43,802 nucleotides of DNA from Singulisphaera sp. GP187 (GTDB taxonomy: Bacteria; Planctomycetota; Phycisphaerae; Phycisphaerales; SM1A02), in contig CAMBMO010000020.1 of the NCBI GenBank assembly GCA_945868805.1, positions 1 to 43,802 of the forward strand. Reading direction: 5' to 3'. Numbering within the stretch: position 1 is the first letter of the stretch; each line of letters opens with the position of its first letter. Made by a program: the position numbers and the translations under genes. Below the pieces are notes generated by a model, which made no database searches, was not told the origin of the DNA, and was given only the letters and a program-made list of their open reading frames with translations. This document shows, one piece after another, positions 1 through 43,802 of the stretch.

Positions 1-780
1 GCCTGCCCAGCGAAGAGAGCTGGTCGGGCACGTGCAGGTGGCATACGAGATTTCGCAGCGGCGAGCGTGCTCGACGCTGCGCTGTAATCGAACGGTGATG
101 CGCTACGAATCGATTCGCGATCCACAAGACGCGCTTGTGATGCGCATACGAGAGATCACGTCGGTGCGAACGAGTTGGGGAAGTAGACGCGTGCATGTTC
201 TGTTGCGGCGCGAAGGTTGGCATGTGAATCACAAACGCATCCGGCGACTGTATCGCTTGGAAGGGCTTAATTTACGCTGCAAAACACCTCGCAGAAGAAA
301 GTCAATCGTCACACGCAGCGAATCAGTCAAGGCGACTCGACGAGATGAAAGGTGGAGCATGGACTTCATGGCTGATCAATTGCATGATGGTCGAAGGATC
401 AGAGTGCTGACAATTGTCGATCAACACACTCGTGAAGCGATGGCGACGGAAGTGCGTGGTTCGTTCCACTCCAACAACGTGATTGAAGTGCTCAATCGAT
501 TGTCAAGGTCTCGTCGCAAGCCATCTGTGATCCAGTTAGTCGGCCAGGAAAGCCGACGGACAACGCGTTCATCGAGTCGTTCAACGCACAAGTTCGCGCG
601 GAGTGTTTGAACGCGCACGTCTTTGAATTGCTTGAAGACGCGAAGAACATCTTGACAAACTGGAGAGGCGACTATAATCAAGTTCGTCCACACAGTGCCT
701 TAGGTATGCTGACACCCGAGGAGTTCGCTGCATTAAGTCAGAGGAATGAGGTCCCCGTGGACCAAAATATCTCCGCTTGA
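1..780 (+). pseudogene. IS3-family transposase OrfB, 5'-truncated by window and internally deleted
   Basis: The reading frame is open from base 2 and reads as an IS3-family OrfB (IS407-like): an HTH_21-type region (KRIRRLYRLEGLNLR) and the first catalytic Asp in WSMDFMAD (Asp at about 362-364). After ...KPSVIQ (about 534) the expected second-Asp motif (VDNGPEF-like) and the following stretch are missing. The sequence resumes in another frame at 538 with SRPGKPTDNAFIESF, which holds the catalytic Glu, and runs to TGA at 778-780. An internal deletion of very roughly 75-80 bases with a frameshift therefore removed the second Asp of the DDE triad, so the product should be inactive. The start lies before the window or in the lost OrfA/OrfB overlap. 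Identity as IS3-family is secure; the subgroup is my inference. Confidence 0.88.
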
Positions 781-781
781 A

Positions 782-853
782 GGTGGACCTAATTTGGGGT
801 CAAGACTATCGCATCGAGCAGTACTCATAAAGGGTGGACCTTTTTTAGGGGTC
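782..853 (+). repeat. Imperfect direct repeat at the IS right end
   Basis: GGTGGACCTAATTTGGGGTC (782-801) and a near copy at 833-853 with a T-run in the middle lie 51 nt apart. They probably mark the IS terminus plus an internal or second terminus copy. The rest of 781-956 holds only two GC-rich hairpins (around 872-890 and 887-904) and no gene. Confidence 0.55.
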
Positions 854-956
854 CCGGTCACGTGTCGTGAGGACTCCGTAACGAGTCCGCGGCCGTCGCC
901 GCGGAGGGCCGATCAAGGATTCACCCGAGCCCAAGGCGACTTCGTACAACCTCGCG

Positions 957-2000
957 CTACTTCGGTCTGTTGCGCAGCCGTCGCCAAGAATCGAGGAGTG
1001 CATCATCAAAGACAGTTGGCTTGACATCGCGAAGGATCGATCGCGCGATTCGGTCCATCTCAACGCGCTCTTGCGCTCGGCGCGCTGCACGTTCATCTTC
1101 GGGGCGACTCTTCGCCGGATCGGTGTCATCGCCGGCAATCTCTTCACGAAGTTGAACGATCGCATAGCCGTTGTCGAGCAGAATCGCCGCGGAAATCTCG
1201 CTGGGTTTGATATTAAAGAGTGCCTCGCGAAACGCGGGCGGAAACGAGGGGTCAAGTCGCGTGATCGGAGCCAAGAGTCCGCCCCGTGCGGCGCTCGAAT
1301 CGATCGACATTTGCGCTGCAACCTCCGCGAACGATTCGCCTGCGACAAGTCTTGAACGAACCCGTTCGACCGTCGAGATATCCGTCACGACGATCAGCCG
1401 CGCAACTCGCCTTGGTCCGTGAACAGCATCGAACGCTTGCCGAATCGTCTCTTCGGTGACCGTGATCTCACGACTTGCGAGTGCACGCAGCGCCGCATTT
1501 CGCCAAAGCAGGGCGTTCCATCTGTTGGGTCCGAGCGACTGCGCATCGCGTAGTGCCACAAGCAACTGCGCGGCGCGAGCAGGGTCGCTCGAGAGAGCTT
1601 CCAAAGCGGCTTTCTCTTCGAGGGCGATGGCCGCACTGTCAATCTCGATCTTGGCATCTCGGAGTGCCTGTCGAAGCAGTCGCTCGAGCAAGAGTTCTTC
1701 CAACACTTGGCCGCCAGAGTCTTCGAGTATTCGCGGTCGCAGTTCGTCCCATGAAATCGATTCATCTTTGAAAATAGCTGGAGGGCGATCGTCGGATCGA
1801 ATCGGCGAGGACGGCATCGCGAAGTTCGAGGACTTCGTCAATCCAGAAGCATCCGCGGGGATTGCCACGAACACAGTGGGGGATGTCGAGCAACCTGCAA
1901 GAACTGCAAGACCAGCGCCAGCCAATGCCAGCGCTACCTGAAGCCATTGGCGCGTTCGTCGAAGGGTCATCGTGGCCTTATCGTCGGTGTTGCGGTCCAT
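957..2000 (-). CDS. Parvulin-type peptidyl-prolyl cis-trans isomerase, lipoprotein (SurA/PrsA-like)
   Basis: A 347-aa protein that should assist folding of exported proteins in the periplasm. It has an N-terminal hydrophobic segment ending in a lipobox (AVLAGC), a helical SurA_N-like region rich in Glu/Ala/Leu, and a parvulin core of about 90 residues beginning RVARLIVVTDIS and containing the typical GGLLAPITR and YAIVQLREE segments. The start at 2000 is chosen because AGGA lies 8 nt upstream and it follows the stop of the upstream gene (2005) by 4 nt. An ATG at 1970 is the alternative and gives a shorter signal peptide. It is probably co-transcribed with the GT39-like gene. The substrate is unknown. 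Confidence 0.82.
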   Translation of the reverse strand: MDRNTDDKATMTLRRTRQWLQVALALAGAGLAVLAGCSTSPTVFVAIPADASGLTKSSNFAMPSSPIRSDDRPPAIFKDESISWDELRPRILEDSGGQVLEELLLERLLRQALRDAKIEIDSAAIALEEKAALEALSSDPARAAQLLVALRDAQSLGPNRWNALLWRNAALRALASREITVTEETIRQAFDAVHGPRRVARLIVVTDISTVERVRSRLVAGESFAEVAAQMSIDSSAARGGLLAPITRLDPSFPPAFREALFNIKPSEISAAILLDNGYAIVQLREEIAGDDTDPAKSRPEDERAARRAQERVEMDRIARSILRDVKPTVFDDALLDSWRRLRNRPK

Positions 2001-2004
2001 CTCG

Positions 2005-4191
2005 TCAATCCTGTAGTGAGTAGAGCGATCCTCCACCAGTCGAACAAAGCGGCTTCAGCCTGCTCGTCAACGCGGTGACCGAACTGGGGGCAATCGATGG
2101 ATCAAGCCATCCTGATCGTCTCCAGATATCGAGCATCGTCGGGTCAATGACGAGATGGGTCCATCCCGCCCGCCGCAGTTCGGTGATCGCGAGAGCGGGA
2201 TCGCCACCACTTGATGCAATCGCTCGCTGGACGGGGTTCTCATTCCAGACTGTCGAATATCCGGGGATCATTCGCCACCAGAAAACTGCGGAGCCTCCCA
2301 GCGAAACGACACGGGCATTTGGGGGGAGCTTGTAAATCGCAGCAGGTAATCCGTCACCGCCAGCTTCGCCTGTAAGGAGCGGTTCAAGTCCGATTCCCGT
2401 TGCTGGACCGTGCATGTCTTCGATCATCGGGCCATCCGTTGAATACGCCACGAGTGGTTGGAGTCCCCATGCGGCGAGGATGCACGCGAGCAACGCGCGC
2501 CCGATCCAGCGGGCACGTTCGAGATTCGCCAGCGCGAGCGCGACAAGGACAACCAGCGGAACCGCGACGGGAATGAGAAACCGACTCTTCGCATGAGTGA
2601 ACACCAACCACAACGCGACTTGCAAGAGGCCGATGCCGATCAGCTTCACGCAGATCAGTCGGTTGGCACGCCCAAGCACGAGTAGTCCGCCAGCGACTCC
2701 TCCCATCCATGGAAGCACTGACCAGAATGGACGCCATGGCTCGGCGTTGGGAGCGGTCGATGTCAGTCCCACAAAGAGAAACTGATCGCGCAGGTGAATC
2801 CACCACTCAGTTGGGGGAGTGCTTCCATGCGCACGGTGGAAAACCTCCGCTTGTGCCACGCTCAACCCGCCATCGCCTACGAGGGGGAAGAACGGAGATC
2901 CGCTTGTCACTGCCCCACGGATCCACCAGGGCGAGAGCACGACGAATCCGACGATTCCCGCAAATACAAACGACTTGATGACGGCGCTGGTTGTCGATTC
3001 GCCCACTCGAACCGCGCGAAGTGTCGCCATGAAAGCCCATGCGCCAGCTGGTGCCACGACGAAAAGAGCCGCGGTCAGCTTCGATCCAATCGCGACTGCG
3101 CAGAGGAGCGCGATCGCGATGAATGCACGGGTTGGTTTCGTGCGGATTGAATCGGAAAGTGTCATCCAAAGCGTCGCCGCGAGCATGAGCACCACTGGCA
3201 TTTCGTCGTAGGCCAACGATCCCGTCGCGATGATCCAAGGCAGTCCAAGAAAGAGCCCAGCCGCAGTCCAACCGATGATGGAGCGTCGCTGTTGGCGTTG
3301 CGCGTCGACAATCTCGCTTTCGAATCGATCATCACACTTCTGCGCGAGTTGGGCGATCATCGCAGCTGCAGCAAGCGCAAAGAGCCCGTGGAGAATCTGC
3401 GAATCGAGGGCGCCCGCGTGCGCCGATCCACGCATCGCCATCACATGCAAGTATGCGCATTCGACGAACGAAGGGAACGTCGAATAGATGTTGTGTCCAA
3501 GAGTCTGGACTCGTCCGAGTGCGAGCCATTCGCGGGGGAGTTGCAAGTGATATGAGAGCGCGTCATAGCCGCCGAATTCAGTCGACCAGAGCCAACCCGG
3601 TGCAGTGACTGTCGCGAGGAGCAGAGTTGCGAGCGCTGGAGCCATCGTCCAACCGAGCCACGTGCCACCTGGTCGATTGTCCCGCGTCTGCCCATTTCGC
3701 CCCGACAAGATCGACCACTTTGGGTCGAAATTTCGCCAAAGCGAAAAGATGCCTGGAAGTAGAAGGAGTGCCGCCGGAATCTGCCCCGACCCAATCGAAA
3801 AGATTCCGATCGCTCCCGCTACGACATCGACAAAGAGCAGCGCGGCGCATCCGAGGGCGAGTGAGAATGCCCAGCGCATCTCGACGAGGGACAACGCTCT
3901 GCCGATCCCGATTCCGAGACCGAAGGCACTCACCATCCACGCAAGCGGACCTGGCAGGTGCAGCAGGAAACGGACGATCGCGGGAGTCGCGCGTGGACTC
4001 TCGTCGAACGAGAGCGATCCGCCGAACCAAAGGCAGAGCAAGAAGAGCGCAAGACCAGCTGCAAATGCGAGACGCGTTCGTTTCAAGAAAAAACCCGACG
4101 CGCTGGCGCCGGGTTGGTGATTTGATTCCGCTGAATTTCGAGCGACCTCGGCCTGGCTCGTCGGAGACTGCCCCGTCCGAGTCCGCGTCAT
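2005..4191 (-). CDS. Polytopic membrane protein, ArnT/PMT-like (GT39 family) glycosyltransferase
   Basis: A large hydrophobic protein (728 aa from this start) with about ten or more predicted membrane segments. Soon after the first loop comes a conserved-looking segment, GYDALSYHLQLPREWL, followed by HNIYSTFPSFVE; this resembles the first periplasmic loop of PMT/ArnT-type enzymes, where acidic residues bind the lipid-linked sugar donor. The likely role is transfer of a sugar from a polyprenyl-phosphate donor to an envelope acceptor; donor and acceptor are unknown. The ATG at 4191 overlaps the rplT stop as ATGA. However, a strong intrinsic terminator (4088-4115) then lies inside codons of the first 35 polar residues. 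The alternative is a TTG start at 4086, giving 693 aa that begin with a basic residue cluster and the first membrane helix. Confidence 0.7.
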   Translation of the reverse strand: MTRTRTGQSPTSQAEVARNSAESNHQPGASASGFFLKRTRLAFAAGLALFLLCLWFGGSLSFDESPRATPAIVRFLLHLPGPLAWMVSAFGLGIGIGRALSLVEMRWAFSLALGCAALLFVDVVAGAIGIFSIGSGQIPAALLLLPGIFSLWRNFDPKWSILSGRNGQTRDNRPGGTWLGWTMAPALATLLLATVTAPGWLWSTEFGGYDALSYHLQLPREWLALGRVQTLGHNIYSTFPSFVECAYLHVMAMRGSAHAGALDSQILHGLFALAAAAMIAQLAQKCDDRFESEIVDAQRQQRRSIIGWTAAGLFLGLPWIIATGSLAYDEMPVVLMLAATLWMTLSDSIRTKPTRAFIAIALLCAVAIGSKLTAALFVVAPAGAWAFMATLRAVRVGESTTSAVIKSFVFAGIVGFVVLSPWWIRGAVTSGSPFFPLVGDGGLSVAQAEVFHRAHGSTPPTEWWIHLRDQFLFVGLTSTAPNAEPWRPFWSVLPWMGGVAGGLLVLGRANRLICVKLIGIGLLQVALWLVFTHAKSRFLIPVAVPLVVLVALALANLERARWIGRALLACILAAWGLQPLVAYSTDGPMIEDMHGPATGIGLEPLLTGEAGGDGLPAAIYKLPPNARVVSLGGSAVFWWRMIPGYSTVWNENPVQRAIASSGGDPALAITELRRAGWTHLVIDPTMLDIWRRSGWLDPSIAPSSVTALTSRLKPLCSTGGGSLYSLQD
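4088..4115 (-). terminator. Intrinsic terminator after rplT (minus strand)
   Basis: On the minus strand the sequence AACCCGGCGC-CAGC-GCGTCGGGTT forms a 10-bp stem with one G-U pair and a 4-nt loop, followed directly by six T. It is about 75 nt past the rplT stop. It overlaps the 5' end of the next open frame if that gene starts at 4191. Confidence 0.8.
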
Positions 4192-4574
4192 CGAGCGGAG
4201 GCGACGTTTCCGACGCCGACGGCTGTCGCGCCAGCCACATGAGCGGCGAGCACATCGAATGTCGACGGATCGTGGATCGCAATTTCGCTGAGCATCTTGC
4301 GGTTGAGCAGGATGTTCTTGTTGCCGAGTGCCGCGATGAGCTGGCTGTATCGGATTCCGCGCATTCGGCATGCTGCCGTGATGCGGGTGATCCACAGACT
4401 GCGGAAGTCGCGACGTCTCAGACGGCGATGGATCCACGCATTGCGACCAGCGCGCATAAGCGCGACCTTGGCTTGTTGCTTGAGACGACTTTTGGTTCCG
4501 AAGTATCCGCGCGCTTGGCGAAGCAGTTTTCGGCGGGCTTGGGTGCGGGCTGCACCTTTACGTGCTCTTGGCAT
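4188..4574 (-). CDS. rplT: 50S ribosomal protein bL20
   Basis: A 128-aa protein with the full bL20 signature: MPRARKGAARTQARRKLLRQ at the N-terminus (the long basic extension that enters 23S rRNA), then GRNAWIHRRLRRRDFR and LWITRI. The last ten residues (GATAVGVGNVASAR) are a slightly longer tail than usual. The start has a good Shine-Dalgarno (AGGGAG, 6 nt spacer). Its stop overlaps a downstream ATG as ATGA. A perfect hairpin lies 20 nt upstream (4594-4614). bL20 is known to autoregulate its operon in several bacteria, and the hairpins upstream fit such a role by inference only. Confidence 0.97.
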   Translation of the reverse strand: MPRARKGAARTQARRKLLRQARGYFGTKSRLKQQAKVALMRAGRNAWIHRRLRRRDFRSLWITRITAACRMRGIRYSQLIAALGNKNILLNRKMLSEIAIHDPSTFDVLAAHVAGATAVGVGNVASAR

Positions 4575-4593
4575 ATGAAACTCCCTGCATGGT

Positions 4594-4647
4594 CCCGAGA
4601 ACGAAATTCTCGGGGGGTGCGCTCGACGGGGCCGTCCACTCGGACGG
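4594..4647 (-). promoter_or_regulatory. Tandem hairpins between rpmI and rplT
   Basis: Two perfect stems lie in the 102-nt spacer: CCCGAGAA/TTCTCGGG (4594-4614, 5-nt loop) and CCGTCC/GGACGG (4632-4647, 4-nt loop). The first ends 20 nt before the rplT start, next to its Shine-Dalgarno. A role in translational control of bL20 is inference. Confidence 0.45.
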
Positions 4648-4676
4648 GCTTTCGAACCCGGCGGGCAGCTGCGAAA

Positions 4677-4940
4677 TCAACCGCTCGCGGCGGCCTTCTC
4701 TTCACGGACGACTTTCGCCGCCTCGTGTTGCTGTTGAGATAACAATGATCGACACAACAATTTGGCATACATCTTGGTGTCGCCATTGCGGGCGAACCGA
4801 GCCTTGCGGTAAGTCTGCACAGTCGTGCCTCGCTTGTTGCTCTTGAGATGGCGGCTATTGGGACCATAGAACCGGACCTTTCCAGTCTTGGTCACCTTCA
4901 CGCGCTTGGCTAAACCTTTATGTGTCTTTTGCTTGGGCAT
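4677..4940 (-). CDS. rpmI: 50S ribosomal protein bL35
   Basis: An 87-aa protein starting MPKQKTHKGLAKRVKVTKTG, the classical bL35 N-terminus, with GPNSRHLKSNK in the middle. Usual length is about 65 residues. Here an Ala/Glu/Gln/Lys-rich tail (QQQHEAAKVVREEKAAASG) extends the protein by about 20 residues. It lies 102 nt upstream of rplT, the usual rpmI-rplT order, but infC, the normal upstream neighbour, is missing and a membrane protein gene takes its place. No clear Shine-Dalgarno precedes the ATG. Confidence 0.95.
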   Translation of the reverse strand: MPKQKTHKGLAKRVKVTKTGKVRFYGPNSRHLKSNKRGTTVQTYRKARFARNGDTKMYAKLLCRSLLSQQQHEAAKVVREEKAAASG

Positions 4941-5012
4941 ATTGAACCATTCGTTGGGTCGAGAAGGCTACCGTCTCCGAGAGGATTCCGCAAGAACCTT
5001 TAGAGAATCGAT

Positions 5013-5948
5013 TCAGTTCATCAGGATGATCTCGAGCGGGCTTCCGGTATTGGCTCTGAGATTCCACGATTCGGCGCCGTTTTTCTCGCGAATGATCCAG
5101 ATATTGTCGGGCAATCTGAGGGGACCATTTTGAAGGATCGGCGAGGACATCCAGACGACACTACCGTCGGAGAAGAGGACATTCTGACCGCGTTGGTTGT
5201 GGTTGAGCGAGTCGAGATCGAATGATCGGGGTAGGACTCCTTGGCGGACATGGGCCTGGATTGGATTCGAGTCCGCAGCGATTGGGCTTCTCCCACTGGA
5301 GGCCAGATTCACTTGAGATTTGTGCATCGGAACTCGATAGGCGAGATTTCGCGATCCGTTGCAACGAGTGCACTTGTGATCGCAATACCCGTGCGTCGAG
5401 AGCAGCTCGAGGTGGCGGGCGTTTTCGGTGACATCGGAACTCTGGTCGGTCTGATTCGTGAGGAACGAGCCCAGGCTAGCGGTCATCGGCAAGATCCCCC
5501 GATTGTCCGCCGCGTAAGCGGAAAGTGCGCCACCGAGATTCCGCAATCCGCTCGCACACATCGACTGAGATTGATTGTTCCGTACTTCGTTGGTGATTGG
5601 GATCGCGACGGCAGTTCCGACGATGAGCATCGCAGCGACTGCCACGAAGTTGGGAATCCCCATCCGGCGTCGAAGCGACATCGCAGGTGTGCTCGTGAGC
5701 GTCATCCGATCGGCGCGTTGGCGCTCGTTTTGTGCGATGCGCGCGAGAGTCGCGTCGACGAGCAGGGTGCTCGGAGGTGCGACGGGGTAGTCATCGATCG
5801 CTTGAAGCGCTTCGAGCAACTTCCGAGCGCGATCTCGCACATGCGTTGGCATTCGGTCGATCGAAGCGGGATCGAATCCGGAAGCGATCAAAAAGTCGAG
5901 CGCTTCGGCGTCTTGTAGGTTGATTTCTGTTGGTTCGAAGTTCGTCAT
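5013..5948 (-). CDS. Single-pass membrane protein with H-X-DG (pseudopilin-associated) C-terminus; probable partner of the ECF sigma factor
   Basis: A 311-aa protein I cannot assign to a named family. Residues 1-90 are cytoplasmic and helical (ALDFLIASGFDPASID... RDRARKLLEAL...), a layout seen in planctomycete anti-sigma-like proteins. A membrane segment lies at about 100-117 (FVAVAAMLIVGTAVAI). The outer part carries LRNLGGALSAYAADNRG, a cysteine cluster (C189, C193, C196) and, at 250-262, a His followed by ten residues and DG in VLFSDGSVVWM. That is close to the H-X9-DG prepilin-associated signature common in planctomycetes. It lies 49 nt downstream of the sigma gene on the same strand, so a regulatory partnership is likely but unproven. 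Confidence 0.6.
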   Translation of the reverse strand: MTNFEPTEINLQDAEALDFLIASGFDPASIDRMPTHVRDRARKLLEALQAIDDYPVAPPSTLLVDATLARIAQNERQRADRMTLTSTPAMSLRRRMGIPNFVAVAAMLIVGTAVAIPITNEVRNNQSQSMCASGLRNLGGALSAYAADNRGILPMTASLGSFLTNQTDQSSDVTENARHLELLSTHGYCDHKCTRCNGSRNLAYRVPMHKSQVNLASSGRSPIAADSNPIQAHVRQGVLPRSFDLDSLNHNQRGQNVLFSDGSVVWMSSPILQNGPLRLPDNIWIIREKNGAESWNLRANTGSPLEIILMN

Positions 5949-5997
5949 GAATCTTTTCTCTGTCTCACTCGTCTGCGCCCGTAAAGCTCTTGATTTT

Positions 5998-6591
5998 TCA
6001 TCTGCCCCTCTTCCAATGACTTGAAAAGACTGCCACTGCGGCGTGAAGTCGGCTCTTCACCGTACCGATGGGAATCTCCAGCACATCCGCAACTTGCTTG
6101 TAACTCATCCGTTGGAAGTACCCCAGAAGAATGACTTCGCGGTGATGTTCTGGAAGTCCGTCGAGAACATGTTTCACAAGTGCCTGCTGATCTGCGCGCT
6201 CGCTGCGTTCGCCGGGCGAAGTTCCATCCGATTGAAGAACATCGAGCAATGTCGCGCCATCGTGAGTCGAACCGATCGGTGCGTCGAGACTCGCCATCGA
6301 GCGACGCTTGCGCTTGCGGTGGAAGTCTCGGGCTTTGTTCGCGGCGATGGTGAAAAGCCAAGGCTTGAAGTTTCGTGATTGATCAAATGTGGTCGCCGAC
6401 AAGTGCACTTGAAGGAAGGCGTCTTGAAAGACATCATCCGCCGCCGTGGACGAACCGAGAAACCGCGCGAGAAATCCGTGCAGTTCGACTCGATACCGTT
6501 CGACGAGGGTCGGAAATGCAGACTCGTCGCCTGCCAAGTGCCACTGGAGAAGCGTCTCGTCTGTCCGAACATCCTCCTTTCGAAGAACCAT
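5998..6591 (-). CDS. RNA polymerase ECF-type sigma factor
   Basis: A 197-aa sigma-70 family protein with two conserved domains. Region 2 contains ADDVFQDAFLQVH and FKPWLFTIAANKARDFHRK. Region 4 contains LPEHHREVILLGYFQRMSY, VADVLEIP and GTVKSRLHAAV (helix-turn-helix). It directs transcription of a specific regulon, here unknown. The frame is open up to 6777, but the ATG at 6591 is preferred: conservation begins just after it (RTDETLLQWHLAGDESAF) and a TACCTT hexamer ends 7 nt upstream, the spacing seen at many starts in this window. It is followed by the H-X-DG membrane protein and diverges from hpnH. Confidence 0.92.
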   Translation of the reverse strand: MVLRKEDVRTDETLLQWHLAGDESAFPTLVERYRVELHGFLARFLGSSTAADDVFQDAFLQVHLSATTFDQSRNFKPWLFTIAANKARDFHRKRKRRSMASLDAPIGSTHDGATLLDVLQSDGTSPGERSERADQQALVKHVLDGLPEHHREVILLGYFQRMSYKQVADVLEIPIGTVKSRLHAAVAVFSSHWKRGR

Positions 6592-6598
6592 GTTTGGG

Positions 6599-6604
6599 AA
6601 GGTA
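6599..6604 (-). promoter_or_regulatory. -10-like TANNNT element before the ECF sigma gene
   Basis: TACCTT on the minus strand, 7 nt from the ATG at 6591, with no Shine-Dalgarno. It fits a leaderless transcript. Confidence 0.4.
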
Positions 6605-6818
6605 CCCGCGCCATCGCGGTCGGAGCGAGAGTCAGCAGATCGTCGAGAACTTGGTGCACCGATGGACGTCAGCGGAGTCGGTCCGAACGCGTTCCGGGCG
6701 AGGTTGAAGAGGGCGTCGGGAACGCTCGCCGGGCTGGCCAAATCAACTATTGAGGTGACTCCACGAGACGACATCAATTTGCTACGATTGTCCCTTCGTT
6801 TCAGTTCGAAGGAATTCC

Positions 6819-7994
6819 ATGCCAGTACCGATCAGCCAGATGTGGACAGTCGCCAGTTACGTCCTCGGACAGAAGTTCCGAGGTCGTTCGAAGTATCCCC
6901 TTGTCCTGATGCTCGAACCGCTCCTGCGGTGCAATTTGGCATGCGCAGGGTGCGGGAAGATTCAATATCCAGCCCACATCCTCAAGCGCGACCTCTCGGT
7001 CGAGGATTGCATGCGAGCAGTCGACGAATGCGGGGCACCGATGGTTTCGATTCCGGGTGGGGAGCCACTCCTCCATCCGCAGATTTCGGAGATCGTCGCT
7101 CAGCTGGTCAAACGTCGCAAGTACATCTACCTCTGCACGAATGCCCTCCTCCTGAAGGAAAAGTTGGAAGCGGGCTGGTTCAAGCCGAGCAAGTACCTGA
7201 CATTTAGCGTGCACATGGACGGCGTCGAGGAGCACCACGACTTCGCCGTCTGTCGCGAAGGGACATTCCAGAAGGCGATCGAAGGAATCAAGCTCGCAGT
7301 GGATCGAGGCTTCAGAGTGACCACGAACACAACGCTTTTCGAAGGCGCCGATCCAAATGCGGTTCGCGAGTTTTTCGATCAGATGATGGATCTCGGTGTC
7401 GAGGGCATGATGGTGAGCCCGGGGTACGCGTACGACAAGGCGCCCGATCAGAAGAGCTTCCTCAAGAGGCAGACGACAAACGAACTTTTTCAGATGGTGC
7501 TCTCCAATCGCAAGGATGGACGCAATCGCTGGAGATTCAACCAGTCGGCGCTCTTCCTGGAATTTCTGATGGGGAAGCGATCATTCGAGTGCACGCCGTG
7601 GGGGAATCCAACATTTAATCTCTTCGGCTGGCAGAAGCCGTGCTACCTCCTCAACGAGGGATATGTCGACACATTCGCCGAGCTGATGGAAACGACCGAG
7701 TGGGAGCGTTACGGTCGCGCATCGGGTAACGCGAAATGCCAGAACTGCATGGTGCACTGTGGTCACGAACCGACCGCGGTCGACTACACATTTTCAGGAT
7801 TGCCGGGAATGTGGGCGACGGTGAAGGCGATGGTTTTTAGCACCTACGCCAATCCTCAGGCGAAGCGTGCGCTCAAGGAAGAGTCGAAGAAGGCACATGG
7901 TCCGCGCGCACACCTGGTCCAGCTGGGACTCGCGAGCGACATGACCGAATCGGGCGAGCTTGTTGGCGCTGGATCTGCGTCTGGCAGTTCTTGA
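6819..7994 (+). CDS. hpnH: Adenosyl-hopene transferase HpnH (radical SAM)
   Basis: A 391-aa radical SAM protein with the CxxxCxxC cluster motif at C38, C42 and C45 (RCNLACAGCGK), a GGEPLLHP motif, TFSVHMDGVEEHHD and a C-terminal cysteine-rich region (GNAKCQNCMVHCGHEPTA) followed by a DUF3463-like tail. The order and wording of these motifs match HpnH, which joins a 5'-deoxyadenosyl radical to diploptene, the first step to C35 bacteriohopanepolyols. The ATG has a good Shine-Dalgarno (GAAGGA, 5-7 nt). No other hopanoid gene (shc, hpnC/D/E/G) is in the window, so the pathway must be completed elsewhere. Confidence 0.92.
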   Translation: MPVPISQMWTVASYVLGQKFRGRSKYPLVLMLEPLLRCNLACAGCGKIQYPAHILKRDLSVEDCMRAVDECGAPMVSIPGGEPLLHPQISEIVAQLVKRRKYIYLCTNALLLKEKLEAGWFKPSKYLTFSVHMDGVEEHHDFAVCREGTFQKAIEGIKLAVDRGFRVTTNTTLFEGADPNAVREFFDQMMDLGVEGMMVSPGYAYDKAPDQKSFLKRQTTNELFQMVLSNRKDGRNRWRFNQSALFLEFLMGKRSFECTPWGNPTFNLFGWQKPCYLLNEGYVDTFAELMETTEWERYGRASGNAKCQNCMVHCGHEPTAVDYTFSGLPGMWATVKAMVFSTYANPQAKRALKEESKKAHGPRAHLVQLGLASDMTESGELVGAGSASGSS

Positions 7995-7995
7995 A

Positions 7996-9042
7996 TCAAC
8001 GGCCCGGTGCGACGTGTTTCGCGCTACGCCCCATCGCAACTTCGATCACATCGCGCACTACCCAACTCATGTTGACCATCGCGGTCTCGGTTCGGCTGGC
8101 AAGGTGCGGCGCAAGAAATGCGTTTGGAAGTCCGACGAGCGGATGATCGGCGGTGAATGGTTCGGGATCGTGCACATCAAGAATCGCACGTGCTTGTGGG
8201 TGAGTATGCAGGAAGTGCGCCAGGGCGGCACTCTGTATCACGATGCCACGACTGGTATTGATGAGCACGACCTCCGGTCGCATCAGGTTGACGAGCGCTG
8301 CGCCAACGACATCTCGATTACTCGGACGGCCGTCGATGTGGATCGAAATCACATCGGATTCCCGAAAGAGTGTCGTCGAATCAACGCGGAGCGCGCCAGA
8401 AGTTCTCTCTGCTGAAATCTCGAGCAGGTCGTTGTAGAGAACGCGAAACCCGATTGCACGCGCGACTTCCGCAATCCGCGATCCGATTCGGCCCAGGCCG
8501 AGGATTCCGAGCGTGAGTTCGTTCATCTGACGCGGCGCGACGATTTTTCTGCGCGCTTCTTCCCACGCTTCGAGAGTGAGCGCGCGATCGAGGAAGACCC
8601 GAGGGCGCAGCGCGTCCGCGAGCAGACAGAGCGCATACTCCACGACCGCTTGTGTATTTGCGTCGGGAGTGTGAACCACTGTGACCGAGCGATTCGCGCA
8701 GGCCAAGAGGTCGATGTTGTCGACGCCGACTCCGGCGCGACCGACGACCTTCAATCGTGGAAGCCGCTTGAGGACCGAGTCGTCGACGGTCGTATACGTC
8801 CGCACCACCAATCCGATGGCGCTGGGTGAGTGGCGAATGAACTCTGGCGAATCGACCCCGCCTTCGACGACCTCGGCGTGCGACTTGAGCCAAGCCAGCG
8901 GTGCCTCGGCGAGGGGTTCGGTAACCAAAATGACCGGTTTTTGTTGGATAGTTTTTGCCTTTCTTTTGCCTTTCTCGGGCTCAATGCTAGGGTAAGAGCG
9001 TGGCGAGCATGGTTGTCCCCAGCTATCAATCTCATTGCGCAC
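7996..9042 (-). CDS. D-isomer-specific 2-hydroxyacid dehydrogenase (SerA/glyoxylate reductase-like, no ACT domain)
   Basis: A NAD-dependent dehydrogenase of about 330-350 aa. Visible elements are VILVTEPL at the start of the substrate domain, GRAGVGVDNIDL, the nucleotide-binding LGILGLGRIGSRIAEVAR, NTSRGIVIQ, a DVHDPEPF segment in the position of the catalytic Glu, and LAPHLASRTETA where the usual catalytic His follows Pro. It is shorter than SerA at 35026-36246 and lacks the ACT domain. The substrate is unknown. The start is unresolved: no ATG lies in frame. A GTG at 9042 gives 348 aa but overlaps the divergent gene start at 9000 by 43 nt; a TTG at 8928 would cut the first strand. Confidence 0.8.
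   Translation of the reverse strand: MRNEIDSWGQPCSPRSYPSIEPEKGKRKAKTIQQKPVILVTEPLAEAPLAWLKSHAEVVEGGVDSPEFIRHSPSAIGLVVRTYTTVDDSVLKRLPRLKVVGRAGVGVDNIDLLACANRSVTVVHTPDANTQAVVEYALCLLADALRPRVFLDRALTLEAWEEARRKIVAPRQMNELTLGILGLGRIGSRIAEVARAIGFRVLYNDLLEISAERTSGALRVDSTTLFRESDVISIHIDGRPSNRDVVGAALVNLMRPEVVLINTSRGIVIQSAALAHFLHTHPQARAILDVHDPEPFTADHPLVGLPNAFLAPHLASRTETAMVNMSWVVRDVIEVAMGRSAKHVAPGR
8988..8993 (+). promoter_or_regulatory. -10-like element before the subtilase gene
   Basis: TAGGGT ends 6 nt before the GTG at 9000; TTGCCT at 8966-8971 lies 16 nt upstream as a possible -35. Confidence 0.35.
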
Positions 9043-10580
9043 GATTATCCATCGGCGCGGTGGCACTCTTGTCACTGGTGACGGCTGCAGGTGCGGACGA
9101 GATTGGCTACGACGCGCTCGTTGCAAGATTGAGCGGTCAAACGATTCCCAATGGCTCGGGAATCCGATTAGCGCAAGTCGAAGCGTCCGGTGACGGCACT
9201 GCCGCCAACTACGGACCCGATCAGGCGGCCGCGGAATTCTTAGGCAAGATCTTTGTGCCCCAGAGTGGCGTGGCGACGGTCAGCGGTCATGCAAATGCTG
9301 TCGCGCAGATCTACTACTCCAACACCGCGAGCATCGCATCGGGTGTCAGCTATGTTTACCTCTGGGAAGCGAACAATTTTATCACTGGTGCACTGCGTTA
9401 TGGACAGGGTTCAACGATTGCACCGCTCACTCCGCCATCAACCCTCATGAAAATCTATAACAGCAGTTGGATCGGAGGATTGTCGGGCACGACGCCGACG
9501 GCAGGCGACAACGAGATTCTTCGTCGGGCGGATTTCGCTATGAATCGCGACGACACTCTTTATGTTGTTGGGATGAACAATGGCGCGACATCCCTGACCT
9601 ATCCACTGATGGCGATGGGTTTTCACGGTCTATCGGTGGGACGGATGGATGGAGAGCACTCGCACGGCTTGGTGCCAACTGGCGGGGATGGCGTTGGGCG
9701 GATGAAGCCAGAAATCGTGGCACCAGGTGGCGCGACTAGTTGGTCGACGCCTGCGATTGGCGCGGTTGCAGCGTTGCTTTTTCAGACGGCGGCAACGCAT
9801 CCCAATCTTGCGACAAATACGAACGCGGATGAAACGACGGTGATCAAGGCTGTGATGATGGCTGGTGCACGACACCGAGCAGGATGGACGAATAATCCGA
9901 CGCTGACCGGACCGGCGCGCGGACTGACCACCAAGCCACTCGATTCGATTTATGGCGTCGATGTTGTGAATGTCGATCGCAGCCATCGAATCTTGACTGG
10001 TGGCGAGCGCGATGGAGTCGCGACGTCAACGGCGGCGATTGTCCTACCTCCTGCGGCGTGGGATTTCGAGGTCATTCCATTCGGCGCGACGCGGTACTGG
10101 CGTATTCGATCTTCGCAAACGATCTCAGAGCTTTCGATCATCGCGACCTGGAATCGAACAGCTTCCAACGCGACCGCGCTCCCCGTCATGGCAGACATGA
10201 ATTTGACACTCTTCCGTGTCGATGGCACTGGCGCACTTGTGGCTCTCGAAGGGGAGGATGGAGCCGCGTTCTACGCGAGTGGAAATGTCGCAAGTCGATC
10301 GACGGTCGACAATGTCGAGCACATCTATGTCAGTGAGCTGCTCGCTGGCGAGTATGTGATCGAGGCCAAGCGAACTGGAGTTGCTGGGACAGCCGCCTCG
10401 TTCTCGCTTGCGTGGTTGATGCCGCCCATGTCGGGGGACCTGAATGAGGATGGTCGAGTCGACGGACTGGATCTCGCGGCGGTGCTCAGCGGATGGGGTG
10501 GAAGTACGAGCGGCGATGCCAATCATGATGGAATCGTCGATGGCGTGGATCTCGCGGCGGTCTTGTCGAACTGGGGATAA
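9000..10580 (+). CDS. Secreted subtilase-like (S8) protein with dockerin-like C-terminus; catalytic Asp position is Glu
   Basis: A 526-aa exported protein. After a signal peptide (cleavage near residue 32, AGA/DE) the S8 fold elements appear in order: IRLAQVEASG around residue 61 (the usual Asp of the DTG strand is Glu61), SGHANAVAQI with His97, an oxyanion-type Asn154 in KIYNSSW, VVGMNNG, VGRMKPEIVAPGG and GATSWSTPAIGAVAALL with Ser247. The triad is thus Glu-His-Ser in appearance. A beta-rich region follows, then two EF-hand/dockerin-like repeats (GDLNEDGRVDGLDLA and GDANHDGIVDGVDLA), each followed by LSGWG or LSNWG, typical of planctomycete secreted proteins. Start is GTG at 9000 or ATG at 9009. 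Whether it is still a protease is open. Confidence 0.8.
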   Translation: MASMVVPSYQSHCARLSIGAVALLSLVTAAGADEIGYDALVARLSGQTIPNGSGIRLAQVEASGDGTAANYGPDQAAAEFLGKIFVPQSGVATVSGHANAVAQIYYSNTASIASGVSYVYLWEANNFITGALRYGQGSTIAPLTPPSTLMKIYNSSWIGGLSGTTPTAGDNEILRRADFAMNRDDTLYVVGMNNGATSLTYPLMAMGFHGLSVGRMDGEHSHGLVPTGGDGVGRMKPEIVAPGGATSWSTPAIGAVAALLFQTAATHPNLATNTNADETTVIKAVMMAGARHRAGWTNNPTLTGPARGLTTKPLDSIYGVDVVNVDRSHRILTGGERDGVATSTAAIVLPPAAWDFEVIPFGATRYWRIRSSQTISELSIIATWNRTASNATALPVMADMNLTLFRVDGTGALVALEGEDGAAFYASGNVASRSTVDNVEHIYVSELLAGEYVIEAKRTGVAGTAASFSLAWLMPPMSGDLNEDGRVDGLDLAAVLSGWGGSTSGDANHDGIVDGVDLAAVLSNWG

Positions 10581-10592
10581 CCTCGAGCGCTC

Positions 10593-12380
10593 GTGCGCGC
10601 CCGTCGAACCGATTTCGCAATTCTTTTCACGTTGCTCGGAATCCTCGGGTTTTTCTTGGTGCTTCCGATCTGGTATTCCGTTCATGGCGCGCTCCATGAT
10701 TCGAGTGGTTGGACGACATTTCACATCATCGATGTCTTTCGAGACCCGCAACTGCGACTCGGTCTCTGGAACGCGCTCGCGATCGGGTTGTTGACGACGA
10801 TCATCGCGTCGGTTGTCGCGATCCCCATGGCTGTCGTCTCAGCCCGCTGTTCATTCGCTGGGAAGGGATTCCTGAACGCTGCGCTTTTGGCGCCACTCAT
10901 TCTGCCCCCATTCGTCGGTGCCATCGGTGTCGAGGCCATCATCGGGCGAACCGGAAGTCTCAATGTGATTCTCATGAATCTCGGGGTGATCTCGACGCCG
11001 ATCGACTTTCTGCTCGACGGCGGATTCCTGTGCATTGTCGTTCTTCAGGGGCTCCACCTCTATCCGATTCTCTACTTGAATCTGCTCGCTTCGCTGGCGA
11101 ACATCGACCCCGCGCTCGAAGAGGCGGCGCGCAATGTTGGCGCGGGTCCGTGGCGCCGATTCGCGAGTATCACGCTTCCACTCCTTCGTCCTGGTTTCTT
11201 CGCCGGAGCGACGATTGTCTTCGTCTGGAGCTTTACCGAACTGGGTACGCCTCTCATGTTTGGGTTCCGAACCGTGACCAGCGTGCAGATTTTCGATGGA
11301 CTGAAGGAAATCGAATCGTCGAGGCAACCCTACGCCCTGACGGTTGTGATGTTCGTCGTGGCGACAGGCATCTATCTGATCGGGAGATCGACGCTTGGAC
11401 GCTCCAAGGGGACCGCGTCGACGAAAGCCTCTGTTCGTCGAGTGGAAGCCGTGCTGGGCTGGAGAGGAACGATTGGCGCATGGGCGTTGCTTGGTGGCAT
11501 CGCGTTCGTCGCTTGCCTTCCGCACATCGGGGTCGTGCTCTCGGCACTCAGCGTTCCGGGGAGCTGGTACGAGTCGGTGCTTCCGCAGGCTTGGACACTC
11601 GACAACTTCGCAAACGCTTTGCAGCACCCGCTCGCCGCAGGGGCGATCCGAAACTCACTCTTTCTCGCCGGGTTTGCAGTCGTGCTTGATCTGATTCTCG
11701 GTGTCGCGGCGGCGCGCATTCTCGTTCGGACGAAGCTTCCACTGCGATGGTTGCTGGACATCTTGGTGATGCTTCCGATCGCCGTGCCTGGACTGGTGCT
11801 GGCGTTTGGGTTTGTCTCGATGAGTCTCGAATGGCCATTCGCTTCGACGGCACCGGCGTGGCTCGGCTGGATGAGCGTTCTCATGCCGACCTCGTGGTGG
11901 GAGTGGGTTTCAAACGCTCCTCTGGCATCCTGGGGCAACATCGTCGGAGCCGAGCCGAATCCCTTCCCATTTCTGATCATCGCATATGCGATACGGCGAC
12001 TCCCGTATGTCGTGCGATCCACTGTCGCTGGGTTGGAGCAAACGCCCGTCGACTTGGAGGAAGCCGCCGCGAGCGCTGGAGCGAAACCCGGTCGAATCAT
12101 GCGCAAGATTGTCGTACCCCTCGTTGCCGCGAACATGATCGCGGGTGCGCTGCTGGCATTCAGTCTCTCGATGCTCGAAGTTTCCGATTCGCTCCTGCTG
12201 GCTCAACGAGAGGGCGACTTCCCGGTGACGAAGGCGATCTACACACTGTTCGATCGCCTCGGAGATGGTCCTGCTATCGCAAGCGCGTTGGGAACCTGGG
12301 CGATGCTTTTGCTCGCCGCAACGCTCATGGCCGCGAGTTCGTTGCTTGGCAAACGGCTCGGGGCGGTCTTCCGCGGATAG
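10593..12380 (+). CDS. ABC transporter permease, two-domain (FbpB/ThiP-like, iron(III)/thiamine class)
   Basis: A 595-aa inner-membrane protein made of two fused permease halves, each with about six membrane segments. Both halves carry the EAA loop that contacts the ATPase: EEAARNVGAGPWRRFASITL near residue 180 and EEAAASAGAKPGRIMRKIVV near residue 505. Fused permeases of this type serve iron(III), thiamine or similar small-solute importers; the substrate cannot be told here because no ATPase or binding-protein gene is adjacent. GTG start at 10593, 12 nt after the preceding stop, with no Shine-Dalgarno; TAACCT lies 9 nt upstream. Only 37 nt separate it from nuoD. Confidence 0.88.
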   Translation: MRARRTDFAILFTLLGILGFFLVLPIWYSVHGALHDSSGWTTFHIIDVFRDPQLRLGLWNALAIGLLTTIIASVVAIPMAVVSARCSFAGKGFLNAALLAPLILPPFVGAIGVEAIIGRTGSLNVILMNLGVISTPIDFLLDGGFLCIVVLQGLHLYPILYLNLLASLANIDPALEEAARNVGAGPWRRFASITLPLLRPGFFAGATIVFVWSFTELGTPLMFGFRTVTSVQIFDGLKEIESSRQPYALTVVMFVVATGIYLIGRSTLGRSKGTASTKASVRRVEAVLGWRGTIGAWALLGGIAFVACLPHIGVVLSALSVPGSWYESVLPQAWTLDNFANALQHPLAAGAIRNSLFLAGFAVVLDLILGVAAARILVRTKLPLRWLLDILVMLPIAVPGLVLAFGFVSMSLEWPFASTAPAWLGWMSVLMPTSWWEWVSNAPLASWGNIVGAEPNPFPFLIIAYAIRRLPYVVRSTVAGLEQTPVDLEEAAASAGAKPGRIMRKIVVPLVAANMIAGALLAFSLSMLEVSDSLLLAQREGDFPVTKAIYTLFDRLGDGPAIASALGTWAMLLLAATLMAASSLLGKRLGAVFRG

Positions 12381-12402
12381 CGGTGCCCGTCCTGCGATTT
12401 CC

Positions 12403-12408
12403 TATACT
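12403..12408 (+). promoter_or_regulatory. -10-like element before nuoD
   Basis: TATACT, five of six bases of the consensus, ends 9 nt before the nuoD ATG; no Shine-Dalgarno is present. No good -35 is visible. Confidence 0.4.
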
Positions 12409-12417
12409 CATCCGACC

Positions 12418-13737
12418 ATGCCGTTCACTCTGCAGCCCGACGAAGGTTACGGGCTCGATATCGAGACTACTGAGTATCTGAAGGATCACTTTCAATCTCC
12501 AGATCGTTGGATTCTGAATTTCGGTCCGCAGCATCCTGCAACGCACACGACACTGCGACTGGTCCTCGAACTCGACGGGGAACGGATCGCGCGTGCGACT
12601 CCGCACATCGGATACCTGCACTCGGGTTTCGAAAAACTCGGAGAGCATCACGACTATAACCAGTATGTCTGCACGATCAGCCGTATGGACTACGCATCGC
12701 CGATCTGTAACGATGTTGCTTGGCACTCTGCCGTCGAGACACTCTTCGACGTTGGTCTCACACCGCGTTGCAAGGTGATCCGCACGATCATGGCCGAGTT
12801 GGGTCGCATCCAGAATCATTTGCTCTGCGTCGGCGCAGCTGGTTTGGATCTCGGCGCATTCACTGGCTTTCTGTATGGCTTCAACGAGCGCGAATTCATC
12901 TATGACATCCTCGACTATGTCACCGGGCAGCGATTCCATCCCGATTGGACGCGCGTTGGTGGAGCCTGGCGAGACATTCCCGACGACGAAGTCTTTATTC
13001 GCATGGTTCGGGAGTTCATCGATGTTCGCATGCCGAAGGCGATTGGCGACATCGAGACTCTGCTGAACCGCAATCGAATTTTCGTTGATCGAGTCGAGGG
13101 CGTCGGCGCGATCTCGATGGAAGATGCGATCGCATGGGGAGCGACCGGGCCGATCGCGCGGGCGTCAGGGGTGAAGCGAGATGCGCGCAAGGACGATCCC
13201 TATCTCTGCTTCGCGCCGAATTGGGACGGCGAGGGCGCGGAGGCCGTGAAATTCAATGTTCCAATTGCGACGACCGGCGATTGCCTTGCGAGATACCACG
13301 TTCGTCTCGAAGAATTGCGCCAGTCCAGCTCGATCATCCGCCAGCTGATCGATCGGATTCCAAAGGGACCGATCGACGCGACGGCCAACGGCAGTGCCAC
13401 GGCGAAAGATTCCAAAGCCCAAAAGGTTCGACTACCCGAGAAGGGGGATGTCTACGGTTCGATCGAAGGGACGATCCAACAGTTTGAGCTGATGATGCAC
13501 AATCGCGGCTGGAAGACCCCCATCGGCGAGGCGTACGGAGGGATCGAAGGTCCCAACGGAGAACTCGGATATCTCATTGTTGCCGATGGAGGTCGTTGCC
13601 CTTGGCGAGTCCGAGTGCGACCACCCATTTTTTATAATTTTCAGTTGTTCCCTAAATTGATCGAGGGACACCAACTCGCCGATGCGGTCGCTGTTTTGGG
13701 ATCTCTCAACATCATCGCCGCGGAGCTTGATCGCTAG
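12418..13737 (+). CDS. nuoD: NADH-quinone oxidoreductase subunit D
   Basis: A 439-aa 49-kDa-type subunit of respiratory complex I, located at the junction of the peripheral and membrane arms beside the quinone pocket. Visible signatures are FGPQHPATHTTLRLVLELDG at the N-terminus, HIGYLHSGFEKL, IMAELGRIQNHLL, and the C-terminal end GSLNIIAAELDR, where most homologues read GSLDIVLGEIDR-like. A variable insert (residues about 325-340, TANGSATAKDSKAQK) lies before the C-terminal part. It is followed 24 nt later by nuoE. The nuoA, B, C and G-N genes are not in the window, so the complex is encoded in split clusters. Confidence 0.96.
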   Translation: MPFTLQPDEGYGLDIETTEYLKDHFQSPDRWILNFGPQHPATHTTLRLVLELDGERIARATPHIGYLHSGFEKLGEHHDYNQYVCTISRMDYASPICNDVAWHSAVETLFDVGLTPRCKVIRTIMAELGRIQNHLLCVGAAGLDLGAFTGFLYGFNEREFIYDILDYVTGQRFHPDWTRVGGAWRDIPDDEVFIRMVREFIDVRMPKAIGDIETLLNRNRIFVDRVEGVGAISMEDAIAWGATGPIARASGVKRDARKDDPYLCFAPNWDGEGAEAVKFNVPIATTGDCLARYHVRLEELRQSSSIIRQLIDRIPKGPIDATANGSATAKDSKAQKVRLPEKGDVYGSIEGTIQQFELMMHNRGWKTPIGEAYGGIEGPNGELGYLIVADGGRCPWRVRVRPPIFYNFQLFPKLIEGHQLADAVAVLGSLNIIAAELDR

Positions 13738-13761
13738 CGGCCCTTCGCCTGGAGAAACGGA

Positions 13762-14325
13762 ATGTCTTGGAAGACGAAACAATCCGGCACGATGGATGTG
13801 CCAAAGAGAAGCGAGCCCTATTGCACGGCGAAGATGCTGGAGCACTGGAAGTCCGTCATTCTGCCTCGATACGCCACGACGCATGGCGCGCTCATGCCGA
13901 TCTTGCACGATGTTCAGCATGAATACCGACACATTCCTTACCAGGCGATGATCGAGATCGCGACTTTTCTTAAGATCGCGCCATCCGAAGTTCTCGATAC
14001 GGTCTCGTTCTATGAGGAGTACACGACGAAACCCGTTGGGAAGTGCGTCATCGGTGTCTGCCATACGTTTGCCTGCGAAATTTGTGGGCATCAAGCGATC
14101 GTGGATCGCGTTCGGGCTCGACTCGGGATTGAACCACACGAAACCACCGCCGATGGTGCATTCACTCTGCTGACGATGGAGTGTCTCGGTTCGTGCGATA
14201 CCGCACCAGTGGCATTGTTCAACGAAACATTGCACGAGAAGCTCACGGTCGAAAAGGTCGATCAGTTGATCGACGAAGCATTGAAAGTCATGTCGCAACC
14301 CGCGAAGGCGACTCCACACCCATGA
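13762..14325 (+). CDS. nuoE: NADH-quinone oxidoreductase subunit E (24 kDa, 2Fe-2S)
   Basis: A 187-aa thioredoxin-fold subunit of the NADH-input module. The [2Fe-2S] ligands are clear: C100 and C105 (GVCHTFACEICG), C141 and C145 (MECLGSCDTAP). The N-terminal helical part (ALMPILHDVQHEYRHIP) is typical. Shine-Dalgarno GGAG lies 8 nt before the ATG. Its TGA overlaps the ATG of an 85-aa ORF (ATGA), and that ORF in turn overlaps nuoF, so the three are translationally coupled. Confidence 0.96.
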   Translation: MSWKTKQSGTMDVPKRSEPYCTAKMLEHWKSVILPRYATTHGALMPILHDVQHEYRHIPYQAMIEIATFLKIAPSEVLDTVSFYEEYTTKPVGKCVIGVCHTFACEICGHQAIVDRVRARLGIEPHETTADGAFTLLTMECLGSCDTAPVALFNETLHEKLTVEKVDQLIDEALKVMSQPAKATPHP

Positions 14326-14579
14326 ACCAGCCGAATGCGCAATCCAAACCCACGAGCCTCGCGCGGTCCTGTGGCGAGTGCGTCGGCCACATTCTCAAGG
14401 CCATCCGTACTCCTGCGGAGCGTCCTAGAGTCGCTCCACTGCCTGAATGTGATGTGCGCACCGTTGGCGCTGCGATCCGCGAAGAGAGAGTCGGGGATGT
14501 ACTCCACCGCCGAATCGTCATCGATCAAGTCGTCGCGGTCGATCCTGCTGTGCCACTCGGTCTGGACCCAATCTCATGA
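14322..14579 (+). CDS. Small protein of unknown function encoded between nuoE and nuoF
   Basis: An 85-aa ORF I do not recognise. It overlaps nuoE upstream by four bases (ATGA at 14322-14325) and nuoF downstream by four bases (ATGA at 14576-14579), which is strong evidence that it is translated. It has a CGEC motif near residue 17 (SLARSCGECVGHILKAIR), a Pro-rich middle (ERPRVAPLPECDVRTVG) and a C-terminal segment of alternating hydrophobic residues (VLHRRIVIDQVVAVDPAV). There is no signal peptide or membrane helix. Its position suggests a link to assembly or function of the NADH module; this is inference. Confidence 0.7.
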   Translation: MNQPNAQSKPTSLARSCGECVGHILKAIRTPAERPRVAPLPECDVRTVGAAIREERVGDVLHRRIVIDQVVAVDPAVPLGLDPIS

Positions 14580-15922
14580 AGCTCTCAGAACCCATCCTTA
14601 CCCAACGCATTCCGTCATTTCCGCATGGCGATCCGAAGAATCGTCACATCGTCGGCTACGACGAATTCGTCAAGACGGCCGGCTACAAGGGACTCGAGCG
14701 CGCTCTCGACATGGAATCAGCTCAGGTTGTCGCTCTCGTGAAAGATGCGGTCCTGCGCGGTCGTGGCGGTGCGGGGTTTCCGGCGGGGCTGAAGTGGTCG
14801 TTTCTCCCGCCAGTGGATGGGAAGGGGTTGCGGTACCTCTGCATCAACTGCGATGAGGCAGAGCCTGGAACATTCAAAGATCGACTGCTGGTCGATTTTG
14901 ATCCGCACTTGGTTCTCGAGGGCATCGCAATCGCCTGCTGGGCGTGCCAGCTCGACGTCGCCTACTTCTTCATCCGAGGCGAATACCACCATCAGGCAAA
15001 GGTGATGGAGCGTGCGATCGAAGAGGCGTACGCCGCCGGGATCTTTGGCGCGCAGGGGATCATGCGTGGCAAGGTCAAACACTCGGTCGAGTGCTATGTC
15101 CACCGAAGCGCTGGTGCGTATATCTGCGGGGAAGAGACTGGATTGTTGGAAGCACTTGAAGGCAAGCGTGGCTGGCCACGCGTGAAGCCACCATTTCCCG
15201 CTGTCAAGGGAGTCTTTGGTCGCCCAACGATTGTCAACAATGTCGAGACACTTGCCGCAGTTCCGGACATCGTGCTGCGCGGAGTCCCGTGGTGGAAATC
15301 GATCGGAGTTGAAAGTTCCTTCGGAGGGATGCCTTCGTATGGGACCAAATTGATGGGAGTCTCTGGTCATGTCGAGCGTCCCGGATGCTTCGAAGCTCCG
15401 CTGGGAATTCCACTCAGCACACTCGTCAACGAATACTCGGGTGGCATGCGCGGCGGAAAGAAATTCAAGGGTGCGATCGCGGGTGGAGTGTCGATGGGCG
15501 TGCTCGGAACCGATCAGTTCGATGCGGCGATGGACTTCGAGATCGGTCGTCGATGCGATGTCCTCGGTTTAGGGACGGCATGCCCGACCATCTTCGACGA
15601 GGACACGGACATGGTCGCGGTTGCACTCAATTGCGCGCGCTTCTTCATGAACGAGTCGTGCGGTCAGTGCACACCCTGTCGTGAGGGTTCGGGGTGGATC
15701 TTCAAGCTCCTGACGCGGATCCAGCAAGGTGACGCCACGACGAAAGATCTGGATCTGCTTCTAGAACTTGCCGCATCCATGGGGCTCAACGAAGGAACGA
15801 CGATCTGCGGTCTGGCCGACGGCAACAACTGGCTGGTGCGAACCATCGTGACCAAATTCCGCACAGAGTTCGAGCGGCGCGTGAAGCCGAAGTTCATTCC
15901 GTTGCATCTCGCCGCCCGTTGA
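14576..15922 (+). CDS. nuoF: NADH-quinone oxidoreductase subunit F (51 kDa, FMN and 4Fe-4S)
   Basis: A 448-aa subunit that oxidises NADH and passes electrons via FMN to the iron-sulfur chain. The FMN/NADH-binding glycine-rich motif GRGGAGFPAGLKW is at 62-74, the second conserved block AYICGEETGLLEALEGKRG at about 181-199, and the 4Fe-4S ligands are C362, C365, C368 (ESCGQCTPCREG) and C411. Length is normal. The start overlaps the preceding small ORF by ATGA; the stop overlaps a TTG start of ybeY (TTGA). Confidence 0.97.
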   Translation: MKLSEPILTQRIPSFPHGDPKNRHIVGYDEFVKTAGYKGLERALDMESAQVVALVKDAVLRGRGGAGFPAGLKWSFLPPVDGKGLRYLCINCDEAEPGTFKDRLLVDFDPHLVLEGIAIACWACQLDVAYFFIRGEYHHQAKVMERAIEEAYAAGIFGAQGIMRGKVKHSVECYVHRSAGAYICGEETGLLEALEGKRGWPRVKPPFPAVKGVFGRPTIVNNVETLAAVPDIVLRGVPWWKSIGVESSFGGMPSYGTKLMGVSGHVERPGCFEAPLGIPLSTLVNEYSGGMRGGKKFKGAIAGGVSMGVLGTDQFDAAMDFEIGRRCDVLGLGTACPTIFDEDTDMVAVALNCARFFMNESCGQCTPCREGSGWIFKLLTRIQQGDATTKDLDLLLELAASMGLNEGTTICGLADGNNWLVRTIVTKFRTEFERRVKPKFIPLHLAAR

Positions 15923-16395
15923 GCACTCCGCGCCCATCGATCGATCTGGTCTGCGCCGTCGCCATAGACGAGCCAAAGTTGATCGAACGCGTGCATCGGA
16001 TGATCGATTTGCTCCCAACGAGGGATGCGCGTGTGACTCAGTTCGCGCGCGTCTCGATTCGGATTGTCGGAGATTGCGAGATGTCTGACCTTCACCAGCG
16101 TTATTCAAATGTCGAGGGCACAACAGATGTTCTAACATTTGTCCAAACGGATTCTCATGGTGGTCTTGAGGTCGATCTCGCGCTCTGTTGCGACGAGGCT
16201 CAGCGAAGATCGCAAGAATTCGGACATTCGGTCGAGAACGAGCTTGCCTTGTACGCGATCCATGGTCTTCTCCACTCGATTGGATTTGACGATCGCGACC
16301 CGACGCAAGCCACGCATATGCACCGCGAAGAAGACCGCATATTGACCTCGATCGGAATCGGTGCAGTCTTTGCGCCGAGGAGAGGGGAATCATGA
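15919..16395 (+). CDS. ybeY: Endoribonuclease YbeY (16S rRNA maturation)
   Basis: A 158-aa UPF0054 protein. It has the central motif GTTDVLTF (residues 67-74) and the metal site HGLLHSIGFDD: His115, His119 and Asp125, where E. coli YbeY has a third His (HxxxHxxxxxH). Asp in that place occurs in other homologues and may still bind zinc. It matures rRNA and takes part in ribosome quality control. It starts with TTG inside the nuoF stop and ends with ATGA overlapping the next gene, the common ybeY-corC arrangement. Confidence 0.92.
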   Translation: MSTPRPSIDLVCAVAIDEPKLIERVHRMIDLLPTRDARVTQFARVSIRIVGDCEMSDLHQRYSNVEGTTDVLTFVQTDSHGGLEVDLALCCDEAQRRSQEFGHSVENELALYAIHGLLHSIGFDDRDPTQATHMHREEDRILTSIGIGAVFAPRRGES

Positions 16396-17720
16396 CCACA
16401 ACTCTGGTGCTCAGTCTCGCGTTGCTCTTGATCGTCACGACATTGCTCTCGTCATTGAATCTCGCGCTCGGAGCAGTGAGCGCCACTGCAATCGAGCGTC
16501 GATGCATCGCGCAGGGTCGAGTACTGGCTGGTCAGTGGATTCTCGCTCACTGTGAGAAACTCGAGCACTCGGTGGCATTCTTCCGCACATTTGGGCGCCT
16601 TTCATGCGTGTTGGTTGTGCTTGAGATGTTCCACTCATCTGACTCGACCGCTCCGCTGACGATCACCCCCATCCTGCTTGCACTGACGATGGCGAGTCTC
16701 TTGGTGTGGGTCACAACGAGTGTCATCGCAACGGCGATCGCCCGGCACGGCGGGGTCGGATTGGTGGTTGGGACATATCCAATCTTGCGGCTCTTCTATT
16801 GGACGACGCGACCGCTCTTGTGGATCGGCGGATTCGCCGACGAAGCCGTCCGTCGGTTGCTCGGCGCCCTCCCGATCCACAAAGCGATCGAGCAGGATCT
16901 CCTTCATTCGATCACGGATAGTGCGCGAGCTGGAGGGATCGATCCGCTCTCCGCCCGCATCATCCAGAATGCGGTCGAGTTTCGCGACACGGTCGCATCA
17001 GAAGTCATGACTCCGCGGACACAGATCGAGGGAATTGGATACACCGACGACATCGCGGTCATTCGCTCGTTCATCGAGACTGCGGGACACTCGCGCGTCC
17101 CGGTTTATCAGGACAATCTCGATCAAGTCGTCGGAATCCTCTATGTGAAGGACCTCGTGCGCTATCTCGGTCAGACGCCGAGCAACTTCCTGCTGAGGCC
17201 GATCCTGCGCCAGCCACCGCGTGTCCCAGAGACGAAACCCGTTCGCGAGTTACTTTCGGAATTCCAGAAGAGCGAAGTGCACCTTGCACTGGTCGTTGAC
17301 GAATTCGGCGGTACCGCAGGACTCATCACCATCGAAGATGTTCTCGAAGAAATCGTCGGCGAGATCTACGACGAGCATGAGCCATCGACGGAAATCGAGC
17401 CACAATTGACCGGTTCGCCGGAGCAGGGGTGGGAGGTCGACGGACGAATACCGCTCGTGGATCTTCAGACCGCGACGAATCTCTCGCTGCCGACCGATGC
17501 GGACTTCGACACCGTTGCCGGACTGGTTCTTCTGGAGTTTGGTCGCATTCCACTCGTTGGCGAGGCGTTCACTCGGTATGGCGCGCGGTTCACGGTGCTC
17601 TCAGCGACTCCTGTGCGGGTCGTGAAGATTCGGATCGATTTGCTCTCGGGGCAGCCGCGGGATTCAAATCAGCCGCCGGTCAGGAAACAGCCGCCGGTTT
17701 CGAAGCCAGCGAAGCGTTGA
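16392..17720 (+). CDS. CNNM/CorC-type membrane protein with DUF21, CBS pair and CorC_HlyC domains
   Basis: A 442-aa protein. The first 150 residues hold about four hydrophobic segments (DUF21-like), though the usual small-residue motifs are weak. Then comes the conserved linker ARIIQNAVEFRDTVASEVMT, followed by a CBS domain pair (HSRVPVYQDNLDQVVGILYV; LALVVDEFGGTAGLITIEDV) and the C-terminal CorC_HlyC transporter-associated domain (VDGRIPLVDLQTA...). Proteins of this type are linked to magnesium or cobalt efflux and, in planctomycetes and others, are often next to ybeY. Shine-Dalgarno GAGGGG precedes the start, which overlaps ybeY by ATGA. The C-terminus is a Pro/Lys-rich tail. Confidence 0.88.
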   Translation: MTTTLVLSLALLLIVTTLLSSLNLALGAVSATAIERRCIAQGRVLAGQWILAHCEKLEHSVAFFRTFGRLSCVLVVLEMFHSSDSTAPLTITPILLALTMASLLVWVTTSVIATAIARHGGVGLVVGTYPILRLFYWTTRPLLWIGGFADEAVRRLLGALPIHKAIEQDLLHSITDSARAGGIDPLSARIIQNAVEFRDTVASEVMTPRTQIEGIGYTDDIAVIRSFIETAGHSRVPVYQDNLDQVVGILYVKDLVRYLGQTPSNFLLRPILRQPPRVPETKPVRELLSEFQKSEVHLALVVDEFGGTAGLITIEDVLEEIVGEIYDEHEPSTEIEPQLTGSPEQGWEVDGRIPLVDLQTATNLSLPTDADFDTVAGLVLLEFGRIPLVGEAFTRYGARFTVLSATPVRVVKIRIDLLSGQPRDSNQPPVRKQPPVSKPAKR

Positions 17721-17734
17721 TCCCCGCGATCAAC
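17716..17734. terminator. Inverted repeat spanning both stops of the corC/lptB convergent pair
   Basis: GTTGATC-CCCGC-GATCAAC is a perfect 7-bp stem with a 5-nt loop that contains or touches both TGA stops. There is no T-run, so a bidirectional terminator role is only possible. Confidence 0.35.
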
Positions 17735-18464
17735 CGAACTCGTCGCCCTTGAATGTCGATGCAAGGTAGGCGTCCCGGACGAGTGGATCGTTGATGATTG
17801 ACTTTGGATCGCCATCACGAAGATTCTTCCCTTCGTGAATGATGTACGCACGGGTGCAGATTCGAAGTGTTTGCTGAACATTGTGGTCCGTGAGGAGGAT
17901 GGCGATGCCTTGTTCCGCCAATCGTCGCACTTCAGCCTGCAGTTCTTCGACGGTGTGGGGATCGACCGCCGCGAATGGTTCGTCGAGCAGAATGAGTCGA
18001 GGACGAGTGATCAATGAACGTGCGATTTCCAACCGCCTTCGCTCGCCTCCTGAGCAGGTCCTTGCGTGTTCCTTCCGCTTGTGCTCGAGCCCGAACTGGG
18101 CGAGCAGGCTTTGGCAAGTCGCGCGTTGCTGCGCCCGGCTGAGCGGTCGAGTCTGCAGGATCGCCATGAGGTTGTCTTCGACCGAAAGGCGCTGGAAAAC
18201 GCTCGGTTCCTGTGAGAGATACCCCATCCCCGCGCGCGCATGCAGATACATCGGCTCTTCGGTGACATCCTTCCCGTTGAAGATGACACGTCCCGCCTCG
18301 GGGGTGATCATTCCGATGGCCATGCGGAAACTCGTGGTCTTGCCGGCGCCGTTTCGCCCAAGCAATCCGACGATTTCACCGGCATCAACCGAGAACGAGA
18401 CTTGATCGACGACCCGTCGACCGTTATAGCTCTTCACCAACCCATGTGTTTCCAGAAGCGGCAC
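17730..18464 (-). CDS. lptB: LPS export ABC transporter ATPase LptB
   Basis: A 244-aa ABC ATPase: Walker A GRNGAGKTT (36-44), a Q-loop segment GYLSQEPSVFQRLSVEDN, signature CSGGERRRLEIARSL, Walker B LILLDEPFAAVDPHTVEE and the H-loop in LLTDHNVQQTL. The Q-loop text and the C-terminal YIIHEGKNLRDGDP are characteristic of LptB rather than LivF. LptB powers extraction of LPS from the inner membrane with LptF/G/C, none of which is here. Start is GTG at 18464 with no Shine-Dalgarno; TACACT lies 6 nt upstream. It diverges from a PEGA lipoprotein gene. Confidence 0.93.
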   Translation of the reverse strand: MPLLETHGLVKSYNGRRVVDQVSFSVDAGEIVGLLGRNGAGKTTSFRMAIGMITPEAGRVIFNGKDVTEEPMYLHARAGMGYLSQEPSVFQRLSVEDNLMAILQTRPLSRAQQRATCQSLLAQFGLEHKRKEHARTCSGGERRRLEIARSLITRPRLILLDEPFAAVDPHTVEELQAEVRRLAEQGIAILLTDHNVQQTLRICTRAYIIHEGKNLRDGDPKSIINDPLVRDAYLASTFKGDEFG

Positions 18465-18470
18465 GAGCGA

Positions 18471-18476
18471 AGTGTA
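18471..18476 (-). promoter_or_regulatory. -10-like element before lptB
   Basis: TACACT on the minus strand ends 6 nt before the GTG at 18464; no Shine-Dalgarno. Confidence 0.4.
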
Positions 18477-18485
18477 TGGTCACGA

Positions 18486-18491
18486 TAGAAT
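18486..18491 (+). promoter_or_regulatory. -10-like element before the PEGA lipoprotein gene
   Basis: TAGAAT ends 8 nt before the ATG at 18500. It lies 10 nt from the opposing lptB element, so the pair forms a compact divergent promoter. Confidence 0.4.
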
Positions 18492-18499
18492 CATCGCCC

Positions 18500-19147
18500 A
18501 TGGCACTCGAGATCAACTCCTGTGGATGCCGGTTCGCGCTCCTCTCGGTTGTCGCGCTGACGATTCCGTTCGCGGGTGGCTGTGTGCGCCGGACGATTTC
18601 CATCACTTCGACACCATCCGATGCACTGGTGTATGTGAACGACCGCGAGATCGGGCGGACTCCATGCGAAGTCGACTTTCTGTTCTATGGCGAATACGAC
18701 GTTCGACTCAAACAAGATGGATACGAGTCGATCATCGGATCTGGCACCGCGTCAGCACCTATCTGGGATTTCATCGGGGCGGACTTGATCGTGGAGGTTG
18801 CTCCGATCAATCTGGAGAGTCGCGTCGAGTGGCACTTTGACTTCATCCCTGCGAACAACGATCACGCTGAATTGCTGGATCGCGCCCGACAATTGCGAAG
18901 TTCTGCGCAGTCGGAGCAGTCCGAAACGGCGACGAGTTCTCTCCCCAAGAGTGGCCAAGCGACTCACGCGACGCCCGAAGCTCCGCTGACTCCTCAGGAA
19001 CAAGGTGCGATTCCTCTCAAAGGATCGTCCGATGTTCCGATCCCTCCAACCGATCTTCCGAGCAACATTCCCAGCGGACCGGAATCCATGCAATCGACTG
19101 CGAAGCGAGAGCTCGCGGAATTGCATCAGGCGGGAGTTCGATCGTGA
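18500..19147 (+). CDS. PEGA-domain lipoprotein
   Basis: A 215-aa exported lipoprotein. A hydrophobic signal (FALLSVVALTIPFAGGC) ends in a lipobox at Cys28. It is followed by a PEGA domain, recognisable by ISITSTPSDALVYVNDREIG and the ending YDVRLKQDGYES. The PEGA fold is a beta-sandwich common in surface proteins. The last 100 residues are Ser/Pro/Gln-rich and probably disordered. The start at 18500 is preferred over the ATG at 18476 because the signal peptide is then of normal size. Its last 131 nt overlap the antisense 3' end of the Nudix gene. Confidence 0.78.
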   Translation: MALEINSCGCRFALLSVVALTIPFAGGCVRRTISITSTPSDALVYVNDREIGRTPCEVDFLFYGEYDVRLKQDGYESIIGSGTASAPIWDFIGADLIVEVAPINLESRVEWHFDFIPANNDHAELLDRARQLRSSAQSEQSETATSSLPKSGQATHATPEAPLTPQEQGAIPLKGSSDVPIPPTDLPSNIPSGPESMQSTAKRELAELHQAGVRS

Positions 19148-19481
19148 AGAGGTGAAAGATTGGAGCGGGTCGGTCTTTCGGTGCGGGTGGTTCGATGACT
19201 TTAACCAACCTCCACTCGCAGTGGGCGGCAGTGCAGTCGACGTCGAGTTCCTCAAGGAGCTCGCGCGCGACAGCTGTCCGCGCCGATTCGCCGAACTCGA
19301 TCTTGCCGCCGGGGATTTCCCAGTGCCCTGGCACAATGGAGGCGTCCAACATGCGTTTGGCGACGAGGATTTGTGGTTCGCTGCCGGGGGAAGTTCGGCG
19401 CCAGAGTGCCGCCAATGCCACGTTGATTCGCGGTGGGTCCGGTGGTGAAATCTCTGGTTTGGGTTGCGGTGATCGATCCAT
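19017..19481 (-). CDS. Nudix hydrolase, MutT-like
   Basis: A 154-aa protein with a clear Nudix box beginning at Gly59: G(5x)E(7x)RE-L-LEE, read as GKIEFGESARTAVARELLEE, with the last Gly of the consensus replaced by Asp. IPGGKIEFGE and the preceding ILVAKRMLDASIVPGHWE resemble MutT/NUDT1-type enzymes that remove oxidised nucleoside triphosphates; the exact substrate is not shown. The C-terminal 40 residues run antisense over the end of the PEGA gene and match no familiar Nudix ending, so the true C-terminus may once have been different. The start is not well supported by any signal. Confidence 0.82.
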   Translation of the reverse strand: MDRSPQPKPEISPPDPPRINVALAALWRRTSPGSEPQILVAKRMLDASIVPGHWEIPGGKIEFGESARTAVARELLEELDVDCTAAHCEWRLVKVIEPPAPKDRPAPIFHLFTIELPPDAIPRALASQSIAWIPVRWECCSEDRLEGSEHRTIL

Positions 19482-19535
19482 AAGTAAGTTCTGGGGATGG
19501 GTTTAGGAAGATTTTAAAAACGACTGTTTGAGCCA

Positions 19536-19563
19536 TTGACCGCGAAGGAGCGCAGACGATACT
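19536..19563 (+). promoter_or_regulatory. Candidate sigma-70 promoter upstream of the 19617 terminator
   Basis: TTGACC (19536-19541), 16-nt spacer, GATACT (19558-19563). Five and four of six consensus bases. Initiation near 19570 would give an RNA of about 85 nt ending at the terminator. Confidence 0.35.
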
Positions 19564-19616
19564 GTGTGATTCTCCCTGAGCCTTCTTTGCGGCTTCCAAT
19601 GGAAGTCGTGATCAAT

Positions 19617-19653
19617 GCCGTTCGGTCGTGTCGGAGCGACCGAGCGGCTTTTT
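19617..19653 (+). terminator. Strong intrinsic terminator between Nudix and pagL-like genes
   Basis: GCCGTTCGGTCG pairs with CGACCGAGCGGC (12 bp with one G-U pair, 8-nt loop) and is followed by seven T. It ends about 20 nt before the pagL-like start. It may end the PEGA transcript after crossing the Nudix gene, or a short RNA from the promoter at 19536. Confidence 0.82.
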
Positions 19654-19662
19654 TTGTGATCG

Positions 19663-19668
19663 TAATCT
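19663..19668 (+). promoter_or_regulatory. -10-like element before the PagL-like gene
   Basis: TAATCT ends 7 nt before the ATG at 19676, just downstream of the terminator; no Shine-Dalgarno. It supports the second of two adjacent ATGs as the start. Confidence 0.35.
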
Positions 19669-19675
19669 CTCAATG

Positions 19676-20377
19676 ATGACGAGCACTCCCCTTGATCGAG
19701 CATTCTGGATTCTCGCATCGGTCATCGGCTCAGTGACTCCAGCTGGGCTTGCAACCGAAGTTTTTTTCGATCCCTCTCTCATTGATGCCGGGATGCAACT
19801 CGTCGCGCCTGTGATGAACCAATCATCGTCGGAGATCGCATCATCGGCTTCGACATGGCCGTCGTCGGCCCAAGATGGAACTGGTTCCTCCACCGAAGCA
19901 TTGCATGCGAGGTTCGGCGCTGAAGGATCATGGCGATGGCAACTGCTCGGTGGTTTCGCCGATGACTTCGACGCAGCACAGCAGTTGGACTTCGGCGCGA
20001 GTCTCAGTTGGTTCTTCGTCGACGACCTCTCGATCGATTTTCAGGTCGAAGGGGACTACATTCAGCAGCCAGTGAAGAATGCATGGGGCATCGGTGGCAC
20101 TCTGCTCTTGCGATGGCATGCGATCACCGCGGATACCTGGTCGATCTACGGCGATCTTGGAAGCGGCATTCTCGGCACGACCGTCAACACGCCCGCTGGT
20201 GGAACTTCATTTAACTTCACTCCGCAGGCGGGTGGGGGAGTGTCCTTCGAGATCGCCCCCGACGTACGACTCATGGTCGGCGCGCGCTGGTATCACATCT
20301 CCAACGCGAATACTGGCGACTCGAATCCTGGTCGCAACAGCCTGATGGGATATGTCATGATCAGTCTGCCGTTCTGA
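19676..20377 (+). CDS. PagL-like acyloxyacyl hydrolase (lipid A 3-O-deacylase family), outer membrane
   Basis: A 233-aa protein with a signal peptide (cleavage near GLA/TE) and alternating hydrophobic strands that fit a beta-barrel (LDFGASLSWFFVDDLSIDFQ, VSFEIAPDVRLMVGARWYH). Near the C-terminus YHISNANTGDSNPGRN matches the PagL/acyloxyacyl hydrolase active-site segment with the catalytic His and Ser of the H-x-S-N-A motif, followed by NPG-N. The chain ends in Phe, as outer-membrane barrels do. It would trim acyl chains from lipid A. lptB nearby supports an LPS-bearing envelope. The start could also be 19673. It ends one base before the convergent galE stop. Confidence 0.75.
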   Translation: MTSTPLDRAFWILASVIGSVTPAGLATEVFFDPSLIDAGMQLVAPVMNQSSSEIASSASTWPSSAQDGTGSSTEALHARFGAEGSWRWQLLGGFADDFDAAQQLDFGASLSWFFVDDLSIDFQVEGDYIQQPVKNAWGIGGTLLLRWHAITADTWSIYGDLGSGILGTTVNTPAGGTSFNFTPQAGGGVSFEIAPDVRLMVGARWYHISNANTGDSNPGRNSLMGYVMISLPF

Positions 20378-20378
20378 A

Positions 20379-21425
20379 TCAGCGGTGTCCATCGGGATGG
20401 GTGAGGATCCACTTCCACGTGTTCATGATGGATTCGTCGATGGAAGTCACCGCTGGTTTCCAGCCATATTCTCGCAGGATCTTCGATGCGTCCGCGATGA
20501 GCGTCGGGGGCTCTCCTTCACGGCGAGCGCCACGCACGACCGGGACCGCGATCCCGGTGACTCGTTGGCAGGCGCGAGCGATTTCGAGAACGGAATGTCC
20601 GACTCCAGTGCCAACATTCAATCGAAGCGCATCGCGTGGCCGAAGTCGGTGAAGCACGGCGAGGTGCGCCCGACAGAGGTCTCCGACGTCGACATAGTCT
20701 CGAATACAAGTGCCATCAGTTGTCGGATAATCGTCCCCCATGATGACGAGTGGTTCGCGTCGCCCCAAGCAAGCGAAGAGGCATGCTGGAATGAGGCGCG
20801 AGTTGCGCCGATGATTCTCGCCGATGCGACCACTTGGGTCACTTCCGATGACATTGAAACATCGCAGTGCGACGAATGCGAATTCATCTCCTCGGATCTG
20901 CCCGGAGCGATGGTGTTCGATGATTGCCAATTCTGCGGCCGCCTTGGATGCTCCATATGGATTGATGGGTCGCTGAGGACATTCTTCCGAGATGGGGATC
21001 GAGGTCGTGGCCGGTACTCCGTACGTCGCACAGCTTGAATTGAAAATCAAGCGCCGAACTCCCGAGTCCGCCATTGAACGTAGCAGGGAAGTTGTCCCCT
21101 CCACATTCGTCGACCAGTAATCGTGCGGTCGCTCGAACGACTCCGCGACGGATGCGAGCCCAGCGAAGTGCGCGACTGCGTTGATCTTCTCATCGCGCAT
21201 GATGCGAGCAAGTCGATCACTCTCGAGGATCGAAACTTGCTGGAACGAAATCGATCCGCTCGGTGATGCATGTCGAAGTGCGTCAATCACGCCGGGTTTT
21301 GCACCGGTGCAGTCGTCCACAATCGCGACGGAATGCCCTGATTGGGTGAGGAGGAGGGCCATATGAGACCCGATGAATCCAGCCCCTCCGGTCACGAGGA
21401 CGCGATTTGGGGTTGAGAACGGCAT
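20379..21425 (-). CDS. galE: UDP-glucose 4-epimerase
   Basis: A 348-aa SDR-type enzyme interconverting UDP-glucose and UDP-galactose for envelope polysaccharides. The NAD-binding GGAGFIG is at 13-19, the catalytic SSCATYG and Y157xxxK161 (NPYGASKAA) are present, and the substrate-side LRCFNVIGSDPSGRIGENH and GTCIRDYVDVGDL follow in the GalE order. Length is usual. The ATG at 21425 has no convincing Shine-Dalgarno; TAGCCT lies 6 nt upstream. The gene diverges from a pair of small unknown genes. Confidence 0.94.
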   Translation of the reverse strand: MPFSTPNRVLVTGGAGFIGSHMALLLTQSGHSVAIVDDCTGAKPGVIDALRHASPSGSISFQQVSILESDRLARIMRDEKINAVAHFAGLASVAESFERPHDYWSTNVEGTTSLLRSMADSGVRRLIFNSSCATYGVPATTSIPISEECPQRPINPYGASKAAAELAIIEHHRSGQIRGDEFAFVALRCFNVIGSDPSGRIGENHRRNSRLIPACLFACLGRREPLVIMGDDYPTTDGTCIRDYVDVGDLCRAHLAVLHRLRPRDALRLNVGTGVGHSVLEIARACQRVTGIAVPVVRGARREGEPPTLIADASKILREYGWKPAVTSIDESIMNTWKWILTHPDGHR

Positions 21426-21431
21426 CCTGAG

Positions 21432-21437
21432 AGGCTA
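21432..21437 (-). promoter_or_regulatory. -10-like element before galE
   Basis: TAGCCT on the minus strand ends 6 nt before the galE ATG. Confidence 0.35.
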
Positions 21438-21451
21438 GTGGCGGGTGCCTC

Positions 21452-21480
21452 TTGCAACGGTCACCCTGGCGTGCGAGAAT
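21452..21480 (+). promoter_or_regulatory. Candidate promoter of the 21487 gene
   Basis: TTGCAA (21452-21457), 17-nt spacer, GAGAAT (21475-21480), then 6 nt to the ATG at 21487. TTGCAA is palindromic and lies between the divergent galE and 21487 starts. Confidence 0.4.
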
Positions 21481-21486
21481 GCCGAG

Positions 21487-21903
21487 ATGGTTGATCTGAT
21501 GGGTTCAATGTCGACAGTTGTAGTGCGCCCGAATTCTCCCAGCCCCACCGCAAGTCAGACCGCCACGCCGACTTCGCTCTGCTCTGGTCCATCTCCAGCT
21601 GACCTCGGTACGAGGGGGGAGAGCGGTCCACTGCCATCTGAGAGTGCCTTTGGAATGCTCGCCATGGAAGTCCTCCAATCGGCACGGCAGACCGAATCGC
21701 TCCTGCGCAAAGCAGCAAAAGAGGTTGCCGAACTCGCTGTCGCGCAGGGGAGACCCGACGCGCTGGAGGCCGTGACTGGTCGCAACAGCCTCGCTCGGGG
21801 AGCAGCCGAGGTCGCAGAGATGATCCGAATCATCGAGGCAAGAATCGCGCGAGTTGGTGTGCAGGGCTACGCAGACGATGTCAAGAAGGCGCAGGGCCAA
21901 TGA
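21487..21903 (+). CDS. Protein of unknown function, helical C-terminus
   Basis: A 138-aa protein I do not recognise. Residues 1-60 are Ser/Pro/Thr-rich and probably disordered. Residues 60-138 form a helical, Ala/Glu-rich segment (MLAMEVLQSARQTESLLRKA, VAELAVAQGRPDALEAVTG, GAAEVAEMIRIIEARIARVG). No signal peptide or membrane helix. The ATG at 21487 is chosen because a -35/-10 pair with exact 17-nt spacing ends 6 nt upstream; the frame is open to 21445. Its stop overlaps the next start (ATGA), so the two proteins are probably made together and may act together. Confidence 0.6.
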   Translation: MVDLMGSMSTVVVRPNSPSPTASQTATPTSLCSGPSPADLGTRGESGPLPSESAFGMLAMEVLQSARQTESLLRKAAKEVAELAVAQGRPDALEAVTGRNSLARGAAEVAEMIRIIEARIARVGVQGYADDVKKAQGQ

Positions 21904-22295
21904 GTGAACTCGTTCAGAATCCCGCGCCCAGTCTGGCGCCAAGTCTGGCGCAGGGCAGTGTGATCGATGCATCGGATGCCCAAGCTCTTCAAGGAGCGCT
22001 GAACGAGGCGTTTGGATACCGCGGCGATGTCACGGTCGAGACAAAGGATGGCCGTCGAATCGAGGGGTACATCTTTGATCTGCGTTCAGGTGTTTCGCTC
22101 GATGATTCGTTTGTGAGAATTTTGACCGCGACGAGCGAAGATCGAATCGTTGTGCGTTACGCCGAGATTGGATCACTCCAATTCTCCGGTCGCGATACTG
22201 CCGCGGGCAAGAGCTGGGAAAGTTGGGTTCGCAAGTACGCAGACAAGAAACGGGCGGGCGAACTTGCGAGCATCGAGTCAGATTCGGGCGATTGA
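21900..22295 (+). CDS. Small protein of unknown function with predicted beta-barrel (Sm-like) core
   Basis: A 131-aa protein, unassigned. After a short repetitive N-terminus (APSLAPSLAQ, from a tandem AGTCTGGCGC repeat) comes a strand-rich core: YRGDVTVETKDGRRIEGYIF, SFVRILTATSEDRIVVRYAE, IGSLQFSGRDTA. The pattern of short strands, with DGRRIEGYIF resembling an Sm1-like turn, suggests a small RNA-binding-like barrel; this is inference from appearance only. The C-terminal GKSWESWVRKYADKK is charged and helical. It is coupled to the upstream gene by ATGA. Confidence 0.65.
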   Translation: MSELVQNPAPSLAPSLAQGSVIDASDAQALQGALNEAFGYRGDVTVETKDGRRIEGYIFDLRSGVSLDDSFVRILTATSEDRIVVRYAEIGSLQFSGRDTAAGKSWESWVRKYADKKRAGELASIESDSGD

Positions 22296-22351
22296 CGCAC
22301 GAGTTGCAGGTGCAACGCAACCATCGAATCCGGAATCGGTGACGAACTCTT

Positions 22352-23545
22352 TTAATCGCGTTCGATCAGCATCGTGACGGCGTTGCCACCGCCCAAGCAA
22401 AGACTGCAGATTCCTCGTCGTCCGTTGGTGCGAATCAAGTGGTGAACGAGAGTGACGAGCACGCGCGCGCCGCTTGCGCCGATGGGGTGTCCGAGTGCGA
22501 TGCCACCACCACCGACATTGAGCTTTTCCTCGCTCAATTTCAGGTATTTCGTATTACAGAGCACTTGAGCCGCGAAGGCCTCGTTGACTTCGAAGAGATC
22601 GATGTCGTCCACCGAAAGCGAGTGGTCCTTCAGGATCTTTTCGATTCCGAGGGCTGGTGCGAAGAAAAGTTCTTTCGGATCGACCCCGACCGTATTCGAC
22701 CCTGTAATGCGTGCCAACACCTTTGCGGAAAGAGAGTCGGCAGCGACCTCGGATGCAATGAGGAGTGCAGCAGCTCCGTCGGAGATTTGGCTCGCATTCG
22801 CTGCGGTCACGGATCCATCTGGTTTGAACGCGGGCTTCAATTTTGCGAGCGACTCGGCTGAACTGTCCGGTCGAAATCCTTCGTCGGTGTCAAGACCGGT
22901 CTTCTGCTTGATCTGCTCGGCGGTGAGTGCAATCATTTCGTTTCGGAACCAACCCTGACTCGTGGCGTGCGCAACACGCAGATGGCTCTGCGCGCTGAAT
23001 CGATCTTGGTCGGCACGAGTGATGCCATGTGACGTGGCGATGTGCTCCGCGGCAAGACCCATTCCCCAACCTTCAAAGGCGCAGCGGAGTCCGTCGAATT
23101 CCATGTGGTCAATCGCTTCGAACTTGCCGTATCGAACGCCGGTTCGCACTTGTGCCAGATGTGGAGCAAGGTCCATGTTCTCCATGCCACCCGCGACGAC
23201 AATTTGATTGTCTCCAGCTCGAATCGACTGGGCAGCCATCATCACGGCATGGAGTCCCGATCCGCACACCTTGTTGACGGTGACTGCACTCAGCGATACG
23301 GGGAGCCCCGCCTTGATGCCAGCTTGGCGAGCCGGGTTTTGTCCAAGTCCAGCCTGCAAGACACATCCCATCACACACTCATCAACTCGAGCGATCGATC
23401 CTGGTACATCGGCGAGCACTGCCGAGATGGCGAACGCCCCAAGTTGTGGAGAAGGGACGCGTGCGAGCGAGCCCTGAAACTTCCCGATAGGGGTTCGACG
23501 GGCGGCCAGAATGACGGGTCGGGATGTGTGGGACGTACTGGACAT
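22352..23545 (-). CDS. Acetyl-CoA C-acetyltransferase (thiolase)
   Basis: A 397-aa thiolase. The nucleophile Cys94 is in VNKVCGSGLHAV, the catalytic His in GGGIALGHPIGASGARV and the second Cys in ICSLCLGGGNAVTML. The N-terminus VILAARRTPIGKFQGSLA is typical of the biosynthetic class, which condenses two acetyl-CoA, although degradative use cannot be excluded. The frame is open far upstream, but the ATG at 23545 follows AAAGGAG by 8 nt and begins the family's conserved region. No neighbour in fatty-acid or polyhydroxyalkanoate metabolism is nearby. Confidence 0.93.
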   Translation of the reverse strand: MSSTSHTSRPVILAARRTPIGKFQGSLARVPSPQLGAFAISAVLADVPGSIARVDECVMGCVLQAGLGQNPARQAGIKAGLPVSLSAVTVNKVCGSGLHAVMMAAQSIRAGDNQIVVAGGMENMDLAPHLAQVRTGVRYGKFEAIDHMEFDGLRCAFEGWGMGLAAEHIATSHGITRADQDRFSAQSHLRVAHATSQGWFRNEMIALTAEQIKQKTGLDTDEGFRPDSSAESLAKLKPAFKPDGSVTAANASQISDGAAALLIASEVAADSLSAKVLARITGSNTVGVDPKELFFAPALGIEKILKDHSLSVDDIDLFEVNEAFAAQVLCNTKYLKLSEEKLNVGGGGIALGHPIGASGARVLVTLVHHLIRTNGRRGICSLCLGGGNAVTMLIERD

Positions 23546-23868
23546 GGAGTGCTCCTTTGGGAACAGTTTGCGAGGCGACATCCGCTTCGCGGGGGGAGGG
23601 AGGATACACAGATCCCGAGTCGGGTCATTATTGGCCCTTCGAGTGGGTGCGAATCTCGACCGAACCGCGGCTGTTGATCTGCGTAGGAATTGAGTCGAGG
23701 AAGCATCGTGCGACCTCCAGTACTGAAATTGGACCGTTGGACCCTCTCGGGTCAACGGTCTTTTTTATTGCAGGTGAGCGTCGAGTCGACGATGCGATGA
23801 AGCGAGGATCGTGAACAGTTGCGGGGACCGGACGCATTTGTGGTTCAATGGAACTTAGGAGCTTCCGC
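23546..23868. other. Divergent intergenic region between thiolase and fbp genes
   Basis: 323 bases without a supported gene. It holds the thiolase Shine-Dalgarno, a G-rich tract (23590-23602), a short palindromic CCCGAGTCGGG (23614-23624), and one strong plus-strand terminator at 23732-23766. No convincing promoter for the plus strand could be placed by eye. Confidence 0.6.
23732..23766 (+). terminator. Strong intrinsic terminator upstream of fbp
   Basis: GACCGTTG pairs with CAACGGTC, extended inside by ACCC-TCTC-GGGT (one bulged G), followed by six T. It lies 103 nt before the fbp start in a divergent region, so either a leader RNA of fbp or a separate short RNA ends here. Confidence 0.82.
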
Positions 23869-24858
23869 ATGAACGAAACGGCGTCGAGTACTGGAAACCT
23901 CTTCTCGCTTCAAAGTCACATCCTCTCAGAGGAGTCGCGCCACCCTGGTGCGAGTGGAGATTTCTCCTGGATCATCAGTGCGATTTCGCTCGCTGGAAAG
24001 GCGATCGCCCACCGTGTCCGGCGCGCGCGATTGGAAAACACGCTCGGCGAAGCGGGCGCGACCAATGTGCAAGGCGAACTTCAGCAGAGGATGGATGTGA
24101 TCGCCAACGAAATCCTCATGCGATGTCTCGGGTCTCGCGCATCGATTGCAGTGCTGGCGAGCGAGGAGGAAGAGGAGCCGACGATTCTTCGTCGAGGATC
24201 GGAAGGGGGCAAGTACTGCGTCCTGTTCGATCCGCTTGATGGTTCAAGCACGCTCGATACGAACGGAGCGGTCGGCACGATCTTTACGATTCTCCGCAAT
24301 GATCCGTTGATCGAATCCGCCGAGCGAACTGTCTGCCAACCTGGACGGAAGCAGATCGCCGCGGGATACATCCTCTATGGTCCATCCACGGCATTCGTCA
24401 TCACGACTGGATCAGGTGTCGATCTCTTCGAACTCGATCCATTCGTCGGGTCGTTCATCCTCGTCAAACAAGGGATTCGGATTCCGACGAGCAAGAGGGT
24501 CTATTCCGTGAACGAGGCGTACACGGCCTCATTTCCGCATGGCTATCAGGAGTACCTCAAGTGGGCGCATGCAAACGACTACTCCTCGCGGTACATCGGA
24601 AGCTTGTGCGCAGATGTCCATCGCATATTGATTGACGGCGGCGTCTTCATGTATCCCCCAACGCTTTCGCATCCGGACGGGAAATTGCGATTGCTTTACG
24701 AGGCGAATCCGATGGCGATGATCGTCGAGCAGGCGGGTGGATCGAGTATCTGTGGCACGACTCCAACGCTCGATGTCCAACCGAACAAGCTCCACCAACG
24801 AGCGCCTTTGATTCTTGGGAGCTCGGACGAAGTCAAGAGGGTCGCAGACTTCCTCTAA
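23869..24858 (+). CDS. fbp: Class I fructose-1,6-bisphosphatase
   Basis: A 329-aa enzyme that removes the 1-phosphate from fructose-1,6-bisphosphate in gluconeogenesis. The metal-site motif VLFDPLDGSSTLDTNGAVG is complete, the preceding ASEEEEEP holds the acidic ligands, and YIGSLCADVHRILIDGGVFMYP and LRLLYEANPMAMIVEQAGG are the substrate-binding blocks. Length matches bacterial class I enzymes (FBPase I). Start is the ATG at 23869, preceded by TAGGAG with a 7-nt spacer. A strong terminator in the upstream region raises the possibility of attenuation. Confidence 0.95.
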   Translation: MNETASSTGNLFSLQSHILSEESRHPGASGDFSWIISAISLAGKAIAHRVRRARLENTLGEAGATNVQGELQQRMDVIANEILMRCLGSRASIAVLASEEEEEPTILRRGSEGGKYCVLFDPLDGSSTLDTNGAVGTIFTILRNDPLIESAERTVCQPGRKQIAAGYILYGPSTAFVITTGSGVDLFELDPFVGSFILVKQGIRIPTSKRVYSVNEAYTASFPHGYQEYLKWAHANDYSSRYIGSLCADVHRILIDGGVFMYPPTLSHPDGKLRLLYEANPMAMIVEQAGGSSICGTTPTLDVQPNKLHQRAPLILGSSDEVKRVADFL

Positions 24859-24901
24859 TCACGGCATCGGCGATCGTCGACGCAGTGCGAGTCGCGGGGC
24901 G

Positions 24902-25381
24902 TCATTCTCGAAAGTCGAAGATTCGAAATCGCTCCGACTTGTCCTTCCAGGCCGTGACAAGCGCGAGGTGATCCGGATGCACGAGATACGCCTTGTACTG
25001 TTCGAGCGATTCGAAACTGACAAACACAGCGATGTTGTAATCGCCATCGACATTGGCGCGACCGATGTCGACTGGTGAGGCAATCTCGAGATCGATAACC
25101 CCTGGGACATTCGAGAGATACTTTTTGCAATCTCGTTCGAGTTCCGCGCGATTGGCAGAATCTTTGAGCGAGATGAGGACGACATGCCGGAGAAGCGTGG
25201 GATTCTCAGAGCGCGCCACTGGGGAGAGTTGATCCCGTGTTGCAGGAGTTGCGCATGCGGAGAGCGATGCGAGCACGATCGCCGCGAGAAATCCATTCAC
25301 GGGTCGCGCAAGCTGTCGGCGAACCGCATTGGCGATTTTCTGGAGTGCGATGGGGATCGCATGGTGGGAGGACTGGTCCAC
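24902..25381 (-). CDS. Lipoprotein with stress-responsive Dabb (A/B barrel) domain
   Basis: About 159 aa. A hydrophobic segment ending in a lipobox (VLASLSAC) is followed by a dimeric alpha-beta barrel domain (Dabb): HVVLISLKDSANRAELERD, then YNIAVFVSFESLEQYKAYLV, and HPDHLALVTAWKDKSERF. Dabb proteins form small dimers with varied ligands; the function here is unknown. The start is uncertain because no ATG is in frame after the terminator at 25407. GTG at 25381 (TATCGT 9 nt upstream) is used; GTG in the short signal MNGFLAAIV is an alternative. Confidence 0.68.
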   Translation of the reverse strand: MDQSSHHAIPIALQKIANAVRRQLARPVNGFLAAIVLASLSACATPATRDQLSPVARSENPTLLRHVVLISLKDSANRAELERDCKKYLSNVPGVIDLEIASPVDIGRANVDGDYNIAVFVSFESLEQYKAYLVHPDHLALVTAWKDKSERFRIFDFRE

Positions 25382-25406
25382 GACCGAACCACGATAGCTC
25401 GCCGAT

Positions 25407-25442
25407 AAAAAACCCGCCGAAACGCACGTGCGCTTCGGCGGG
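25407..25442 (-). terminator. Intrinsic terminator downstream of nrdJ
   Basis: On the minus strand a 9-bp stem (CCCGCCGAA with TTCGGCGGG), extended by a CGCAC/GTGCG inner stem, is followed by six T. It most likely ends the dcd-nrdJ transcript. Confidence 0.85.
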
Positions 25443-25684
25443 GAACTGACAACGAGATCCGTCCTGGATCTCGTCACGAACTCGCGGTAACCAGACTCGA
25501 GAGTCGGTCACCCTGATTCAGCCGGGGTCTCCCCGCCGGTGAGGGGGTTGGAATCCACCGTTTCCGTGCGTATCCAACCAGTGCAAGGACATTCCGTTCA
25601 CTCGCCAACCGTGTCAAAAAACTCGAAGCCCGAACTACCGCGAATATTGTGGGAGCCAGGCGTCGTCGTCGGAGCTCGACGCCT

Positions 25685-25720
25685 GGTCCCGTTGCCGGTC
25701 CCGTTGCCGGTCCTGCTGCC
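25685..25720. repeat. 12-bp tandem repeat, three copies
   Basis: GGTCCCGTTGCC twice, then a third copy with two substitutions, in the nrdJ 3' region. Not in a recognised reading frame. Confidence 0.8.
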
Positions 25721-25739
25721 GGGTTTATGCCTGGGATAT

Positions 25740-28700
25740 TCAACTGCACCCCATGCTGTGTCCGCAATTCCAACAGCGATAGCACGTGCCGTTGCGTACC
25801 GTGATTGATCCGCAGACGTCACAGGCGGGTGCATCACCCATGAGCTGAGCATTCGCCTGATCTGCCGCCGAAACAGAGGGAATCCCCACTGGACTTCCCA
25901 GCGATCGCATCTCTCCATGCTCGACGATGATTGGTGTCATCGCAATGATGCCGTCGCTCTTCCTCTCGTCCGAGTCTGGAAATGCGCTCATCCGCTGCGA
26001 TGGTGAGTGACCCACGGTCCTCCCCCGATCTTGTGATGCAATCGAATCGGAAGGTCGGACTGCTGGTTCGCCGGGCTTCACCGAGGTATCGAGAGTCGCA
26101 TTGAATCGCGTGCTTGTCGTCCATCTTGTCTCCTGTGTCTGCTGTGTCTCTTGTGTTTCCTGTGTTTCCTGTTTGGATGAGGTGGTAGGGATCGGATGCG
26201 GATTGCTCGACGCGGCCTGAGATCGCATCGATTGATCGAGTTGCGCCGTGTCCAATTGATGCGCCACGTCATGAGGCATTCCTCCGGACGAGATTCGCTT
26301 GGGAGAATTCGCGTCGCGATATCCTTGCAAGAACTGCATCCCGAACCAGCGAAAGATGTAGTCCACAAGGCTCTTGGCAAATGGAATGTCGTGGTTGGTC
26401 GTGATACCCATCGGCTCGAATCGCTGATGAGCGAACTTCGTCACGAGGCTTTCGACTGGAACTCCGTATTGCAGTGCGACGCTGATGGCTGTGCCGAGCG
26501 AGTCCATCAATCCGCCGATGGTTGAGCCCTCTTTCGCCATTGTGATGAAGAGTTCGCCGGGACGGCCGTCCTCATACAGACCGACGATGAGGTATCCCTC
26601 GTGCCCACCGACATTGAACTTGTGCGTGATTGAGTGTCGAGTATCCAGCAGTCGCCTTCGCATTGGACGTTCGATGATGCGTTCGACGACACGTTCCACG
26701 ATCCGTTCGACCTCGATCGTTCGCGTTTCGAATGCAACCTGAACATTCGATCCAACTCCGGCAGGAACCGCAAAGGGACCATCCGCTTTCTCCTGGTCGT
26801 CAAGTCCCTCCAGATCCTCGGCTTCGGCATGATCTGATGCGTCCGATGCGTCCGATGCGCTTACGTCGGACTTCGAAGAGAGCGGCTGGCTGAGCTTGCA
26901 TCCATCGCGATAGAGTGCATTCGCCTTGATGCCGAGTTCCCACGAGAGTTTGTAGCACTTCCCAATCTCCTCGACGGTCGCCTCGTTCGGCAGGTTGACA
27001 GTCTTGGATATGGCACCGGAAATAAACGGCTGAGCCGCGGCCATCATGTGGATGTGTCCGCTGGGCGCAATGAATCGAACTCCAGTTGAACCGCAACGAT
27101 TCGCGCAGTCGAATACGGCAAGATGCTCGGGCAAGAGGTGTGGAGCACCTTCAATCGTCTGTGTCCCGCAAATAATTCGATTCAGCGATTCGATCTGGCG
27201 AGAGCTCACCCCGAGCACTTTCAGTCCGTTGAATTTCGTATCCGCACGAGCAACTTCAGGATCGATCCCGAGCGCAGTCAGGATTCGCTCAGGAATGGAC
27301 CATGCGGTAAATGCGAACGCAAGTTCGAAGACCGTCGGAAGTCCGTTTTCAACTTTGATAAGTTCCTCGCTTGTGAATCCCTTTGCGAGCAGAAAATTGC
27401 GAAGGCTGTTCGCCGATCCATCGCTGCTCTCCCGTTGGTCTACTTCGATCATGCTTGCATCAAGGTTGAGAGTCCCCATCACGTACGCGAGGATTTCATC
27501 CGTCTCTTTGGCGTCGTACCCGAGCGCGCTGAGTGCTGGTCGAACTGACTGGTTCGCAATCTTGAAGTACCCGCCACCCGCGAGTTTCTTGAACTTCGTC
27601 AAAGCGAAATCGGGTTCGACACCCGTTGTATCGCAGTCCATCAGGAGTCCAATCGTTCCGGTGGGCGCGATGACTGTGACTTGTGCGTTTCGATAACCGA
27701 ACTGCTCGCCAAGCGAAAGCGCATCGTCCCAAGCCGCGGTCGCTCCAGCGAGGAGCTCGCTCGCATTGGCGATTGCGATCTTGTCTTCACGGAATAGTTT
27801 GTGATCGATCGGCACAGGTCGTGCTCGGAGCGATTCGTACTCGTCACTTGCGCGGGGGACACCCATCGCCGCACGACGATGATTGCGGACGACCCGCAAC
27901 ATGTGTTCGCGATTCTCGTCGAACCCTTCGAACGCTCCGTGTTCAGCAGCGAGAAGTGCGCTTGACCCGTACGAACGACCGGTGAGGATCGCAGTCAGGG
28001 CACCACAGACCGCCCGACCCTCGTCGCTGTCGTACGGGATCCCAGCTTGCATCAACATCGCGCCGAGATTGGCATATCCCAATCCGAGTGTGCGATACTT
28101 CCACGACAGTTCGGCGATCTCTTTCGATGGAAAACATGCCATAAGGACCGAGATTTCGAGCACCATCGTCCAGAGGTGAATCGCATGTTCGTAACCCGCG
28201 AGGTCGAATGTTCGGGTGCGCGAGTCATAGAACTTCAAGAGGTTGATCGACGCCAGATTGCACGCCGTGTTGTCCAAGAACATGTATTCGCTGCATGGAT
28301 TGCTCGCATTGATTCGACCGCCTTCAGGGCATGTATGCCATGCATTAATCGTCGAATCGAATTGGACACCCGGATCTGCGCAGTGCCATGCCGCTTCGTT
28401 GATCTGTCCCCAGAGGTCGCGCGCTGTCAGGGTCTTCGCAGGTTCTCCATCGGTCCGTCGCACGAGCGTCCATGATCCGTCGGTGTTCACGGCGTCCATG
28501 AATTCATCGCTCAGTCGGACAGAGTTGTTGGAATTCTGTCCGCTCACTGTGTAGTACGACTCGCCATTGAAGTCGTAGTCGAGCTTCAGTCCAAGGCGAT
28601 CGGCGACCGAGCGCTGCGTTGCGTTGAGCTTCTTCATCCCTTCGACCAAAGCCGCGACCTTGATCTCCTCGCGCACCTTCCAATTCACAAAGGCTTCGAT

Positions 28701-29495
28701 GTCCGGATGATCGACATTGAGACAGCACATCTTCGCAGCGCGCCGAGTCGTTCCACCCGACTTGATCGCTCCTGCGGCACGATCGCCGATCCTGAGAAAA
28801 CTCATCAGCCCAGAACTCTTGCCACCACCCGAGAGCGATTCGCTGTCGCCACGAAGACTCGAGAAGTTCGTTCCGGTTCCCGAACCGTACTTGAAGAGTC
28901 GCGCTTCTCGAACCCACAGGTCCATGATGCCACCCTCATTGACGAGATCATCGCGGACTGACTGAATGAAGCATGCATGCGGTTGCGGGTGTGTGTACGA
29001 ATCGGGAGCCAGACTGAGTGCGCCCGTGTTGTGATCTGCAATCCAATGCCCTTGTGCGGGTCCATTGATTCCATAGGCCCATGCGAGACCTGTGTTGAAC
29101 CATTGCGGACTGTTCGGCGCCGCCATCTGGTGCAGCAACATGTAAGCGACTTCGTCGTAGAAGGCTTCCGCATCATCGGATTCATCGAAATAACCGTGCG
29201 ATTCGCCCCAGTGGCGCCAGCAACCAGCGAGGCGATGAACCACCTGTTTGACCGATCGTTCTGGTCCTGTCGTCGGCGATCCATCTCCAGCAATCTGCGG
29301 TATGCCCGCCTTGCGAAAGTATTTACTTACGACGATGTCAGTCGCGAGCTGACTCCACTCCTTTGGTATTTGCGCATCGTCCATCGAGAAGACAAGAGAA
29401 CCATCCGGGTTCTTGATCTTGCTCGAGCGCGTGGCCCATTCTGTCGTTGTGTAGACATCCGTGTCTTTGCTCGTGAAACGTCTTGAGATCTTCAT
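25740..29495 (-). CDS. nrdJ: Vitamin B12-dependent (class II) ribonucleoside-diphosphate reductase
   Basis: A 1251-aa enzyme that makes deoxyribonucleotides using adenosylcobalamin, so no R2 subunit is needed. Visible are AAPNSPQWFNTG, GSGTGTNFSSLRG with GGGKSSGLMSF, the active-site NPCSEYMFLDNTACNLASIN, the VIAPTGTIGLLMD block, and a C-terminal zinc-ribbon-like CDVCGSITV...CYRCWNCG that holds the redox cysteines. The middle-to-end linker is unusually low in complexity (SDVSASDASDASD; a TQET repeat), encoded by 9-nt tandem repeats. The start at 29495 is preferred: AGGA lies 7 nt upstream, while the ATG at 29549 has no such signal. dcd lies directly upstream on the same strand. Confidence 0.95.
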   Translation of the reverse strand: MKISRRFTSKDTDVYTTTEWATRSSKIKNPDGSLVFSMDDAQIPKEWSQLATDIVVSKYFRKAGIPQIAGDGSPTTGPERSVKQVVHRLAGCWRHWGESHGYFDESDDAEAFYDEVAYMLLHQMAAPNSPQWFNTGLAWAYGINGPAQGHWIADHNTGALSLAPDSYTHPQPHACFIQSVRDDLVNEGGIMDLWVREARLFKYGSGTGTNFSSLRGDSESLSGGGKSSGLMSFLRIGDRAAGAIKSGGTTRRAAKMCCLNVDHPDIEAFVNWKVREEIKVAALVEGMKKLNATQRSVADRLGLKLDYDFNGESYYTVSGQNSNNSVRLSDEFMDAVNTDGSWTLVRRTDGEPAKTLTARDLWGQINEAAWHCADPGVQFDSTINAWHTCPEGGRINASNPCSEYMFLDNTACNLASINLLKFYDSRTRTFDLAGYEHAIHLWTMVLEISVLMACFPSKEIAELSWKYRTLGLGYANLGAMLMQAGIPYDSDEGRAVCGALTAILTGRSYGSSALLAAEHGAFEGFDENREHMLRVVRNHRRAAMGVPRASDEYESLRARPVPIDHKLFREDKIAIANASELLAGATAAWDDALSLGEQFGYRNAQVTVIAPTGTIGLLMDCDTTGVEPDFALTKFKKLAGGGYFKIANQSVRPALSALGYDAKETDEILAYVMGTLNLDASMIEVDQRESSDGSANSLRNFLLAKGFTSEELIKVENGLPTVFELAFAFTAWSIPERILTALGIDPEVARADTKFNGLKVLGVSSRQIESLNRIICGTQTIEGAPHLLPEHLAVFDCANRCGSTGVRFIAPSGHIHMMAAAQPFISGAISKTVNLPNEATVEEIGKCYKLSWELGIKANALYRDGCKLSQPLSSKSDVSASDASDASDHAEAEDLEGLDDQEKADGPFAVPAGVGSNVQVAFETRTIEVERIVERVVERIIERPMRRRLLDTRHSITHKFNVGGHEGYLIVGLYEDGRPGELFITMAKEGSTIGGLMDSLGTAISVALQYGVPVESLVTKFAHQRFEPMGITTNHDIPFAKSLVDYIFRWFGMQFLQGYRDANSPKRISSGGMPHDVAHQLDTAQLDQSMRSQAASSNPHPIPTTSSKQETQETQETQQTQETRWTTSTRFNATLDTSVKPGEPAVRPSDSIASQDRGRTVGHSPSQRMSAFPDSDERKSDGIIAMTPIIVEHGEMRSLGSPVGIPSVSAADQANAQLMGDAPACDVCGSITVRNGTCYRCWNCGHSMGCS
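26126..26172. repeat. 9-nt tandem repeats inside nrdJ
   Basis: Degenerate copies of TCTTGTGTT/TCCTGTGTC on the plus strand encode the repeated Glu-Thr-Gln linker of NrdJ. A shorter GATGCGTCC repeat (26836-26859) encodes the Ser-Asp-Ala linker. Confidence 0.75.
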
Positions 29496-29590
29496 GTATG
29501 CGTCCTGCGGAGATTGGGGGAGAAGATTGAATTGGGACAGAAACGACATGGTTGCGCCGAAGGGTCGGCGGATCCATTCAAGAGTGATGC

Positions 29591-30178
29591 CTATTGGTGT
29601 TCGGGATTGCCGTCGACTTTGGGGAGTGTGAGGCCAACTTGATTCTGATACTTGCCGCCCTTGTCTGCGTAGCTGGTTGCGCAGACTCGATCGGCCTTCA
29701 GAAACAACATTTGCGCGATTCCTTCGTTTGCATAGATCTTTGCCGGGAGGGGGGTGGTGTTCGAGATCTCGATCGTGACCTTTCCACGCCATTCGGGTTC
29801 AAGCGGCGTCACATTGACGATGATGCCACACCTCGCATAGGTGGACTTGCCGACGCAGATCGCGAGGACATCACGCGGAACGGAGAAAACCTCCACTGTC
29901 TCTGCGAGTGCGAAGGAATTCGGCGGAATGACGACATGGTCTCGCTTGGTCAGCGCCGTGTCGATGGAAATGAAGAGGTCAGTCGAAAAATCCTTCGGGT
30001 CGACCACTGCGACTCCGCCCGATGTTGCGTTTGTGAAAATCTTGAACTTTGTGCCAACGCGAACGTCGTATCCGTAGCTCGAAACGCCATAGGAAATGAT
30101 TCCCTGTCGCTTTCGGCTCTCTTCGAAGGGTTCGATTCCGACTAATTCACGGATCTGTGTATCGCAGAGAATGCCCAT
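29591..30178 (-). CDS. dcd: dCTP deaminase
   Basis: A 195-aa trimeric enzyme that converts dCTP to dUTP. The conserved [28 protein letters not shown] and [17 protein letters not shown] are all present; the last holds the catalytic Glu. Start is the ATG at 30178, because GAGGAG lies 6 nt upstream and the protein then begins [12 protein letters not shown] as other Dcd proteins do. It is followed by nrdJ after a 95-nt gap, so the two genes form a dNTP-supply unit. The upstream region to 30432 is AT-rich around 30290-30350 and divergent to uvrD. Confidence 0.94.
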
Positions 30179-30420
30179 CTGGAACTCCTCAAAGGCGCCG
30201 AACAACACGCCTGCCGAAACCCACTGCCGGCAGAGCAACGGTTACTTTACCCCAACATCTTGTGGTGGCAAGCGGGAATCACCACCAATCCGTTGAATTT
30301 ATCAGACACTAGGAGATTTTTCTTAACCTGTTGCAAATTAAGGGACTTGGCAGGGCAACCTCGAACTGTCGAGCGAAATCCTGATGTGTATCCGCTGTCA
30401 AATGCTGTCGGTCACACCTT

Positions 30421-30426
30421 TAGACT
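30421..30426 (+). promoter_or_regulatory. -10-like element before the UvrD/PcrA gene
   Basis: TAGACT ends 6 nt before the GTG start; no Shine-Dalgarno is present. Confidence 0.45.
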
Positions 30427-30432
30427 CGCTCG

Positions 30433-32751
30433 GTGGACAGTAATCGAGACGAACCGACCCTTGAATCTGCGGACGAGCCATGGTTGCGTGGACTGACAGC
30501 TGCACAACGCATTGCAGTCATCCATGACGCAGGACCGCTCCTCGTTCTTGCCGGCCCAGGTTCTGGGAAAACACGCGTGATTACAAGGCGAATTGCATGC
30601 CGAATCGCCGCTGGAGTGCCCGCATGGCAGATCCTCGCGCTGACATTCACCAACAAAGCCGCACGGGAGATGAAAGCGCGCGTCGATGCACTCGTCCCTG
30701 CCAATCTGCCTGGGCGCAATGGTCTCGTCGTGAGCACATTTCATGCGTTTTCTGCGGGAATTCTCCGCCGTTATGCATTGCAATCGCTCGCTGCAGGTAT
30801 CGGTCAACATGCCCTCGCACCCGACTTCTCGATCTTCGATGGTGACGATTTTCATGCAGTGATCAAGTCAGCAATCGGCACTGCGAATCTTGAAGTCGCG
30901 CAGTGGAATGTTGGCGCAGTCGCGACCGAGATCTCTGCGGCAAAGAACCGCCTTCTCTGCGCGGCGGAGTATTCGCGCCTCGCACTCGACTTCCGCCAGC
31001 GAACAATTGCACGCATCTATGCGATCTATGAGCGTGAGATGATTCGACAGAACGCGCTTGATTTCGATGACTTGCTGATGCGCACTGCGAGGCTTCTTCG
31101 CGACGACCCAGTTGTCCTCGCGCAATTGCAAGATCGATTTACCGAAGTGCTTGTCGATGAGTATCAAGACACGAACCACGCGCAGTTCACCGTTGCACAC
31201 TCGATTGCGCGGGAGCACCGCAACATCTGCGTCGTCGGGGACCCCGACCAGTCGATCTATGCCTGGCGAGGTGCCGACATTTCCAACATCCTCGAATTCG
31301 AAGAGCACTACAAGGGTGCGACAATCGTCCCGCTCGGCGAAAACTTTCGTTCGACGGGGCATATCGTCGCGATCGCGGATCGGCTGATTCGGCACAACAA
31401 AGAGAGACGCCACAAGGACTTGTTCACCGAGGTTGGGGATGGTGTGCCACCGAGAATTGTCCGGCTCGCGGACGAGGTCGCCGAGGCCAACTTCGTGGCG
31501 GAGGAGTTTCAACGATCAAATCGAGCTGGAATTCAGTGGCGCGAGATGGCTGTTTTGTACAGGATGAACGCCCTCAGTCGAACCCTCGAGGATGCGTTTC
31601 GTCACAGGAATATTCCGTACACGATCGCGCGCGGGACTGCTTTCTATGAACGACGCGAAGTGCGCGACACGATTGGCTACTTGCGGGCGATCGCCAATCC
31701 CCGAGACGAGAGTGCGCTTCGGCGAATTGTCAATGTGCCCGCGCGTGGGATTGGTTCCACGACGATGGGGAAGTTGACTGCGGTCTCGGTCGCGCGCGGG
31801 ATCTCGCTCATTCAGGCGATGATGACCGCACGAGAGTCGTCGATCGCTGAGCGAACCGCGAAGTCGATCGATGGACTCGTGACGACTCTCGCGCGATTTC
31901 GTTCCGAGCTTGAGGCGAAGCCTGCGGGATCTCTCGGTGCATTCGTCGAGCGGCTCATCACCGAGGCCGGTCTCGAACGTGCGGCCGCAGCGCTCGCCGA
32001 TGATGATCAGGACGCGTTCGACCGAAAGGCGAATGTTCTCGAAGTCGCCAACGCAGCCAGCATGTTCGCCTTGCCCGACGGCGCGCCGGACGCCCCAGAG
32101 CCGACGCTCGGGGCCGCGCTCCGCGGTTTCCTTCAGTCCATTGCGCTCGTGGCTGATTCAGATGCAGTCGATCCCGAACGCGGCGTCGTCACACTTATGT
32201 CGCTTCATGCATCGAAGGGGCTCGAGTTCCATACGGTGGCAGTCGTCGGGCTCGAGGAAGGACTTCTGCCACACTCTCGGTCCATGGATTCGCCGAAGGC
32301 GATCGAAGAGGAAAGGCGATTGCTGTTTGTCGGAGTGACCCGAAGTGAACGCAATCTCATCCTGACCTGCGCAAGTACGCGTGCGGTTCGAGGTCTTCGT
32401 ATGCGAACGATTGAGAGCGGATTCCTGAGGGAGCTTTTAGGGACGAACGAGCAAACAAAGGGAGTTGTCGAACAGCACGATCACTCCGACAACGAAGGGG
32501 CCACCGAAGAAGCTTCGCACTCGGGATCGCACTCGGGATCGCACTCGGGATCGCAGAGGGGACTCGGTGGATCCCGTCGGGGCGCCGGTGAATTCAAAGT
32601 CGGCACCGTCGTGCGCCACGGGCAGTTTGGCGTCGGTCGTATCGAAGAGGTACTCCCTCGTGGCAGCCTCACCAGCGTTCGAGTTCAATTCCGATCTGCT
32701 GGCGTTCGGACGCTCGTTCTTGAATACGCAAAGCTCGAAGTCATCGGCTGA
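30433..32751 (+). CDS. UvrD/PcrA-type superfamily 1 DNA helicase
   Basis: A 772-aa ATP-dependent 3'-5' helicase of DNA repair. SF1 motifs in order: Q-motif region LTAAQRIAVI, Walker A GPGSGKT (41-47), Ia TFTNKAAREMK, motif II VDEYQDTN, motif III VVGDPDQSIYAWRGA, motif IV ENFRST, V TLMSLHASKGLEFHTV, VI EEERRLLFVGVTRS. The C-terminus has a PcrA-type Tudor-like domain (VGTVVRHGQFGVGRIEEVLP). Just before it lies a SHSG repeat from a 12-nt tandem repeat (32516-32557). GTG start with TAGACT 6 nt upstream. It ends 47 nt before a convergent peptidase gene, with an 8-bp hairpin across its stop. Confidence 0.94.
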   Translation: MDSNRDEPTLESADEPWLRGLTAAQRIAVIHDAGPLLVLAGPGSGKTRVITRRIACRIAAGVPAWQILALTFTNKAAREMKARVDALVPANLPGRNGLVVSTFHAFSAGILRRYALQSLAAGIGQHALAPDFSIFDGDDFHAVIKSAIGTANLEVAQWNVGAVATEISAAKNRLLCAAEYSRLALDFRQRTIARIYAIYEREMIRQNALDFDDLLMRTARLLRDDPVVLAQLQDRFTEVLVDEYQDTNHAQFTVAHSIAREHRNICVVGDPDQSIYAWRGADISNILEFEEHYKGATIVPLGENFRSTGHIVAIADRLIRHNKERRHKDLFTEVGDGVPPRIVRLADEVAEANFVAEEFQRSNRAGIQWREMAVLYRMNALSRTLEDAFRHRNIPYTIARGTAFYERREVRDTIGYLRAIANPRDESALRRIVNVPARGIGSTTMGKLTAVSVARGISLIQAMMTARESSIAERTAKSIDGLVTTLARFRSELEAKPAGSLGAFVERLITEAGLERAAAALADDDQDAFDRKANVLEVANAASMFALPDGAPDAPEPTLGAALRGFLQSIALVADSDAVDPERGVVTLMSLHASKGLEFHTVAVVGLEEGLLPHSRSMDSPKAIEEERRLLFVGVTRSERNLILTCASTRAVRGLRMRTIESGFLRELLGTNEQTKGVVEQHDHSDNEGATEEASHSGSHSGSHSGSQRGLGGSRRGAGEFKVGTVVRHGQFGVGRIEEVLPRGSLTSVRVQFRSAGVRTLVLEYAKLEVIG
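32516..32557 (+). repeat. 12-nt tandem repeat in the helicase gene
   Basis: CACTCGGGATCG is repeated about three and a half times in frame and encodes a Ser-His-Ser-Gly linker before the PcrA C-terminal domain. Confidence 0.85.
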
Positions 32752-32798
32752 GGCGTTCTTGCCTCGGCAAAGTGCAGTCGGTGGTGACCGCTCTGCTT

Positions 32799-34982
32799 CT
32801 ACCGACACATTCCAGTCTGCCACATCATGAACGACCATTGGTCAGCCTGTTCCGCGATTCGATTCGCAAGCGGCTTTCCCTGGCCGTGTCCTGCTTCGCG
32901 ATCGACCCACAACAGGATCGGGTCGTTCGCATCGTCGTTGGCGCCGAGTGTCTGCATGCGCGCCGTCATCTTGCGTGCATGAAGTGGATGGACGCGCGAG
33001 TCATTCTCGCCAGCGGTGAAAAGCATCGCCGGATACTTCGTGCCTTTCGCGACATGGTGGTACGGGCTGTACGGGTGGATCCATTCGAATTGTTTGGCAT
33101 CCTCGCTCGATCCATACTCTGGGACCCAGTACTTCGCGAGCAAGAACTGCTGATAGCGAATCATGTCGAGGAGCGGCACTGCACTGATGGCGGCGCAGAA
33201 GAGTTCGGGTCGCTGGGTGACGGCGACGCCAGTCAGGAGCCCACCATTCGATCCACCTTGGATCGCTAGGTGAGCGGGAGTGGTGTACTTCTTCGCGATG
33301 AGCCACTCAGCGCACGCGTAGAAATCATCAAAGACATTCTGCTTGTTCGCCCCCATACCCGCGCGGTGCCACTCCTCGCCATACTCGCCACCACCACGCA
33401 GATTTGCGATCACATAGACACCGCCGCCCTCGTACCAAGGCCACTGTGTTGGGCTGAATGCCGGATCCAAGTTCACATTGAATCCGCCGTATCCATAGAG
33501 AATCGTTGGCGCTTGTCCACTGAGGGCGAGTCCATTCTTGTGCACGATGAACATCGGAATCTTCGTTCCGTCCTTGCTTGGTACGAAAACTTGTTGCACC
33601 GTGACGCTCGATGGGTCGATCGGAACAGTCGGTCGTGCCCAGAGTGTCATCGAACCACTCTTAAAATCCACGGTGTAAATCGAACGGGGCTCGTTGAAGC
33701 TTGTGTAGCTCACGAAACCATCCGTACGCGATTCATCGATTGAGACAGAGGCGCTCCCGAGACCGGGGAGCTGGATTTCACCCATGCTCGTTCCGCCCGT
33801 CGTGAATCGTTCGACGCGACTCGTCACATCTTTCACATAGGACGCGACGAGCAATCCACCCGCATATCCAACAGAATCGAGGACTTCATCCCTCCGTGTC
33901 GGAATGACGATTTTCCAATTTGCACGTGCGGGTGCGTTCATGTCAACCGCCCACAGTGACCCCTTGGGAGTTTCGAACGAAGTGAGCATGTACATCGTGT
34001 CGCCGATCATCGCGCTTGGCTGGAAGTTTCCATCGAAACCTTCCGCAACGGGGACCAGCGCGAGTGTGCCATCGTGCATTCCTGACCGGCGCCATTTTGT
34101 CAAATCGCCGACGAAGAGATCGCTCGATTGCCAGCCATGTTGCTGGACAACCACAATCCAACGACCATCGCGCGAAAGACCCGCGCCTGGAATCACGCTC
34201 GGTTCCTTCTGGCGCAGAATCAGTGGATCGTGCCGTGTGTGGCGACCGAGTTCATGCCAGCGAATCTCGCGCGAATATGGGTCGGCCGGATCGGCGAGTC
34301 TGTTGTAAAGAAACGCGTCCCCGTCAGGCGACCAACCCGAGAAAGAGACCTTGCCGACAATCTCGTCGCTCATCCACTCGCCACTTTTCACTTCGAGCAC
34401 ATGAAGCACGCTCATCTCGCTTCCCGACTTTGAAGTTCCGAAGGCGACTCGCTCGCCATTTGGAGATGGATCCCACCAGTCGAGGCTCGTGAGTCCCTTC
34501 GCGTCGAGAGCATTGACATCGAGGAGGACTTTTTTCTCGGCTCGGAGCGGACCAGCCGACGCAATTCCCTCGCTCGCGAAATAGAGCACGGGCTGGTTCT
34601 GCGTTCCCTCTCGCTCGGTCCAGAATGCCGACCCGCCTTCGCGCTTGGGAAGCCCGACGGATCCGATCGACATGAGCGGAGCGAGTTGGCGCTTCAATTG
34701 TTCGTGGCAGGGGAGCGCGCTGAGGATTGCCTTCGTCCGCTGATTCTGGGCGGTCGTCCACGCCTCGACTTCTGGCGACTCTTTTTCGAGACTCTCGAGC
34801 CATCGATAGTCATCGACGATCGTCTGGCCGTGGATCACATCCGAGACTGGTTCGGCTCGTGTCGCCGGTGGCGTTGCAATTGCACTCGTGCAGGTCGCAA
34901 GTGCGACTGCGATCGCGAACAAGGCGGATTCAGAGTGGATCAATTGTGTCTTACGACGAGAGAACAGGGGTGGATTCAGCAT
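32799..34982 (-). CDS. Exported prolyl oligopeptidase (S9A)
   Basis: A 727-aa serine peptidase that cuts after proline in short peptides. A signal sequence (LFAIAVALATCTSAIA) sends it out of the cytoplasm. The N-terminal DDYRWLE is the S9A entry motif and the middle is a seven-blade beta-propeller. The C-terminal alpha/beta-hydrolase domain has GGSNGGLLTG (nucleophile Ser), ENDSRVHPLHA (Asp) and REAGHGQGK (His). Length is usual for the family. The ATG at 34982 has no Shine-Dalgarno; TAAGAT lies 6 nt upstream. Confidence 0.94.
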   Translation of the reverse strand: MLNPPLFSRRKTQLIHSESALFAIAVALATCTSAIATPPATRAEPVSDVIHGQTIVDDYRWLESLEKESPEVEAWTTAQNQRTKAILSALPCHEQLKRQLAPLMSIGSVGLPKREGGSAFWTEREGTQNQPVLYFASEGIASAGPLRAEKKVLLDVNALDAKGLTSLDWWDPSPNGERVAFGTSKSGSEMSVLHVLEVKSGEWMSDEIVGKVSFSGWSPDGDAFLYNRLADPADPYSREIRWHELGRHTRHDPLILRQKEPSVIPGAGLSRDGRWIVVVQQHGWQSSDLFVGDLTKWRRSGMHDGTLALVPVAEGFDGNFQPSAMIGDTMYMLTSFETPKGSLWAVDMNAPARANWKIVIPTRRDEVLDSVGYAGGLLVASYVKDVTSRVERFTTGGTSMGEIQLPGLGSASVSIDESRTDGFVSYTSFNEPRSIYTVDFKSGSMTLWARPTVPIDPSSVTVQQVFVPSKDGTKIPMFIVHKNGLALSGQAPTILYGYGGFNVNLDPAFSPTQWPWYEGGGVYVIANLRGGGEYGEEWHRAGMGANKQNVFDDFYACAEWLIAKKYTTPAHLAIQGGSNGGLLTGVAVTQRPELFCAAISAVPLLDMIRYQQFLLAKYWVPEYGSSEDAKQFEWIHPYSPYHHVAKGTKYPAMLFTAGENDSRVHPLHARKMTARMQTLGANDDANDPILLWVDREAGHGQGKPLANRIAEQADQWSFMMWQTGMCR

Positions 34983-34988
34983 CGCACC

Positions 34989-34994
34989 ATCTTA
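34989..34994 (-). promoter_or_regulatory. -10-like element before the prolyl oligopeptidase gene
   Basis: TAAGAT on the minus strand ends 6 nt before the ATG. Confidence 0.4.
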
Positions 34995-35025
34995 GTCTCC
35001 AACGATTCTTGCCGACCAGGCCCAC

Positions 35026-36246
35026 TTAGGCGGGACCAGAAGTCGTCCGCATTCGAATCGTTTCAGGCATGGCGCCGATGCCGTCAAGGAGTTTCGGATC
35101 TTCGAATCTCTCGACATCCAAGATCACATAGCTCGTTCGAGGGTTCGACTGCAAATACTCGGCATTGATATTGATGCCTGCCTGAGCGAGCAACGTATGC
35201 ATCGAACCGAGCACTCCGGGGACATTGCGGTGGACGTGCAAGATGCGCAGTTGCCCCTCGCGCAGGACTGGCAGGTCGACTTGCGGGAGATTGACCGATG
35301 TATCGGTCGAACCGTGGTGCCAGAATCGAGCCAGCTTTTCAGCGACCTCGGTGGCGATCGATTCTTGTGCTTCCTCCGTCGATCCTCCAATGTGCGGAGT
35401 CAGAATCGCAGATGGGCAAGATTGCATGGGTGAGGTGAAGGGATCTCCGGTCGCCGCCGGTTCGATCGGAAAGACGTCGATCGCTGCTCCTCCGAGCGCA
35501 CCCGATCTGAGTGCCGCCGAAAGTGCATCGAGGTCGACCACCGATCCGCGAGCATTGTTTATGAGGATCGTGCCGGGCTTCATGAGCGCGAATTGTTTCT
35601 GCCCCATGAATCCGCTCGTTTGAGGTGTCTCGGGAACATGCAGGGTGACGCAATCTGCCTCCCGAAGCAGTGCCTCGAGGGTCGGTCGAGACTGCGCGTT
35701 CCCCAACGGCAATTTCCGCGCGATGTCGAAAAAGATTACGCGCATACCGAGCGATTCAGCCAGCACGCTGACTTGCGATCCAATGTGTCCGTACCCCACG
35801 ATGCCGAGAACACGTCCCCGAACTTCATGCGAGTGGCTCGCGGACTTGTCCCACTTGCCCGCATGGAGTTGCGCGGATTTCTCGAACAATTTTCGAAAGA
35901 GGCAGATTGCTTCGGCGACGGTCATCTCGGCGACACTGCGGGTATTGCTGAATGGAGAATTGAAAACCGCCGAGCCGATTGCCTCGGCGGCGATCAGATC
36001 GACCTGGTTGGTTCCTATACAGAAGCAGCCGACCGCGAGGAGATTTGGATGCTTCGCGAAATGCACCGCCCGCAATTCGGTCTTCGATCGGATTCCGACG
36101 ACGCTGGCTTCTGCAAGGGCGTGATTGAGGTCCGAACCCGCGAGTGAACCTGCGACTCGTCGCACTTGAAACCCGGCGCCAGTCAGGATCGCATCCGCAA
36201 CGGGATGGATCGACTCAAGCAGGAGAGCCTTCGGCGAGTGTGGCAT
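35026..36246 (-). CDS. serA: D-3-phosphoglycerate dehydrogenase (SerA with ACT domain)
   Basis: A 406-aa enzyme of the E. coli type: first step of serine synthesis from 3-phosphoglycerate. NAD-binding VLGIVGYGHIGSQVSVLAES, NNARGSVVDLDAL, IDVFPIEPA and TPHIGGSTEEAQESIATEV mark the catalytic core. The last 75 residues form an ACT domain (ILHVHRNVPGVLGSMHTLLA, INAEYLQSN), which binds serine for feedback control in this class. No Shine-Dalgarno; TACGCT lies 7 nt before the ATG. The gene ends 43 nt upstream of the prolyl oligopeptidase start on the same strand. Confidence 0.94.
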   Translation of the reverse strand: MPHSPKALLLESIHPVADAILTGAGFQVRRVAGSLAGSDLNHALAEASVVGIRSKTELRAVHFAKHPNLLAVGCFCIGTNQVDLIAAEAIGSAVFNSPFSNTRSVAEMTVAEAICLFRKLFEKSAQLHAGKWDKSASHSHEVRGRVLGIVGYGHIGSQVSVLAESLGMRVIFFDIARKLPLGNAQSRPTLEALLREADCVTLHVPETPQTSGFMGQKQFALMKPGTILINNARGSVVDLDALSAALRSGALGGAAIDVFPIEPAATGDPFTSPMQSCPSAILTPHIGGSTEEAQESIATEVAEKLARFWHHGSTDTSVNLPQVDLPVLREGQLRILHVHRNVPGVLGSMHTLLAQAGININAEYLQSNPRTSYVILDVERFEDPKLLDGIGAMPETIRMRTTSGPA

Positions 36247-36253
36247 GTTCGCA

Positions 36254-36259
36254 AGCGTA
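36254..36259 (-). promoter_or_regulatory. -10-like element before serA
   Basis: TACGCT on the minus strand ends 7 nt before the serA ATG; TTCACA lies upstream as a weak -35. Confidence 0.35.
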
Positions 36260-36295
36260 TCGTGCGGGTCGTTTCAGACCTGTGAAGGAATTTCC

Positions 36296-37102
36296 CTACC
36301 CCACGAGATCTGGGAGCGCGAAGAGATCTTCGGTGAGATTGAGCGGACCATTCTCGGTAATCAACACATCCGCCTCGTAGTGCACGCTCAGTGAACCATC
36401 CGCGGTGAAAATTGGCCACGAAGTGCCTTGGGAAACGATCTCATTTGTTCCGACTGCGATCATGGGCTCGACTGCAATCAGCATCCCAGGTTTGAATGTC
36501 GCCCACGCCTCAGTCCATTCGCCGGGATAGCTTGGCACGACATTTGAAACGAAAGGTGGAGCATGAAGTGTTTTTCCGTACCCATGACCGCCCAGTCCGC
36601 GAACGAGAAAGAACCCGCTCTCTTTCTCGACGCAGGTCTGCACCGCGCGTGCCCAGTCGATGAGTGGTCGGCCGGGGCACATCGCCGCAACTCCTCTGCG
36701 GAGACTTTCACGACCAGTTCGCAGGAGCGAGCGAGCAACATCGTCACCCGACTTGATGAGATAGGTCCATGCAGCGTCCCCGATCCAACCCTGATGTCGC
36801 ACGCCAATATCGATCGACACGAGGTCTCCCTCCTCGAGCCCCTTCGCCGTCATGTCGTGCGTTCCGTGCACAACACACGCATTGACCGAGATGCACGCGT
36901 GACTGGGAAAGGGAGGGTGACCGCGCACGCGATATCCAAGAAAGCACGATTTGCAGTCGAGTCGATCCAATGTGCGCCCGACGAAGGAATCGATTTCTGC
37001 AAGCGTGCGTCCTTCCTTCAAAAACCCCGCGATCGCTTCATGCGTTCTCGAAACGCACGCCGCTGCCGCTGTTGCGGAGGCAATTTCACGATCGGAAGGC
37101 AT
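36296..37102 (-). CDS. map: Methionine aminopeptidase, type I
   Basis: A 268-aa metalloenzyme that removes the initiator Met from new proteins. The five metal ligands can be seen: Asp in SIDIGVRHQG, Asp in WIGDAAWTY, His in GLGGHGYGKTLH, Glu in IAVEPMIAV and Glu in HYEADVLITE. The N-terminal SCFLGYRVRGHPPFPSHACI is typical of type I enzymes. It follows hutI by 9 nt and has its own TAGTCT element 6 nt before the ATG. Position next to hutI has no known functional meaning. Confidence 0.95.
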   Translation of the reverse strand: MPSDREIASATAAAACVSRTHEAIAGFLKEGRTLAEIDSFVGRTLDRLDCKSCFLGYRVRGHPPFPSHACISVNACVVHGTHDMTAKGLEEGDLVSIDIGVRHQGWIGDAAWTYLIKSGDDVARSLLRTGRESLRRGVAAMCPGRPLIDWARAVQTCVEKESGFFLVRGLGGHGYGKTLHAPPFVSNVVPSYPGEWTEAWATFKPGMLIAVEPMIAVGTNEIVSQGTSWPIFTADGSLSVHYEADVLITENGPLNLTEDLFALPDLVG

Positions 37103-37108
37103 GTCGAG

Positions 37109-37114
37109 AGACTA
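37109..37114 (-). promoter_or_regulatory. -10-like element before map
   Basis: TAGTCT on the minus strand ends 6 nt before the map ATG and includes the TAG stop of hutI. Confidence 0.3.
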
Positions 37115-38365
37115 GCGCACCGTCGAAAAATCACCTCGGACGATCACGCCTCGTGCCATCACTAGGTCGGGGAGCGATCCGGAGAGTTCGTACCCGAGTG
37201 CCCGCTCGTCTTGGCATGGCCAGAGCGCGAGATCCGCAGACTTGCCCGTGTCGATCGACCCGCACTCCTCTGCGAGTCCGAGCACGCAGGCTGCGTTGTA
37301 TGTCACCGCAGTGAGCGCTTCGGCGGGGCTGAGCTTGAGCTCGCGGACGGCGAATGCGATCACGATTGGGATTGCGCGCACTGGCGCGCTCCCGGGATTG
37401 GCATTCGTGGCAAGCGCGAGCGCTCCTCCACGGTCGATAAATTCGCGGGCGCGAATGCACTGCGTTCCCAGGCAGAACGAACTCGCCGGCAGACCAACTG
37501 CGATGGTCGAACTTTTCGCGAGGAGTTCCAGATCACCATCGGTTGTCGCCTCGAGATGGTCGACGCTCACAGCTTTGAGCCCGACAGCCGCTGAGACCAT
37601 CCCGAGCGAATTGAACTGATCGGCGTGGACACGAATCGGACAGCCGAGGCTGATCGCCTTCTTGAAATAGCGCATGCACTCCTCGACCGACCACGATCCT
37701 CTTTCGCAGTACGCATCCACGCAGATTCCTGGATACTCTCGCACGACCTCGGGAAGCGTTTCGTCGATCATCCGTCTGACTGCGTCGCTTTGGAGCGGGT
37801 CGATCGCGTGCGCGCCGAGAAATGTCGCCGTGACTCGGATCGGCGAGGTTCGGGTCGCGATCGCGATCGCCTCGAGCATTCGAAGTTCGGTGGTGGTGTC
37901 GAGTCCATACCCAGACTTCACTTCCACAGTCGTCGTGCCATAGGCGGCCATCTCGCGCCCTCGTCGCAAGATTCCGTCCGCGAGTTCCTGCGTCGCTGTC
38001 GCACGAACACTCCGGACCGTCGACATGATTCCGCCACCTGCCGCGAGAATTTCGAGATACGACTTCCCCGCCATTTTGAGATCCCACTCGTCCAAACGAT
38101 CACCAGCCCAGCATGCGTGTGTGTGACAATCGACAAATCCTGGCGTGAGAAGCCTCCCATTCGCATCGATGACGACCGTTGCTGGATCGACGGATTTTGG
38201 CTTCCCCTGGCCGACTTGTGCGATCCTCCCGTTCTGGACCAGCACGTATCCGTGTGGAATAACTGCAAGATCGCAAAGGTCAGCCCCTCGTCGAGGTTTC
38301 AGGGAATCGGATCTCTCCCCCCGGAGTGTCGCGATTCGTGAATTGATGAAGAGGCAGTCGCTCAC
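37112..38365 (-). CDS. hutI: Imidazolonepropionase
   Basis: A 417-aa amidohydrolase that opens imidazolonepropionate in histidine breakdown. The metal-binding FVDCHTHACWAGDR, the SGYGLDTTTELRML block, ATFLGAHA and RVHADQFNSLG (His) and LATNANPGSAP are present in HutI order. The other hut genes are absent here. The start is set at GTG 38365: it begins the family's N-terminus (SDCLFINSRIATL) and TACCGT ends 7 nt upstream. The ATG at 38392 would share its CATG with the divergent sixA start and is less likely. Confidence 0.9.
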   Translation of the reverse strand: MSDCLFINSRIATLRGERSDSLKPRRGADLCDLAVIPHGYVLVQNGRIAQVGQGKPKSVDPATVVIDANGRLLTPGFVDCHTHACWAGDRLDEWDLKMAGKSYLEILAAGGGIMSTVRSVRATATQELADGILRRGREMAAYGTTTVEVKSGYGLDTTTELRMLEAIAIATRTSPIRVTATFLGAHAIDPLQSDAVRRMIDETLPEVVREYPGICVDAYCERGSWSVEECMRYFKKAISLGCPIRVHADQFNSLGMVSAAVGLKAVSVDHLEATTDGDLELLAKSSTIAVGLPASSFCLGTQCIRAREFIDRGGALALATNANPGSAPVRAIPIVIAFAVRELKLSPAEALTAVTYNAACVLGLAEECGSIDTGKSADLALWPCQDERALGYELSGSLPDLVMARGVIVRGDFSTVR

Positions 38366-38372
38366 GGTGCGG

Positions 38373-38382
38373 ACGGTACCGT
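38373..38382. promoter_or_regulatory. Symmetric divergent promoter element for hutI and sixA
   Basis: ACGGTACCGT is a perfect 10-bp palindrome. Read on either strand it contains TACCGT, ending 7 nt before the hutI GTG (minus) and 8 nt before the sixA ATG (plus). Confidence 0.45.
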
Positions 38383-38390
38383 ACTCGTGC

Positions 38391-38903
38391 ATGATCCTCT
38401 TCGTTGTTCGCCACGCAAAGGCATTTGAACGCGACTCGCGAGAGTGGCCGGATGATTCGCTCCGCCCATTGACGAAGGGTGGCATTCGAAAATTCGAGGC
38501 GCTCGCCCTTCGAGTTCGCGAACTGTACGACCCTCCTGAATTGGTCTACGCGAGCGGTTTCGCTCGTGCATGGGAAACTGCGGAGATCCTCCGAAGGGAA
38601 GCGCAATGGGCGAAACCAATCCGTTGCTCGGCGCTCGAGTGCGACCATGATCGCGGGGTCGAAATGACGCGGGTCCTTCTCTCGTTACGCACCGAAAAAA
38701 CCATTGCAATCGTCGGACATGAACCGATGCTCAGCGACCTCGTCGGCGACCTGCTCGGATCTGCCGGGCCAGCGATTCTGATGAGCAAGGGCGCGATCGC
38801 GGTCCTTGAACTCTCTGATTGGACTTTGATGGCATCGGGCAACTCGCATCCGGGCGCAAGTGCAACACTCCTCGCGCTCGTCGACCCAAAGTGGGTCGCT
38901 TGA
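38391..38903 (+). CDS. Phosphohistidine phosphatase, SixA-like
   Basis: A 170-aa histidine phosphatase of the branch that removes phosphate from phospho-His of signalling proteins. The catalytic RHA motif opens the protein (MILFVVRHAKAFERD), followed by LTKGGIRKFEALA, VYASGFARAWETAEIL and a second conserved His in IAIVGHEPMLSDLV. Length matches SixA. The start at 38391 is the first that gives the catalytic strand at the N-terminus; no Shine-Dalgarno is present. The target is unknown. It ends with a GACCCAAAGTGGGTC hairpin. Confidence 0.87.
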   Translation: MILFVVRHAKAFERDSREWPDDSLRPLTKGGIRKFEALALRVRELYDPPELVYASGFARAWETAEILRREAQWAKPIRCSALECDHDRGVEMTRVLLSLRTEKTIAIVGHEPMLSDLVGDLLGSAGPAILMSKGAIAVLELSDWTLMASGNSHPGASATLLALVDPKWVA

Positions 38904-38944
38904 GGTCCTAGGAATCGCTAGACTCATCTCTTCGAGCACAAACG

Positions 38945-39331
38945 ATGAGCACACAAGAAGAACCAACCACCAAAAAAACGCTGTATGTCGAGATGATTTG
39001 GGATGGATCAGTCCTCATCGTGCGACCCGCAGGTCCCAACATCGGCCAGCGAGAGGCACCGATCATGAGTGGCGACATTGATCCTCACATGAAATCGCTT
39101 GGGAAGGCGATGAAGTTCATGGTGCTCGATCTCTCAAGTGTTCAGTTCATGAGCAGTATGGGAATTGGAACGTGTATCAATTGTCGCAATGGCGCCGCAG
39201 CTCTTGGAGCCAAGCCCATTCTGTATGGCGCGAACAAAGATTTGCGCGCATTGTTGGCGATGATGAAAATCGAAAAACTTTTCGCAATTGCTGATTCGCG
39301 AGAGGCGCTCAATAAGATCGTCGGTCGCTGA
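38945..39331 (+). CDS. STAS-domain protein (anti-sigma factor antagonist type)
   Basis: A 128-aa protein with a single STAS domain. The characteristic segment is MVLDLSSVQFMSSMGIGTCI, in which the Ser of the phosphorylatable site (in MSSMGIG) is conserved, followed by ALGAKPILYGANKDLRALLA. Such proteins are phosphorylated by anti-sigma kinases and release sigma factors, or work in stressosome-like switches. No kinase or sigma gene is adjacent. No Shine-Dalgarno; TAGACT lies 20 nt before the ATG, giving at most a very short leader. Confidence 0.85.
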   Translation: MSTQEEPTTKKTLYVEMIWDGSVLIVRPAGPNIGQREAPIMSGDIDPHMKSLGKAMKFMVLDLSSVQFMSSMGIGTCINCRNGAAALGAKPILYGANKDLRALLAMMKIEKLFAIADSREALNKIVGR

Positions 39332-39363
39332 ACTGCGCCAGGCGGGCATTCAATCGAAGCTTT

Positions 39364-40371
39364 TTATTTTTGCGCTGGTCGCAAGGGACCTTTCGTGTGA
39401 ATCACGATGTCTGCACCCTTGATTTCCTTCTCCTCAATTTCGGTTGATGCACTCGGTTGCAAGGAGATCACCAGAATTTTTGCGTCAGGGCAAACGTGCG
39501 AAAATTGCGCGACAGTTCCAAGCCGCTGTTCAAGGTGGAAGCCACCAGCAATATGAATGACCGCAGTTTTTTGTGCAAATGTTTTTGCCGCGCTCATTCC
39601 CATCGTCTTGTCCCACATGCGCTGTGATCGATGGATTGAGTCGATGTGATCTGCATCGGGATCGCTCGGACCCGCTTCGCCCTCTTTGGCGCGCTCTCGG
39701 TGCATTTCCACCATGAGTTCTCGCAAGCGCTCCCAATCTCCGTCTCGACTGATTGTTTCATCAACCTCGAAGAGTGCGCGTTCTTCGCTCGGTAGGGCGA
39801 TGCATACGCCGTACCCCTCGACGCGTGCTTGGGTGACATACTTCCGTGGAGCGTTCGCGGCAACGACTTTCGCGTGACTTCGTTTGGCCGAATCGATCAT
39901 CGGTTGGTACCAGGGGATCCATGTGTCCGCGCCAGCCCAATCTTTCGACTTGGTCGCCGTGATGAACTCGTCCATCGTTGACGATCCAGCGAGGTAGGCA
40001 TCCGTCGCTGCTTGATCGTCGCGCTCCAGGAATTCCAGACTCACAGCAGCGGGTTTATGTGAAGCGAAAAATGCGTCGACCAGGGCGTGCTCGACCGCGT
40101 GCGCGGTCGCGTCATCGTGATTCTCACCGACAAAGACTGCGTCGGCTGCCGCGACACGGTCGAGGACTTCGCGCCACTCGATCGTCGCGCCAGTCGCGCC
40201 GTCGAATGCCACGAGTGCGAGTGGAGTCGGTGCGAGCGCGATCGCCTGCGCAGGCGTGAGTGCAGGCTTCGTAGCGCACGCGCACAAGCTTGCACCCACG
40301 ACCAAAAAACCACAAACATTGGATCTGGCGCATGGTGACAACCAGACGATTTGATTTGGAATGATTCCCAT
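39364..40371 (-). CDS. ChaN-like lipoprotein (haem-iron uptake family)
   Basis: A 335-aa lipoprotein: after a hydrophobic segment with a lipobox (VVGASLCAC) comes a ChaN-type domain, seen in the start of the conserved core ADAVFVGENHDDATAHAVEH, then VSLEFLERDDQAATDAYLAG, WYQPMIDSAKR, VVAANAPRKYV, and near the end VIHIAGGFHLEQRLGT. ChaN-like proteins bind haem or are linked to iron regulation; the role here is unproven. The open frame extends to 40875, but the ATG at 40371 is preferred: TAAACT ends 7 nt upstream. An ATG at 40395 would overlap the divergent gene. Confidence 0.78.
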   Translation of the reverse strand: MGIIPNQIVWLSPCARSNVCGFLVVGASLCACATKPALTPAQAIALAPTPLALVAFDGATGATIEWREVLDRVAAADAVFVGENHDDATAHAVEHALVDAFFASHKPAAVSLEFLERDDQAATDAYLAGSSTMDEFITATKSKDWAGADTWIPWYQPMIDSAKRSHAKVVAANAPRKYVTQARVEGYGVCIALPSEERALFEVDETISRDGDWERLRELMVEMHRERAKEGEAGPSDPDADHIDSIHRSQRMWDKTMGMSAAKTFAQKTAVIHIAGGFHLEQRLGTVAQFSHVCPDAKILVISLQPSASTEIEEKEIKGADIVIHTKGPLRPAQK

Positions 40372-40377
40372 TCGTGT

Positions 40378-40384
40378 TAGTTTA
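40378..40384. promoter_or_regulatory. Overlapping divergent -10 elements for the ChaN-like and M14 genes
   Basis: On the minus strand TAAACT (40379-40384) ends 7 nt before the ChaN ATG. On the plus strand TAGTTT (40378-40383) ends 6 nt before the M14 ATG. The two are nearly superposed in a 17-nt intergenic space. Confidence 0.45.
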
Positions 40385-40389
40385 GTGGC

Positions 40390-42603
40390 ATGCATTCGTT
40401 TCTCCTTGTTGCAATCGCCCTCGCGACTCCATTCGACAGTGTTGTCCGTGTTCGCTTGGACTCGGTACGCGATGTGCGAATCATGGCATCGCTCTCGGAT
40501 GACATGTGGTCTCACGGCATCTACGCAGGGAACGCCGAGTATCTGGTGACACCGGATCAACGACGAGCGCTTGATGCCACCAAGTTGGAGTACTGCGTGA
40601 TGATCGATGATGTACAGGCGTTGGTTGAAGCGGAAGGAACTCGGTTGGCCAATCCGCCCGAAGGTGGCATTGCCGACACCGAATGGTTTTCTGACTTCAA
40701 AAATCTCGCTGCAATCAACGCCCACCTCGACGCGCTTGTCGCGTCGCGTCCCGATATCGCGTCGACCTTTATCGTCGGGCAATCGCTCGAAGGTCGCCCG
40801 ATCCGAGGCATTCGTGTGAGTGCGCTTCCTGCGGGAACGACGGCGCCTGCCGTTCTCTTCAACGCCACGCAGCATGCGCGCGAGTGGGGAGCGGCGATGA
40901 CCGGGATGTATCTCGCTGACAGACTTGTCGAGACAGCAGCGACCGACCCACGCGTTCAGGCGCTCTTGAGCAAGGTCGAGATCTTTGTCATCCCGGTCGT
41001 CAATGTTGATGGCTATTCCTTCACTTGGGCGGACACTGCCAACAGACTCTGGCGCAAGAACCGTCGCGACAACGGCGATGGATCATTCGGCGTCGATCCC
41101 AATCGGAACTGGGGCTACCAGTGGGGAGGTGCTGGAGCGAGCACGAACCCATCGAGCGAGACGTATCGAGGAACAGCGGCATTCTCGGAGCCCGAGACGA
41201 TTGCGATGCGCGATGTCTTCGTCTTGCACCCCAATATCGTGGCGACGATCGACTTTCATTCCTATTCGCAGTTGGTGCTCTCGCCGTGGGCTTACACGCT
41301 CGAAATCTGCCCCGATGCGGCACTCCTCCAGTCGCTTGGAGATTCGATGAAAGCGGCGATCGCGAGTGAAACGGGCGCAGAATTCGTTGCGGGTCCCGTC
41401 GGTTCGACGCTTTATCTTGCCAGCGGTGGTTCGGTCGACTGGACCTATGGATCGCGCGGAGCACTCTCGTGGACGATTGAAGTCCGCGATCGGGGGACAT
41501 ACGGATTTCTGATGCCCCCAGAGGAGATCTTGCTGTCGGGGCGGGAGAATCTCGCCGCGGCGATGACTCTTGCGGAGGCGATCGCACAAACTGCACTCAT
41601 ATCGCTTCCCGTTCCGGCTCCGACTGGACTCGTACCCGATCAGACGACACTGATGTCAGTCACCATTCGTGAACTCGTCGTGGGGGCGGTAAGTCAACGG
41701 GCACTCATCTCTCGGGTTGCGGGTGGGTCGTGGTCATCGGATCCTCTCGTCCCGGTCTCCGGCGACACACACGCAGCCACGATTCCGGCGGTCCACTGTG
41801 GAGATGCCGTGGACTTCTATGTCGAAGTCACACTTGCGAGTGGTTCCGCCATTCGATATCCGACCGACGCCCCGAGCACTTTTCTCACCGCGACAGCCAC
41901 GAGCTTGACGATCGTTGCCGAATACAACTTCGAGGTTGCCAGTAGTGGTTGGATGTACGGCGTCGGAGGCGACACGGCGACTGGAGGGGCATGGATTCGT
42001 GGCGATCCGATTGCAACAACCGCACAATCGGAAGATGATCACACTCCTGGAACTGCAACTCAGTGCGCATTCACCGGTCAGGGAACCGTTGGGGGCGCCG
42101 CAGGAAACGCAGATGTAGACAACGGAATCACCACGCTTCAGTCGCCAATACTTGGCACGATGGTTACAGGAGCGCATTTGCGATATTGGTTTTGGTACAC
42201 AAATAATTTAGGCGGATCGCCAAACCTCGACGAATTCGTTGTGCAAGTTTCTGGCGACGGAATCGTGTGGACGACGGCAACGACCGTTCAGTCCAGCGCG
42301 ACACTTTGGCGCGAGGCAGATATCACGCTCAATGGACTTCTTGCAGTTGGGTCTGCAATTCGCGTTCGATTCATTGCGCGGGATCTTGGCGCAGGATCGC
42401 TTGTCGAGGCAGCGATTGATGATGTCAAGATCGTGAACATCGGATGCCCCGCAGTGATCGGTGACATCAATGGTGACGGACTTGTCAACGGCTTCGACCT
42501 CACGATCCTTCTCTCCCAGTGGGGCGGTGCAGGGAGTGGTGATTTGAACGGCGACCAGATTGTCGGCGGAGCAGATTTAGCATTTCTTCTCAGCAATTGG
42601 TGA
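40390..42603 (+). CDS. Secreted M14 zinc carboxypeptidase with dockerin-like C-terminus
   Basis: A 737-aa protein. A short signal peptide (SFLLVAIALATPFDS) is followed by a carboxypeptidase domain: zinc ligands His162 and Glu165 (QHAREW), His290 (DFHSYSQ), substrate-binding GVDPNRNWGYQW and catalytic Glu364 (WTIEVRDRG). The latter half contains a beta-rich region (GAHLRYWFWYTNN..., AAIDDVKIVNIG, MAM/CUB-like appearance). It ends with two EF-hand/dockerin-like repeats (GDINGDGLVNGFDLT and GDLNGDQIVGGADLA), as does the subtilase at 9000. It should digest proteins outside the cell. No Shine-Dalgarno. Confidence 0.92.
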   Translation: MHSFLLVAIALATPFDSVVRVRLDSVRDVRIMASLSDDMWSHGIYAGNAEYLVTPDQRRALDATKLEYCVMIDDVQALVEAEGTRLANPPEGGIADTEWFSDFKNLAAINAHLDALVASRPDIASTFIVGQSLEGRPIRGIRVSALPAGTTAPAVLFNATQHAREWGAAMTGMYLADRLVETAATDPRVQALLSKVEIFVIPVVNVDGYSFTWADTANRLWRKNRRDNGDGSFGVDPNRNWGYQWGGAGASTNPSSETYRGTAAFSEPETIAMRDVFVLHPNIVATIDFHSYSQLVLSPWAYTLEICPDAALLQSLGDSMKAAIASETGAEFVAGPVGSTLYLASGGSVDWTYGSRGALSWTIEVRDRGTYGFLMPPEEILLSGRENLAAAMTLAEAIAQTALISLPVPAPTGLVPDQTTLMSVTIRELVVGAVSQRALISRVAGGSWSSDPLVPVSGDTHAATIPAVHCGDAVDFYVEVTLASGSAIRYPTDAPSTFLTATATSLTIVAEYNFEVASSGWMYGVGGDTATGGAWIRGDPIATTAQSEDDHTPGTATQCAFTGQGTVGGAAGNADVDNGITTLQSPILGTMVTGAHLRYWFWYTNNLGGSPNLDEFVVQVSGDGIVWTTATTVQSSATLWREADITLNGLLAVGSAIRVRFIARDLGAGSLVEAAIDDVKIVNIGCPAVIGDINGDGLVNGFDLTILLSQWGGAGSGDLNGDQIVGGADLAFLLSNW

Positions 42604-42632
42604 TGATTTCTTCCAGTCGATTCTCGCCACCG

Positions 42633-42638
42633 TAGACT
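42633..42638 (+). promoter_or_regulatory. -10-like element before the DinG helicase gene
   Basis: TAGACT, the same hexamer as before the UvrD gene, ends 7 nt before the ATG at 42646; no Shine-Dalgarno. Confidence 0.45.
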
Positions 42639-42645
42639 CGGATGC

Positions 42646-43802
42646 ATGGCGCTTCAGGCCGCAATTGTTCTTTCTGATACTGGTCCCGTGGCGAAACGCC
42701 TCGTGGGATTTGAACATCGACCTCAACAACTGGAAATGGCCGCGGCAATCGATGCGTGTCTTGATCGCAAGGGTCGTCTTATGGTCGAAGCTGGAACCGG
42801 AGTTGGAAAGAGCTTTGCGTACCTCGTTCCCGCGATTCGAAGAGTTGTCGATCACCAAGAGCGTGTGATCATCTGCACGAATACGATCGCGCTGCAGGAA
42901 CAATTAGTCGACAAAGATATTCCACTGCTCAACGCTGTCATTCCAGAGGAATTCAGCACGGTGCTGGTGAAAGGTCGCGGGAATTATGTTTCGCTGCGCC
43001 GACTGAAACTTGCAAGCGCTCGGCAAGATCGCCTCTTTGGCGGCGAAGAAGATCGTCATGCCTTGCAGGGTCTTGAAGATTGGGCGTATGAAACACGTGA
43101 TGGCACAACGACATCACTTCCTGTCATCCCTGCGCACAATGTGTGGGAACAAGTGCAGTCCGATGCGGGAAATTGCATGGGGCGCAAATGTCCGACATAC
43201 GAAAAATGTTTTTATCAAGCGGCGCGGCGACGCATGGAAGGCGGCGATTTGCTGGTGTGCAATCACTCGCTTTTCTTCAGCGACTTGGCGATGCGCGCTG
43301 CCGGGGGGCGCGGTTTCTTGCCACCATATCACCATGTGATTCTTGATGAAGCGCATTCTCTTGAAGAGGTTGCGGCTGATCACTTTGGTGCGCGACTGAG
43401 CGAAGGCGCGGTCTTGCACTTGCTTCGAACTCTTTGGAATCCCGCAAACAATCGAGGCGCAATCAATGATGTCCCGATGAAAGATGGCGGCGATGAGACG
43501 CTCGAATCTGCGCTGCGTCAGATTGATATTTGTCGTCGTGTGTCGGAGGGTTTCTTTGGCGATCTTTGGCATTGGCGCGAATCGCAAGGGGGCGAAGGAG
43601 AGTTTCGGATTCGAGCTGCGAATGTCGTGACAGATTCGCTCAGCGGTCAGCTGAAAAGTCTTGGAGTGCTTTTGCAATTAGTTCGCGAACGAGCTGCAGA
43701 TGAAGCGGATTCTTACGAGATCAATTCCTATGCACAGCGGGCTACGGCACTCGCGTTCGCATGTGAATCTCTCTTGGCGCAGACCATGCCTGGTTGTGTG
43801 TA
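42646..43802 (+). CDS. DinG-family ATP-dependent DNA helicase (3' end outside window)
   Basis: The frame is open from 42646 to the window end (385 codons). It starts MALQAAIVLSDTGPV and has the XPD/DinG signature: RPQQLEMAAAIDACL, Walker A EAGTGVGKSFAYL, CTNTIALQEQL, KGRGNYVSLRRL, an Fe-S cysteine cluster (NCMGRKCPTYEKCFYQ, three Cys, with the upstream fourth not obvious), LLVCNHSLFFSDLA and the DEAH box VILDEAHSLEEV. Without the 3' part, the exonuclease-fused form cannot be excluded, but no exonuclease domain precedes the helicase. It probably unwinds DNA or R-loops in repair. Confidence 0.9.
   Translation, partial: MALQAAIVLSDTGPVAKRLVGFEHRPQQLEMAAAIDACLDRKGRLMVEAGTGVGKSFAYLVPAIRRVVDHQERVIICTNTIALQEQLVDKDIPLLNAVIPEEFSTVLVKGRGNYVSLRRLKLASARQDRLFGGEEDRHALQGLEDWAYETRDGTTTSLPVIPAHNVWEQVQSDAGNCMGRKCPTYEKCFYQAARRRMEGGDLLVCNHSLFFSDLAMRAAGGRGFLPPYHHVILDEAHSLEEVAADHFGARLSEGAVLHLLRTLWNPANNRGAINDVPMKDGGDETLESALRQIDICRRVSEGFFGDLWHWRESQGGEGEFRIRAANVVTDSLSGQLKSLGVLLQLVRERAADEADSYEINSYAQRATALAFACESLLAQTMPGCV

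Follow-up and report, generated by a model that had tools for sequence, protein, structure and literature searches.

The small open reading frame at positions 14322-14579 of the window (the whole 43,802-nucleotide stretch of Singulisphaera sp. GP187 DNA analyzed here) is a real gene, referred to below as X, and it belongs to a family that is apparently undescribed. Our best explanation of its function, held tentatively and at slightly less than an even chance, is that Phycisphaerales-type planctomycetes use X as a lineage-specific, non-essential accessory of complex I, in whose NADH-oxidising (N) module it would bind NuoE and NuoF.

Gene X at the nuoE-nuoF locus

The order of genes at the locus is nuoD, nuoE, X, nuoF, ybeY and then a CorC/HlyC-type gene, the first four lying on the + strand. 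The frame containing nuoD spans 12265-13737 (PF00346, residues 195-490), its true start probably lying downstream of 12265, and is followed by nuoE at 13762-14325 (PF01257, E 4.4e-47). Gene X, identified by its homologues and by selection, encodes 85 aa, beginning with ATG at 14322 and ending with TGA at 14577-14579, and nuoF occupies 14576-15922 (PF01512, E 4.4e-44, and PF10589; NF010120 above its cut-off and TIGR01959 below). An overlap by ATGA with each neighbor, described in an earlier note on this DNA, was borne out: the nuoE stop and the X start share 14322-14325, and the X stop shares 14576-14579 with the nuoF start at 14576. Among 74 named relatives with an assigned X start, overlaps of this kind (-4) occurred at the first joint in 21 and at the second in nine, while five had the double ATGA seen in the window. 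We also observed six identical letters, CATGAA, at both joints (14321-14326 and 14575-14580); a deletion between the two copies would yield a nuoE-nuoF ATGA joint of the kind found at loci without X.

Distribution of the family and selection on its frame

When the window protein was searched against 61 genomes (the window's own and those of 60 relatives), most of the genus yielded clear homologues and the wider family weaker ones; numerous matches near E 1 are chance. In these relatives the homologous frames are open and occupy the corresponding position, in most cases with nuoE on one side and nuoF on the other. With a cut-off of E 1e-4, a profile built from 58 of 92 non-redundant X sequences (profile A2) detected X in 279 of the 300 genomes sampled from the order, taken to be Phycisphaerales from the titles of the named loci; the count rises to 281 with G190 and G705, in which X was recognised by eye after nuoE. 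In a class sample of 248 genomes (E 0.01), X was present in 51 of the 56 genomes of the order (52 with G190) and in 16 of the 21 genomes of f11, a family of the same class. Elsewhere in the class, three of 171 genomes matched at E 0.004-0.008, and we judged these, by E-value alone, to be chance. A phylum sample of 342 genomes gave just two matches outside the class, both likewise judged chance and rejected: the weak match in G314 falls inside a protein that reads as pyridoxamine-phosphate-oxidase-like, and that in G406 sits in a low-complexity frame.

Pooled over 18 pairs, which were hand-picked for moderate dS among the pairs listed, with no row reused and some pairs sharing a clade, dN/dS was 0.29 for X, 0.09 for nuoE and 0.04 for nuoF, so that X evolves faster than its neighbors. 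Within X, values from these pairs were 0.17 for the helix and 0.11 for the hairpin motif (bounds set by simple sequence patterns) against 0.38 for the remainder. Shifting the frame raised dN/dS to 1.3 and 1.8 in the same pairs, which places purifying selection in the X frame only, and differences at codon positions 1, 2 and 3 numbered 162, 111 and 340 (1469 codons). The closest pair, L098-L103, gave an X dN/dS of 1.97 from very few changes, and many distant pairs gave values near or above 1; in such pairs the linker and tail outweigh the rest and dS cannot be relied on. Because of the dN/dS values, the shifted frames and the codon-position differences, we conclude that the product of X is a protein and that its two conserved segments are its most constrained parts.

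High GC content does produce many chance frames (97 open reading frames of 60 aa or more overlap a stretch of 12 kb), and X could in principle be one of these or a spacer that merely couples translation. A chance frame was nevertheless rejected, purifying selection being seen in the X frame with the shifted frames at about 1.3 or higher; with an order-wide family and retention of X when unlinked also against it, the idea that X is not a gene is next to impossible. That X is translated, as the earlier note argued, is supported by the existence of a family, by selection confined to its frame and by conservation of the gene order.

Linkage to nuoE and nuoF

A NuoF scan of a public genome set yielded 262 loci, of which the best 80 were used; the titles of all 80 are metagenome-assembled or uncultured, and some of their labels (Phycisphaerales, Phycisphaerae, Planctomycetota, Planctomycetia and others) are plainly loose. 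L066, with nuoE past the contig end, was left out, and in 76 of the 79 loci with nuoE visible (among these best 80 of 262) X lies between nuoE and nuoF. Since X in L127 and L133 is present without an ATG, GTG or TTG start, start and stop distances come from 74 loci. In the class sample, where coordinates were read by eye and some genomes are also in the named set, X lies between nuoE and nuoF in all 30 X-bearing order genomes in which these two are kept together. Another 21 X-bearing order genomes have nuoE and nuoF at least 3 kb apart or on different contigs; here X is less than 100 nt from nuoE in six, less than 0.5 kb from nuoE in two, less than 100 nt from nuoF in one, and less than 3 kb from one or the other in a further four; in the remaining eight, six of them from one genus, X is unlinked yet kept. 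The position between nuoE and nuoF recurs in families f1, f5, f6 and f11, and in 14 of the 16 X-bearing f11 genomes a distance of about 1.5 kb or less separates X from nuoE or nuoF.

Two local arrangements were also observed. In genus g20 of family f2 (L150-L155), nuoE, X and nuoF are scattered in all six class-sample genomes; in L152, and by eye in L155, the end of a pfkB-type sugar kinase gene overlaps with X. At five of the nine f11 loci read (L141, L142, L143, L145 and L148), an additional gene, 203-236 codons long and carrying an HCxxGxxRTG-type phosphatase motif, stands between nuoE and X. The one of these five checked, that of L142, matched PTP-NADK among other DSP-PTPase models in Pfam; a hydrophobic stretch at the N-terminus was read in four of the five.

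Genomes without X and genomes without complex I genes

At the three named loci (of 79) that lack X, nuoE and nuoF are joined directly, stop to start, by an ATGA overlap. The earlier note had held that its reading would be refuted by relatives with no frame here, or with frame-breaking changes at neutral rates; relatives of the first kind do exist, but their joints are clean and no decayed frames were seen. Twelve genomes have nuoE and nuoF without detected X (G005, G007, G015, G041, G045, G609, G625, G634, G706, G721, G739 and G768); one further X-less genome of the order sample stands outside this list. Such calls used a profile over whole genomes and a local profile around nuoE only, so that a diverged X elsewhere could escape; G645 and G793, cut by contig ends at nuoE, were left out. 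A relocated X was rejected in G005, where the best weak matches gave no X-like frame, and in G015, where the weak match falls inside a protein that reads as dehydrogenase-like. On a NuoF tree of 104 rows, obtained by a quick search and with many weak forks, the fewest changes of X state numbered four. Because several lineages have kept complex I and yet have no X, X does not belong to the core of the enzyme.

We also searched for NuoE and NuoF columns whose residues track the absence of X and found no clean signal. NuoE Q61A is common to the three X-less kin and also occurs in X-bearing kin (L008 and L063) and in three f11 rows, and the changes E127Q and Y37F likewise occur in X-bearing rows. 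The X-less set, whose rows are related, carried eight NuoE/NuoF changes against a pseudo-set mean of 3.1 (0 of 400 as high); its three recurrent columns, subject to the same relatedness, were matched by 4.75% of pseudo-sets. Given this relatedness, we base no conclusion on either count.

Among 237 order genomes, all but four had NuoF at E 1e-60. Three of these four (G011, G156 and G615) lack X, and the fourth, G687, has X at E 1.9e-12 in a 92% complete assembly of 150 contigs in which NuoF was not found. X is therefore missing from 3 of 4 NuoF-less versus 13 of 233 NuoF-bearing genomes (Fisher p 0.001, phylogeny and linkage within the nuo cluster ignored; p 0.0006, phylogeny again ignored, if G190 and G705 are counted as X-bearing). 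NuoD is absent from G011 and G156, and in G011, from the window's genus, a single cluster deletion could remove everything. One genome counted among the 13, G026, lacks NuoD as well as X and has weaker NuoF-like matches only; G786, which lies outside the 237, lacks NuoE, NuoF and X. G011, G156 and G615 are 95-97% complete, and their lack of a detectable NuoF suggests an apparent loss of complex I.

The X-bearing, NuoF-less G687 and the eight f2 genomes that keep X at unlinked places would be natural if X were a passenger, one that only happens to lie in the operon while its function has nothing to do with complex I. We consider this improbable, given the position of X between nuoE and nuoF in four families, its distance of less than 3 kb from one of these genes in 13 of the 21 order genomes that have them apart, and its absence from three of the four NuoF-less genomes.

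Anatomy and predicted structure

The consensus of the family consists of S-L-x-R-x-L-G-x-F-x-G-H-I, a variable linker and V-x-L-R-R-T-T-I-D-E-V; the N-terminus takes a W-F form in families f5 and f6 and a W-L-G-R-Q form in f11. In the window protein, AlphaFold2 predicted a helix at residues 13-29 (14358-14408, + strand), which coincides with the first conserved segment in the alignment and is amphipathic by its helical moment, and a beta-hairpin at residues 45-57 and 60-71 (14454-14534, + strand), which contains RRIVIDQ where the family consensus is LRRTTIDEV (pLDDT 78.5, pTM 0.34). For a second member, L118, a helix at 9-25 and a hairpin at 32-44 and 49-60 were predicted (pLDDT 78.3, pTM 0.35), the two input alignments holding 69 and 49 of 75 sequences, partly common to both. 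X is thus predicted to comprise an amphipathic helix, a linker, the LRRTTIDEV hairpin and a loose tail. The low pTM leaves the mutual placement of these elements unpredicted, and would be in keeping with folding upon contact with a partner.

The helix has a median moment of 0.59 versus 0.32 when shuffled (95th percentile of shuffles 0.48), and this strong amphipathicity, together with the W/F-rich N-terminal helix of families f5, f6 and f11 and the phosphatase-like gene between nuoE and X at five of nine f11 loci, would be expected if X were an adapter or regulator whose helix binds the membrane or another protein, linking NADH oxidation to another process, and whose tail is an interaction site. 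However, helices that pack against proteins are likewise amphipathic, the helix differs in net charge among members, and the lipid-binding discriminant is below its threshold of 0.68 in 26 of 139 sequences. Such a role therefore strikes us as quite improbable.

The motif CGEC (residues 17-20 of the window protein), which the earlier note had taken as a clue to function, does not serve as one. Of 139 family sequences, a set in which some genes appear twice, 10 contain CGxC; these belong without exception to the window or its close kin, and three are second copies from a contig already represented. With CxxC in 10 of 139 and no cysteine at all in 77 of 139, a metal or redox site was rejected; CGEC is a local peculiarity of the window's closest kin.

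Comparison with known proteins and proposed function

The Pfam scan that named NuoE and NuoF gave no match for the window protein, and neither 21 nor 58 members of the family produced a credible Pfam match (best E 0.022, from a single member). Weak matches of single members were all that NCBIfam (best E 0.0056) and PHROGs (best E 0.0009) returned. The X profile had no credible match among all PDB chains (best E 0.4 and 1.1), and Foldseek with the X model, a weak test at a pTM of 0.34, found nothing useful (best E 2.1). No description of such a gene was found in the literature searched. NuoE and NuoF, core subunits of the N module, share with X a gene cluster and overlapping stop and start codons, but differ from it in being recognised by Pfam.

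The earlier note's suggestion that X could be an additional subunit of the NADH module, or a factor in its assembly, is still the reading we favor on the grounds of linkage and distribution, although the argument from CGEC fails. In the accessory role that we prefer, the joined frames of nuoE, X and nuoF would probably be translated together. The product would most likely bind the NuoE/NuoF pair through the conserved amphipathic helix and the LRRTTIDEV hairpin, with the linker and tail staying loose, and may stabilise or tune the N module without being essential. Consistent with this are the linkage of X to nuo genes, its largely shared distribution with them, its two short conserved segments, its dispensability, and the prediction of helix and hairpin in two different members; G687 and the unlinked X in 8 of 21 genomes count against it. 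The association with complex I is thus one suggested by linkage and distribution.

Linkage and distribution would be equally expected of an assembly factor, i.e., a transient chaperone that aids the folding of NuoE/NuoF, their uptake of FMN or iron-sulphur clusters, or their docking, and then leaves the enzyme. Dispensability and a rate of evolution above that of NuoE/NuoF would also suit such a factor, but X has neither a conserved cysteine or other evident cofactor motif nor a credible match to a described family (Pfam, NCBIfam, PDB), and we regard this role as rather unlikely. We place more belief, though somewhat less than in an accessory as such, in a narrower form of our preferred explanation: that the X family, Phycisphaerales-wide and in one further family, is a stoichiometric subunit of complex I seated on NuoE/NuoF, with a role like that of NDUFV3, an independent origin and several losses.

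NDUFV3 is represented in both Pfam and the PDB, and Nqo15 counts with Nqo16 among the accessory subunits of Thermus complex I. NDUFV3 is a small, vertebrate-restricted protein of one helix, coils and a disordered part that sits in the cleft between NDUFV1 and NDUFV2, its loss causing mild, minor defects (PMC8762328). Since NDUFV1 and NDUFV2 are the counterparts of NuoF and NuoE, NDUFV3 would be nearest to X in role, X presumably binding the same pair. In contrast to NDUFV3, X has a predicted hairpin and no credible match to any Pfam model or PDB chain; by these sequence tests X is not a relative of NDUFV3, and the likeness would be one of role only. Nqo16 of Thermus complex I is a lineage-specific bacterial accessory subunit (PMC8762328), which resembles X in being an extra small protein confined to one bacterial lineage. 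Nqo16, however, wedges among the counterparts of NDUFS1, NDUFS3 and NDUFS7, and X is without a credible sequence or fold match to PDB chains.

Complex I ranks with the best-studied enzymes of respiration, and in bacteria it is usually viewed as 13-14 core subunits with few extras. If X is indeed such a subunit, bacteria too would evolve accessories at the electron-entry end of complex I, and this one would have been retained by most of an order. The window's genus contains closely related species of both kinds, some with X and others lacking it, which makes the effect of X directly testable.
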